Positions 1-64,000 of a stretch of 64,000 bases of DNA are shown in pieces. Source of the DNA: Lophium mytilinum (Eukaryota > Ascomycota > Dothideomycetes > Mytilinidiales > Mytilinidiaceae); NCBI GenBank assembly GCA_010093605.1, contig MU004187.1, positions 2,100,830 to 2,164,829 of the forward strand, in the 5' to 3' direction. The translations under genes were made by a program, and so were the position numbers. The notes beneath the pieces are model-generated. The model ran no database searches. It was given only the letters and a program-made list of their open reading frames with translations, and had not been told where the DNA came from. Every line of letters begins with the position of its first letter. Position 1 is the first letter of the stretch.

Positions 1-979
1 GGTTTGATACCAACTATTCAAGTTGTTCGTCCAGTCTTTCTCTAATCGAGTTCAAACCCCGTGTATCCCGGGGGGGACTGGCAAGGTATGTTCGGCATAC
101 TCCAGCGATCTACCGCAACCTTCTCCACCACAAGGCCTGTAAAAGCTATGAGGTTGAACCTGCCGAGGAGCTGGAATAGCAGCTTGCATAGGATCGACAC
201 AGGAACCCGAGTCTCGCCCCAACATTGGCCTAGCCTTACCCGGTCGATGACAGCATCTGGACGCCCTAATTGTCATTTTGCCTCAACCTATCATTGTTGC
301 ATGTTTCAAAAACCACAGGCAGTCTATGATATGATTTACTAGCATCTCGGACTGACAATATTGCTCCTGAATCAGGAAGTGACGATGCATGACGCTGCCT
401 GGAATCAACTCATGTCCGCCAACTATTACAGCTCTTCAAGATAGGAGGATTTACCAGGCAATTCGAGTGACACGGCGTCTCCGATCCCTACGAATACAAG
501 CGCTCCAAATAGTCGCTTTCCCTGCTGATCAGGGAACCAGCTCGAAGATCACCGGACCTGATGCATTCTTTACGTATCTATCAGTCCATTCTCATGTTCT
601 CTCGCATCAATTACCAATCCGTCCGAAGGGGGGGGGGGGGAGTCCAAGGCCTCCATCTAGCTGAGAGGATCACCAAGATGTGGCGGTCTCGCAATAGGCC
701 TCCTTCACCCACGTGGGCCCATTGGCTCGGAACCCCGGAAGGTTCGAGTTCGTGCGAAGGATCAAGGATCTTGTGCACAGTTTACCGTCCCTTCCGCTAC
801 CCGTCAATGTAAATCAATTTAGCGCGTCCTTATTTCGACATTCTTTGACCGAAAGTAAACATATGTCCACAACGGTCATCACGTCACAAACGACGGAGCA
901 GTCTCCATATAGACGCTGGATTTATCATATAAATTGAGGAAGCGGTCAAAGACCTTCAACATTCGGTATCAAGTTCAAG
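1..979. other. Gene-free left flank
   Basis: No convincing coding region. The short open frames here lack recognisable domains and splice partners. A run of 13 G lies at 628-640. The right end contains the promoter of the O-methyltransferase gene. Confidence 0.6.
928..933 (+). promoter_or_regulatory. TATA-box-like element upstream of the O-methyltransferase
   Basis: TATAAA within CATATAAATT, about 47 bp before the assigned ATG at 980. Such spacing implies a very short 5' UTR. Assigned by sequence match only. Confidence 0.35.
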
Positions 980-2401
980 ATGAGTTGCTTGTCCTTCCTT
1001 CACTTGCCAAAGACGAACAAGATGGAAAAGCTCGCTGCTGAGGTGAAGACAATTGCTAGCACCGCCAATGATGTCGAGAGAAGAAAGATTATCGACTCTC
1101 TCAGAGAGCTGCAGTACTCTGTGGAGTCGCCGCACGATACACTAAACAGAACCATCTACTACGTAAATACCACTTTTCTAATACAACTCTCGGATATGTT
1201 TCTTTGAGCTATGAGTAACAACAGATCGATAGAACCTCCGTCTTGCAATAGCCAGAGTAGCTATGGATATGAAGCTATTCGAAACGCTCGTTGAAAGCGC
1301 TCCTGTCCCATTGACCGTCTCCAAACTTGCAAAGCAGACGGGTGCTTCTCCAGTGCTTCTTGGTTAGACCAACGTCCCACCCGGCTATCGATATAAAATT
1401 TACTCACAGTCTTCTAGGCCGCCTCCTCCGGTTTCTCGCTGCTTTCTCCATGGTTAAAGAAGTCGGTGTCGATACGTTCACCGCAAACCATATCACCAAG
1501 TCGATGTCAGAAGAAGGCTTCCAAGCTGGTGCTCACCATTAGTACATGCCACGTTCTTTCCCCCCGCTTATGTCCCACTAACCCGACTCCTAGCTTCGAT
1601 AACCTTAACAAAGTCTTCCAAGCCGCCCCAGATTTCCTCGCCGCTCGCAAATACCAAGATATCACCGACCCTAAAGATACACCCTTCCGGGCCGCCTACA
1701 ACACCGACCTCACCATCTTCGCCTGGGCCCAAGGCCAACCAAGTTTCCTCTCTTACTTCGGAAAGTACCTGGCATATGACCGCACTGGCCGAAAGATCTG
1801 GCTGGACGTCTATCCATTTGCTCAGGAGTGTGCCGAGCAGCCCATCACCGAGAAAGACGTCCTCCTCGTCGACGTCGGCGGTGGAATCGGTGATCAAGTA
1901 ATCGCACTGAAGACACGCCACCCCACCATCGCAGGACGCGTGATTCTGCAGGACATCCCCGAGACGCTCAACGGCGCCATCCCACACGATGGAATTGAAA
2001 CGATGGCACATGACTTCTTTCAGCCGCAGACCATCAAGGGTATGCATCAGACCTCCCCCCTCACCACCCCTATTCTAACCGCCAAGACAGGCGCCAAGTA
2101 CTACTACCTCCGCAACATCCTCCATGACTGGCCCGACGCCGCCTCCATCACTATCTTGGACCATCTTACCGAGGCCATGTCTTCTAGCTCCATTCTCTTG
2201 ATTGATGAGATAGTCCTCCCAGACTCCGGCGTCCCCTGGCAAGCGGTGCAGCTGGACATGGTCATGATGTGCTGCCTCGGCGCCATGGAGCGTACGCGTG
2301 AGCAGTGGCGCGTCCTGCTGGAGGGGCGCGGGCTTAGGATCCTTGGGGTTTGGACGTATGGGTCTGTTGGGGAGAGCGTGGTGGCTTGTGAGCTCAAGTG
2401 A
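980..2401 (+). CDS. SAM-dependent O-methyltransferase (fungal plant-type/COMT-like)
   Basis: Model: exons 980-1162, 1233-1362, 1418-1541, 1594-2039 and 2091-2401, giving 397 aa. Expected to transfer a methyl group from S-adenosylmethionine to a hydroxyl of a small aromatic or polyketide substrate in the cytosol. The N-terminal helical dimerisation/winged-helix part (about 1-150) is followed by the Rossmann methyltransferase domain with SAM-binding loop VDVGGGIGD (238-246) and the LHDWPD motif, whose His306 is the expected catalytic base. Length fits the family of sterigmatocystin-type and caffeate-type fungal O-methyltransferases. All four introns have GT..AG ends; intron 3 has a CTAAC branch site. 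Intron 4 is 51 nt, stop-free and a multiple of three, so retention would only insert 17 residues. No polyketide synthase or other secondary-metabolite gene is adjacent, so the substrate cannot be inferred. Confidence 0.88.
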
Positions 2402-2756
2402 ACTGCGATGGGATGAGCAATAGTCTGATTGGCGCTGCCTGGAACTTGACAACGCGCTTAGATGTTGGAAATCGTACGGGGGTACCCCAAGCAGTGGTAA
2501 ATGGGTGTGAGCTCAAGTGTGAACTGCGTTTAGCAATAGTTGGACTGGGTTGAACATGAAGTACGCTCAGGGTATGATGTGAAGTTTTTCGCGCTTTCAT
2601 TCAAGCTGGCCTTTCAAACCGCTGGCCTGTACTGGTCTGGCACTGTCTGGGTGCGCCAACAGGGTACAGAATCGTAAGGATTCACGCAGCTGTTCACACA
2701 AAACCTCCCTCCGCTCGCGTCTCACCTCCCACCCATCCCTTCATCATTCCAACCCC

Positions 2757-3881
2757 TCAACACGCCGAATTCGTCTGCGTAAGAAGCCCCAGCCTCCACG
2801 GCAGCGAATTATAGTCCCCACTCGCACTCGGACTAACCCCCTGATACAAATACCTCAGATTGCACGGACTAATCGCCATTGTCTGATTCGCATCCGTCCG
2901 CACCATCTCCCCATGGCTAATACTCTGCGTCCACGCCGTGCCCTCAAACGCCACATTGCTCGCCCTCGCAAACGGATTCGCCTCGGTATCCGCCAGCCCA
3001 GTCCACGGGCCCGCGATGCTGCTCGCCGTCCACGAGCGGAAGTACCGCTTGCCGTCGCTGCCGATGGCTTCGACGAGGAGGAGATACTTGCCGTCGCCGA
3101 CGCTGTACACGTTGGACGCCTCGAAGAGGGCGTTTTTGGCGTCGGATAGCGCGATGACGGGCTCGGTCATGCCGGCGGGGAAGCTGCTGAGGGGTGTCTG
3201 CGAGCGGTATAGGTGGCCGTTGTCGTCGCTGCTGAAGAGGTGGCAGTTGGAGGCGTCGCAGATTACCCACATGTCGACCCAGTAGCCGCTGCCGATGTTG
3301 GCGGTGACGGTGCTGGGCGTGCCGCTGTAGAAGTGCTTCGGGGCGCTCCAGCCGGAGGGGTTGCTGATGTCTTTGTTGGTTGAGTAGGCGGCGTTGCCGT
3401 CTTGGAATACGAGACTACATGGTGTGACAGGTTAGATACTTGTCGGTCGTACGTATGTTGGGGTTGTGACTTACTACCAGAGGCTCTGCGGTTCGAAGTA
3501 GAAGACCTGGGGAGCAGCGCGGTACCCAGAGCCGATGGGTGTCTGATCGAGGTAGTTGAAGGTAGCAGAGTTTGCTTGAGAGAAGTCCGTGAAGCTCAAG
3601 TAGACTAGATTGTAACCCGAAGACTGGGCGGTGCTGGCGAAGACGTGATATTTGCCGTCGTGGAAGACGATAGAAGGGTCTTTGATTCCAGCAATGTTCC
3701 GACTATCGCTCTTCGGGCTGATGAGTATTCCGCTCGAGCTCCATTTGAAGCTACTAGGCAGGCTGCCTGTTTGCCTAGTCGTCAAGGCATTGACGCGACC
3801 GGAGGTTGGCTCGTCCGGTACGAATAAGGGGCTGGCGACCGCAGCAGCAATCGCTGTTGCAAGGACAATGAGTGATCGCAT
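2757..3881 (-). CDS. Secreted GH62 alpha-L-arabinofuranosidase
   Basis: Model: complement(2757-3414, 3475-3881), 354 aa, one 60-nt intron with donor GTAAGT. Removes L-arabinose side chains from arabinoxylan or arabinan outside the cell. The chosen start gives a clear signal peptide (MRSLIVLATAIAAAVASP); an in-frame ATG 57 nt upstream would only add a charged leader. The mature part has the five-bladed propeller signature of GH62: GIKDPSIVF (candidate catalytic base Asp), WVDMWVICD, NALFEASNVY (candidate acid Glu), and the closing YNSLPWRLGLLT. No carbohydrate-binding module is appended, so it is a single-domain enzyme. It is convergent with the O-methyltransferase, stops 355 bp apart. Family assignment is firm; residue roles are by family analogy. 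Confidence 0.92.
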
Positions 3882-4481
3882 CTTTCGAGCACTCTTGATA
3901 CATTTTGTTGCTATGTCGCCCATCAGCTTTATACCCAAGGACTAGGACAGCTTGTCCCGAGAAAACACAATAGCCGCCCGGCTAAAGAAGTTGTCATGCC
4001 GGCAGTGAAACATGATGAAAGCTTGTATAGCGGAGAAGATCCTTATTAAAAGCGGGGGAAGGTGCTTGTGGGGTTCCAAGGAAAGTAACCGGAGAGTAGG
4101 AGGACATTTCTAGATTAGTAGCCTTTGGTTGAACGACTGCGTTGGTTGCGGATAGTCGTTCCGGGATCATATAAAGGAAGTCTGTTTGGGATTAATCTGG
4201 CGAATTTAGTTTGTCACTTCGCTAGGGTCTTCCCTGGCACTATAGTATCTGCCTCAATACATCCTAGTCCACCAATAAGCTGATTGCCGACAAAAGCATT
4301 ACAAGCGAGCATGACTTTCAATGTGACTTACTTTTCAGAAGTTTCTAGTAGGCTCCCCGAATCTGAACTGCCAGGTCAACACCAGGTGGGGCTGTTCAAA
4401 GTGTTTATACGGATTTATGGCCGGTCACTGTAGAATCTGGTGGAAGGTGAACTGAACAATCTAATCTCTAATTCCCTATCT
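3882..4481. other. Intergenic region between GH62 and permease genes
   Basis: About 600 bp holding the GH62 promoter and the permease 3' region. A TATAAA-like ATATAAAGG lies near 4170. No gene seen. Confidence 0.5.
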
Positions 4482-6097
4482 CTATTTGCCTATCTCTGCA
4501 TCTTTTGACCCCAATACTCCATCACTGTCGTTCTGTTGGCTTTTTATAGCCTCCAGAACATCCATACCCATCCCAGTCCTGGGCCCGGTGAAGTTCTTTC
4601 GTCCGTCGACGAACCATTGGACAGTGCTGATAATGAGAATGATGGTGAAGGCGACTATGCAATAATCTGGGCGCGTTAGAACCGATATTCCATGTGATTA
4701 TAATCAAACTTACTCATATTACTGCCTGTAACAGGAAGCTCCGGTGGGAAGACGAATAGAACGGTTGTGACAATTACGTAGGCAATGCCAATTAAATTTG
4801 CAGTCCATCCAAACCAGGTGGGAAGCACGAAAGCCCGTGGCGGAAGTTTGTTTCGTCCCTGTAGACAATTCACCGCGATTGGCATGGCGTAGCTGACGCC
4901 GAGGGCCACAACTGAAGCGGAGATGATGGCGTTGAATGCGCTGCTAGATCCAAGGAAGATGCAGCCAAAAATGACAACCAGTGCAGTCGTCAAGTAAAGC
5001 GCGTTGAGGGGAAGATCCAGCTTTGGATGCACCTTAGCGAAGAATCTCGAATAAGGGAGACCGCCGTCGCGAGCGAATGCGTACGACATCCTTGACGACG
5101 TCGTCATGATCGAGGTGGTAGCGAACAACAAGCAAACGAGTGGGAACATCAGAAGGCAAATAGCTCCCGCGTGGCTTTGAGTCGCGTTGTAAAGGATTTG
5201 GAGAAGAGGGCCTGCCGCTGAGGTAGTGACCGTCTGTACGTCACCAGCGACAAACAAGAGCACGGTCAGGAAGATGAAGCCGGTGAACATTCCAATAGCA
5301 ACGCAAGCAATCATGATCTTTGGCCCCTCTGTGGCAGCGTTTGGAATCTCTTCAATCATGTGGGCCACAGCATCGAAGCCGGTTAGGCCAAGACCACCTT
5401 GGAGCAATCCTAACAACCAGGCGATTCCATCGGGCCAGCCAGTCTCGTTGATGAATTGCCGGAAGACGAAATAGCCAGAGGAGTAGTTCGGGGATGCGCA
5501 GGCTAGGCATGTAATCGAAATGATACAGAATCCGGCAATAGACCATGTGATGGCGGCTTTGTTGACATACGGGAGAGACGAGTTTAGGAATGCGTTTACA
5601 ACGAAGGCGAAGACGTTGTAGCCGATATAGATGAGGAATTGATGCCATCTCTGGGGAGAGTAGCTCGGGTTCATTAGGGATATAACGCCCACAATCAGCT
5701 GGGAGCCCAGAAGGCCACCTGATGCGACCAGCGCGATCCACCCAGACACGTTGATCCAGCCAGTAATCCAAGAGAGAATCGGAACATATCGTTTCCAGCT
5801 GATGACGGCCACCCAATGATACTGGCCCCCGGCTGTGGGATATGCAGAAAGAAACTCGGCGAGAGACGCGGCGAGGCAGAGATTGCATATGCCTGCAGTC
5901 ACGAGCCCCCAGATCACACTCGTTGATCCACCGGAGGGCAGGGCCAGAGATAGAGAGGCGGAGAGAGCAGTCCACGAGTTGAGAATTGCGAAAGCCAGGC
6001 CAAGCATGGAGAGAGGGGAGAAGTTTCTCTTCAATTCTCCCTTGTGGCCGAGAGCCTCGAGCTGAAGCTCATCGTTGGTTCCCTGTGGTTCACCCAT
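4482..6097 (-). CDS. APC-superfamily amino acid/choline-type permease
   Basis: Model: complement(4482-4666, 4714-6097), 522 aa, one 47-nt intron with donor GTAAGT. Integral plasma-membrane transporter of the fungal amino-acid/GABA/choline permease group. About 12 hydrophobic segments are visible, starting with SMLGLAFAILNSWTALSASL, and the family signature GLTGFDAVAHMIEEIPNA lies near residue 260. The second exon supplies the last membrane helix (IVAFTIILIISTVQWFVDG) and a short hydrophilic tail. The start at 6097 sits in a good context (AACCATGGGT); an ATG 60 nt upstream is in frame but its leader is Asn/Phe-rich and looks like 5' UTR. Choline (Hnm1-like), GABA or another amine are all possible substrates; sequence alone does not decide. 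Confidence 0.87.
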
Positions 6098-7164
6098 GGT
6101 TAGGATTGGAACAAAATTAAAGTTGTTATTAAATGCAAGAGAATTCGCAACGAGCAATGAGATAGATATATATTAGCAGCGATGCAGTCTGAGCTATGGG
6201 CACCCTAAGAGCCCGATGGAGTCCGTCGGAGGATGGGGTCAGCCAGATAAGAAGATGGTACGGCTCCTTCTCCTCACCATGGCTCTGGGCCATCCATCAG
6301 AGCGGCGTGGAGGTTACACCGGGTTCTCCGAGACGTCATCGCGTGCTGGATCCACCCGGAAGCACGAGAGGGGGGACGGTGCCGATCTGACCAAGCCGTT
6401 GCGGGCAAGAACACGCAGGCGCCGTTTGCTGACAAGGAGGGATGCCCTGGTGAGCATGCGCTCATGAGGCATAGGAATGCGCGCTACGCTGTCCAGCGTG
6501 GGATAGAGTAAGAGCGACGTCGGTCTCCGTAATGAGAACTTGTCATCCGAGGCTAGGAAGGGCTTGCGCGACAGCCTCTGTGGCCTCACGCGAGCAAGAT
6601 ATGAGAGTAACATATTTACCTGATCGTCCGCATTGTAGGCCTCCTCTGAGACTAGTATCGAAGGGTTAGCATAAGGTTTCTTCCTAAAGATCCGAAGTGT
6701 GCCCATACTGCTCCCGCGGGCGTGAAGTGGCGGCTCATCAAAGGCTTCGAAAGCTTCTAGCGCCGTGTACCTGACCGTGCGATGGGGTGATCTGTCCCTC
6801 ATGCCTCACTTCCATCCCGTGTATCAGAATACCTGCGGGTCTTAGTGCAAACTCGAGATGCAACCGTGGGGTAGAAGGAGAGGATGTTACGACAAGCTCC
6901 TGAAGATGCTTGGCACGGCTCGGCATTCACTGCCCGCTTCTCGACCCCTCGATGTGTCGACAGCGCCCAGTCTTACAGCTTCTTCGCGAAACTATCTCAG
7001 TCTCTCTCGGCTACGAAGAACAACAGCAAAGCCCTTATAACCTGTCAGAGTGCCCAGAGCGCTACTTCTCTCATGTGACCAGCATGACGGTGCACTTTTG
7101 TTCCACCTAATCCAGTACCGGACCACCGCATCGACTCTGCAAAGCTGCGATACGGCGCGCAACG
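6098..7164. other. Intergenic region upstream of two divergent genes
   Basis: About 1.07 kb between the permease and the phosphatase, which are transcribed away from each other. A 162-codon minus-strand open frame (6314-6802) has no recognisable domain and no splice partner; I treat it as unsupported. Confidence 0.5.
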
Positions 7165-8733
7165 ATGACTCGGATGACCCGGCTGTGGAACCGCATATCT
7201 GCATCTCGCGCCCAGCGTTACGACAGACTACCATTAGGAGAACATGAACCCGAAAGTGCTCTGAAGAAACGACCCTCTCCCTACGCTGTCATTTGGCCAT
7301 GGGCAATAGTCCTCACCGGTATTGCTTTCATTTTCTGGGCCTTTTCAAGGTATTTCATCTCAAACTTCCCATTTCCTGTACTCATGAACAATAGGGTATA
7401 CTCCATCGAGCCCCTAGAACCTTCGAAACCATGCGACTCGATCGATGAAGGCTATCGTTGCAGTCCCAACATCTCGCACTTCTGGGGCCAGTACTCGCTC
7501 TACTTCAGCGTCCCCTCCGATATACCTCCAGAACCTCCTAAAGGCTGTTCCATCACCTTTGCCCAGATACTCTCAAGACATGGAGGCCGAGATCCAACGT
7601 TTGGGAAGAGTATCTGGTATAATTACACGATAAACAAGATACAGCAGAATACCAAGGAATACAATAATGAGTTTGCGATCTTAGCCGACTATGAGTACAC
7701 CCTCGGCGCAGATCAGCTTACAGCGGCCGGGAGACAACAGATGGTCAACTCCGGTATACGCTTTTACCGATTCTATGAAGCATTGGCGAGTAAGCATGTG
7801 CCATTTGTCCGGTCATCAGGGCAACATCGGGTCATTGAGTCTGGAGAAAAGTGGCTCGAAGGGTTTGGAAAAGCTAAGAATGATGGGAAGCCAGCACCAG
7901 ATATGGTCATAATCAGCGAGGATGAGGGCTCGAACAACACCTTGAGCCATGGTCTGTGCACGGCTTTCGAAGACTCCCACACTGGCAGTGCTGCACAGGC
8001 TGCGTGGGCGGGGATATTCATTCCACCGATCCAGAAAAACGTCAACACCCACCTTGTAGGCGCAGATCTTACACAGTCGGAGGTGATATACCTCATGGAC
8101 CTTTGCCCCTTCGAGACAGTTGCACATCCCACAGCCAAGTTGTCTGGCATATGCGGTCTCTTCAGTGAAAAGGAGTGGCAACAATACGACTACTACCAGT
8201 CACTAGGAAAGTACTACGGCTATGCGGACGGAAACCCTCTTGGTGCTACGCAAGGCGCGGGCTTTGTGAACGAACTGATTGCTCGGATGACGGGAAATCC
8301 AGTCGAAGACAAGACGTGTACGAACCACACCTTGAACTCAGATTCGAAGACATTCCCATTAGACAGGCGACTATATGCAGACTTCAGCCACGACAACGAC
8401 ATGGCGAGCATATTTAGTGCTTTTGGTCTCCACAATAGCACGTCACCATTATCAAACACAACTCTAGAAACCGTCAAGGATACGAGAGGCTATGCTGCCT
8501 CGTGGACTGTCCCGTTTGCAGCGCGGGCATACTTCGAGAAGATGATGTGCGAGGGGGAAGACGAGGAGTTTGTCAGAATCATCGTCAACGATCGTGTGGT
8601 ACCGCTGAGCTATTGCGATGGAGACGAGCATGGTCGATGCAAGTTGAGTAGGTTTGTTGAGAGTATGGCATTCTCACAGGCCGGTGGACACTGGGACCAG
8701 TGTTTTGTGAAGGAGCAGGAGCTACATAATTGA
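7165..8733 (+). CDS. Membrane-anchored histidine acid phosphatase (phytase-like)
   Basis: Single exon, 522 aa. Expected to hydrolyse phosphomonoesters, possibly phytate, through a phosphohistidine intermediate. The active-site motif is RHGGRDP (138-144), which fits RHGxRxP but differs from the common phytase form RHGARYP. The proton donor motif is SHDND with His409-Asp410. Several Cys and N-glycosylation sites (NYT, NNT, NHT, NST, NTT) fit an extracellular catalytic domain. Instead of a cleavable signal peptide there is one hydrophobic segment at about 42-65 after a basic 40-residue N terminus, so the protein is probably a type II membrane protein with the enzyme outside the cytosol. Natural substrate unknown. 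Confidence 0.9.
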   Translation: MTRMTRLWNRISASRAQRYDRLPLGEHEPESALKKRPSPYAVIWPWAIVLTGIAFIFWAFSRYFISNFPFPVLMNNRVYSIEPLEPSKPCDSIDEGYRCSPNISHFWGQYSLYFSVPSDIPPEPPKGCSITFAQILSRHGGRDPTFGKSIWYNYTINKIQQNTKEYNNEFAILADYEYTLGADQLTAAGRQQMVNSGIRFYRFYEALASKHVPFVRSSGQHRVIESGEKWLEGFGKAKNDGKPAPDMVIISEDEGSNNTLSHGLCTAFEDSHTGSAAQAAWAGIFIPPIQKNVNTHLVGADLTQSEVIYLMDLCPFETVAHPTAKLSGICGLFSEKEWQQYDYYQSLGKYYGYADGNPLGATQGAGFVNELIARMTGNPVEDKTCTNHTLNSDSKTFPLDRRLYADFSHDNDMASIFSAFGLHNSTSPLSNTTLETVKDTRGYAASWTVPFAARAYFEKMMCEGEDEEFVRIIVNDRVVPLSYCDGDEHGRCKLSRFVESMAFSQAGGHWDQCFVKEQELHN

Positions 8734-9166
8734 GACCACATAGTTGATACCACACAATCGATACCCTTTTCAAAATTGCATTCTTTCATCCGCATCTCAA
8801 ATGTCACTGTATTCAGAATTATCATCTAGTGAATCAGGTCGCCCTGGTCATAGTCCCGATGGCTTCCGTGATGTCCAAAACACCAGCGGGATTGATGGAG
8901 CCAACAGCATCTCGATATATATCGGGACTCGGCACCAAAGCACGGGAGCGTACAACGCACTGTAATTGGCCCACCATTCGCTCGGGTTGGCCTTCCGTCT
9001 TCCTCCGACCAAAATTTGTTGCTAGTCTCGCCAAGAGGTCTCTGCTCCGACGGCTCAGAGGAGCTTTGCCAGGAAAACATCCTCCAAGTTCCTAGCACCA
9101 CCCATCACCACCTCAGCTTGCCCTCTCCACTCACTTCGTCATATTCACACGCCCACATCCACCACA
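8734..9166. other. Intergenic, promoter of MIR1
   Basis: 433 bp with pyrimidine-rich stretches just before the MIR1 start (CACCACCTCAGC..., TCACTTCGTC). No gene seen. Confidence 0.5.
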
Positions 9167-10388
9167 ATGTCGGCTCCTCCTACATCCACCGGCTCGACAA
9201 AGCTCGATGCCATTAAGCAGAACGTTGCCGCCGCCGAACCCGGAAAACTCACCGGCCTCCAACTGTATTCGCGATTCGCTTTTGCCGGTGCCGTCTGCTG
9301 TTCGGTCACTCATGGCGGCCTCACCCCCGTGGACGTGTAAGTTACTTTTGCCAATTTGGAGGTTATCGCTGGCTTCAATGAACGGTGTCGCATTCCCGAG
9401 ACCCGCCTTGGTTTTCTCGGTACCTCAATGAAAAAGCGGCTAACACAACACCCACAGAGTCAAGACACGAATCCAACTCGACCCCGTCAAGTACAACAAG
9501 GGCCTCATCGGCGGCTTCAGGCAAGTCATCGCGTCTGAGGGAGCGGGCGCGGTATGGACTGGGTTTGGCCCGACCGCTGCAGGATACTTCCTTCAGGGCG
9601 CATTCAAGTTCGGCGGATACGAATTCTTCAAGCAACAGAGCATCAACCTCCTCGGATATGAGACCGCCTCGAACAACCGAACGGCTGTCTACCTGGCCTC
9701 CGCCGCCTGCGCTGAATTCTTCGCCGATATTGCGCTCTGCCCCCTAGAAGCCACCCGTATCCGTCTCGTTTCGGAGCCCACCTTTGCCAATGGTCTCATT
9801 GGAGGCTTTGGAAAGATTGCGAAGACCGAGGGCTTCGGCGCTTTCTACTCTGGTTTCGGTCCCATCCTGTTCAAGCAGTAAGTTTTCCCTGGGGCCACCC
9901 AGCCCAAACCGGCTATTTCCGCAAACTCTGTGCTCATCATCAACCAGAGTACCGTACACCATGGCCAAGTTCGTCGTCTACGAGAAGGTCTCGGAATTGA
10001 TCTACAAGCAAGTTGACAAGTCCACTGCCTCCGGAGGAACCCAGACCGCCATCAACCTCGGTTCTGGTCTTATTGCCGGTCTGGCCGCCGCCGTCGTGTC
10101 TCAACCCGCCGATACCATGCTCAGCAAGATCAACAAGACCAAGGGCCTTCCCGGAGAAGGTACCACCAGCCGCTTGATCAAGATCGCCAAGGAACTTGGT
10201 CTCAGGGGCTCGTACGCTGGTATTGGAGCTCGTCTATTCATGGGTAAATCTCTCTGCCCTCTCCCCGACCTCGAATCCCGTTTGTTGACCTCTTTACAGT
10301 TGGATCGCTTACGGCGGGACAATTTGCGATCTACGGCGATATCAAGAAGGCAATTGGTGCTACGGGTGGTGTTGAGATCGCCAAGTAA
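9167..10388 (+). CDS. MIR1: Mitochondrial phosphate carrier
   Basis: Model: exons 9167-9336, 9458-9877, 9948-10243 and 10300-10388, 324 aa. Imports inorganic phosphate with protons across the inner mitochondrial membrane for ATP synthesis. Three mitochondrial-carrier repeats are present, each with its signature: [20 protein letters not shown] and [10 protein letters not shown]. Stretches such as [25 protein letters not shown] and VSQPADT match the yeast Mir1 type rather than generic carriers. Intron 1 has donor GTAAGT and a CTAAC branch site. The C terminus is short (TGGVEIAK). Start chosen at the first ATG in a good context (CACAATGTC). Confidence 0.95.
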
Positions 10389-11069
10389 ATATGACAACGC
10401 AAACAGCGGACGGAACGACGATTATGCAACCGCGGCTATGACAGGGCGTTCTTTTCTCAAGGGGAAAAGCAGGTCTGTCTTCGTTTTTGCATATCGGGCA
10501 TTATTCGGGATTTTTCTTTTTTGCTTCCTCTACTACCCTTTTGGGTTGTTATGTTATAGAGAAGAAGGTATATGTCCTGCTTGCGGTGGCAGGATCTGTA
10601 ACAGTACGCCCTTAGTTAGTCTCACAGCAATAGACGGTGCGATTTTAATACCTCATGCATACTCCACCAGTTACGCAGGATTCCTCACTCAAACATGCCC
10701 TCACGATCGTGACATCACATTTCAGCCATCAGTCAACGCTGGAGCGCTGCCTCCTCATTTCCGGAAACGTGAGGAGGTTCGGCGAGCGAGTCCGTCTCAC
10801 GGCACGCGAGTAAAGTTGACGTTGCCCGGACACCTCAGGAGCTTTGAACCTGTCAAACAGTGTTGCCCATGTCAAAATATGAGAGTCGACAGCTTGAACT
10901 CTCTTTCCTATACTATAGAGACTGTGGGTTGCGAAGTTCTCCTTTCCCGCGAGCGCACGTGATCCCTCCGCTCAATGTCATATATGATTGGCCGATGCTC
11001 CTCCGCACTTTTTGGTGTTTACTTGCCCCAAACAACCCCACCTCAACCCACCAGCCAGCTCCATTCACA
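10389..11069. other. Intergenic region MIR1 to WRAP73
   Basis: About 680 bp with the MIR1 3' region (T-rich near 10490-10560) and the next promoter. No gene or repeat seen. Confidence 0.5.
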
Positions 11070-12826
11070 ATGGAAACGACACAGCAATTCAAAAGTTAGC
11101 ATCCTTCCAATCTCGACTACATATACCTAAACACTAATTCTTCCAATCCAGCAACCAACCACCCCGTCCCCTCCCCCGACTCCCGCCACATCGCATCCCT
11201 AAACGGCGCCCGCCTCCAAATCCGCTGCACCACTACCCTCGACCTTGTGCGCAGCTTTCCCCTCCCCACCGATTTCAATCCACGCGGTGCCCTCATCCGC
11301 TGGGCACCCGTCGCCCCTCGCAATGACAGAAAAACCTCCACAATTTCGCGCCGTGTGCTTGTCGCCGACGACGACGGCGCGCGCGTTTGGGACTTGAACG
11401 ATGAAAAATGGAGCGCCGTAATCAGTAACGGCAGCGGAGGCATGGGAAAGATTGCGCACGCGGAGTTTGGGCGAGACGGGGAAGAGGTGCTGCTGTGGAA
11501 TGACTTCGGAGCTAAAGTCACCGTGTGGTGTCTCAAGACGGGACGCAGTGTCGAGATCAAGGATCCAAAGTTTGTGGGATGGAGAGGGTGTGCAAGCAGG
11601 CTGACATCTGGGGGAGAGGGTGAGGGGGTGGGCGTAATGGCGCTTTTGAGTAGGCCGGCTGGTCAGGATGTGGTTACGCTGCATGCGCCCAGGACGTATT
11701 TCGTGGTCAAGACGGTTGCGGTGCCGAGTGTGGATGCGCAGGGAATTAAGTGGAGTCCGGACGGGAGGTGGTTTGTGATGTGGGATGCTGCGAGCGCGGG
11801 GTATAAGCTGTTTGTGTACACCGCGGACGGGCATCTATATAGGATGTACGGTGGGGAGCTGGCGGAGGGCGATGTGTGCGGGCTAGGAGTCAGGGGCGTA
11901 GAGTGGACGCCTGACGGGAAGTACTTAGCGGTCGCTGGCTGGGATAAGAGGGTTACGCTTCTGAGTACAAGAACTGTGAGTTCGGCTTCGTATCTATCAA
12001 ATTTGGAGTCCAAGAAGACTGATGACAACAGTTCTCACCCGTCGTATTCCTCGACCACACACCTTCGATTCATATAAGCACTGGTACTGTGTGGACCGAA
12101 ATGGTCTCCGCCCTCTCTTCACGAAGCTACGCTGTTACAGCGCAACCGGTCTCCCCTCCCAAGGTTGCCTCACCACCAAACGACCCTAAGCTTGGAATAT
12201 CGTTAACAACATCCAACGCTGATGGCACAATGATGGCTACGCGAGATGAGTCCACGCCCACAACGGTTTGGATATGGGATCTTAGCCAACTTGCGCCAAA
12301 AACCGTCATAATACAACATGCTCCCGTCAAAAATCTCCTTTGGCATCCTACAAGGCCAGACCTCCTGCTCATTCAATGCACACAAGACGATTCGATAATA
12401 TATCTCTGGTCCGCATCTGGCGATGGGCCAGAAATCATCACCTTAGGCCTCCAAAAACCCTCAGGAACCGCTCCAGCCCGGCTAGAAGCTCGCTGGCTCA
12501 ACACTCCCAGCGACAAGAAACCGACACTACTATACGGACACTCTCAAGGCTACATTCTCCTCTGGCCGAATGGCCGAGACCCGATCTTACGGTTCGAACG
12601 CGACAGAGACGAGAGGGAGAGTACGCCCACCGGAGACGACGATAGTGAGGACTCGCTATACGACATCCTAACCGGGCGGACTCCGATACCGAGGCTAGAT
12701 GATACCATGAGCAATTACGAGAATGACGACGACGATGACGATACTGGGAGGTTGGAGGATACGTTTCGAGAGAAAAAGAAAAGGGGGGGAGGTATGGATG
12801 ATTCCGGGTTGGATGAAATGTTTTGA
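11070..12826 (+). CDS. WD-repeat protein, WRAP73/Wdr8 type
   Basis: Model: exons 11070-11094, 11152-11975 and 12032-12826, 547 aa. In other organisms Wdr8/WRAP73 is a microtubule-organising-centre or centrosome protein that works with Msd1/SSX2IP-like anchors; a spindle-pole-body role here is by analogy. Two blocks of WD40 blades: the first includes VWDLNDEKW, IKWSPDGRWFVMWD and VEWTPDGKYLAVAGWDKRV; the second includes MATRDESTPTTVWIWDLSQL and HAPVKNLLWHPTRPDLLLIQ, the latter pair closely matching the human protein's LATRNDN...VWVWD block. The C terminus is acidic (run of seven Asp near residue 515) then basic. The first coding exon has only 25 nt. Confidence 0.85.
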
Positions 12827-12865
12827 ATGCTGGTGGCTCTTGAACATGTCGGTCTTTTTGGCGTA

Positions 12866-12978
12866 TTTGGGGCTGCCACTGCTTGGAGTACTTCAACAAG
12901 TTTCCAGATAGCCCAAAGCAATCTTATTGGTGTCTCTAAGATTGTATTGAAGCACCCCAAACAGCGGCAGACAGGTGT
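12866..12978. mobile_element. MITE-like non-autonomous element, copy 1
   Basis: About 113 bp with imperfect terminal inverted repeats: left CTGCCACTGCTTGGAGTACT (from 12873), right GCACCCCAAACAGCGGCAGA onward to 12978. The right end matches 30 of 32 positions at 43233-43264, and the internal GTTTCCAGATAGCCCAAAGC resembles the interior of that copy. No coding capacity. It starts 40 bp after the WRAP73-type stop codon, so it may lie in its 3' UTR. No clear target-site duplication seen. Confidence 0.6.
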
Positions 12979-12998
12979 ATGCCCCACATGGAGACGTC

Positions 12999-13035
12999 GG
13001 TGATCCGGAGCGGTGGCAGGTGATTCGGAGCGGTG
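12999..13035 (+). promoter_or_regulatory. Duplicated 17-bp GGTGATYCGGAGCGGTG element
   Basis: Two copies at 12999-13015 and 13019-13035, 20-bp period, differing at one base (C/T), about 10 bp before a TATA-like box and roughly 430 bp before the PAP2 start. Each has two CGG triplets in direct orientation (CGGAGCGG), a pattern some Zn2Cys6 regulators bind. Function is inferred. Confidence 0.4.
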
Positions 13036-13044
13036 TAACCTGAG

Positions 13045-13052
13045 TATATAAG
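13045..13052 (+). promoter_or_regulatory. TATA-box-like TATATAAG
   Basis: Lies directly downstream of the duplicated element. If used, transcription would start near 13080 and leave a 5' leader of about 390 nt containing an upstream open frame that overlaps the PAP2 start. Confidence 0.4.
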
Positions 13053-13464
13053 AGGCCTACCTGACGCCTCTACACCCTTCCTTCTACACTCAACTTTTTC
13101 TAAAGCTCATTGGCGACACTCTGACGGCGCTGAACAAGTGGCAAAGACAGCGTCGTCGCCACCCCAACTCCATGGCACTTTCTCCATCTATTTGGCACTG
13201 AGTCGTTCTCCACGCTCTTACCAGTGCCCGACATGCCCGGCATGGCTTTCCTCATGTCTTCACCGCTGCTTTCCACACCTCTTCACCACGTCATGCCTTC
13301 CTCAACTCTTTCAACAGGTGTCAAAACACTTCCCTCCGTGGGCTGGCTCCGACTCTTCTTCCACATCAGCCATCCAACATCATCAATCCGCACCCATACT
13401 CTCATCACTATCCTGTTAGCCTTCAAATCACTCCATACCGGCGTCAATCCTTCCGCACTCCATA

Positions 13465-14539
13465 ATGAGTGATAGCACCCTCGCCACCGTCAACAACCGC
13501 GCAGATGTCGAGGCCGGAAAGCCCGAATCCGGCTTCTTCCCGGACTGGCCAGGATTCCGTCACTTCTTCCGCAACTCACCACTGCACGCCGCCATAGAAA
13601 TGTGGACTGTCTGGCTTGTAGGCGCCGTGTCCCTTTATCTATTTCTTCAACCTCCAGCCTTCCTACGGCCGCCGCTTTTTCAAGTATATCCAGACGGAAC
13701 GGTCCCAGGTGACATTACCGTCCCTTATACTCCCGAAATCATCTCGACCATTGCGTCCGCCGGCATCGCGACGGGTGTCCCCCTCCTGGTGATAGTTCTC
13801 GTTGAATTCACCTGGATTCGAAGCTTTCGTAGCTTGATGGCTGCTGTACGTACCCCCTTTGCGTTACTCTTCATACGTCACGTCCCTTTCTTACTGACAA
13901 TGCGTATAGATACGGGGACTCCAAATGGCCCTACTCTACACCACTTTCGCCACTGTTGTGATCAAGACGACTTTTGGTAGCCTTCGCCCACACTTCGTCG
14001 ACGTCTGCGCCCCTCTGCCTCCTCTAAGTGGGACTGGTTTTGACAAAGACTGGTATAACGCCACAGTCTGTACCGGAAACGACGCTTCGCGTATCCGAGA
14101 TGCCCAGCAATCATTCCCGTCAGGACACGCATCGAGCGCTTTCGCTGCCGCGACGTACCTCATTCTGTGGCTTAATGCAGTCTTGAAAGTCTATGGCCCC
14201 TACCAAACGCCCGAGTGGAAGTTCCTCGCACTCCTAGGACCACTGCTCGGCGCCACCCTGATTGCACTGAGCAAAGTGGCTGATAGCTACCACCACGCGT
14301 CGGATGTTGTTGCTGGTGCCGCCATTGGGACCATTATCGCACTAGTGGCGTACCGGGGTGCACATGCGAGTATTTTTGACTGGAGGTACGCATCTTCCAC
14401 TCTTTTTCCAGCTTTGGTGGTTGCTAATACTGCTTGTTCGCGAAGATACAACCACATGCCGCTGAGCCCGAGCAAGCCTTTCGACTACGAGACCGACTAC
14501 GTCGACGTCCGCGACCTCCGCTTTGGAACCTCAGCGTGA
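13465..14539 (+). CDS. PAP2-family lipid phosphate phosphatase (DPP1-like)
   Basis: Model: exons 13465-13845, 13910-14385 and 14446-14539, 316 aa. Integral membrane enzyme expected to dephosphorylate phosphatidate or diacylglycerol pyrophosphate. The three motifs are present: KTTFGSLRP (146-154), SFPSGH (195-200) and SKx5Hx3D (248-259, His255). In motif three the usual Arg is Lys249, a conservative change that may alter activity. About six hydrophobic segments are seen. Intron 1 has donor GTACGT; intron 2 is 60 nt and stop-free, so retention would also give an in-frame protein. An upstream open frame (in-frame ATG near 13233) ends across the start codon and may restrict translation. Confidence 0.85.
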
Positions 14540-14754
14540 TTCTCCGGCCTAAATGGAAGATGATCGAGTTGGAGGGTCGGAAGCGTGGTGTTCTGGATGG
14601 CTATTGTTCCTTTTTCTCACCAGGCGCCGTGATGATCGCCTTTCCGTTTCCTAGTTCAAAGACCTCGATGAAGGCGCCTTAATGCTCAGACCGTACCCAT
14701 TTTTTCCTCAACATTAGACTTTGCGTGACCACATCAGGGAATACTTATAACGGT

Positions 14755-15040
14755 GATGGCCCCCTCTATGTCGTTAAATATGTAACAATGCCTAGACTTG
14801 TAACGTAAGTGTAAGTAATCTCTAGATGTAATGGCCCCCTCTACGTCGTTGAATATGTGAACAATGCCCACAATTACTACGTAAGTGTAAGTAACCTCTG
14901 CATGCAATGGGCCCTCTACGTGGTTAAATATGTAAACAATTCCTAGACTTGCAATATAAGTGTAAGTAACCACTGCACGTAACGGCCCCCTCTACGTAGT
15001 TGATTGTATAAACAATACCTACCGAAGCTAGCACGTTCTT
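14755..15040. repeat. Tandem repeat, four units of 75-76 bp
   Basis: Units begin near 14755, 14831, 14907 and 14982. Each carries GGCCCCCTCTACGT, then an ATATGTAAACAAT-like stretch, then GTAAGTGTAAGTAA. Units differ by scattered substitutions. No coding potential. It lies about 215 bp downstream of the PAP2 stop codon. Confidence 0.8.
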
Positions 15041-15071
15041 ATTTTAGGTAGGTGTCTACCAGTTCTTGCTT

Positions 15072-15475
15072 GCTCAACGCCACCGTCAGGGGTGCCCCCA
15101 TTAGCAAGTGCCAACTACGCCAAAAGGTAGTCGAAAACTCCGTTCCGTCAGGGGCGCCCCCACTGTGAGGTGTTTGGCACCGTCTGAAGTCCTCTGGCGC
15201 TGCCAACATTGGGAGATAGGATGTCAAAATTCAGGAGGTTCAGATCGTATTGCGTTGACGTGGGTGGGTCCAGTGTATGTTTGCTGCCGTCTGAAGGCCT
15301 CTAAAGGTGCGAAAAATTGCCGACTTCATCAAATGATAGTTCAATTTCTATTACATTGACCTTCACATTGGGCACACAGGCACGAGTGTTTGCTCGCTCA
15401 ACACCACTGTAAGGGTGGCCCCCATTAGCAAGTGCCGACTACGCCAAAAGGTAGTCTAAATCTCGTTTCCTTGGC
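15072..15475. repeat. Decayed repeat block (families B and C)
   Basis: Family B: a segment of about 70 bp at 15072-15142 recurs at 15390-15462, sharing CCCCCATTAGCAAGTGCC and ACTACGCCAAAAGGTAGTC. Family C: TTTGGCACCGTCTGAAGTCC (15170) and TTTGCTGCCGTCTGAAGGCC (15280), related to 24930-25165. Most differences are transitions. No open frame; probably relics of non-autonomous elements. Confidence 0.6.
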
Positions 15476-15480
15476 CAACA

Positions 15481-18400
15481 CTACTGTACGCGGACCTTCG
15501 AAGTGACATCCCTAACCCGCTCTCCCCTGAAGAACACGCTGACTACCAGCGCCGGGAACGTAATCTCAATCTCATACTCAACGAGATACCAAATCCCCTG
15601 ATCATTCCTAAACTTCCGAAACTCGGCATCCGGATTTCTTCTCGTGAAATCCGTTCTGATCTCCGCGGCACACTGGACGATACATTGCTGAGAGCCTTGA
15701 GGGTAATACAAGTATGGATTCGGTGTGCCCCACTCAAGCGTCGGCAACCCGCGATCGTCCTCGAACAGGTAGATTTTCCCGGACGGGTCCAGCGTCAGGT
15801 TTGCATCAGCTGCCCACAGCTTATCCACCAGCACGAACGGGTCGACGTGGTCGAACTTGACCATTTTGGACGTCGGAATGCGTATTTTGTGGCCTGATTG
15901 GAGTGGCGCGCCGGCACTGAGTACTATGCAGACACAGTTGTTGCAGCGGTCTTGGTCGGGGCACCTCATTCGGAAGCGTTCGGGGTGCACGCCGGGGATG
16001 AAAAAGTCGGCGACCGAGAGGTAGTAGCTCTGCTGAGAGTATGCGCTGGCTTTCGGCAGGATGTCGGAGCTGAAGTTAGTCAGTCTGTCTGTGAGTCCGG
16101 CAGTGACCAGGCCCTTGACGACCGTTGCTTCGCTATCCATCGGTCGCACAACGGTGCAATAGTTCCGTGGCATACGCTTTTTGATTTGCTGGAAGAGGTA
16201 CTCGTTGGCCCCGAAAGAGCCGCAAATTAGCACGTACTGTTGTTGAAAACTTAGATAGTCGCTGACAGAGAGGGCTTGGACTTGTACGTTACCTGCAGAT
16301 TGATGTTGCATGCTTGGACGGCGATGACTTGATTATTGATCAACTCTAAAATCCTCTCGATGACAGGAGTGAAGCATCCCAGTATCTCTTCGTTGGTGAA
16401 CGTCATGTATCCATCATCGATGTCTGCTTCCACATAGTCGCGCTCGATCCCGACGTCGGTCGCCCACTTCTGGCCATTGTTCCTAAAATCGTCCCTGATA
16501 CGGCTATCGAACTCTATGATGCTCTTTGCGTACACCCTGCCTGCAGTTTTAGATCCATCTGGCAATTTCATTTTACGGACCTTGCTTCGCAGGATGTTGG
16601 CGAAGTTGCGATCCACCGCGGTATGTCTAGATGAAATATGTGTTAATAAACGGCTTGTGCTGCTAGGGTCGATTTACTCACCCGCAAGCATCACCACTAC
16701 TGCCCGTACATTTCCGGACCTTGAAAGGAGAATTGCTGCGCACTTCGAGCGCAACAAGGTCCACAAAACTCTTACCGCAATCTACGATCAATATTCCGTC
16801 GTGATTCTTCGAATCGAGTAGCCCGGATCTGGTACAATAATGTGCTGACGCTTCCGGGCCTGGGATGAGAGTCACTCGGGGATCGTGAACATCTTGCACG
16901 TATCCAGCCTGTACGATAGCTTTCTTGAAAGCCGTTTTTGCACCTTCTGTCCATATTGGAGGATGAGAAAAGTAGTATCGAACGATTGATGCATCGTTAG
17001 GAATTCGTGGACCGAGCGATTTCATTAAGGCGACCAGAGCGGCTTCGCGCAGGCGGGAAAGATAGTCGCCGACTAGATCTACAGCCGACTTTCCAGCTGG
17101 AAGGGGCGGTAAGGATTTGGCGTCGAGGTACGGATTTCCACCTTCCAGCTGCATATACACGTGTAACCATTCTGCTTTAGTTGTTCCAATTTTGGGCTGT
17201 CCATTTGGGCCGAGAGCGTCGGCAGTGTCCAAGCCCCAACCTACAACATTCGAGGAAATATCGTAATATATTGACGATGGAACCCTGGGCTATTGATTCG
17301 TTAGCTAAAATGTGCTAGACAACAAGGAAGCCGTCAGAGCCTACTTTCGTAATTAACCCAGCTCCTGGCCATTCCGTTATGATGTCTTCTCTAGCTTCAG
17401 TGTCAGTTGCATATGCAAAAGCAACCGACGAGTGCGTGGCCCCAAAGTCGATACCAATTATCAAGTGGGCGTTTGACTTGGCTGACGAGCTTTGATAAAT
17501 CTGTGGAGCCGATGCAGGTTGATTTGAAGTCGTGCTTCCGTCATTCTTTGTGACCCAAGGCATCGCCGCTGGCGCTACTACCTGCGATACTGGTGAAGGT
17601 CGATTCGATGACGCGTTCCGGTCGTTCTTTGTGACCCACTGTATTGGTGACTTGATGGGTGACGGCAGCTGTGAGGAGTTTGGCGAAGCGGTACCCGGCG
17701 AATAATGCGATGCAGGTCGCGTAGATGGCCGAGGATCATTGGGCTGGCTCAAGAGGAAATCTGCGGCCAGTTCCTCGTTCTTGTCGAAATTGAAATAAGC
17801 CTGGATCACGGGATCTAGCTCGAAACCGAGGCCACGTAGCTAGAGATATTAGAGATCAAAAAGAGTAAGAAAGGGAATAGTGAACTGACTCGCTCGATGG
17901 CGACCCGTTCCTCTTCTGTCACACTGATGGTGTGTGATCCAGGAGGGAGCTCGGCGACCTCGTCGATATCTTCAGCAAGAAGCTGGAGGAATTGCTCTGG
18001 GTTAGCGGCAATGAGTTTTGCCAGCTGAGGGTTTACGGTGGCTGTTTGCTGCAGAATCGGCTCTAACATATGGGGCTGTTGCTGAACAACTCGACAAAAC
18101 TGCTGGAAGTGAGGATCGCTGCGGAGGAACTCGATGCTGCTACCACCAAGCGCTTGAGAAGTCGTAGAACCAGCCTCGAATGGATTTACAGGGTTTTTTG
18201 AGAGCACGGCCGACGGAGTATTTGTAGCGGATGGCGAACGTGTATGTGAATTGTATGGATTATTGATGTGAGGATTAGGAGATGACGATGGTGTTGAAGC
18301 GGATGGCGATCGTACATGGGGGCTGCTTGGATTTAGGTAAGGATTAGTAGAAGACGATGGCTTTCGGGACTGGATCTGTGCAGGGTTTGAACTGCCAAAA

Positions 18401-20210
18401 GGCGTAAGGGATGAGCTAGGCTGCTTATATCCTGGTCGGGCAGGCTGAGATTGAACTGATCTGGCTGGTGAGGGTTGACGAGGAGGAGGAGATGTTGGCC
18501 CTGTTGATCTTATAGATGTTGAATCTGGGGTGTGAACGGTACCGTCCCAGCGCTTTCCGGGGGACTCTGCAAGGGGACTATTTGCGGGAGGTAGCCCTAG
18601 ACGGCTGCGGAGAGGATTTCCCGGCTCCTGGACTGACGGAACCAGGAAGTTTCCTGCTGCACTGGTCGTGTCAGAAACAATGTCCTCGTGGACTAGATCG
18701 CGCAAAGGCCTTGCTAAGTATTGGAGAAACCCAGCGTCAACCTCGACGTCGTACTTTGCAGGTAAGAAGCCACGGCAGCCCTCAGCTTCAGCCATGTCAC
18801 CCTTTCTTTCGTGAATGAGCGCGAGAAGTGCCATGGATTCGTGAAATGGTGCACTTTCTTTGCCCCCAAGCCTCCGTCTCCCCATCAGCGCCTTCTTACA
18901 GTATCGGATAGCGGCATCATGTGCGTCGCCTTGAAGCTTTAGAAGAGCTAAGGCATGGAGACCGTCATATGCCAGCGGCTCCTTGACCTTTTTAAGGGTA
19001 GTGAGGCTAGCAAGAACATTTTCGGCATCTCTCCATCGCGCTTGTTTGCCGTACGCGTATGCTTGCATCAACCTGATTTTGGAGACCCCACCTGGCAAGT
19101 CGTCTGTTGAACGGCTCACGACTTTGCATAGGAATCTCTCGGCATTCGGATAGTCTCCGGCTGTGAAACTTGATATAGCGAGGTCATTGAAGTTCTTCAC
19201 AAAGTCTCTCTCCATATCGGAGTCCGGATCGGAGTCTTCTAGCTCGACATCTTCGGTCGTACCGCTAACTGATTCATTGGCTTCTGTGCCTTCTTCTTCG
19301 ATTGTAGGAGGAGGTATCCAGTTTTCAATGCGCTGGGCCTGATCATCGCTCAAAGGATCGCCGTAAACAGAACCGCCCCATATCGTACCCTCGCCTACAA
19401 CTGTGCTGGCACTGGAATGGAATGATTCTGCAACACGAACGAATTGTCTCAAGTTGCGTGAGATGCGTTCGTTATCCTCTTGCACGTCGGAAGATGGCGG
19501 CTCGGAAGAATCGTTTCGAGACCTAACCGCAACTTCTACTCTGCCAATTTGGGTTTTAAGATCACCAAGAACCCGGGACATTGATTCTTGGGACGAGCCG
19601 CTTCTTAGCAACAAGAGTCTAGAATGATGTGAGCACTCCCCGAATGAAAATATACGCATACATATGAGACGACGGCAATCAAAGAGCTTACACGTTGATC
19701 ATTTGGAAGGCGGATTGCATTGCACTGTTATGGGAATGTACCTGCTGCCGGAAGGCCGTGATATCTTTCATCATCATGTTCAACTTTATCGACATTGTCG
19801 GCTTCCGGAGGAACCCTCTCCCCAGGAAGCTGGTCTTCTGCACCTCTACGAGCCGCTTGTCCAATTTCCCTAGCGTAATCTGGCAGTCGTCCAGCGACCC
19901 TCGGACTGTGATCCATAGATCCCGATCTCCAGTTTTCTGAGTAGTCGCAAGAAGCGGATTCTGCTTCCAGGAGTGGCCGACTGCATTGAGGGCGCGTTGA
20001 AGACCATTTATCTCTTCGCATAGGCCAGCTACACTATCGTCTACGCCTCGGGCATCGTCTATGAAGGTGTAAAGTATCCCTGAGACCTTTTCACTGCGAA
20101 TCAGTCTGACGCTCGATACGCTGGACACTCCAGCACCTCGGGTGGGTACTGACCTTGATACAGAGGCCAGCGATGCCTGCGGCGGACGATGCAATGGACA
20201 AGGGATCCAT
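15481..20210 (-). CDS. Chimeric protein: STAND N-terminal domain, TPR-like region, Rad23-type XPC-binding + UBA, Hsp70-like ATPase
   Basis: Model: complement(15481-16236, 16293-16626, 16682-17289, 17345-17839, 17890-19618, 19692-20086, 20154-20210), 1457 aa. Residues 1 to about 190: fungal STAND N-terminal domain, opening MDPLSIASSAAGIAGLCIK. About 286-435: TPR-like helices (FTAGDYPNAERFL). About 480-640: Ser/Pro linker. About 646-700: Rad23 XPC-binding domain (FLRSDPHFQQF, NPQLAKLIAANPEQFLQLL). About 716-760: Rad23-type UBA (EERVAIERLRGLGF, VIQAYFNFDKNEELAADFLL). Two WVTKND motifs lie near 794 and 821. About 853-1300: Hsp70-like ATPase (IGIDFGATHSSVAF; YVLICGSFGANEYLF). The phosphate-2 loop reads DCGKSFVDL (from 1062) where this fungal family usually has DCGGGTVDL, so ATP hydrolysis may be impaired. 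No ubiquitin-like domain or NACHT/NB-ARC is present. Exon 3 is one 1729-nt frame covering TPR to UBA start; exon 4 covers UBA end to ATPase start. The whole-protein role is unknown. Confidence 0.85.
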
Positions 20211-20535
20211 CGCAGCATTTTACCGGCAAAGCTTCTGGCGGAGGACAAGTTGTCCATGAAGTGACTGCGAGAGCCGCCTTCCACGGGCGCCATGAGGGGC
20301 GCTTCCAGATCGCGAGGCTGAGTTCTCGGTTGTCTTCTGCATTTCGAGTTAGGATAGTTCTAAACCTTGGAAGCTGGGATATTCACGTGATGCTGCTCTA
20401 CGGCATACTCCATGAGTTCCCCCGCTGCAGCATCCCGTACCAACGCGTCTTGCATCGCGTTCTTGGAAACTTTTCTACAGCACGCCCGAGATACTCAATC
20501 TCTGGGCACTCAACCTCTTATTGTCCCCGTTCGCG
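20211..20535. promoter_or_regulatory. Shared divergent promoter region, chimera gene / RDH54
   Basis: 325 bp separate the two start codons, so both promoters and 5' UTRs must lie here. I saw no clear TATA box. The arrangement allows co-regulation; that is inference. Confidence 0.5.
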
Positions 20536-23355
20536 ATGATTCAGAAGCCATTTAGACCACCGCTGCTGACCAGGAAGCCGGCCGAAGCTCCCCGACCAGA
20601 GTTCAATCACGCAGCAGATACAGAACCGCCCTCCAAAAAGCGACGCATCTCCTCCAACGATGACGATAGCCAGTTCGATGCTGTCACTACAACTCTTTCA
20701 AAACCACATAACCACGTCAACACAGCCCGAAAGCCATTGGTTCCGGTCCGCAATCCTTCGAGCTTGAGCAGCGCTCCAGCAAAACCGTCTGGAGGAGTAG
20801 AGGGATACTATGTAGTCTTGTGGCGCAAGTTCACGATGAAGAAAAACAAAACCTGGGACGGTGACGGAGTCCTTGCCGTGTTCAACGGATACGCATATCT
20901 CCAAGATATCTCCGGAAGGGAGCTTGGGAAGACCGCCTGCACCTCGCCATTACTACCAGGCTCCACCCTTTCCGTGGGAGGAAAAGATGTCGAGGTTGAC
21001 TCTTTAATCTCGAAGGAAGACTTCCTCGCTGGCAAGCCCTTTTTGGGCAAAATGTCGACTGCTGCAGCGCCAGCGCCAGTGTCAGACCCAGAACGCAGAC
21101 CACTTCCAAAACCCAAGCTTAAAGTGAAAGAGGAGAAGATAGCAGCCCGCCAAGTAGAGGTTCTGAATGTTGCCGCCCCAGCCAGCAAAGCTACCCAGAG
21201 CAAGTTCAAGAATCCTTTGCTATCCAATACTGTCATGACCAAGCCTGTCGACAAAGAGACTCCCCTTCCCCGGCATGATCCAACTACAGAAAACGCCCTC
21301 GTCATGAAAAGACCGACTATACGTCCGCAGGGCAAGCAAATTGTGGACGTGGTAGTAGATCCTGTTCTCTCCAAGCATCTCCGGGACCATCAACGTGAAG
21401 GCGTCCAGTTCCTGTACGAGTGTGTGATGGGCATGAGATCTAACGGCGAAGGGGCCATACTTGCGGATGAGATGGGCCTAGGAAAGACTTTGCAAACCAT
21501 CGCGCTACTCTGGACTCTACTCAAGCAGAATCCAATCTACCAAGAAGGTCCCGTGGTGAAAAAGGCACTCATTGTGTGTCCCGCTGGACTTCTGAACAAT
21601 TGGCGAAGAGAGTTTAGAAAGTGGCTTGGAAATGAAAGAATTGGAGTCTTCGTTGTTGAAGGGAAGAACGTTCGCCTGGCTGACTTCACTAAAGGAAAAG
21701 CCTACAGCGTTATGATCATTGGCTATGAAATGCTTCGTAACGTGCAGGAACAACTCAAGAAGGGTAGCGGGATCGATATTGTCATCGCTGATGAAGGCCA
21801 TCGACTTAAGACCGCGAACAACAAGGCAATGCTAGCAATACAGTCCCTTAACACGGACCGAAGGATCATACTTTCAGGGACCCCGCTGCAGAACGATTTG
21901 AGCGAGTTCTACACGGCTATCGACTTCGTCAATCCAGGCTTATTAGGAAAGCGGAACGTGTTCAAGAAGGAATTTGAGAACCCAATCATGCGAGGTCGGC
22001 AACCAGAGGCAACCGCAAAGGATCACGAAAAAGGTGAAGCCCGATGGCAGGAACTCGTCTCGATTGCAGGCCAATTTATGATCCGCCGCACTGCCGATGT
22101 GCTGGCGAAGTATCTGCCGCCCAAGAGCGAGTACATCTTGTTCTGCAAACCAACACCTGTTCAGTCAACCGTTTACACGAACGTGCTAAAGTCTCCGTTT
22201 TTCTCCGCAGCTCTTGGGAACACTGAAACCGCTCTGCAACTCATCAACATCTTGAAGAAGGTGTGCAACAGCCCGACGCTTCTCAAAGCTAAAAATCCCG
22301 ACGATGCTCCTTCAGAGATGCTAGCGAGCTTCACAGCTGCCATTGCACCTTCAGTACTCTCATCCAATCGGTGCAGCTCCAAAATCAGGGTTCTCGACGC
22401 CTTGCTACATCGCATCCATACGAACACCGATGAGAAGGTTGTCATAGTCTCGAATTACACGTCCACACTAGATATCATCGGTCGCCTCCTTTCTTCTCTG
22501 GACTATGCGTTCCTCCGGCTGGACGGCTCCACTCCAGCGTCGAAACGCCAGGATCTTGTGGAACGCTTCAATAGGACTAGCCAGAAGAGTTGTTTCGCTT
22601 TCCTGCTCTCCGCCAAATCCGGCGGTGTTGGCCTTAATCTGATTGGCGCCTCCCGACTCGTTCTATTCGACTTAGACTGGAATCCCGCCACCGACCTTCA
22701 AGCCATGGCGAGGATACATCGCGATGGACAGAAGAAACCATGCAAAATCTATCGTTTGCTTGTGCAAGGCGCTTTAGACGAGAAGATCTTCCAGCGACAG
22801 GTCACCAAGCAGGGTCTCGCGGACGCTGTTGTCGACAAAAAGGCCAGCGCCGCCAGTTTCTCCCACGAGGAGCTAAGAGACTTGTTCAGCTTGGACGAAA
22901 AGGATCACTGCCAGACACATGACCTGATTGGATGCACATGCGAGGGTAAAGGTCATGATGCCCCTATCGTACCCATCACTTCCGCGGAACTGGTCTTAGA
23001 CACCGAACCTACAGATGTGGTTGATAGCGATGAGGAACTTCCAGACCTACCAACTCTGCTGAGAGCATCTCAGGTCAACATGGAAGAGCAAGAGCAGCGA
23101 CTGAAAGAGCAAAGAGAGGCGAGAACCAAGCTAACAACCGACGGAAAGCCAAAATTGAGGTCTCTCATGCAGTACCAGCACCTGGATCCGCGCTACCTGT
23201 CCCCCACGAGAGCAGAATCAGAGTCGGAAGGAGCTGTTCGAGAAGACCATGTCGACATCGAGACGCTTATGGATGATGACATTTTGCTTGATATTCTGAA
23301 AGCAGGAGATGAGCATTGCAGCATCGGCTTCGTTTTTGCGAAGATGTCGTCTTGA
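20536..23355 (+). CDS. RDH54: Rdh54/Tid1 (RAD54B-type) Swi2/Snf2 DNA translocase
   Basis: Single exon, 939 aa from the first ATG. An ATP-driven translocase that works with Rad51/Dmc1 in homologous recombination, in the nucleus. The N-terminal part (about 1-240) is basic and disordered but contains the RAD54B/Rdh54-type block YYVVLWRKFTMKKNKTWDGD. The core has motif I DEMGLGKT (311-318), motif II DEGH (419-422), motif III SGTPLQND, an RRT motif after the first RecA lobe, and in the second lobe GLNLIGASRLVLFDLDWN and ARIHRDGQ (motif VI, with HRDGQ as usual in this family). Zn-binding-like Cys/His residues (DHCQTHDLIGCTC) follow, as in Rad54 relatives. The tail is acidic. Divergent from the Rad23-domain chimera. 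Confidence 0.92.
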   Translation: MIQKPFRPPLLTRKPAEAPRPEFNHAADTEPPSKKRRISSNDDDSQFDAVTTTLSKPHNHVNTARKPLVPVRNPSSLSSAPAKPSGGVEGYYVVLWRKFTMKKNKTWDGDGVLAVFNGYAYLQDISGRELGKTACTSPLLPGSTLSVGGKDVEVDSLISKEDFLAGKPFLGKMSTAAAPAPVSDPERRPLPKPKLKVKEEKIAARQVEVLNVAAPASKATQSKFKNPLLSNTVMTKPVDKETPLPRHDPTTENALVMKRPTIRPQGKQIVDVVVDPVLSKHLRDHQREGVQFLYECVMGMRSNGEGAILADEMGLGKTLQTIALLWTLLKQNPIYQEGPVVKKALIVCPAGLLNNWRREFRKWLGNERIGVFVVEGKNVRLADFTKGKAYSVMIIGYEMLRNVQEQLKKGSGIDIVIADEGHRLKTANNKAMLAIQSLNTDRRIILSGTPLQNDLSEFYTAIDFVNPGLLGKRNVFKKEFENPIMRGRQPEATAKDHEKGEARWQELVSIAGQFMIRRTADVLAKYLPPKSEYILFCKPTPVQSTVYTNVLKSPFFSAALGNTETALQLINILKKVCNSPTLLKAKNPDDAPSEMLASFTAAIAPSVLSSNRCSSKIRVLDALLHRIHTNTDEKVVIVSNYTSTLDIIGRLLSSLDYAFLRLDGSTPASKRQDLVERFNRTSQKSCFAFLLSAKSGGVGLNLIGASRLVLFDLDWNPATDLQAMARIHRDGQKKPCKIYRLLVQGALDEKIFQRQVTKQGLADAVVDKKASAASFSHEELRDLFSLDEKDHCQTHDLIGCTCEGKGHDAPIVPITSAELVLDTEPTDVVDSDEELPDLPTLLRASQVNMEEQEQRLKEQREARTKLTTDGKPKLRSLMQYQHLDPRYLSPTRAESESEGAVREDHVDIETLMDDDILLDILKAGDEHCSIGFVFAKMSS

Positions 23356-23561
23356 CATAGTTGCGTTATGATCAAGGCAAGTTCAGCGTTCAATATGTTC
23401 TATAGCCTGGGAGCGGTGAACGGCCAGCATTTTGTTCACGGCGTATACGAGTCCATATATATCTAATACCCTATAAATAGAGCAATGCAGTATATACAGT
23501 GATAGGAGCTAGGTTTGTGAAAACTTTTTCCGTCGAGGGTCTGATGTACTTTCCCCCCTCA

Positions 23562-23687
23562 TCTGCCACCATCAGTCATGCTTCGGAGCATTATCAAGCA
23601 TCCAGACGATTTATCTTTCCCCCCTTCTTTGTACACAGTTCTGCTACCGTCAGACATGCTTCGAGGCATTATCAGAAATCCAAACGA
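23562..23687. repeat. Two-copy direct repeat, 78-bp period
   Basis: Copies at 23562-23609 and 23640-23687 share CATGCTTCGGAGCATTATCA versus CATGCTTCGAGGCATTATCA and flanking bases, about 85 percent identical. The spacer also resembles the sequence before copy 1, so this is probably an old tandem duplication. Noncoding. Confidence 0.65.
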
Positions 23688-23873
23688 ACAGCCCACCAAC
23701 CATTTTGACCAATCTCATACCTCCAGGAGCCACCTCCAACGTCACCATCCACTTCCCAAAACGATGGTCACCACCAACCCACACGAGAAAGCGCACACAG
23801 ACCCCACGATAGCAGGCGCACCTCTCCCGTGGCCATCAACACCTCCAATCTCTAGCCTCCCTAACTCCCGCAC

Positions 23874-24017
23874 CATCTCCCACTCCCGCCGCCTCTCAGC
23901 AGCACACAAAGGGAGCCATGNNNNNNNNNNNNNNNNNNNNNNNNNNNNNNNNNNNNNNNNNNNNNNNNNNCATCTCCCACTCCCGCCGCCTCTCAGCAGC
24001 ACACAAAGGGAGCCATG
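23874..24017. other. Scaffold gap flanked by a 47-bp perfect duplication
   Basis: Fifty N at 23921-23970. The 47 bp before the gap (23874-23920) and the 47 bp after it (23971-24017) are identical, beginning CATCTCCCACTCCCGCC and ending GGGAGCCATG. This is what two overlapping contig ends look like when a scaffolder leaves them unmerged. The true sequence probably has one copy and no gap, or a tandem repeat at this point. Confidence 0.85.
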
Positions 24018-24814
24018 GGCCCCCCAGAAAAGCCCCCCGAGCCCGCCGCGAAGAAGCCCAAGAAGAGCCAACTATACGCCAGAACACCCACCTACGCCGG
24101 CCCCCCTCGCGTGGAAGGCACCCCCAAAACCGACAGCGCGCAGCCCACCCCTTCGAAATCCACTCTTCCCACCACCGCCGCCCCCACCGCGTCCGGCAAC
24201 AGCCCCTTGAAGCGCACCTATACCGAGCGCGACGCGCATTCCTCCTCCTCCTCCGCCGTCGGCGACGCCAGCGACAGCGACACGGGCACCCACCGCTCCC
24301 GCGCCGAGCTGACCGCGCTGTCGAAGCTCCAGTTGGTCGAGCTGGTGTGGCAGCTGCAGCAGGATGCGCGGCGGATGGCGGCCGAGCTGCGGGCGGCGCG
24401 CAGGCCGGGGCCATCGGGCGCGGGCGGGCTCAGGGGGGAAGTGGAGCAGCTGCGGGCGGTGATACGGGACGGGATCTTGGAGCAGATGGATGTGAGGGCG
24501 TTCTCCATGGTGTTTGCCTTCGTTTGGGGGCGTTGCCAAGTTGGCTGACTGACTGACTGGGGACAAACAAGCAGTTTCCGGTGCCGTTCGGAGATGCAGT
24601 GTGGCGGGTTGAGGGGATTGTGGGGAGAAGGCAGGTGTGGATGCAGGCGTTTGGGCCGGCGCAGGAGGGGTTTGAGCCGCTTAAGAGGTTTGTGATGGGG
24701 ATTGTGGTGAAGAGGAAGGAGGGGGTGTTGACGGTTATTGAGAGGGGGTTTAGGGTGCTGTGGAGGGAGGGGGAGGGGAGGTATGTGATTAGGGGGAATT
24801 ATGCCCTGGTTTAG
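24015..24814 (+). CDS. Uncharacterised basic/coiled-coil protein beside the gap
   Basis: Model: exons 24015-24491 and 24575-24814, 238 aa. The first 90 residues are Pro/Lys/Ser/Thr-rich and probably disordered (KPPEPAAKKPKKS). Residues 95-158 form a likely amphipathic helix or coiled coil (LTALSKLQLVELVWQLQQDA, EVEQLRAVIRDGILEQMD). Exon 2 encodes a compact-looking segment (PFGDAVWRVEGIVG, KRKEGVLTVIERGFRVLW). Donor GTGAGG and acceptor ACAAGCAG; the acceptor could equally lie 3 nt upstream, adding one Gln. The start ATG sits at the gap-side duplication, so the 5' end is uncertain; sequence before the gap reads in another frame. I do not recognise the family. High GC and T-poor third positions differ from neighbours. 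Confidence 0.55.
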
Positions 24815-24929
24815 CCTGGGGAGGAGTAGAGTTGGGGGAGGGAGGGAGGGTTGTGAGGGCGCGCAGGATTGGGGGATTGAGTTTATGAAATTGGCGATGC
24901 ATTCATTTTAGACCGTACATGCCTTTAGC

Positions 24930-25165
24930 ACTCTGTGGAGTCCTCTAGCGTGTTCCACAGTCCTAGATGGGATGTAACGTACTCAATGTCGCGATTCAGG
25001 TCGGATGTCATAACTTACTGTGTAAAGACGTTTGCCGCTGTTTGAAGTCCTTCAGTTTGGTGTCACAAACAGAATTCTGATGTAAAGTTCAGAGCGACGC
25101 GATTCAGGCCGGCTGCCATCAATAACTACGTACATGGGGTTGCTACTGCGTGAAGTTCCCCAGCA
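24930..25165. repeat. Decayed tandem repeat, about 108-bp period (family C)
   Basis: GCGATTCAGG occurs at 24991 and 25099 within longer similar blocks (GATGTAACGT.../GATGTAAAGT...; CCGCTGTTTGAAGTCC/TACTGCGTGAAGTTCC). Related to the block at 15165-15310 through the TTTGCYGCYGTYTGAAGKCC core. It fills the gap between two convergent genes. Confidence 0.55.
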
Positions 25166-25172
25166 GGTCCAT

Positions 25173-26305
25173 CTACAGAGATGATTTAATGCCCTCCGTA
25201 TCCGCAATACGGAAGACGTACTTCACAGCACTTGCCTTGCCCTCCTTCAGGTTCTTCAGAGCCCACTCCACACCCCCAAGACCGCCAGGCACGACCTCCG
25301 TGGGATGCCCAGTGAACCATCCCTCGTCAAGCCCACGGGCGAGGTACCTGAAGTATACGAATGCGAAATCTTTATCGTCTTCATGAGCAGACCCCACACT
25401 TGTCAATGTCTGCTTCACTGTCTTGGGGATCTCTGGGTACTCCTTGCCCGGCAGCACAAGCGTGATGGTTCCATGGGGGTCGAGTACTTTGGCGATGTTC
25501 ACGTAGCTCCCATTGTCAGACACGGCATCGAAGGCATAGCTGGCTTTCGCGCCTTTCAAGGCTTCTTTGATGCCGGATACGACCGCGTCGTCGCCCTTTC
25601 GGTAGTCGACGATCGTGTCTCCTTTGCTTCGGTCGATCAGCGTTTCCACGTATTTTGAGCCACCTCCGGCTACCACTATCAGAGGATGGATGTTTGCATG
25701 ACTTGCGATTTTCAGCGCAAACGCTCCGACGGCGGAAGAACCTCCGTAGACTATGAGAGGGATCGGTTCCTTGGTCGCCAGCCAGGGCTCTGGGAGACCG
25801 AGTCGCACATGCAGGCCGATTGCCGCTGTCATGGCGGCCAAGGGCACAGTGGATGCCTCTACACATCCATTCTAGTCAGTGCACCTTTTCAATTTTGAGA
25901 CTTGGTACTAGTCTTACCTTCAAAAGATGTCTTCTTCGGGATATGAAATGTTGTATGCTGCCACCCTAGAGCATATTCAGCGTAGCTTCCTCCAGGCGTT
26001 CGCATTTCGTGAAAGGAAGCAACCCGGTCTCCAGGCTTGAATTCGTATACATTCTCTCCAACGGAATGGACAATTCCAGCGATGTCGTCGCCTGTGTTCG
26101 CGCTTGTGTTGAACCAATGTCCCATCTTCCTAGATCGGGATCAGCTTGGCAATGCAATTGGTATCTTATGTAGAAATTCGCACCAGTCCTTGGGGTTAGA
26201 GCCGCTAACGACGACTTGGATAACGAGCTGGTCGGGACCAGGTTCCGGAATGGGAGTGTCAACAATCTCGACCTTGGGGCCGGGGTGCACAATTGCGTCC
26301 TTCAT
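25173..26305 (-). CDS. Medium-chain dehydrogenase/reductase (zinc-less quinone/enoyl reductase type, CipB-like)
   Basis: Model: complement(25173-25858, 25918-26129, 26184-26305), 339 aa. NAD(P)H-dependent oxidoreductase of the MDR superfamily. The GroES-like N-terminal half contains GSNPKDWK, DIAGIVHSVGENVYEFKPGDRVASF and YAEYA. The Rossmann half contains YGGSSAVGAFALKIA, the usual nucleotide-binding turn, and DTIVDYRKGDDAVVSGI. Cys ligands for a structural zinc are absent, and the catalytic-zinc Cys is replaced (GSNPKD), which fits the quinone/enoyl-reductase branch often found in fungi as stand-alone CipB-like or trans-acting reductases. Donor of intron 2 is GTAAGA. Substrate unknown; no biosynthetic cluster around it. 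Confidence 0.85.
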
Positions 26306-27134
26306 ACTGAGTCAGGATTCGTTGGTTCGATGTAGGGTAGGAAGATGCGAAACTGAGTAAGGAGTGTGGTAAGTATGTGTAGCTATAGCTTTCTGAAAGA
26401 TGGGTTGCCATCATGCGATGGCGTCATTGGATTTTAAATTCACATTGGATTTCAAATTCACCGAGACAAGGTGCGGCGGGGTAATTGGAAACTTCCCTTT
26501 GAGTCGCGAGCGTGATGTGGAGTATTCGAGGAACCGAACAGCCGAAGCCTAGCATTGTTATACCCGTAGTCTAACTCCGTTGCATCCACGCTCCATGAAT
26601 GCCGATGTCAACAAAATCTTTCATCAGGTGACGTCTGCAGTAAAGTCGGGCGAACCGGTAGGAATATGCTCGAGGACAGATGGTAACAAACTGGGCCTTG
26701 CCGTTTGATCTCAGCTCCGCAGATTGGGTTCACTGTCACATACCAACGAATGTTCCAACATAACGGAACAAATCTTCTTCTCGTGCGTGCATCCTCTACC
26801 AACCCCTGCTACTTCAAACGCTTCATACATCCAATCCATCACCCATCAGGCTCAGTTCAACGCTAATGCAACAACCGGAATCAGCAAGCGAGGGTATCGG
26901 TATGCACAGGATAGAATAGAAAGTCGCAAGCAAGAAAGCGGCCTCTCTAGGGCATCAACCCGTCACAATAAACTGCTGTCGCACCTCAACACGTATCAAC
27001 ATCCAGGGACCAAGAAGAAAAAATGAAAATCCCCCTCTTCATTCGCTTCGGATCAGACTCGGGAAACTCGTAGACAGCGTTTTGGCAATCGAATCAAAAA
27101 CTACTTCGTCATTACACCTATACATGCCACCGCT
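26306..27134. other. Intergenic region
   Basis: About 830 bp. A near-duplicate ATTGGATTTTAAATTCA / ATTGGATTTCAAATTCA occurs at about 26428-26461 in the oxidoreductase promoter. No gene seen. Confidence 0.45.
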
Positions 27135-30100
27135 TTACGTGCTGTATACGGGCGCCTTCATCAATATACTCTTGCCGCGGATTTGTACAGCGAAACCGAC
27201 AGCCAATCGCACCCTGGGCGGAATTTGCTCCTCCTTTGGCCCATTCGAGCTGCCAGGAGGCTGTTGGGAAAGGCTTACCTGGCTGCTTCCCGCGCCGCTG
27301 GCGGTCGGCTGCTGCTTTCCAAGCTGAGCTGGAGAAGCTGGACCCTTCTTGGGATTGCCCATCAGGCTACCAAACATGCCTCGCTTGCCCCTATTGTCGC
27401 CAAGATCCTTGTTGTTAATGTTCCCCTGGCCTTGCTGACCTTGGGCCTGGACCTGTGCCGCTTGCGTCTCCTGCTCCGTCACTGATGAAGTAGCAGAGTC
27501 GCGGAGGTCAGACGCCGTGCTTTTTAGCGATGCTTTGTCTGCGTCGGCGTTTGGATCGTGAATAGGATTTGTCAGAGCAGGGATGCCCGTTTCCATTTTC
27601 ATGAAATCGGGCGCAAGGCTGTGTCCTGGGTGGAAGTACTCAATGTGGACTTCTCGGCTCTCTAATGGAACGTGCTGGGCTATGTTTATCGCGAGCTCGA
27701 CAATCATAGGAATACCCCCGGCGAGATCTGGCGGAGCAGGATCTTGGAGATACATTTGCACGGTGGCGATGAGCTTTTCGTTCAGCTGGTCGGTGAGACG
27801 TTGTCGGTTTGTAGCACATTGCGGGGTACGAAGAGTCTCCGCGAGGCCTTCGAGAGTGGCCAATCGCCAATTGATAACCTTGGTAACAAGGGCATCTTCC
27901 TCCTCGCCGGACTGTGACGTGGGAGCGAATTTCCGGATGTTGAGTTGAATTATTTTCAATTGGGTGGAAAGCGTAGGCTCAAGGTCTGGGTGGAACACTC
28001 GCTCAAAGATTTCATCAACAAGCCAAGACGAGATGAAAGCGCGTCCGACAGCAGTCATCTCTTGTTTCCCTGTTTCGACCGCAGTTTTGTTGACCACGGG
28101 TTGCAGCCATGGCGGGATTGCCTTCCAGTCCTTGCGAATTGCGAAAGACAGCTGAGCAATAAGACCGTCTAGCCGATTGAATCGCGTAGAGTACTCGGTA
28201 TCATCCCATGACGTACGAGAGAGTGACAAACGTTGGTGCGCAAGGGTGTTCTGAAGCTGGTGCACTTGGGTCTGCTGTTCAAAGAAGTATCGCTTTACCT
28301 TCTGGTATTTCTCACCTATCATACCATAGTCAGCACAAAAACATTAGGTCAGTTTCTGCCCTGCACTTACGGAGAACTTCATGTTCTTTCACCAATTGCT
28401 GCACCTCTTCATCCGTCATATCATTAGGAGGGGCACGGGGAGGTGGTGTTGCCCTGCCTACGTCTGTTTCCTGGCCTGGCTGGCCTGGCTTGCTCGCTCC
28501 ACGATAAGGTTGCCCTTGAGAGCCTGCGGGTACAACATTAGCTCCAAACGATTGTAGCCCTGGTGTTGGTGGCTGTGGCGGACCCTGACCTTGCTGCGGT
28601 GGCTGAATGAGGGACGATTCGCGGGATGGCGCACCCGGTACATTCTGCTGGTTCCCCTCACCCTTTCGCAAGGTGTTTCGGTTCGAAGGGGGGCCAGGAG
28701 GTGGCATCGTGCTACCTTGTTGAGGAAGGCTGTTTGCAGCGTTATCAGAGCCTTGCGGTTGCTGACCCTGCTGACCGTCGTAAGCTTGGTATTGTGGGGC
28801 AAGCGGTGACGGTGGCGCGAATTGCTGCTGAGACGGAGGGCGCAGCTGTTGAACGTGCTGGCTGTCTTCCTGCTGAGGGTCTTGCTGCTGGACTATCTGA
28901 GGTAATTGATGAACAGCCTGAGGTTGGTGAATCTCTTGTTGATGGGGTGGGGGTTGCGGTGCTGACAGCGACTGTCCGCGTTGGAGTTGCGGCAAGTCTT
29001 GCGGAGTTGACTGCAGCGAGCTTGGCGTCGATATCTGTTGTTGATACTGGACGTTCCCCTGCTGGCCCTGTCCTAATTGCTGCTGCTGTTGCTGGTGGTA
29101 GAAAATTTGCTGTGCGAGATCCTGTTGCTGCAAGTTGTTGCCGGGATGGGGACTAGTGGTGGGATTAAAGGCCTGGTATTGGTGAGGATGTTGACCTGCG
29201 TCTGCGGGCTGCTGTGGTTGTTGATAGGGTTGGTACTGCGGAGGTTGTTGATGTCCGCTGTGTTGTTCCGGGCTGTAGTGGTCAGCCCCGCCCTGCGTGT
29301 GATAGCTTGTCTCAGTGTTGACCCTGGCAAGTGGGGGCCGATATTGTTCCTGGTGCTGGTTGGGCGCGAATTGCTGGTGATAGCCGTCCTTTGGCGGAAC
29401 GAGGGGGTGGGGAGAGGGCTGGTCGTCTTGCTGCAGGAATGGATCCAGATTGGACTCGTCTTCTTCTTCCGAGGTGGGTAGATGCGGACTGGACCCTTCT
29501 TGTCGCTGCCACTGCTGTCCCTGAAGCCGCTGGGGGTCGTTTGGCTGGCTCTGGAACTTGTCCGTGGGACTCGGCTCGCTCTTCCTGACCGACACGCGTC
29601 GACCAATTCCACCACTGTTCTTGGACGAGTTCGAGCGCGCGGGGTCCTCGTCCTTGTGCGAGTGCCCTAGACCTAGACGGCTGCGGAGAGACTTCTTGGG
29701 CTCTTGCACGTAGGGCACCGGGGAATTTGTAGGCGGGGCCTGCTGGTACGAGTATCGCTGGTCCTGAGCACGCTCAGCGTTATTGTTGCTCGGCGGCGAC
29801 TGCTGGTCGGCGGCGTGGACGGGTGCGTTTCCAGGAGGGCGCTCCAGTGACAGGTTGGACGAATGGCGGTGGCTCTGGGTGCGGGCTGGTGTAGGGAAGA
29901 CCTGGCGATATGGGCCCTGGGGACCTTGCTGGACTTGGGGGCCTTGAGGCGACTGCTGCTGCTGCTGCTGCTGCTGTTGTTGGAGCTGCTGGTCGTCGGG
30001 CTGAGGATATCGTTGCGTGGCGGCGTCGTGGTTCACTGCTGGCGCGCGCTGCTCAGCCTCATACAGCGTCGACGGGGGCCGGGTCGCGGGCTTACCAGCG

Positions 30101-30192
30101 GGCAGCGAGTTTGAATGGTCGGACGAGCTGCCTACGGACGAGTGCGAGCGATTCGACTTGGACCAGGGCGCAGAGAATTTGGGAGTCGGCAT
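27135..30192 (-). CDS. Large Gln/Pro-rich protein with conserved C-terminal helical domain, function unknown
   Basis: Model: complement(27135-28315, 28371-30192), 1000 aa, one 55-nt intron with donor GTAAGT. Residues 1-600 are Gln/Pro/Ser-rich with a ten-Gln run encoded near 29950-29985 and many QQ/HQQ patches, so probably disordered and condensate-prone. From about 590 (TDEEVQQLVKEHEVLREKYQKVKRYFFEQ, split over the intron) a coiled coil leads into an alpha-helical domain: RFNRLDGLIAQLSFAIRKDW, AFISSWLVDEIFERVFHPDL, KVINWRLATLEGLAETLR. The tail is Gln/Ser-rich again. The helical part looks globular and is probably the conserved unit; I associate similar proteins with other filamentous fungi but know no function. 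Start chosen at the first ATG, MPTPKFSAPWSKS. Confidence 0.75.
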
Positions 30193-32758
30193 CGCAGTGT
30201 TGAAGGGCCAAGAGCTTCGTCGCAGCGAAAAGCTTACAGCTCGACGAGTCGGGAGGGCGGGGCGGAGGAGCTGAGGGCAGATGCCCAGCTAAGAATAACG
30301 TTGCGATCGCCCGGGGGCCTTGAGGGGGCCGGTCAGGGTGGGATTCAAGCCGCGGGCGCCCCTTTCGAGCCTGTGTGCGGCGGCATAGCAATTGAGGCGA
30401 GACTGAGGATATGAAGGGTGAGGACAGTGTACCTAGAGTCTCCATCGCGATGCCTCCCCAGCCGCACGTGAGTGAGCCCAGGCTGACTGACAGCTGCGAG
30501 CCGCACCCTTCCAAGAGCCCTCCAAGAGCCCTCCAAGACGCATCGCGACACTCTGCCGACGCGAGGGGAGCGGGCCCCGCGAACTGCCATATCGAGGGCG
30601 GTGGCAGTGCACCGCTTGTTGCGTCGTGGTGGGCTATTCTTGCATGCCCGCCGAAACGCTCACCATTCACGATTCAGACCGACTTGCCATTTGCGGCTTC
30701 GACCACTCCTCGCCCTCTCACGCCCCACTTTGTATCGCGCTGTCCAGCTGCTGGAGCCGTATGGGGAGACACAGGTGTAATCCTTCTCGCGATCCACCGC
30801 CTTCAGCCTCCTGCATGCCAGCCGCGTGCATATGAGGCGGCCATGTAGCCGTCCAGACATAGTCGACATGCCACGGCCTCTTGGTCTTGTCAATGCTTGT
30901 CGCAGCCCCTGGTAGCCAGCATTCGTGGCCTCACTTGATACACTCTGCGTTGTAGACTGATATTTGGGAGGGTCGTTGAGAGCATGGCTTCTAGCTCCAA
31001 GACTCTTGCATGAGAGTGTTTTCTCAGCTTTATCTATTTTTGGAACATTGAAAGCATCCAGGGACGCCGCTAGGCACGCCGTGCATACTGCTCACTACAT
31101 GATTGAAGGCTTTTCTCCGTGTCATGGTCCAGAAGCTCACCCAACACCACCGCCTGCTGTAGTGGTTGCAGGCATTGGGAAAAGCAATACATCGACCACT
31201 CTGGAAGACGGCCTACATACGATGCGGTAGTGCCAGCGTACGCACCTGCAGAGCCCGATATGTGCAATCTCGGCCTTCCATCCGTCGTATCCGAGATGAT
31301 CCTGCAATATCAAGACTCCCTCACACCGTAGACCCAAGACTACGTCTTCTGTGCTAGTAGGATACAGACCTACATGTGTGCTCAAACTATCTCACGAATA
31401 CACTTCGAAGCCCCAGCGAGAGACACTTGCCAAAGATCTATCTGATCATCTCAGAGTCACATTACCCTTGAATGCCCGGAGCTCATCAAGCCTTGGGAGT
31501 AAGCTCGTACAGACCAAAGTCAAGGTAGAGCGAGATTTGGAGAGTGTAGTTTCATAGTGAATACTTCAGGCTGATAACCACCTACTCTGGTCTTTTTTTT
31601 TTCTCTCGATCCTTCCTGTCACACTCATCACGTGTTGAGTCCTGTTTTCAAATATCCTTTCAAACTTCTTTCTCGGCATGCCATAGATCACGGAAGAGAT
31701 CCTATGAATTTAGAGAGACTCATCCGAAGGTAGTGCTGGATTTGATCTTTACGGTTAGTTGCATGCTTGACGCTCTTGCTGAAATTAGAAGCCTGTCGCA
31801 TTATCTACCGTCCATGTATGTACAATCATCTCCAGTGCAAACTTTCCTAATCTGGCTTGTCACTGGATCTGCGCCGGAATTCGCGATCGCGGTTCGCACA
31901 GCATGACTCATGCCTCCGAAGGCTTCCGTCCAGCATCTACACCCTCTCAAAGTTATCGCGCAAACACCATCTCGGAGGCAGAAGCGTAGGCGACCGCAAC
32001 ACGTATCTTCGCTGACTCCACATTGACCCGCTTGGAAGACATCGGTGCCGACATCGGGCCCCAACACACTTTACATCACGCCCTCTTGTCATCGACGATG
32101 CCTACGACTACACAGCCGAGTTCATAGCGGTCATTTGAGCTGCAGACTGACCAGGCGGCGATGGAGAGAGACACTTGCAGTCTTCAGATGACCTGCATCG
32201 AGCTCTCTTCGCGAAGCACGGACGTAGTTGTCGAGGCAGAGCCCTGTTTGCCTCAGGCCTGGCCTCGTTGACGCCTCACGAACGACTGTCCTCTTGTCCT
32301 TGTGACATGGGAGCACAGCCGCCTGGAACACTTTGGTTGAACTTCAAGCGGCGATAGCTGTACAGATAGCAGCAGACATTGCGAAGCCACACTTGGCTGT
32401 TGCGGCACATGGCGCTTCAGCTTAGCAAACGACCAGCATCAGCGAAATCTCTAAGATATTTGGAATTGATTGGACAAAGAGTGCGTGTACAGGGACCGCG
32501 TGGAGAAAGTTTGGTGTTCTGGTTCCTGAGTGTGCCGACTTCGCCACACAATTGCGCACGGGCCCCTTCTCGATCTAGTCACACATCATCGACGACACGT
32601 TTGCGGGATGAGTCACTTCGTGTTCTGACTGTTTCCCATGGCGTGATTGCTCCTATAAAGACTGCCGACAGGTACCTTTCCGTAAGTCCCCCACATTCAG
32701 TTGTCTTGTCTTCGCCATTGGCGACGACTTTCTCGCTCTCCTACACCATTCCATCATC
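30193..32758. other. Long gene-poor region
   Basis: About 2.6 kb. Several open frames of 60-190 codons exist on both strands but none shows a domain, codon pattern or splice partner I can support. The segment 30300-30870 is GC-rich and likely contains the promoter and 5' UTR of the Gln-rich gene. A T-tract follows at about 31590-31600. Confidence 0.5.
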
Positions 32759-33115
32759 ATGGGCCAAAGACGAAATAGAAAGCGGACCAGGAGTCGGCCG
32801 CGTCACCGAGACGCCGGCAAAGCACGCTCACTACACTCTCGCATGAACTCGCTCGATACCAACTCAACCTATTCCGCATCTTCTCAATCATATTTCCAGC
32901 CTTCCGCCGGTCCTCTCGCGAGCCGACCGGCAGATCATTGGCATCAAACGTATACTGCATGGCAGGACCGCCTCCGTCAGCAGGAGGTGTCTTTGGAAGC
33001 TCAACGGCTTCGCTTCTTCGGAGGCGAAGCCGGTGATGAAGTAAGCCTGTTCGAACCTATGTTGAAGGTTGTCACGGATCTCTTCGATGGTCACACCGAC
33101 TACGTCGATCCGTGA
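32759..33115 (+). CDS. Small uncharacterised protein, 118 aa
   Basis: Intronless frame from ATG (CATCATGGGCC). The N terminus is strongly basic (MGQRRNRKRTRSRPRHRD), a possible nuclear or nucleolar signal. The remainder is mixed and probably folded: HQTYTAWQDRLRQQEVSLEA, RLRFFGGEAGDEVSLFEPML, ending LFDGHTDYVDP. It resembles an uncharacterised family I have met in Dothideomycetes, with the same basic head and FGG...YVDP tail, but I cannot confirm this. No role is proposed. Confidence 0.55.
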   Translation: MGQRRNRKRTRSRPRHRDAGKARSLHSRMNSLDTNSTYSASSQSYFQPSAGPLASRPADHWHQTYTAWQDRLRQQEVSLEAQRLRFFGGEAGDEVSLFEPMLKVVTDLFDGHTDYVDP

Positions 33116-34476
33116 CAGGTCCCCATCCCTTCATCATGTTCCCACTTCACTCCACTCCCCACTCTTTGCCCTGCTGGCGGAAGACAAGACGACACCCATC
33201 TCTGAGCGAGCCAAGCTTATAACTTTGCGCGTCTTACGCAGGTTGATGCTCCATCCCTGCGACTCTCGACGACTGCTAGCGCTGGGCACCTGTCCATAGC
33301 AATACATCACTCTCCTTCGCTTCGCACCCGGCCGGCGCGCGCGTGCAAGCATCTCCGATTCGTTTGAAGTGGTGACGTCGCCGTGATTTGGATTCACATC
33401 CTCAATCTTCACAGTTTTGGTGACTCTGGGAGCCATGTCGAAGGCGTGGGACAAACAGGGCCAGGACTCGTAGCAGTGAAGGCACTGTGCTCTCGGCTCG
33501 GCTGGGTCGAGAGATACGGTGTCGGATCGGTCCAGCAGGCCCGACCCTAGGACTTCGGCTTTGCGCATGTGCGGAGGATAGTAGGGCAAAATCTGTGTCG
33601 CTGCGGCTCGATGCACACACGTCTAGGTTCTGTTGCTCGAGCTGATCACTCGTAGCTAGACCTGGCTGTGTTTGAGCGTCGCCGTCTTTTGGAAAGGGAA
33701 AGGGCATGCGCAACCGGTGGAGGAGTCACCAAACCTACATTCGCCTATCTTCTTCCTCAACGGGCTGTTTACAGCAAAATTTCCGGGGGACGTTTTGAAG
33801 ACTTGCATGTTGGAAAATTATCTTTGAAGGGGTTCTATTAGCGATGGTTTTGTTTCTTTATATACCCCATATTTATCAACAATCTAGTTTTTGAGATCCT
33901 AGTCTTATCGTGATTTGAGAAGGCGAAAGCTTGAAACATATATGCAATGACTGTAAGGTTGTGTTCGGTGGTGATGTGAATGAAAGCTGATGTAGGGTGA
34001 CTTGAACAGTTTATATAAAGGATCACGTGCTGACATATTGCGGGACTAGCGCCGATCGATCGATCCAACTACTTACAAGGCACGCGTTTCCGCGTCACTG
34101 CATTCCACCACCACCACCACCGTGCTCTCACAACACCGGCCCAACATCTACGCACGGCTTTATCGCTCTTCCTAGCTGTTCGCTCGTAATACCGTCCGCT
34201 GCAGCATTCATCTGTCGCTCGTTGGAAGACCTCGCAGCCTATCTCATTGTTCTTCACAATGAGAATCACGATCAACCGATCCCAAGAACACCGCGACCTT
34301 CACACCTTGCTGTAACAAAACGTCGAAGTTCGAAGGTTTAATAACGAAGAGACTCTATATTTACTCGCCCTGTCAACATTTGCTGCTTCAAACTCACCCC
34401 GTACTCACCTTCTACAAGAATCCCACCACAACCACGAACCGAAATTTCGGACCCAGCTCTGAGTTGCACAAACAAC
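33116..34476. other. Intergenic region with a weak minus-strand frame
   Basis: A minus-strand frame from the ATG at 33436 to 33134 would encode about 100 basic residues (MAPRVTKTVKIEDVNPNHG); nothing recognisable, so not called as a gene. The rest, including an AT-richer part at 33780-34020, shows nothing. The right end is the promoter of the next gene. Confidence 0.4.
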
Positions 34477-35268
34477 ATGTCAGTGGGTACACCATTTGGC
34501 GCTCCGCGCCCGTCAGGCGAGTGCAACCAGCCAGAGATTCTAGCAGTCCGCTTCTCATTCGGACAACGACCTGAGGCTCCTTCGAACGGTGTTCCGCCAG
34601 CCTCGTGGGGCAACCCGGACAACGAACCCTCTACCTACAATGCTCGACTCAATACTACGGACCTTCAACGCGAGTCTTTTCGGCAACGACGATTCAAAGG
34701 CTGCAATCTCACCCTTTATCACCGACTGGAGTGCGGTCATCGAGTCCGGACGAACTTGGTTGAAGACTGCAAGTCGAACTGCTTGGAAGCGGTGCCGGGC
34801 CAGCCATTCTACTGCCAAGATTGCGTCAATGTCCAGAACGACAAAGTATGGAAGGAGACTCAAGCGCAACATGACGCCGCATATCCGCCCATTAGCGGCA
34901 TGTCCCAAGAGCAGTACAACCAATGGTACGATGAAGACCGCCAGCTGCGAACCCTCCACACAGCGAACCTCGCCAACTACGTCGCGCAGCTCAGGACACA
35001 GTGCATAGAAACAGAGAGTTGTGGTGGCCCAGACCTGACACCCGAGGACCTAGAACTAGCTGCTGGATTAGACACACTGGGTCTGTCGGCGCAGTCATCC
35101 CACCAGGAGCTTTCCAATCTCGCCCATCAACAGCGAAACCTCCCCGGGGACACTGCGGAACAGTTACATTGGGCGTTTGGACAGCTTTCCTGCGGCCAGC
35201 AGACCTCACACCCTGATCAAGCGCTGAGATGGGTACAGACGATGCCTGAAGACGACGAGGAGCTATGA
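34477..35268 (+). CDS. Uncharacterised Cys/His-rich protein, 263 aa
   Basis: Intronless, start in context ACAACATGTC. Residues about 75-120 hold a cluster of potential zinc ligands: CNLTLYHRLECGHRV, then EDCKSNCLE, then FYCQDC, a CxnCxHx...CxxxC...CxxC pattern suggestive of a small zinc-binding or treble-clef-like fold. Downstream is a helical segment (YNQWYDEDRQLRTLHTANLA) and an acidic C terminus (PEDDEEL). It resembles uncharacterised proteins of Dothideomycetes as far as I recall. No transmembrane segment or signal peptide. Function unknown. Confidence 0.6.
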   Translation: MSVGTPFGAPRPSGECNQPEILAVRFSFGQRPEAPSNGVPPASWGNPDNEPSTYNARLNTTDLQRESFRQRRFKGCNLTLYHRLECGHRVRTNLVEDCKSNCLEAVPGQPFYCQDCVNVQNDKVWKETQAQHDAAYPPISGMSQEQYNQWYDEDRQLRTLHTANLANYVAQLRTQCIETESCGGPDLTPEDLELAAGLDTLGLSAQSSHQELSNLAHQQRNLPGDTAEQLHWAFGQLSCGQQTSHPDQALRWVQTMPEDDEEL

Positions 35269-36137
35269 AATGCTTGCTTCTATTGATACCCCACAATCAA
35301 ATTCCAATATTCTATATTCCTCTCTTTCCCATGTGATCCACATTTGAGCCCACGCTAGGCATGGAAAAAGTATCGTAACCCCCTAGAATGAAAGAGCGAG
35401 AATATACGTTTTGGAACAGTTGTCAAAAGGATGGGGTAAGCGTGATGCCGAATCTGTAGGTCTGGTCTGAAGGGTCAGGAACGTGACCGCGCGTTGCTGA
35501 GATTTCGCACCCGCGTGAGGCGTCTGCAGGCGTATCATACCCCGCAGTAAGGAAGGACGAGAATATACGACGTAGAGGGGTTGGAAAAAGAATGGGTCAT
35601 TACGTGCAGAGGATACTTACACTTTTGTTGCAAGTCTAGGCATTGTTCACATATTCAACCACGTGTGGCTTACTATCCATATATTCGTAAGACTGCAATT
35701 TGGAGATGAAGCTGTATTAGACTAACGTATGTACAACGACTCGTCAACGGAACCAATCAAAGTCACGCACACCCTTCCCCAAACCGCCGTCTGGCGAAGT
35801 TGCTTTCCCGCCCAGACTTTCCTCTAGGGAACCGAAGGAATTCAGACAGTGGGTCTTTACGAGAGAAACGTCATGATCTCATTATATCCTAATCCGTACC
35901 ATCTAAAACGTTTACCGCCCATATGCAAGAGTTTACAGTACAAGTGCAAGAGAAAACGGGAGTTTGTATGCTGTTACCAGAAATTTCCTATCCAAAAAAT
36001 CTCATGATAACACCGATTCCAATGCTAGAGCTAAAGCGCAAGACTCGCGTGAAAGAACAGGAAAGATGACAGATCAATAGCAGCTACAATAGCCGAAAGA
36101 GATGGTTCGATATTTACGGCAACGTTGTTGTAGTTGG
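35269..36137. other. Intergenic region between convergent genes
   Basis: About 870 bp of 3' flanking sequence. The string GAGAATATACG occurs twice (about 35398 and 35560) with loosely similar flanks. No gene seen. Confidence 0.45.
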
Positions 36138-36988
36138 TCAGTGGGGACTAACGATGGATGTTCTACGCATTCCCGCCTTCCCCGAATCTGGCGTGGCCGC
36201 CTGCAACTCCACCTTGGGTAGGTTTGGCGAGTCCGCCTCGTCCTTCGGCGTTGGCACCTGTGTCACTGGCTCCGTGAGGACCTCTTCGTGTGCGTCCATC
36301 GGGGAAAACGCCTCCAGCGGGCCAATCGGCTCGTCGAGATGCGACCTGTTAAGCGCGAGCTCGAGGTCCTCAGGCGAGAAAGCCGCCTCGCCCGCCTTCG
36401 TACTGGCACTCCCGCGGCCAGTCCGCGGGCGGGATTGCGAGCGACGGCCACCGACGCTGGAATGGCGGGGCCGCAGGGATGATTCGTGCGTGTGTGTGCG
36501 GGAGAGGCCGACTACAATTGAAAACACCACACGTTAGCCAACGAACACTTTTTATGCAGCCATGAAACGTGACTTTTTGAGGCATTTTTTCTTTGCTACA
36601 CACCATTCGTCACGTCCCCCTCCTCCTCGCTGCCCTCCCGTACGCCGCCTTCCTCCCCTTTCGCCATGCTGATTCGCGGCGCTTGCATGCTCAGCCGGCT
36701 GGTTTGGAAGCTTTTCCGCGTCGCGGTGCTGTTCCGCCGACTTGGCATCCGCGACCCCATCGGCGAGTACTGGCTGGACCCGCTCTTCCGCCGCCACGCG
36801 CGCGCGAAGCTGAAGGCTTCCAGCTTCTCTTTGTGCTCGGGGGCGACGGGCCGCCGGTACTTCATGGGCGGCATCTTCTCGCCGGGCTGGTAGACATTGG
36901 GGTCGGGCTTGGATTTGGAGAGGTGAGGGTTGTCGGAGGAGGTGCTGGAGCGCGTGAGGGCACGCTTGATGCGTTGGCGTATAGGCAT
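36138..36988 (-). CDS. Uncharacterised Ser/Arg-rich protein, 252 aa
   Basis: Model: complement(36138-36511, 36604-36988), one 92-nt intron with a CTAAC branch site and a GTGTGT donor. Exon 1 has a basic head (MPIRQRIKRALTRSSTSSDN) and a distinctive block: NVYQPGEKMPPMKYRRPVAP, EHKEKLEAFSFARAWRRKS, SQYSPMGSRMPSRRNS. Exon 2 is Ser/Arg-rich then acidic (FSPEDLELALNRSHLDEP). The YRRPVAPEHKEKLEAFSF block appears to be the conserved core of a fungal family I cannot name. Many RxxS sites suggest phosphorylation. No domain of known function. Confidence 0.6.
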
Positions 36989-38432
36989 GGTGGGAGGTTG
37001 GAATGGGCGTGATTTTTTCTTCCAGCGGGTTTAGGGGGGTGGTGTAGTCGGGATTCGGGGGTGAGATGTGGAGTGGAGCGGCGGTAGGTACGGAGCGGAC
37101 AGGGCGGAGATAAGGTGCAGAGGTGAGGGAGCAATGCCACAGCGCTGTAGCGGGCGTCGCAGAGGGAGAGGTTAAAGGGAGGTCATCTGGGGTCCATCCG
37201 GAGTAATAAGGCCAAGGTGGAGTGAGGGAAGTGAGGCGGGTGGGATTTCCGGACGTCGACGATGGACGTTGAGCTGCGACTCGATCTGGCTTGCCGCGAC
37301 CGGCAGGCATGGCTGGGATGGCTGTTTGGCGTTAGCCGGTGCATCAACGGGATCTGTTGCGTGTTGCGCTTGAGGCGGGATGGCCTGGCCAATTGCGCGG
37401 CGCGGGTTGGCTGCTTTTGAGGCTTTTTTCGACACTGAGGGCGGAGGAGCGGGTGCGTGAAGGGCAGGTCGGGGATGGGCAAGTGGTGAGCGCTGCCGTC
37501 CTCCGGGTCTGGCCATACGGAGCGCTCTAGGACGACAAGCATTGCGTGGCACTCTGGGCGGTTGAGGCTCTTCCAGGACCTCGTCCTGCGCCTTGTGGGA
37601 TTTCGACACGGCGTTATAGAGTAGCTGGTATGTATACACGATGCTTATATTGACCGCACTACCTACCTCTAGGCAGGTATCTACTTTCTGGATTGGCCCG
37701 CTAAGTATCCCGAGAGCCCGCTGTACGTGTACGACGATGTCACGAGCGGCTTCAAGTAGAGGGAGCGTATCGAAACACCAAAACAGTGACAAATAGGTTG
37801 GTATTCCCTAGCTCGCAATCACCCCACTCAACACCACGCCCGGAGACATCCCACTCGCGATGCATGCTTCCAGAACTCAACCGGACCCTGAGACGGTTCC
37901 AGTGTGGCGGTGCGTCACGCGCCACTTCTCTGCTCTTTTGAATTGTGGGGTAACCTGATCGGCGCATCAACTGCGTCATGGAGTACAAGAGGGACGACGT
38001 GCCGGTTTGTGTGAATTCCATCACCACTCACCGCCGCTCCATGACCCCGCTACTGCACCACGCGGCAGCAGATGCTGCAAGTATTGGAAGGCCAGTCTAG
38101 GCTCGACCAGATATCGACCGTGAACGCAGCAAGTAGCCACTGACGGGACAGAATTGACATCGAAGCTTGCCGCAACTAGCTAATCCCAACGCCATGGAGC
38201 GTGCTCGAGTGCCCCTCTTCCCAGATGTGAAGTCCCGTGGCTGCTGGTGATGCCTTTCTGGCAATGGCGCTACCCATGCATGAGGTCATTGCTATAAGAG
38301 ACAGCCTACTTTCACCACCTGCGCCCAGACTACTAATACCCACCTCCCACCTAGTTCTGTGGCTCAGTACACTCTTCCCGTTCTCCTTGTCCTTGTCTCA
38401 CTCTCCAATTCGAGCCCGAGAACCTTGTCACC
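36989..38432. other. Intergenic region upstream of the dehydrin-like gene
   Basis: About 1.4 kb. A 206-codon minus-strand frame (37172-37792) shows only low-complexity Ala/Pro/Arg sequence and is not supported. TATAAG at 38293-38298 lies 140 bp before the next start codon and is a candidate TATA box. Confidence 0.5.
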
Positions 38433-41400
38433 ATGGACAAGCTCAAGAAGATCCTGTAAGGCGGCAGCTCCCAGTCCCTGCCTCCCTGCTAATCCCCCAC
38501 AGCTCCCCCAGCCAAAAACATGACGATCAAGTCTCTGGTCAAGGAGAGCCTGCCACTGCGGGCGCACATCACCCGCCCGGCGTCACTGGTGCATTGACCG
38601 GAGAGGGAAGCCATCTGGGAGCTGCAAAGGGTTCAGAAATCGAGCAGTAAGACAGCCTCACATCTTGATCTTAGACTTCTTTTAATCACAAACTAACCAC
38701 AGTCAAAGCCCCATCTACGATCAGTTCACCCATAACACGACTGGCCCAAACACGACTACTTCGACCACGACTGGCACGACTACTTCGACCTCCTCACACC
38801 CGACTTCTACTGGCGGCAGTCTGCAGCCCGAAAGTCTGTCAAGGCCCGGAGCTGCCGACCAGGCGAGCACTATTGGCGTCAAGGACGGCATAATGGGACA
38901 CCCTACTCAGGAGTCGACTATTCTTCCTGATCGCACTGCAAAGAGGTAGAAAAGCCTCGAGATATATATCAAGATCTCAACATGCTGACTTCGACAGTGG
39001 TAACGATAGCTGGCTCTCGAACACTTCGGGGCGTCAGACCTCCAACGACGGCCTCACTGGTGACCGTGCCTTCCCATTGGCAGGAGGTGTATCCTCCACC
39101 GGCCAGTCCTCTTCCACTCAGCCTAGCCACGGATACCTTTCCAACACCGAAGCCCGCAGGGGCGAGCAGAAGCCTGACTTGGCAACAGCCGCTGCGCAGA
39201 CTGCTTACAACGAGCATGACCACGAACATGCCGGCCATGGCCATACTTTCAAAGGAGACCCATGCTCGGCGGATGAGCACCATGCTACTGTCATCCCCGG
39301 TCCACACGGAACAGACACCGCGAACAGACTCGATCCTCATGTTCCAGGTGCCTTTCCCGACGCCACGCCGGCTGATGAGCGTGAAGAGCCGGGATTCACG
39401 TCCGGCTCGCAACAGCGTGGTGCTGGTCTGGAATCCGCGGGAGTAGGACATGGCCGAGGAATCCACGAATCCGACCGCGAGCCAGGTACGGCGCTCTCTT
39501 CGGATACGCGCCAAGCGCCTACTTCGTCTGAACATCATTATGGACGTGACGCAGCACTCGTTGGAGGGGGGGCAGCGGGTGCAGGTGGACTCTATGAGGC
39601 TACTAAGCACCACAATGACCGGGCCACGCCATCGTCCCAGGACCAGTCCTTCTCCCAGGGCCAACAGCCAATTTCTGAAGCCCCACAACCTCATGCTCTG
39701 GCGCAGGAGTCAATTCCTCAAAGCCAGGATCCTTCCTCCCAGCATCACTATGGCCGTGATGCAGGACTTGTAGGAGGTGGAGCTGCTGCAACCGGTGGTC
39801 TCTACGAAGCTAACAAGCACCACAACGAATCTGCAGTGCCTACTTCTCAGAGTCAGCCTCTTTCCCAGAGCCAGCAGTACCAAGAGCCCCTTTCTCGTAG
39901 CCAGGACCCTCTCTCCCAGCGAGAAGAGCCATCCTCGCAACATCACTATGGCCGCGATGCCGCGCTTGTAGGAGGAGGAGCTGCCGGCGCTGGAGGCCTT
40001 TACGAAGCCAATAAGCACCATAACGAAAGTGCCCCATTTGGCTCTCAAAACGAGCCTCTCTCGCAGACCCAACAGTCCCAAGAGCCCCTTTCTCGAAGCC
40101 AGGAGCCTCTATCCCAGCGAGAAGATCCATCCTCGCAACATCACTACGGCCGCGATGCCGCGCTTGGAGGAGGAGCAGCTGCCGGCGCTGGAGGGCTTTA
40201 CGAAGCCAACAAGCATCATCACGACAATGCCGCACCCACCTCTCAGAACCAGCCTCTCTCACAGAGCCAACAGCCGCTTTCCCAGGCCCATGAGCCTCTG
40301 TCCCAGCAAGAAGAGCCTACTTCCCAGCACCACTATGGCAGGGATGCTGCGCTTGTAGGAGGAGGAGCTGCTGGTGCTGGCGGTCTCTACGAAGCAAACA
40401 AGCATCGTGACGAGACTGTCGCTCCAGGATATCAAGACAACAAGAGCCTTGAGAAGGAGACGAAGAAAGTGGAGAAGCAGCATGAGAAAGAGCAGAAGAA
40501 GCTTGACAGGGAGTACAAGAAGGACGAAAAGAAGTATGAGAAGGAGCAGAGCAAGGATGAGAAGAAGTATGAGAAGGAGCAAGACAAGAAGAGTGGAGGC
40601 GGACTGCTCGGATTTCTTCATCGTGACAAGAAGGATAAGACATCTGACGAGCTTGCCCAGGAGGAGAAAGACTCTAAAGACCACCACTATGGTCGAGATG
40701 CTGCTGTAGTGGGAGGTGCCGGAGCTCTAGGAGCTGGAGCCTACGAAGCCAATCGCGAGCGTCAGGATACGGGCCCAGCCTCGAAGACGATCGGACCCCA
40801 TGACAGCAACGCTGCTAACATTCTTGACCCGAGGGTGCAACCCGAGCCTGAGAAGATGAAAGATCGTACCACTGCCGGACCTCACGACTCCAACATCGCG
40901 AACAAGCTAGATCCCCGCGTCAAGTCCGATCCTGCTAAAGCAGAGGAGAACACCGCAGGCCAGCATCACTATGGCCGCGATGCCGCGGTCGCTGGTGGCG
41001 CCGGAGCTGCAGGCGTCGGAGCCTATGAGGCGGGAAAGCATCATGGCGATGACCAACGTTATGACCCCTCAGCCACATCTGGTACCGGTGCCCAGAACAC
41101 AGGTAGTCCAGAGCAACACCAGCTCCGCCATACTGGCCAGCTTGGTGCCGGTCAGGGCGGTGACGAGGCTCTGAAACAGCACACCGGTCCCCAGGACACT
41201 ACCCAGTCATCCGACCATCACTACGGTCGCGATGCCGCTTTGGCTGGCGGTGCTGGAGCTGTTGGTGCCGGAGAATATGAAGCCAACAAGCATTCAGGTG
41301 GCCAAACCCAGATCCGACGCGACGACCCGAGCGCTTTCGGTGGGGCCGCCTTCTCTTCTCCTACCTCTACCACTTCTCCCACCTCTCCCACGGGTGCTGG

Positions 41401-42942
41401 TGATTCACTCCGATCCTCAGCTGCTCAGCGCGCCATTGAGCAGCACCGTGAAGCTGCCGCAGGCGCCCACCAGCCCTACGAATCTGCCATCCGCGAAGGA
41501 GGCATTGGAGGCTCCCCTCGCTCCTCTGAGCACCACGGCCGTGACGCAGCTCTAGGCGCCGGCGCTATTGGTGCTGGAGGTCTTGGTGCCCACGAATACG
41601 ATCAACATCGCAACACGCAGCCCTCTTCTTCCGTCGGCGAGCAGCGTTACGACCCGTCGTCCACTCGAGCCCAGGACTCTACCCAGCAGCACCATTACGG
41701 CCGGGATGCCGCACTCGTCGGCGGCGCTGGAGCAACGGGTCTCGGCGCCGATGAGGCCTACAAACACTATGGCGACCAAGTCGTGGGTGGACCCGAGGCC
41801 GGAAATACTACCCAGTCAACTCAACAGCAGCCGCACGACTCCCACTTGGGCCGTGACGCTGCTCTAGGGGGAGGTGCCCTTGGTGCTGGTGCGGTCGGTG
41901 CTCACGAGCTCTCCAAACACGATGAGGAGAAGAAACACGGCCTATTTTCCCACAAGGACAAGACCGCTGCCGAGCCTTCTCAGTCTACCCAGCAGGCCGG
42001 ATACGGGGACAGGCACTCCCACACTCACGATACCACTGAGCCCCGCTCACACAAAGGCGAGTACGCTGCTGCGGGCGCTGGTGTTGGTGCTGCAGGCGTT
42101 GGCGCGCACGAGCTCTCGAAGCACGACAACACCACGCAGGAGAAGGGTGGGTTGTTCCATCACAAAGACCAGGACACAACCGCCACACCCACCCACCACG
42201 AATATGCCACCACAGGCGTCGTAGGCGGCATGGGCTCCGCCGGCTTGGCTGAGAAGCACAACCACGGCCAGCAAGGTACCGCCGACCTTAGCGACCCGAA
42301 AGCGTATGACCAGAAACTGCTCGATCGGGATGCTAAGCACCGCGAGGAGGCGTTGGCTGCGAAGCGCGAGATGGAGGAGAAGGAGGCGGAGAAGCAGCGG
42401 AAGAAGGAGTCCAAGGGCGGGCTATTCGGCTTCTTGCATCGCGACAAGGACAAGCACGCTGGCGAGACTACCGATGAGAGCAGGAGATCGGGCGAGTACG
42501 GCGCGGCCGGCGCTGGTGTGGGTGCAGCGGGGATTGGAGCTGGCGCCTACGAAGCTGATAAGAGCGGACGCAACAAGCTCCACAAAGACCCGCCGGCTAA
42601 CCATCCTGCGGCGCAGGCTGGGGAGGGCTACGGAGCCACCGGGCAGTCGACTGGCTTGGGTTCTGATTCGTAAGTTACTATACCCATCTACAACCCCCCT
42701 AAAAGTTGAAGCGAGCTGACGAATGTTGTGTTAGATCTGAAATGCACCCTGGATACGGCAACTCCGCCAACCAAGGCGTCGTGACGGAGCCGCACACCGG
42801 CCTTCCCATGAACGTGGGCAAGTACGGCGACGGCGCGGGCGGCACGGATGGGAACACAAACATCGCTGGTGCGACTGCGCATCAGGGTGGCGAGAGGGGT
42901 GCGGACTGGGAGGGTATCAAGAAGGCGAATACGCCTTATTAG
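38433..42942 (+). CDS. Large repetitive dehydrin-like (DPR-motif) hydrophilic stress protein
   Basis: Model: exons 38433-38455, 38503-38646, 38703-38945, 38998-42669 and 42735-42942, 1429 aa. Almost wholly hydrophilic, Gly/Ala/His/Gln-rich. About 11 copies of HHYGRDAALVGGGAAGAGGL followed by YEANKHHN, plus three degenerate copies near the C terminus, are spaced 45-120 residues apart. Two DPR motifs of Aspergillus dehydrin-like proteins occur, GPHDSNAANILDPRV (from about 40792) and GPHDSNIANKLDPRV (from about 40876), plus an earlier relative GPHGTDTANRLDPHV. Two Lys/Glu-rich helices (40441-40600; 42310-42420) each precede a GGLLGFLHRDK/GGLFGFLHRDK motif. In Aspergillus, DPR proteins protect against desiccation, cold, osmotic or oxidative stress; such a role here is inference. 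The first coding exon is 23 nt. The alternating Gly-Ala runs could be weakly membrane-active. Confidence 0.82.
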
Positions 42943-43140
42943 ATGCGTTTGAGGGGTGCTGAGTTATCGGGGAAACGGGGCCTAGGTAGTGAACTTTCTT
43001 CTTCTCTTGTGAGTATGGAGTATGGATGGCGACCTGTTTTCGTGTATTATATATGATGAATGAGGGATGATGGGATGGAAAAGTATACGAGATAATGGGA
43101 TTCTTTTATACACTAAACTTCCACGTTGTTTCATAAGCTG

Positions 43141-43264
43141 CACCTGTCTGCCACTGCCTGAAGCGCCTCATCACGTTTTCCACATAGCCAAAAGCTAAGA
43201 GTTCCTGTCCCTTTCCTCTTGTTGCAAATACGTTGAGGCACCCCAAGCAGCGGCAGACAGGTGT
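43141..43264. mobile_element. MITE-like non-autonomous element, copy 2
   Basis: About 124 bp with 30-bp terminal inverted repeats: left CACCTGTCTGCCACTGCCTG (43141 to 43170), right GCAGCGGCAGACAGGTG ending at 43263. Ends pair with 5 mismatches in 30, all transitions. Homologous to the copy at 12866-12978. No coding capacity and no evident target-site duplication. It lies about 200 bp 3' of the dehydrin-like gene. Confidence 0.65.
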
Positions 43265-44137
43265 GCGCAAGGGAGCACGGTTTGCAGAGTGTGCCCGCCT
43301 CTTTCGTGTTCAACGTGGTCCCATGCTCCTTATCGTGTGCCTGTCACATGCTTCTATGGCTTGGCGCTAGATTTCTCCTACAAAAGACTGGCCGCCGCCG
43401 GTCATGACCGTCTTTCTTTCTTCAGGGCAGTTGGGGATCGAGTGGTTTCAATTAGGAGATGCGAGCACTGCGATGGAGTGGGGGGGAGCGGAGGGGATCA
43501 AAATTACCTTTTTCTTAAGCCTCCATGGAGACTGTGACTCGGCCCGGGGTTGGTGGAGGCTGATACGGTGAAGCAATGATGATAGAGAGTGAAATCAGGT
43601 GCTAAAGAAGAAGTGTAGCAAGCTGCGTAGATGGTGGAGATTGGTATCACGGATCTATGTGGTCTGCACCCGTTAGCAAGTACTGACGATGGGAAACTGC
43701 GGCAAGGATAGCTTAGCAGTCTTAGGGTCCTTCAAACGCCGACATCGACGTGGCAAACGGTTCCAATCATCATGCGATTTGAGATTTGCTTTCAGCTCTG
43801 CAAAAAGGGAACCCAATCTACAGTCCTAGGTCAGTGGCATTCATATTCTCGTTCACCATGGTATAAGGCGCTTCAACATGTTTTCCAAGGGTCCAAAGCT
43901 CTTTTTAGCCTTTAGTCTGGATGGCAGAACTGTATGCCATGGTATCCTGACCACCAATTTGCCCTCGCATTCTAAACGTTTTGCAACTGCTTTACCACTG
44001 CATGTGGTTGCTCGGGTCTAGCATCTCGCTCAACTGTAGCTCAGGTCCCTCGTGCCGCGGGTATCACCTCCCCACAATCCTCGTAAATTTTTCGCCCTCA
44101 AGGCTGTCGCAAAAGCACATATCCTATTGCACATCTC
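43265..44137. other. Intergenic region with repeat traces
   Basis: About 870 bp. CACCCGTTAGCAAGTACTGA at 43667 resembles the family B core at 15098 and 15421. Otherwise nothing recognisable; right end is the LSM7 3' UTR. Confidence 0.45.
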
Positions 44138-44712
44138 TCAATCGTCGTCGTCGGCGTTCAGGAACGGGTTCGCGATCTCTTCTTTGCCATCGATCGGGGA
44201 AATGAGGACTAGGAGCGTGCCGCGGGCGACTAGTAGACCTAGATCTCTCGAGCCCTCATTGCCCTCATCATCTAAGAAACCATCAGCTTCGTCCACGACC
44301 TAAGAGGACACAGAAAAGCCCCGTCCAACCCACCTCTCGTAATCTCCTTTGCCTCATCCAACACCAGATTCATAAGCTGATCATGCCCCTTCAGGATCCC
44401 AGTAACTGCGACCCATTAGCACCACCGAAAAACCGCACTGCCATCCCAATCCCCCCCCCTCACTCCTCCAACACTCGAAATCGCAGAACGCGCATGAGAA
44501 AACCATTCAATCTTACCTTCCCGCCCCCCCGAGAACTTCACCGTGATCGGCTTGTCCATGTACTTGTTGAGATCGAGGATGTTCTCCTTCTTGGGCCGTT
44601 CCGTCGTTGCGGCAGCTCCTCCGCCCCGAGCTCCACCCCTGCCGCCGCGGTGGTGCTCCCCGCCGCCGCGACCACCGCCGCGCCCGCCTCGGAATGCGCC
44701 GCGGTCTGACAT
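44138..44712 (-). CDS. LSM7: U6 snRNA/decapping-associated Sm-like protein Lsm7
   Basis: Model: complement(44138-44271, 44334-44405, 44517-44712), 133 aa. Subunit of the Lsm2-8 ring on U6 snRNA in the nucleus and of Lsm1-7 in cytoplasmic mRNA decay. An N-terminal Arg/Gly-rich extension (RGGRGGGRGGG and further RGG-like units, residues 5-34) precedes the Sm fold. Sm1 runs from ENILDLNKYMDKPITVKFSG through VTGILKGHDQLMNLVLDEA; Sm2 is LGLLVARGTLLVLISPIDG, ending EEIANPFLNADDDD. All three exons join in frame; the middle exon has 72 nt. The RGG leader is longer than in yeast or human Lsm7 and could bind RNA or be arginine-methylated. Confidence 0.95.
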
Positions 44713-46274
44713 TGGGTTTGGAGAGGAGAGGTGGGAGCTATGGGGGTTTGTCGTGAGGTTGAGTGGATGTTGGGTGCTGGGTAGGCGTTTTCGTGTTGAT
44801 GTTTGTGGGACGCGGTTGAAGTCGAGGTGCAGAGCGGGATGGTGGGGCTGAAGATTTGAGGCACGTGACCGGTGGCGCTTGGCGGAAATGGGAGAGGTCT
44901 GCGGGTTTGCACAGCGGCGAAGCATTCAGCAACTTGAACACTTTCAACTGCACTGAGAAACTTGTGAGAGCGCTGTTTGGACAAGTCAAGTTAGATTGGA
45001 CCAATAGGATCCTATTTCAGCATTCCAAAAGCTGAGTGAATTTCTACGCCCAGAAGAGTTGGGGAAAACTTGCGCCGCACATAGCATCAGATGTTTTCAA
45101 CCTCCCCAATCATCTCTCAAGTTGAAGCTGTGCTCTTCGCGATGTTCCCCTCCTCAAACAATCGAGTCTAGAAGGACCTTGTGCATACTAGAGTTGTCGT
45201 CAGTCCCCCTCCCGACTGGTCGGAGCACATCTCCGTAGGCCGGAGCGGAAGTGGAGCATTTGGGGAGTCGTTCCGCCTTCATGTGAGAGTGCTGCACGAC
45301 GGGGGTTTGGCATCACAGCCCGGCACGGTTGGCGTCCTGCGCCGTGCGGCGAGTTGGTGTGAGGGATTTCCGCAATGCTGGCCGGCGGACCCCGCGGGAG
45401 ACAGGGTTCGATTGGCCGGAGAGAAGGCCTCCGCTGGCTAGTACAGCGGGTACGGTGGACTGGAGAGGAGGTGGGCGAGTTGGTATCGGAGCGTGGGAGG
45501 CTTCGAGAACACTTCCAAGAATTACAACGATAAGATGTACCCTCACACAAATTTGATGCTAGAGCTGTAGAGATAGACTAGGGCTTCCTAATGAGCATGC
45601 AACATATATCGCGCGGTAGTGTATGCTGATGTTGTATGAGTAGAACACACCGTGGAGTGTTGCGGCGAACCAGAAGCAATCTTCTACAACTAGACTGTAC
45701 TAGATTCTTGGGTGAAAATCACGATTCCTGTTAAATCTATGAGCTCTTATCAAGCCTATGGCGTTTGCTAAGACAGTACTTTGAGAGATAATAATTTTCA
45801 GTTCTGCAGCTGTTAGTCTATTTGTGCTCCGCGCTTCGATGGACGGATATATCCTCTCCCACGTACAGTCGACCGTACTGCTCCGCTGGCCAGCAGCGGT
45901 TCTTTGTCGCAAACTTCCGGCCTCCTCTCCTCCCCCTAGTTTGCAGTCTGGAACTCCTCCCTCCACCACTCTCCGTGGACAATTGCCGTTAATCCGCCCA
46001 AAATCACGCCCGGCTCGCTGTGCTACTGGCCAGACCATTCTGCCGCCGCTGCACGCCTGCCGAGGTGCATCGCATGGTGTGGGAGGATTGAGCGAACTGC
46101 TCTTTCGGGCGACGCGTCCTGCGTCCCGCTCAATTCCCGCGAGCCGTCTCCACCCTTCTAGATTCCTGACCCTGCCGCACACCACCACCACCCAGAAACC
46201 ACTCCGGACGGCGTCGTCCCCCCTCCCTTCGCCCTTCCGTGTGTTCTCTAACCTCCGCTGCCCTCATCCTCGCC
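44713..46274. other. Divergent intergenic region, LSM7 / Zn2Cys6 gene
   Basis: About 1.56 kb between two genes transcribed apart. Open frames on both strands up to 160-230 codons are present in the GC-rich right half but look like chance frames, including a plus-strand frame that overlaps the next gene out of frame. No RNA gene seen. Confidence 0.5.
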
Positions 46275-48103
46275 ATGAGCAACGTCGATACTGCCACGCA
46301 GAGCGAGACTCTGACCATGAACGACCTCAAGCGCAAGCGCAGTCCGTCCCACGACCAGCTGCATCCGCCGCTGCACAAAGCGGCCAAGACCCACAACCAC
46401 CTCCAGATCAACTACCTGGCCCGCCACTGCAACGACGACCTGCCGCTGATTACCAACGACGACACGCTTCCCAACATTCTCACGCTCTTGAACGACTACC
46501 AGGGCGTCCTCGACCGCCATGAGTCCATGGCATGCAACCTCGGTGCCCGTCCACTCGGCCCAATTCTGATCAAGCGCTTTGAGAGGCTGTTCGACGGGCC
46601 ACCACGGGTCCTGAAGTCGCATGGGAAGGATGGGACGACAGTGTCATGGCTTGACGTCGTCGAATTCGCGCGGAACAAGCCTGAGCAATTCCAACTGGGC
46701 CAGATGAGCGAGGGCATTCGCGTCTGCCAGTTCTACACGAAGCAATGTCGCGTGCAAATCTCCGAGGAGGACTTTGTCTTGATATCGTCAGGAATCCCAC
46801 AGAAGATGATCCCGCCACAGCCCATCACCGAAGACGAAGAGAAGGAATTAGGAACGTTGGAGATACTGGAGAAAAACTTGGCGCAGATATGTCAATTGGC
46901 GGATCAAGGTACGGAAAGCCTATATCCTCCCTATGTAGTTGCTAACTATGTTCAGTCGCTGCGCGAACAAGACAGCTCAACCACCGCCTCAAAGGCCGCA
47001 AGCAAGCAATTCTAGACCGAAGAGCAACTGCCAGTCCTGCGCCCCCCATCCGTGCCACAAGCCCCTCTAACGTCGCCCTAATGAACGGCGCAGCCCAGGC
47101 CGCCAGCTCCACCCTTGCCAGTCTCCTCTCGCAACCCTCCCAAGGCTTTGTCGCCGTAAATGCTCGCCCACCAGCCGACCAAAACGGCCCCAACGCCGAA
47201 TCCTCCCGCAGCGGCGCCTCCACTACCACCCGCCAGGACCTCCTCAACAAGTTCTTCACCCTCAGCGACCGCCGGCCCTCTCAACCCTCAAACGGTGAAG
47301 CCCGCCGCACATCCTCGGGCCCGCAACCCTCCTCCCACCCCGCAACCCCTGGCCAATCAACAAAAACCACAGTCAAATCCAGCAGCTCGCAGCCCCCCTC
47401 CGTAACCCCCTCAACCATCCCACCAACCACCCAAATGACGGACGCCGAAATCGCCCAACTCCTCCTGCAAAACAACTCCCCCGTCCCCATCCCCGGCACC
47501 CCCGCCTCCCTGCTCCCTGCGCCCACCCCGCGCGGCGCCCCACCCACGGAAAAGGACGACGGCGGGCCCTTCAAAGCCGAGATGGTGCACCGCATGGAAA
47601 CCCTCGCCAAAGGCGAACGCATCCTACCCCCCTGCGACCGCTGCCGGCGCCTGCACATGGACTGCCTCAAGAACCTTACGGCGTGCATGGGCTGCACGAA
47701 GAAGCACGCAAAGTGCAGCTGGAAGGAGGTCCGCGAGGGCGAGCTGCGCGGTATGGGCCTCGGGCTGGCGGGGCTGAGCGTGGGATCCGGGTCTGGCGTC
47801 GGCGGCTTAAGCGGTGGGGTGGCGAGCGAAGACGAGGGGTTCGAGGCTGCGAGTACCGGGAGCCCGCCGCGCGAGCAGCGCTACTCGGGGAGTCCTGGGA
47901 GGCTGTTGGGCAGCGATGAGGAGGAGCGGGAGGGGCGGAGAGTGCGGGAGCAGTTGCAGGAGGCGGCGAAGGCGAGCATGGCGCAGGCGAAGCTGGATCA
48001 GCAGCGCAGTTTGCAGATTGAGCGGGAGCGCGAACTGGAACGCGAGCGGGAGAGCGGAGGTCGTGAACGCGAGGGGGTGGGATATCAGGCGATGGTCGCT
48101 TGA
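46275..48103 (+). CDS. Protein with C-terminal Zn2Cys6-type cysteine cluster
   Basis: Model: exons 46275-46908 and 46956-48103, 593 aa; the 47-nt intron ends GCTAACTATGTTCAG. Residues 35-245 form a conserved-looking helical region (LQINYLARHCNDDLPLITND, LARPLGPILIKRFERLFD-like GARPLGPILIKRFERLFD, VVEFARNKPEQF). A long Ser/Pro/Thr-rich stretch follows. At 438-465 lies C-x2-C-x6-C-x6-C-x2-C-x6-C (CDRCRRLHMDC, CMGCTKKHAKC), the exact spacing of GAL4-type Zn2Cys6 fingers. Unusually for this class the cluster is near the C terminus and no fungal-specific transcription factor domain follows; the end is a Glu/Arg-rich probable helix (ERERELERERES). A transcription regulator is likely but not shown. 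First true ATG used. Confidence 0.8.
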
Positions 48104-48920
48104 TGAAATCTTTCTCGTCGGTGGGTGTTCGGTTACGTGTGTGGGTGATCATGTCTGGAGCGGTGCTTTTTGTTGCGGTTCTTTCCTGCGAGATATCCTG
48201 CCGACAGCTAGCTAGGCGTAGCGAGTTCGTGTGTTGCCGCTTTTGGGCTTTTTTCTTCTTGATACCTACCTATTCATCTTCTTGTTCATCACTTTTCTTC
48301 GCGCAAGCTTCTCGGGCTCCTGACGGTCGGGTCGCCTAGGTACTTACATACATAGATGTTTATACCCACTCGCTTGCTGATAGAATCCCCATACACTCGA
48401 TTACCACTGCTTGAGGCACCTCACAGAATTTTCAGCATTCTGAATACGGCATTTTGAACCACTAGTAAACTCACGAGGCCCCTCTAGATAGTGGCAACAT
48501 GTTGTACACAGATTGAGAGTGTGATGGAAGGAGAGTTGAAGTTATATACTCGCAGCCCTCTACAAAGCCCGCCCATGCCTCCCGCAACGCAATAAACAGC
48601 CCCCCTCCCCAGCCGCACCCAGCATTCCCAAACCAAACCCAACATCTCCCTCACCCCATCCATCCCGCCGCTCTGCGCAGGGGGGCGCGTTCCGCAACTC
48701 CGAAAAAATGATACCATGGTGCTGAAAAAGGGGGGGGGCATGTAGTCTTCGGTGTCTGAAACGCATCAATCGCCTGCAAATGCTTCAAATTCAATACCAA
48801 GAAAACCGAAAAGAAAGGGAGAAAAGAACATTGCGGAGTCTGCTGCTGGACGCTGACGGGCATAACCGGACCCGATTCCAAGCAGTTCATCGTGGATGTT
48901 CCCGAAGCGACAAGGAGCCG
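48104..48920. other. Intergenic region between convergent genes, with partial MITE end
   Basis: About 817 bp. CCACTGCTTGAGGCACCTCA at 48404 and the following bases match the left end of the MITE-like elements (CCACTGCCTGAAGCGCCTCA), but no right end is visible, so this is a truncated or decayed copy. No gene seen. Confidence 0.5.
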
Positions 48921-51641
48921 TTACCGCCCGTACCCGTTTGAGCTTGATGGGGAAGGTTTCCAACTGCGCGGGTTCGTTAGTCAGGTTTGACAATCGTGGG
49001 GAAATGGGAAAATTGGGGGATATTCTTACATTCGCACTTTCTTGTCATCGCCCGCAGATGCAAACACCCTCGGGTCTGTAGGATGCCACGCGACCGCGTT
49101 CACGCATCCACCAGGGTGCGCGTCCAGTTTCTCGACGAGATGGCCGTTCGTTCGCCAAATGTAGACTCGAGAATCTATCTTCAGTTAGCACCTCTCAAAA
49201 ATCAATAGCGGTGTGTGATCGATGCCATACCTTCACTCCCCGAGACGACGAAATTCTCATTCGCGCCCCCAAACGAGCTCCGGATGATATAGATCGTCTG
49301 CGTCTGCCCCGTGAACGTCTGCCTCACGTCGCCGGTGTCGATGTCCATGAGGCGGATCTTGTTGTCGTTCATGCTGATGAGCATGTGGCGGGAGTCCTGG
49401 CTGATGTTCACCGAGGTCAGTTTGACGTCGTCGAGAGCCCATTCGCACAGTTTCTCGCGGGTGACGAAGTCATATACCAGGATGCGGTGCTCAAGGAGAA
49501 CCACGAGACGCTGTCCGTCGGGGGACACCGCGAGATCGTGCACGCGGAGGCTGCCTTCGGTCCATTCGAAGAGCTTCTCGCCTTGCACGTTCCAGAGGCA
49601 GAGCCCGTGAGCCGTGTCTTGGGAGCCGACTACGAAGGATTCGCCGTTGGGAGCCCATGCTGCGGACGTGACCGGATATGAGAATTCGGTGATGGTGGTG
49701 AGTAACCTGCCGTTCTATTCATTTATTAGCAATACCCTGCGGCAATACTGGCGTTAAATTACACACCTTAGTATCCCATATTCGCGCAGTGTTATCCTGA
49801 GCTTGTGCGCACGTGATGAGCTTAGTGTCGTCCGGACTCCAGGCAACGTAGCATACACCGCTCTCGTGAGCGGTCAGCCTGTGAAGAACTTTGTATGTTG
49901 TTGTTTCATAGATAATGACAGTAGCATCTTTACTTGTCGTGGCTAATTTCGTCCCGTCATGAGAGAACCGTAAGAACCACACCTCGTCGGTATGATGCCG
50001 CAGTTCTAAGACAGTCTTCAAGGGGAGATCATCGCGCTCACAAGTATGGTCAACATACAACGAAGGAGGAGTCGCGGTATTGTGGTAAAGACAATCCGAT
50101 ATCCAGCTGGTTTTTAGTTGATCTAGAAGGATTGCTAGTCGATGTTCGGGTATCATTACGCTGGGTGATATTGACTCTGTGAACTGTCAGCAAGAGAATT
50201 GACGTGGTTTAGGATCTATATCGTACTTGAAAGCTCTGAGAGAAGTACTGATCTTGATTCTCCTCCTGCACCATCCCATTGCGCTTGATATTTGAGGTCA
50301 TCGGCAGACTGGCACATCATGAGACTACTCGTGTTAGTACAGTTCACTGTTTCGCAGAAATTGATAGTTTTACCTTGAAAGGGCGTGGAGCCGCCCCTCG
50401 TCTTGATGCAGAGGTGTTAATTCCTGCCTCAAAACCATCAGAGCACTTCCTAGATCTCGCGTTTCGAGAAGTTCCAGATATTTCTGCTGCCTCATCCAGA
50501 ACTTCATCTCATTCTCATTCGCGCCCTCCGCAAGCGTCAACCCACCGGTTTGCCGTGATGGTGACCACGAAGAATCCCGGGGCGCCTTTCCGTGTGATTT
50601 GCCGCCAAAAGTCGCCCCTCCACCTGCACCACGCAACCCCACACCGCCCCCGCTGTCGTAAGAGTGGGTGCCAAATAATAACGCCTCCGCTTCAGCCCAA
50701 TCGCCTTGTAGAACTGCACTCCGAAATGCGGCAACGGTCGGTCCCTCAACCTCGAAACCACTCTCCTGGCTCAACGCACCGGCGGCACCATGATATCCCA
50801 AGTCCGTCAAACTCTGTATCAGTATCCGCGTGAGCTCCCCTCGATCATGGCCGTAGAACGACGGGGCTAATTGCGACGGCCGGCCGTTTGACACCGCGTT
50901 TCCATTGGTATACGACGCTGCCGAGCCGTTGCTCTCGGACTTGATGTGGGGGTTTCCGTTCGCAATCTTGCCCAGACTCACCCGCGAACCAGGCGAGCGA
51001 GTCGAGCCGTTGGAGTAGGTCTGTGAAGGGGACTGGGACGGTTTTGTCGTTTCGGAATCAAGGCGCATTGTCCCGTCAGCTCGGCGCCTACGCTTCGACT
51101 CGTGATTTGAGGGCCTGCCTCTGTTTGCAGTCCCGTCGGCACTGTCCGAGTTCTCTGAGCTGCTGGAAAGACTACGCCGGCGCTTGGGAGCTGGTGTAGG
51201 TATTGCCGGGGTTGTACGGTGGGTGCCTGGAACGCCGGAGGCACTGGGTATAGATGTATTATGTTGGAGGGCTGGTTGGGCAGAGATTCGATGGGAAGTA
51301 GAAGTTCGGGAGGTCGAAATGGATGGGTGGTCGGAAGTGAATGGGGTAGGAAGGTTCGGGGGAGTTTCGTCGGCCAGGACGAAGTGCTGAAGAGGGTCTT
51401 CCGCGAAACTGCGGACGTGGGTGCTAGTCAACGGGGTACCGCGCTGGCAACCTTGGGTCAGAGCAGCCGCATTCGTAGGTCCTGGAGCACGGTGTAGCTG
51501 GACGTGAGGGTCCCGGCGGTTCAGGTGGGCCTTCGGAGGTATGTTCGGCCTGCGGTGAGCTCTCGGGCGGTTGGAGGGTCTGGACTGATGGATGAGAGCA
51601 CTTGGACAGCCCGCGGGTGGCGGAGAGAAGTGGCAAGGCAA
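48921..51641 (-). CDS. GID7: GID7/WDR26-type subunit of the GID/CTLH ubiquitin ligase
   Basis: Model: complement(48921-48963, 49030-49174, 49231-49714, 49767-50176, 50227-50324, 50374-51641), 815 aa. Gid7/WDR26 bridges GID E3 assemblies that degrade gluconeogenic and other enzymes. A disordered basic head (PAPKRRRSLSSSSENSDS, KRRRR) precedes LisH at about 265-297 (GELTRILIQSLTDLGYHGAA) and CTLH from about 300, interrupted by a Gly-rich insert at 325-372. Then come seven predicted WD40 blades, e.g. VLELRHHTDEVWFLRFSHDG, TSKDATVIIYE, ARIWDTK, VYIWRTNGHLVEKLDAHPGG, ending ASAGDDKKVRIW. The last W is created by a 43-nt terminal exon; without it the frame stops at KVRM. The start is uncertain: the first in-frame ATG is at 51641, but the initial 140 residues look like translated leader and an unseen 5' exon is possible. 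Confidence 0.85.
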
Positions 51642-52429
51642 GATGCTGGTGGCTCGATAGCAGGTCGCAAACTCCAGGCTTAGGGGACTCCAAGACTACG
51701 TGCTCGGGAATCTGGGGCTGTGGCGGGGAGGATGGCAGGTTGGCTTGACGTTGAGCTCGCGGTAATGTTGTAGTACGCCGATGCCCGTGGGCCTCTAGAC
51801 GCTTCCGGCAAGGGCAATAAACCAGCTTTGAGCCCGGGGACAACGCACGAGAAAGGCCGACGAAGCAGACACGAGGCAGCGCAGTGAAAGGCAGGCGGAG
51901 CACGCAGGAGAAGAACAGTGCACTCGTTCGGGTGTCCAGCGCTGCAGTTCACGTGTAGAAGTATGCTCCCTACCTACGGGACGGCGGGCATGATGGCTGC
52001 ATCATGGGCTAGCGGGGGGCTGTCCGATAAGAAACAACCGCCTTCACGCACCTGACATGCATCCAACAAGACGGCAGCGTGCGCAGTAGTCAGTAGTCGC
52101 TCAGCACGCTGGCGTCAGTCTCAGTCATACAGCGCCGCGTCGTGGTGAGGTGCGTGCAAACGTGAAGCTGACGAAGTACCCTGTCTCACCCGCTCCCCAG
52201 CTCTGGCTCGAGGGATCCATGGACAAGATGCCTGCAGCAACTGCAAGCACGCATGATGCCATCGGCACATCATCCCTAGCTTTGTTGGCTGTTGAGAGAC
52301 CCTAGTAGACCAGAAACAGGGCCCGCAGTGCTTTAGTGGGATCAACTCTTCATGTTGATTATACATCTATTACTACTATATATGTACAACAAATGCTGCC
52401 CCCCCCCGCACTCTTTGTCTCATACGCGT
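51642..52429. other. Intergenic region upstream of GID7
   Basis: About 790 bp. A C-run (CCCCCCCC) lies near 52400. A 159-codon minus frame overlapping the GID7 start region is probably leader. No gene seen. Confidence 0.45.
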
Positions 52430-54321
52430 CTACATCAACCTCATTGTCGAGTTGCTAGACTCGGTGTGCTCTTTGAACCAGTTCAGTAGCTGGAACATGC
52501 TCGCCTTTGGTGTTCTTGTCAGGTCTGTGTAGTTCACATATTGCAGCCCAAAACGGACACTAGTGCCGGATCCCCATTCAAAGTTGTCGACTGCTCGAGT
52601 TAGCTGCACCGCTATTGAATGTGAGCTGCGAATGGTGGGAACTCACAGATTGCCCAAGCCCACGCGCCCGTCACATTAACTTTGTCGTACACAATAGATG
52701 CGAGGATGTTATCTAGATAATTCTGGTAATAGTCAGCACGGCGAAGATCCCACAGTATCTGGTTCAGATTCGTGAGCTGAGACTCAAATGGCTCCGCGAA
52801 GCCAAACTCCGTGATCACGATGTCAGGAATCGTCGGGAACAGCTCCGTCGTGAGATACTTCAAGAACCTGCGGATGCCGGTAGGCGTGTCATAGAGCCAG
52901 GACAATGCAGCATCTGCTGCCGGTCCAATAGGGAAGCCGTCGGGATCCGTCGAAGCACTGCCAGCACATTCGGGGTACGCTGGGCTCGAACTGTTGGACG
53001 CGCATGCCTCAACACCGCCTTCAACCTCGAACGCGTAGAAAGAAGAATACCCATCGATGGCATAGAAATCGCAAGATCCTTTGATCAAAGCCTTCTCCTT
53101 GGATGAAAACGTCGGTAACAAGTCTCCTAGAGTATCTTTCAGGCTCTTTGGGTAGTCGCCGTCCGTCCAAGGCCCTCCAAACCACCCTACGGCGAAGTCA
53201 AAATTCCTCTGCCTGGCTACTTCGTCGGCCTTGGACGTTGAATTGGCTTCGTAGTAGTTGCCCGAGTTCTTGAAGGTGATGCGGCCTTTTCCCTTGAATT
53301 CTTCGTGGTACCATTTCGCTACCTTTGCGTGCGCCAGAAGCGTGTAATGGCCGCACAGAAAACGCGCTTTCAACCCTCCCGTCACGCCGTTGTATGCCGG
53401 GTAGTATTTGCCGGCCGGGTAATAGCTGTACTGCCAATTACAGTATTGAGGCTCGTTTATCGTGTACCATGTATCAACGTACTTGTCGTATCGGCTGATG
53501 ATGAACTTTGCGTAGTTGAAGAAGTCGTCAACGATATGCGGATTTGTCCATGCACCGTACTCGTTGAAGAGAGCTAGCGGAGTATCCCAATGGAACAGCG
53601 TCACAGCGGGGGAAATGCCGTTCTTGACTAGTTCGTCGATAACATCGTCGTAGTGATTGACGCCTGCTTCGTTCACAGGGCCTTTGCCGAAGGGGAAAAT
53701 GCGTGGCCAGCTTATGCTCGGGCTAAAGCCCGTGACGCCGAAACTTTTCAACCGGGCAAAGTCTTGTTTGTAGAGATAGTAGTGCTCGGCCACAACATCG
53801 GCAGTGGTGTTGTCGGCTACCTGGTTCGGCACACGATGAGCAAGTAGGTCCCATATTGAAGGCCCTTTTCCTTCGTCTTTTGCAGCGCCTTCGATTTGGT
53901 ATGCCGAGGATGCGATTCCCCACTTGAAGTTCTTTGGCAGCTTGACTCCGTCCAGACTTTTGTCACTTGAAGCAACCAGTGGGTGCATGACTCCAGGAGT
54001 AGGATAGACCGAAGGTTCAGGTGTCGGCGAAATAGTAGTAGTAACTGGTCCAGTAGCTACGGGTCCAACCTGATCCCAGAGAAATGCAAGCGCCTGGTCA
54101 GAGAAGTCTCGGTTGACCGAGGTAGCTGTTGGGGCTGCTGAGGCATTGTAGACCTTGGAGCTGTATCCTGATGCTATTCCGAAATTCAAGACACCAGCAT
54201 TGTTATGAGAAGCAGCTAGAGACAAGGAAGCTAAAGCCATTTGGACAGTATAGAAGAGCAAGCCATGCTGAGCGCAGAAGCCTAGGAGAGCCATGCTGTG
54301 GACGGTGAAGAAGAAGAGCAA
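52430..54321 (-). CDS. Secreted GH1 beta-glucosidase
   Basis: Model: complement(52430-52590, 52647-54321), 611 aa, one 56-nt intron (donor GTGAGT, CTAAC branch). Expected to hydrolyse beta-glucosides. The TIM barrel starts after an N-terminal extension of about 125 residues rich in Ser/Thr/Pro ([14 protein letters not shown]). Signatures: [15 protein letters not shown], acid/base Glu in TINEPQYC (most GH1 have TFNEP), nucleophile Glu in IVITEFGF (usually ITENG) and FDNFEWGSG, which the splice junction completes. Both catalytic Glu are kept; the neighbouring changes look typical of a fungal extracellular GH1 subgroup. Three Met codons (residues 1, 10, 28) could start the hydrophobic leader; the first is given. 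Many N-glycosylation sites support secretion. Confidence 0.9.
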
Positions 54322-55216
54322 AGACTGGGAGAAAGAAGGGGAGGCTTCGGCAATATGACTTCGGCAATATGACTTTATTCGCTGTGGATTCCAGAACGAC
54401 CAAACCTTTCGATCAACTCATTTATTGTTTCTAGGGACACGCATTTGGGCACTTTATGTAGCATGGCTAACGCGGGGAAGATGTTCCAGAACAGAGGAAC
54501 AGCTGCAAGGGCAGCTCCGAGGCTAGGGCTGTGATAGGATGAGGATATTGTGCTGTGGGGGAGCATGGTCTCGGTAGGACCGCCGAGCAAACATGAGATT
54601 GGCAAGCTATGACGAGATCTGAGATTTAGTGGGGAGATATCGCGGGTGAACAGTGTCTCGAGTGCTAAATCTTGGATAAATCTACGTTCGCGGAGATGAC
54701 TCGCGTGGTTCCGTGTCCGATTTGGGTAGACCGCGCCCAGAGATCAGGTATAGGTTCGAGGAGTATGTCGCCCATGCATCTTGTCGCTGACTGGCATGAA
54801 CGGGTCAGGCCGCCGTCTTTCCTGCAGATCAACTGGCTTGTTTACCAGAATCGACGGACTTGTAGCCTGTATTGGTGGAGTATTTTGACATGCGTTGTTG
54901 GGATGCATCCAAGCGATTCTCGGCTTGTAGACCTCCGAAGCCACGACTCATCCAAATGCTAGAAGGGAAAGTTCACATCAGAAAGGCTGCGCGGAGAGAT
55001 GGTAAAGAAGGGCTACATTCAGGGCAGTTCACTTGATGGCAACACGTGCGCGTGCTTGGGAATCTCAGTATCGTTATCTAGGTGGAGCAGATACCTACCC
55101 AGTCTGAAGTGTAATTATACGTACTTACTACGCCAAATCAATGGCGGAAAGCACCAAGCTCCCGTCTCCTGCAATCTGTTAGCCACTTTGATAACAGGTT
55201 TGCTATCCTGCCATGC
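54322..55216. other. Intergenic region with a 14-bp tandem duplication
   Basis: About 900 bp. CTTCGGCAATATGA occurs twice in tandem at 54345-54372 in the GH1 5' leader or promoter. TACCTACC-like motifs follow near 55090. No gene seen. Confidence 0.5.
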
Positions 55217-56352
55217 TCACCACCAGGTCCTAAAGCCCACAGTACCGACATCGATCCCAAGCTCCTTGAGAGCACCAGTATCAAGATGACAGTCATATGG
55301 CCGCTTAACGCCATCCTGCTGCTCCTCGTTGGGCTTGAATGACTCCATGTTCTCGAGCGGCAGCCCTAGAATGTCCGCAAACTCCTGCACAATCTCCCAT
55401 TTTGTCATCTTATCCTCAGACGAGAATTGTAGTATATTGGGGAGATCCATCTTGTCTCCTGGCTCCAGATAGAGCTTGCTAACGTCCAGGCAGACGCGGG
55501 CCACATCCTGCGTGTTTGTGGGGAAGCGCTGAGCATAGTCGTCGACTTTGATCTTGGGATCGGTGGGGCTTAGCTCTTGCGAAGACCAAATCTGCTTCAT
55601 GAGGATGTTCACGGCACTCTCTGATGGCTCGCAGGACCCGTACAGTATTGGGACACGGAGAACCACGCTGGGAACCGTGATGCCGCCATGTGTGTCCTTT
55701 GCAGTTATCTTGTTTGTAGCTTCTAATACAGCTTTCTCGCCGTCGAGCTTCGTCTGGCCGTAGACGTTGGGAGGATCGGGCTTGGAGGTGGGCTTGTAAG
55801 GCGCCTCGCCAGGAGCCCCGGAGAAAACGTAGTCGGTGGAGATGTAGATGAGGAAGATACCGCGGGAGGAGGTCGCTGTCGCCAGGTCGCTCGAGGCCGT
55901 CACATTGAGAGCGCGGGCCGCATCAGGATCGGAGGTACAGGAGTCAGGGAAACGATTCGCTGCGCCTGAGATAGCATAGAGTCAGCTATAGCATCTCTAG
56001 GGCCTGTTGATGGCAGAGCGTCACGTTGCGAAGGGGGAGGAGGAACGGCTCACAGTGGACAACGACATCTGGCCTTGGAGACAGACAGGTTAGCCGGCGA
56101 CCATCAGTCTCTTGGGCATCACATACTTGACTTCATCTAGAACTCTCTCGACATCGCCTTTGCTGAGGATGTCAAGCTTCACGATGGCGGGCGGGTTCGC
56201 TCGTGTGAGCCCCGTGCCTACAGCCTGCCAGCCATCGCGATTGAAGGCTTCGAGGACCTTGCGGCCCAGCAGGCCCGAAGCTTTGCGGCATCAGTAGAGT
56301 GACGACAGCGTGTTCGAAGGTACGTACCGCCGGTGATGAGCGCAGTCTTCAT
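55217..56352 (-). CDS. RmlD/MAT2B-like NAD(P)-dependent reductase
   Basis: Model: complement(55217-55965, 56054-56073, 56127-56280, 56328-56352), 315 aa. Short-chain-type Rossmann protein of the dTDP-4-dehydrorhamnose reductase family; eukaryotic members include the regulatory beta subunit of methionine adenosyltransferase. Cofactor motif TGASGLLGR (8-16) is assembled across intron 1; DVVVHCAANRF follows; STDYVF and YGQTK give the Ser/Tyr-x3-Lys residues; the C terminus reads TGALKELGIDVGTVGFRTWW. Exon 1 has 25 nt and exon 3 only 20 nt, yet all junctions are GT..AG and required for the conserved frame. No other sugar-nucleotide genes are near, so the MAT2B-like role is the more likely; not certain. 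Confidence 0.87.
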
Positions 56353-57109
56353 GTTGGATGTCTTTACTTCGTGTACGCCGGACCCGCGATGATTTTCATT
56401 AAGCGGCATCAACAGCGAGACTCAAACGTCATCAGAACATTGGAATGTTCGCAGCGAAAGGCTGCTCTCTTCTTCAAAGTCCCGCACAAGGCGAGAGCAT
56501 CAATGAAAAGATGGGTTGAGGAGATATCTCACTCGAAGTGTGTTTCCAAAAATTCCCTGCCGATCCGAAGACCAACAGGAGCGGTCATAGTTGTAGTTTT
56601 CAACTAGCAAAAACACGGTCTCGGACGAATCCTCACTGACACGCGTATGCCCTTGCTGCGAAGACGTTAACAGATGAAGTGGTGGTGATTATTTGGGGTT
56701 GAGGGAGAAACTTACCACTAGGATGAGGAAAGAAGAAGGACGCGGGCGAGCTGGCCTTTTATTCTGAAAATGCGCCAAGCCTTTTAGCGTCTCGGAGGCT
56801 GCCTGGCCGAAAGCTCCGGCTGGTGCCTGCAGCACGTGAGTCAGGGCGAGCACGTGCTATTCCTAGACCTCACTGCCTGCCACTCAACCATGTTTCACTC
56901 AATGAAACTCCACTCTACCAGACATGACTCTACCAAACGCCATCCAGGGAATTGATGCACTAAAATGATATGAGCCCATCCAGGTTCCAATCCAATCTAT
57001 CCCAACCGTCAAGCAAGGGAGCCCCACCACCTCCTCGGAATGTGCCTTGTAGGTCACTACAATACCTAGAGATGCACTTCGCTATCCTCTGTCTTACGTT
57101 CCGTTGACA
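56353..57109. promoter_or_regulatory. Divergent intergenic region, MAT2B-like / MYND genes
   Basis: 757 bp separating two start codons. TTTATTCT near 56757 and CACGTG at about 56833 (also GCACGTGCT at 56850) are candidate elements; CACGTG is an E-box that bHLH regulators bind, including those of phosphate and sulfur metabolism. No gene seen. Confidence 0.4.
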
Positions 57110-58126
57110 ATGCTGCGCTCTCACGTATCCTGTCATGTATGCGGAATCACAGACCACCTTTCCCAATGCGAAAACTGTAAACTCGTTTACTACTGCGGGT
57201 CATATCATCGGATGCAAGACGAGGTCGACGGCGGACACGTCCGATTATGCTTTCGGATCAAGAATGCTCAGTATCTGATCGATCTGGCAAGCGGAAAGAA
57301 AAGGCTCACTATCGGCCGGCTCAAGCTCGTCGTTCCGGCTCTCGTTGAAATCGGTAGCTTCGCAGCCGTGGAGATTGCTGTGGACCTATCTCTGGACTTT
57401 CTTCGCTCGCACTCGTCCGTTAATGAGTTCACCCGAGCTCTCCTTCCTTTCCAGTTCTTGCGATCAGGCAGAGATCAGGAGTGCTACGACTTCATCACGT
57501 GGACTCTCGACAGGGACCCCGATGTTAGGCTTGATTATAGCCGCGCGGTCGAACACAAGGGCTCCAACGTCTTCGAGTCGATCGACATATTTGATTGGAC
57601 ACCCGATGAATCTTACCAGCATATCCGCCCTCCACGAATAAGCGAGTTGATATGCGTCATCCTCATCAAAATTAAGGTTTTGCTAGACTTGGAAGCTCTA
57701 CAAAACTCTCAGATAATCGCAGCCAAGGTTCCCCAAGAGCTTCTAGACTGCATCCGTGGCTACCTTGTGAACTCGAACCTAGTCGCCAAAAACAAAGCTG
57801 TTATGGACAAAACAGATCTGGCGGGTTTGATGGAGGACACCCGATCTCAAATAATCCACTTGCACGACCTTATTCGAGAAGAGAACTGGTACTTTTGGCC
57901 GGCTTTCTTTCATCCAGATACAGCATTAGCTGCGAAACTTGACCAAAACAAGCTTTTTGTCTGGGGTTCTCCGAACAATATGCAATGGGTCCTCCAACGC
58001 TGCTACAAATTGTGGAAAGCGACCCCTGGTGCTATCACATTAATGCATGACATAATCATTGGTCATATTGACTTCCTGGCGAGCGCTTTTGCCTTTGAGG
58101 AGGGAGTGGAGGAGGGAGTGATGTAG
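57110..58126 (+). CDS. MYND zinc-finger protein
   Basis: Intronless, 338 aa from the ATG at 57110. The MYND finger occupies residues 8-47: C8-x2-C11, C20-x2-C23, then VYYC (C29), H33, H43 and C47. The position normally held by a Cys after YYC-x3 is His33, which could still bind zinc. The rest (50-338) is alpha-helical without known domain: LKLVVPALVEIGSFAAVEIA, FDWTPDESYQHIRPPRISEL, NWYFWPAFFHPDTALAAKLD. MYND fingers bind Pro-rich peptides, so a scaffold role is possible. Many similar MYND-plus-helical proteins occur in filamentous fungi with no known function. Confidence 0.75.
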   Translation: MLRSHVSCHVCGITDHLSQCENCKLVYYCGSYHRMQDEVDGGHVRLCFRIKNAQYLIDLASGKKRLTIGRLKLVVPALVEIGSFAAVEIAVDLSLDFLRSHSSVNEFTRALLPFQFLRSGRDQECYDFITWTLDRDPDVRLDYSRAVEHKGSNVFESIDIFDWTPDESYQHIRPPRISELICVILIKIKVLLDLEALQNSQIIAAKVPQELLDCIRGYLVNSNLVAKNKAVMDKTDLAGLMEDTRSQIIHLHDLIREENWYFWPAFFHPDTALAAKLDQNKLFVWGSPNNMQWVLQRCYKLWKATPGAITLMHDIIIGHIDFLASAFAFEEGVEEGVM

Positions 58127-58830
58127 GGAGAAGGCAATGCCAGCGATTTCGAAATTAGCCGGAGTAAAAAGGATGCAGCAGGGTGGAGGTCAAAGCATGA
58201 GGATCGGTGAAGCTTCCACGCAGACTTTGATTTGGTCCAAGGAAATTTCCATGAATTGCGTATGCGAGGTAGAGAACCTTTTCGACAACGGATCGAGGCT
58301 ACTTTGCGATGGTGCCATGCCAATCCCTATCATGCGATTCCGTCGTCCTGCTGGCGGGCGTGAATTATCCGTTCGTCATGCGCAGAGACGGCGAGATGTG
58401 GCGCATGGTTGGACCTGCCTACGTGCATGGAATAATGCAAGGTGAACTGTGGGATGAGGCGCGCACGCAAAGATTTGTAGTTCACTGATGTCGATGTACG
58501 AAAGATTGAGGGCTCTTTGAGGAGGATATTCAGATCAAAATTTCATCAGCTTCGTGTGCCTGCGGGGCGCTTTGTGGCTTCGCGATCGCTCCGGTTTGGA
58601 AGGTTATCATGCATGCGTCATGACCTACTGCATTGGTTTCTACGGATTCGGCATGCAGCTAAGTGTGTGGCATTATCACCTCGCGTTGTCGTGCATGTCA
58701 TTGATGGATATATTTACGGACTACGCGTGAGCGCTTACAAATCAGAACCAGTGCGAGATATCGTAAACTCTACCATCACTACCGTAGACTTGACTATCGA
58801 TGTCCAGTCTCCCGCCTTGTTTCTTCACCA
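58127..58830. other. Intergenic region between convergent genes
   Basis: About 700 bp, 3' flanks of the MYND and exonuclease genes. Small plus-strand open frames here are antisense or chance. Nothing else seen. Confidence 0.45.
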
Positions 58831-59666
58831 TTACCGGGTGACAGGTTCTTCTAGCGGCCATGTTCCGAGAGCTTTGTCCCTACCATTAGGTTGATAGTCC
58901 AGCTTCTGCGACTCCAGGACGCGCTTCTTCGTCTCCTGGTCAACTTTCACTTTCCAAGGCTGAGTGAGATTGTACCAATGGAGCTCTCGAAGAGAAGGTA
59001 GGAACTGTACGTCTCCAGCACAATAGGCGATGATGTCTTCCGATAACGGACGCGCATTGAAGACTTCGTACGAGCCTCCATTCGCAGGTTTGAAGAGCCG
59101 CTCCCCTTTCTCTTTCGCTAGTCGCCAGGACTGTCGCACTTGGGGTTCTAGGCCGTGGCTGTCAAGCTCAATGCATTTGGCAAGACCGCTCAAGAACTTC
59201 CGGGACCCGAAGCTCCGTGACGCATTCTCCATGAGCTGGACGTCTTCGATCCCCTGCAAACTGACGTTGAATTGGGCGTATAGAGCGTCAGAATCGTTGC
59301 GGACATCGAAGAATACTTTCGGAATATCCGGCGACTCTAATATACCCTTCAAGGTCATCCCATCTTTCCCGGGGGTGCTGAACGCAAGGCTACCGAGAGA
59401 TTGGACGTCGATGAGGAATACGCGGTTCGGGGCTCTGGTCGCTTGCACCAAGAGCGTCACAAGGGAAATGGTCCCTTCACGGCAGAGATTGACCCCTTCG
59501 AGGTCGATGTATAAGGATGGCGGGCTTGTTGGTAATGTAAGGAGCTGGTCTACAAGATTGGATACTCCAGCCGTAGAATCGATAAGGGTCGTTGAAGGAG
59601 CTGGAGCTGTTTGCATGTTAGGAATGTCGTGGGAGGTAGAGGTGACGACGACTTACGAGATGCCAT
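58831..59666 (-). CDS. 3'-5' exonuclease-domain protein (DEDD/Egl-like)
   Basis: Preferred model: complement(58831-59606, 59657-59666), 261 aa, with a 10-nt first exon (ATGGCATCTC), donor GTAAGT, branch CCTAAC and acceptor CAAACAG. An unspliced alternative starts at 59616 and differs only in the first few residues. The DnaQ-like fold is marked by LYIDLEGVNL (exo I, Asp and Glu), VFFDVRNDSDAL (exo II) and IAYCAGDVQFLPSL (exo III, Asp). This is the RNase D/Werner-exo superfamily, the Egalitarian-like branch. Expected to trim RNA or DNA 3' ends; the substrate is not known. No HRDC domain. The central basic stretch SRKFLSGLAK may contact nucleic acid. Confidence 0.8.
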
Positions 59667-59978
59667 TACTTGAACTCAAAGATCCAGTAGGCCCTCTCAA
59701 ACCTTGAACGTATGAAGAGCGTAGCCAAAATCCATCTAGGGATTGAGAAGTAAGTGATATACATGATAAGTTGCTGCTGCTGCCTGGTGCACAGATTTCT
59801 TGCACAAAGACCGCGCCGCACCAGCCACTTCAAACGTAAAGAAGTCTCTCCGGATCTTCTGACGTTCGCAACGATCGCGATATTTTCATGGAGCCCGGGG
59901 TTTCCCTTCCTCTTCCATTTCCATCTCAAGCCTCATTATTACTTTTAATGTTTCATCCCTTCATTCTCGGCTGTCTTG

Positions 59979-60371
59979 ATGGATCCTCTCAGCATCACGG
60001 CCTCGGTGGTGGGGTTGTTGATGGCTGCGGGGGTCGTCACAGCCTTCACGTCAAACGTACACGATGCACCACGGCTCGCACATGCAGTTCTCTGCGATGT
60101 AAATGATGTTCAAACCGCATCGAAAACCCTTCCTCAATTTCTTGTCCGCGTGGAGTCCGCACCCGAGAACCGAACCGCCCTTGTTCAGCTTGACCAGCTC
60201 ATCACCTTGACGGAAGCTGTCTTCACATTTTCAAAGCTAGAGACTCTTGTGATATCATTAACCATCTCGGTTTTCTCATCTCTGTCTGTTGTTTATACAG
60301 GCTCGCTTCAACCCTGCACCCCAAAGCGGCCCAACCCGCGAGCAACAAGCACAGCCACCCTAAAAGGCTGA
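59979..60371 (+). pseudogene. Truncated fungal STAND N-terminal domain
   Basis: From ATG at 59979 the frame reads MDPLSITASVVGLLMAAGVV and continues helically to LTEAVFTFSKLETLV, the typical start of fungal STAND/NLR-like proteins. It then runs into GTGATATCATTAACC..., a possible intron to about 60300 (ACAG), but the following sequence has stop codons in all useful frames and no NACHT, NB-ARC or repeat domain. It is either a relic, or a short stand-alone N-terminal protein of about 130 aa. A downstream ETQIKMVSEGYE-like trace near 60408 suggests decay rather than a clean end. Confidence 0.6.
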
Positions 60372-61359
60372 CGATCGACAACCGCCATGCTCCTGGTTGC
60401 GTCTAGAGACGCAAATTAAGATGGTTTCCGAGGGGTATGAAACAAATCCTTCTCATTCTTTGGGTGGGTTTTGTTTCCTGCTCGTCTACATTCTCGATGT
60501 GAGTGCCGCCACACGAGATCGCTGACCGTCAAACAGACATCATGGTCATGACTCCTTCCGAATCCGGCAACTAGCTCCAGGTCAATGGTATCGATTCTAC
60601 ATCTCCTGATCCTTACAGAAAACCTGTTCGAGGTCTGTCGGTAATGGACAGGTACGGTGCCCATCAGCGCGCCTGGAAAGCTCAGCGGGGACCGTTGCCG
60701 CGGCGTATGAAACGCGAATTTGATGTCATTACAGCGAGTTTGGTCGTGGTCAAAGAGTGCAGGATCTTGAAGCTACACTAGCACGCTGACGATCGTTAGG
60801 CACCGTAGTTCATTATGGTTCTGTTTTTAGTAAACCGCACCAACAGCCAAGCACCTGCCAAGGACCCGCGCCAACAGCCAAGGACGTCGGATCAACGCCT
60901 TGCTAGAAACTGAGCACGGTTTGTTGGTTCTCGTGCCTGAAAGCTGATGTTCGATAGTTGCCGTGACACTGCTCGCTTCCGTATACAGTGAATAGTGATA
61001 AGTGCCAAGCGCTATGAAACGCTTTATATCCCATAAATCTAGGGATACTACGGAGGATGCTTGTCACGATCTGGCTGGTAGGAGTTCAAGCCTTTGCATT
61101 ATCCCCATTTGCGATGTTGATCCTGGTGCAACTGAGAAAAGACTCGTCCTGGATATCTACAAAGGAGATTATGGGGCCATCGAGTTCAAAGTAGGAGAGA
61201 GTTCAAATAAATGAGAACTATTTTTAACTTCAGAAGGGAAGATAAAAAGGGTTCACTTTACGTCGGTTTTGTTCCTCACAAAGTCGACCTCCTTTCTTAT
61301 CTTTCTCCCCATCCTTCAGTAGCCATCCGCTCTTTGGCCTCTCCGTAAAGCCATTCACC
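60372..61359. other. Intergenic region
   Basis: About 990 bp after the STAND-domain fragment. CACCAACAGCCAAG is near-duplicated at about 60839 and 60868 (CAACAGCCAAGCACC / CAACAGCCAAGGACG). The right end is the promoter of the next gene, with a polypyrimidine stretch at 61285-61315. Confidence 0.45.
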
Positions 61360-62738
61360 ATGTTATTGCTCGCCCCAATTGTACTCGGACTGTCCTTCTT
61401 CCGGCCTGTGTCGTCTGCTGAGATAACACCTACCCTCGACGACTGTATAACGGACGATCTTGGCCTGGCTGTAACCTATCCAATCCTCTTTACCCCGATC
61501 ACAAACTATTGTGCTATGCAATTTAATCAAGGGCAACTCATTAATCGTCTCGAAGTTTGGAGCTCTGACCACCATGTCCGTGGCTTTCGAGTACATTACA
61601 CCAACGGCGATACCACGACAATTGGAACCCAAACGAATGATTACCACGACTTAATCTGGGATGTCAATCAAGTATCCATACTAAGAGCCATCGGACAACA
61701 AGCTGGTGAAGAGTCTGGGCTGTACATCAAATTGACAGATGGGCGGGATTTGAAGGCAGGAGTTCCATCTAATTGGAAGGACGACAACGCCGGCACGCAG
61801 AGTCATGGCGCGCTGATTGGGCTTGGGGCCAAATTTGATGATGACAAGCCTTGGATTAAAGCGATCACTATCCAAACGCTCAAAGAGACATCCACGAATT
61901 CCCGTATCCACGACGTCGTATTTCACCCCTCAGTGGATGAGCTGAATGGTCGTAGTACCAACGCGTATGCTATCTATTCCGTCCACCAGATGCTCTAACC
62001 TTGGGCTGACATGGCACGTTACAGAGATCGAGGACTGGACCCACAAGCTCTCAAAAACGGCCACTACTTCAACGATCGCGGCACCGATCCCATTACAATC
62101 GGGTTTGAAGGACGTGAGATGGTTGAGACTAGTAAATCTTGGACCACAACCACCGCCAACGACTTCCATTTAGGCTATAAAACTGAGATAGGGTCTGAAA
62201 TTGGGGGCATCGCGGCAAAGGTCGATTGGAAGATCGGGTCAGACCTGTTTTGGGAGCATCATAACGAGACGAGCACTTTGCAGGGCGAGTCAAAGCAGGT
62301 CAGTCACATATAGACTGTCAGAACAGTTCGTATAGACCTCTATGCTCACTCACTGTCTAGGACTGGCTGGTCTACAACGTCCAAACAGTAGTCAAACCGG
62401 GTCAGGCAGTACATGTTTGGGCATGGTCCATAAAGGGGAATATGAAGGTTGACTATACTGCCCAGGTCAGTTTCACACTCCTTCTGCGGTGTCTCAACGT
62501 CCCAGTATGGCAGGCTGATTTCAAGCAGATGACGGTAACCTGGAGCAATGGCAAGGAGCTCACCTTCGGCACAGCCGGTACCCTGGACCAAATCAGTTAC
62601 TCTGACGCGTGGGTGCATGTGGAGGATGAAACGATCGAGGCAGCGCAAGCGGCAATCAACTCAGGCGATGGGACGAGAATTGATGGAAACGGGGTTGTGA
62701 TGCGGAAGCGGGCCGTGGAGCGAAGTTTCGTCGCGTAG
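61360..62738 (+). CDS. Secreted lectin-like plus aerolysin-like protein
   Basis: Model: exons 61360-61964, 62025-62298, 62361-62465 and 62514-62738, 402 aa. An N-terminal signal peptide (MLLLAPIVLGLSFFRPVSSA) is followed by a beta-rich domain, about 30-195, resembling a jacalin-like lectin fold (INRLEVWSSDHHVRGFRVHY, repeated beta pattern). After a short linker comes a region with alternating Ser/Thr/Lys strands (SWTTTTANDFHLGYKTEIG and the following segment) typical of the membrane-insertion core of aerolysin/ETX-MTX2 pore-forming proteins. Intron 1 (60 nt) uses donor GTATGC and a CTGAC branch; introns 2 and 3 share donor GTCAGT. Intron 3 is only 48 nt and stop-free. The fold assignment is by pattern and not proven; pore formation is not established. 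It follows the STAND-domain fragment on the same strand. Confidence 0.65.
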
Positions 62739-64000
62739 AGGGAGACTGTGGATCAGCAACCTCGACTAGGTCTGCAGTGCCCTTGTGCATTCCGCGCCGT
62801 TTCTAAGTTTTCATTGATCAGATAACTTTGTATCATTAGCTTTCATCTCTGATAGGCTTGGCCGGAACATCATACGGCAAGTTTTATATATCCCCCTGAT
62901 CTCATCTGATATTTAGCTCGGGACTGGCAATGCAAGATGCCTGATTCCGTTGGGGAGAGAGCTCCCCTGGCTCTTCGATTGGCTAAGCCATACTTGACTG
63001 TAAAGAGGGGCAATCCAAAAAATTCTCATGAAATATGAACGATTCCCCTACCAACACCCTACCGTGAAAAGAGAACAGACAAATTTTGAACGATGCTGCA
63101 CTCGCTATTGTCAACCTGATGGGGTCTTTGAGGGAGCAAAGGAGCGGGAAACTTCTGGGATATGGATGATATCGCTAGGGCTCTTGTCGGCGGGCATATA
63201 GATCAATTCATCACTTTCAGATCATTTGACAGGCAAGGAGTTAGGGAACGTTTTCATTAAATTGAGTAGTAGCGTACCGGTACGTAAACACCGAGAGGGC
63301 CTCATGAATCTGTGTACGACTATGGCCAATGCACTGATATATGATCTGTAGGTACAGACACAGCCTGATTCTACGCCGAAACTGTCTCAAGCGCCATAGG
63401 TAATGAAGGGTTTAACTTTCTTAAATTTGATAGTATGTTTTAGTGCCGCCACTTACGGAGATGTCATGAAAGATAGTGCTTGAACGGAGCAATTTATTCT
63501 TGTGGGGGAAGATTGTCTTTGCCTACTTATGATTGCAATCCCCCCAAGGAGCCTCATCCATCGTTTCTAGAGTTCCGGCGAAGTTCTCCTAGACTCGCTT
63601 CAAGGCAATCCTGACACGAGGAAAGGGCTCAGTCCCGACAGAAGAGAGTCAGGACAAGCCGGAGACGAACGTCTAGTCCTCCGTCGTGACGGGGGGCAGT
63701 GGCCCTGACTTGGGCCAGTAGAATGAGAAGGCCCCCCACAGAGCCTGCGAAGTTAGCGCCACTAGCTCAGGAGCAAGCTTCTTAAATTCTGCCCATTGCA
63801 TTCCCTCTTCAGAATCCGGGTAGTGCTCCAGCCCTGGGAAGCTTTGCATCACCCGAGTCTGTAAGAATTTCTCCGTGGTAGCAGCCTGCTCCTCGGTCAT
63901 GTCGAAGCCGTATTGTGGCTCTTGACGTGGCTCGTGAAGGTCCATGATAAGCTGTATGCTAACGCCGAGATACAGCTGCGGAGAATGGCGGATCGCAGCA
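62739..64000. other. Right flank of the window, gene-poor
   Basis: Mostly AT-balanced noncoding sequence with one small minus-strand frame (63673-63945) described separately. No repeat or RNA gene seen. Confidence 0.45.
63673..63945 (-). CDS. Small open frame, 90 aa, possible hypothetical protein
   Basis: Starts MDLHEPRQEPQYGFDMTEEQ and ends GPLPPVTTED. Composition looks protein-like: an amphipathic acidic N-terminal half and a central LAPELVALTSQALWGAFSFY, but no domain is recognised and no splice partner is visible. It could be a complete small gene or a last exon whose upstream part is beyond the window. Confidence 0.35.
   Translation of the reverse strand: MDLHEPRQEPQYGFDMTEEQAATTEKFLQTRVMQSFPGLEHYPDSEEGMQWAEFKKLAPELVALTSQALWGAFSFYWPKSGPLPPVTTED

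Follow-up and report, generated by a model that had tools for sequence, protein, structure and literature searches.

Proteins that combine an STI1-like helical domain with a UBA domain are known from Ubiquilin/Dsk2 and STI1-type co-chaperones, and the XPC-binding domain of Rad23 has likewise been described as Sti1-like (PMC5028754). The STI1 domains of ubiquilin are reported to bind hydrophobic segments as well as internal placeholder sequences (PMC13083928), and those of Dsk2 were reported to bind Stch, an Hsp70-family protein (PMC4092868). The UBA2 domain of Rad23 is reported to be a transferable stabilisation signal whose stabilising action is abolished by the substitution L392A (PMC2535603). 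Among fungal defence proteins, PF17111 (Helo_like_N) is counted with the effector domains searched for in fungal NLRs, and for a basidiomycete cluster the match to this profile is noted to fall on the MLKL executioner domain (PMC9815663). For Sordariales NLRs, a putative integrated decoy has been proposed in the form of a CHK-2 kinase domain (PMC12258605).

Here we describe a gene of Lophium mytilinum (Dothideomycetes, Mytilinidiales; genome of 43.2 Mb on 24 contigs) that resembles these systems in part. The window, the whole stretch of 64,000 nucleotides that was analysed, corresponds to C7:2100830-2164829. The product consists, in this order, of a PigL_N/HeLo-like domain, a TPR solenoid, a disordered linker, a Rad23 XPC-binding (STI1-like) domain with a UBA2, and an Hsp70-like part. 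As judged from the alignments, the gene is very probably a young chimera, in which segments from the two final RAD23 exons were copied as DNA, together with the intron between them, into the linker of a HeLo-like/TPR/pseudo-Hsp70 gene, the reading frame and the splice sites being preserved. Like Ubiquilin/Dsk2 and the STI1-type co-chaperones it has an STI1-like domain and a UBA; unlike them it has no ubiquitin-like domain, carries an Hsp70-like part in cis, and its TPR resembles that of kinesin light chain and LGN. With the Sordariales NLRs it shares the duplicated housekeeping domain in a defence-type protein, but it differs from fungal NLRs in having no NACHT or NB-ARC domain. The features of the locus are as follows.

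15481..20210, minus strand: complete chimera from its ATG to its stop codon, 1457 aa encoded on 7 exons, six GT-AG introns
20210-20154, 20086-19692, 19618-17890, 17839-17345, 17289-16682, 16626-16293, 16236-15481, minus strand: exons 1 to 7
19618..20210, minus strand: PigL_N/HeLo-like N-terminal domain, aa 1-151, encoded by exons 1 and 2 plus a single base, the first, of exon 3; Pfam PF17111 E 3.2e-7, above its cut-off
18772..19227, minus strand: TPR solenoid in exon 3; structure prediction, Foldseek, VIA-align, and TPR_12 in 18 of 20 relatives
18151..18684, minus strand: disordered Pro/Ser-rich linker; nearly all below 50 pLDDT in the predicted structure
18178..18195, minus strand: PVN-FE, a short stretch that likely marks where the RAD23-derived segment has its left edge; protein and DNA alignment by eye, unscored; a deletion relative to RAD23 separates it from the block
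17742..18178, minus strand: RAD23-homologous block of 437 bp, ungapped, 356 of 437 identical (81%), intron 3 included
17968..18132, minus strand: XPC-binding (Rad4-binding, STI1-like) domain, aa 647-701; Pfam PF09280 E 2.6e-19, five helices in the model
17753..17901, minus strand: UBA2 domain, aa 724-756, split by intron 3; Pfam PF00627 E 9.2e-7, RAD23 matches in PDB
17840..17889, minus strand: intron 3, 50 nt, at the same site as the intron in the UBA2 of RAD23; 40 of 50 identical
15484..17470, minus strand: Hsp70-like (HSPA12-type) domain with degenerate nucleotide motifs; alignment to relatives, and an Hsp70-like fold in the predicted structure of parent-family member P0001

The gene was rebuilt from its seven exons, which gave a single continuous model with the same ends, length and two exon sizes as in the earlier note, where the region had been read as one gene. 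The introns measure 67, 73, 50, 55, 55 and 56 nt in order, all of them GT-AG. For the last one the options were enumerated mechanically and the 56-nt intron (16292-16237) was taken, because it is of usual size and joins residues conserved among relatives; a 26-nt intron, the initial pick, was discarded in its favour. Both fusion joints lie within exons, in exon 3 (1729 nt) and exon 4 (495 nt), which bears out the earlier statement that the fusion is in the DNA itself. Exon 3 contains no stop in 576 codons, against 16 to 30 stops in each of the other five frames. That two genes, or a pseudogene, were misread as one gene is thereby made very improbable: next to the open exon, the six canonical introns and the joints inside exons, the domains on either side of the insert form one family in other species. 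Such an error would be in keeping with a model read from genomic DNA alone and with the results of the whole-length protein search, where no Lophium-named protein occurred among the 24 matches while the same database contains the Lophium RAD23. The public gene model may therefore differ or be split.

A profile domain search of the 1457-aa model, a check proposed in the earlier note, matched PigL_N, XPC-binding and UBA, with TPR_12 as a weak match (aa 372-430, E 0.0025, below its cut-off). The TPR-like region noticed before is backed by the predicted structure, with block means mostly of 84-97 pLDDT and one block at 78, and by Foldseek and VIA-align, which between them match it to the TPRs of kinesin light chain and LGN. 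The VIA-align rows cover the TPR almost exclusively, so that a missing XPC row there is uninformative. As to the N-terminal domain, which had been called NLR-type, it does belong to the HeLo-like family, an effector domain of NLRs (PMC9815663), but the protein itself is not an NLR, because neither NACHT nor NB-ARC, the nucleotide-binding domains of fungal NLRs, is among the six Pfam families that matched in the 1457 aa at E up to 1. The HeLo-like domain of relative P0001 was modelled without confidence.

The C-terminal part is recognised as Hsp70-like only via its relatives; on its own it gave no Pfam match to PF00012 at E up to 5. The phosphate and adenosine motifs, which serve nucleotide binding in Hsp70, are degenerate in the chimera, with DFGAT for DFGTT, GP for EP, DCGKSF for DCGGGT and GSFG for GGFG. 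The intact HSPA12-type references for this comparison were P0012, P0019 and Lophium's own copy on contig C14, the last two being incomplete or misaligned at some motifs. The GGGT of the second phosphate motif is kept in three of the 17 database proteins with residues there (P0001, P0012 and P0019), and only P0001 among these has a HeLo-like N-terminus; four further proteins are gapped at this motif, and errors in some of the gene models are possible. Of the description as an Hsp70/actin-fold ATPase, the enzyme is not supported: with ATP motifs degenerate here and across the family, a role in binding is more probable for this part than ATPase activity.

The whole-length search returned 24 relatives, and the alignment comprises the 20 that remain without P0017, P0022, P0023 and P0024. 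PF17111 is matched by 17 of these 20, TPR_12 by 18 and HSP70 by 3 (E up to 0.01), whereas no XPC-binding or UBA match was found in the 20 at that threshold, nor in the precomputed domains of the other four. The same N-terminal/TPR/linker/Hsp70-like order as in the chimera was found in Glonium stellatum P0005 (best local identity 51%) and in Diplogelasinospora grovesii P0002 (42%), which is named heat shock 70 kDa protein 12B; in P0012 and P0019 the Hsp70-like part is preceded by N-termini of other kinds. The chimera follows the family order, with its PF17111 N-terminus, TPR and HSPA12-like C-terminal half, and the insertion site is the linker, which is of variable length among the relatives. 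By sequence comparison, the HeLo-like/TPR/Hsp70-like arrangement is thus an existing Pezizomycotina family and the Rad23 part an insertion in its linker. Because most of the architecture is that of an existing family, the novelty is limited to this one insertion. The earlier note had held the architecture to be undescribed, and the combination was indeed not found elsewhere in the databases searched, but this novelty does not extend to anything beyond the Rad23 part. To our knowledge, no function has been described for the parent family.

The XPC-UBA part matches the RAD23A/B chains of PDB with E values of 1.8e-26 to 8.9e-26, and the five helices of the XPC-binding domain were modelled at about 85 pLDDT. 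Pfam and PDB chain matches agree with the earlier description of a Rad23 XPC-binding domain and UBA in native order without a ubiquitin-like domain: the RAD23-type order of XPC-binding domain and C-terminal UBA2 is present, and a ubiquitin-family match is missing from the 1457 aa at E up to 1 (Pfam). The UBA can now be named as UBA2, since the sole UBA stretch of the chimera aligns to that domain and UBA1 was not found. This UBA2 retains the LGF loop, FLL and the residue aligned with what we take to be L392 in the yeast chain used for alignment.

A separate RAD23, which the earlier note had suggested looking for elsewhere in the genome, is present on contig C15. It is intact, with UBL, UBA and XPC-binding domains, and its protein is 100% identical to P0030, the database record of Lophium mytilinum RAD23. 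Both genes have the XPC-binding domain, the hinge, the UBA2 and the intron with its sequence, whereas the chimera is devoid of UBL and UBA1 and the RAD23 record of TPR and Hsp70 domains. Three XPC-binding matches exist in the genome, namely RAD23, the chimera and a third on contig C2; when other DNA copies were sought, the window and RAD23 alone matched, the one on C2 being a protein-level match. Identity is evenly spread over the block, with 30-43 in each step of 50 bases, or of 37 bases for the final one. By eye, the copy retains the PVN-FEA of the RAD23 linker and has lost the stretch after it, and at the right end homology stops about seven codons ahead of the RAD23 stop. For the linker upstream of PVN-FEA, the best match with RAD23 is 20 nt around GPTSPPP, with a score reached by 6 of 500 shuffles with the PVN-FEA end and 9 of 500 without it, and RAD23 homology of this stretch is doubtful.

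As the intron of RAD23 sits in the insert, a DNA duplication took place; a retrocopy origin is ruled out by the same intron. The direction was from RAD23 to the chimera, given that RAD23 is intact and conserved and that the relatives of the recipient are without this part. This origin of the insert, as a copy of Lophium's own RAD23 with its intron, is new relative to the earlier note, and it presents a gene fusion via segmental duplication at a stage where donor gene and recipient family, and the intron that was copied, can all still be recognised. In a protein tree of the short module (29 rows), 3 of 26 inner branches were well supported, the chimera formed a long branch and it grouped with its own RAD23 in only 6% of 200 bootstrap trees, leaving its place unresolved. 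Since the protein tree does not resolve it, the closeness of the chimera to its own RAD23 is drawn from the DNA and intron alignment.

Over 128 codons, chimera and RAD23 have 93 identical residues, with a pairwise dS of 0.47 (0.30-0.68) and dN of 0.15; 23, 14 and 34 of the 128 codons differ at positions 1, 2 and 3. The pairwise dN/dS of the insert, which takes in the strongly conserved RAD23 branch, is 0.32 (codon bootstrap 0.19-0.56), with 0.27 for linker and XPC and 0.42 for hinge and UBA. Because the RAD23 protein hardly changes, we estimate that dN/dS on the chimera's own branch could be near 0.6 if synonymous changes split evenly, and relaxed constraint is therefore possible. Counted from the XPC-binding domain on, 32 of 117 alignable positions differ from the own RAD23, with three more differences in the short linker before this domain left out. 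Polarised by Cenococcum, Lepidopterella and Glonium, 28 of these fall on the chimera side, 1 on the RAD23 side and 3 are ambiguous (28 vs 1, p 1.1e-7). Of the 66 positions at which Lophium RAD23 agrees with human HR23A, 11 are changed, against 21 of the 51 others (Fisher p 0.006). Among these 11, the changes in UBA2 are L to P, A to N, C to F and N to D, and those in the XPC-binding domain include R to C and Q to R. Many new residues of the chimera are found in none of the 120 RAD23 proteins listed, out of 3773 matches. Differences affect 7 of 41 sites of the inner intron, compared with 14 of 43 fourfold sites (p 0.13). With human-shared positions spared and changes at 28 vs 1, the module appears constrained yet much freer than RAD23.

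These figures bear on the question whether the insert has a selected role. An in-frame RAD23 piece might simply be tolerated in a disordered linker, where it folds harmlessly. The variable length of that linker in relatives, the excess of chimera-side differences (28 of 32) and the even divergence along the block would all suit such a passenger. The frame and splice sites, however, are intact at a dS of about 0.47, and the changes avoid human-shared positions (p 0.006). We consider a mere passenger rather unlikely.

The explanation that we favour overall, at a probability of about 0.45, is that of a young chimeric scaffold with a putatively ubiquitin-binding UBA2 that is perhaps also a stabilising signal. 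The parent protein would be a scaffold whose TPR and degenerate Hsp70-like domain bind partners with no ATP turnover, and whose HeLo-like domain would be the output. To this the insert would add the ubiquitin-binding UBA2 and an STI1-like groove, which may bind clients or Rad4. Because the proteasome-docking ubiquitin-like domain is absent, the chimera could bind proteins that carry ubiquitin and yet not hand them over, and a further effect of UBA2 may be to shield the chimera itself from degradation. We favour a ubiquitin-binding scaffold without proteasome docking because of the Sti1-like nature of the XPC domain, the reports on STI1 binding, the stabilisation by UBA2 and the kept L392-aligned residue. 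The apparent constraint on the insert (dN/dS 0.32; human-shared positions spared) supports this, whereas its much faster change than in RAD23, the 11 altered human-shared positions and the known occurrence of the chimera in one genome argue against it. Anatomy and origin of the gene are well supported; its function we infer, and this applies to the terms 'ubiquitin-sensing' and 'chaperone-like' of the earlier note. In this gene, a fungal HeLo-like protein has become joined to a domain of a ubiquitin-binding type.

Next to this scaffold, an integrated decoy has to be considered, in which the XPC-UBA2 copy would serve as bait for a virus or parasite protein attacking RAD23, upon which the HeLo-like domain would trigger death or defence. 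We know of no effector against RAD23 in fungi, which counts against a decoy, as do the absence of the NLR nucleotide-binding domain and a pairwise dN/dS below 1. That the insert outpaces its parent RAD23 in change and yet spares human-shared positions would agree with a decoy, but relaxed constraint equally predicts the acceleration. We consider a decoy unlikely. It is nevertheless a serious rival, because phytoplasma phyllogens recognise the UBA2 of RAD23 (PMC10799209), PDB chain 6xqj joins Vpr and this part of RAD23A, and decoys have been proposed in fungal NLRs, as for CHK-2 (PMC12258605). It also fits a decoy that a housekeeping domain has been duplicated within the genome and joined to a protein bearing a fungal-NLR domain (PMC9815663): the duplicated host target is there in the RAD23 part, and the receptor role is putative. 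A fungal integrated decoy outside the NLRs, with the XPC-binding and UBA2 copy in a HeLo-like protein turning an attack on the ubiquitin shuttle into a death response, is quite improbable. The gene does offer a concrete and testable candidate for an integrated decoy in fungi, a question raised by recent fungal NLR work (PMC12258605).

No description of the chimera's architecture was noticed in the literature searched on it. Hsp70 and Rad23 do not occur in the fungal NLR and fungal immunity papers that were searched for these terms, and in one such paper, searched for Hsp70, ubiquitin and chaperone, none of the three occurs. In line with the novelty claimed before, no second protein of the same architecture was found in two protein searches of limited reach. 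Both reach relatives that share 5-residue words, at 801-2549 aa with this query; the whole-length search scored the best 8000 of its candidates and the module search all 824. Among proteins of 801-2549 aa the module search gave five, none of which has the architecture of the chimera or, at E up to 0.001, any match to HeLo-like or Hsp70. In four of them there is a ubiquitin domain, and in the fifth Med6 is combined with UBA and XPC-binding parts; to us, all five look like RAD23 joined to a neighbour.

A second fusion of an XPC-binding domain with Hsp70 was found in the same genome as the chimera (G000, Lophium mytilinum), at locus L004 on contig C2 (G000:C2:2127177-2131205). The domain matches follow the order:

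L004:2678-6706, + strand: Hsp70, XPC-binding domain, protein kinase

The Hsp70 is near-complete (488 bits) and the XPC-binding domain scored 31.1 bits against a cut-off of 26.4, with 27 of 72 residues identical to that of the chimera. The kinase is spread over two open frames, the second scoring 101 bits. No UBA was matched in this fusion at E-values up to 5 and no clear similarity to RAD23 was observed at the DNA level, which suggests that it is perhaps a separate and older combination.

The HeLo-like family is sizeable in Lophium mytilinum, judging by the 25 stretches that match PF17111 genome-wide at an E-value of 0.001 or less, of which 16 are flagged as exceeding the cut-off. These are stretches rather than genes, at least two lying in one gene, and the chimera's own intron-split domain is not among them.

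The chimera is divergently oriented to a helicase frame, which we read as Rad54-like, and repeats lie directly downstream of its stop codon (positions are those of the window):

20416-23352, + strand: helicase frame of the SNF2 type, its SNF2-related domain scoring 249 bits
14756-15021: tandem repeat, 75-nt unit, 3.5 copies
15058-15470: pair of direct repeats, 89 nt each

Taking 20536 as the helicase ATG, the two start codons are about 0.3 kb apart.
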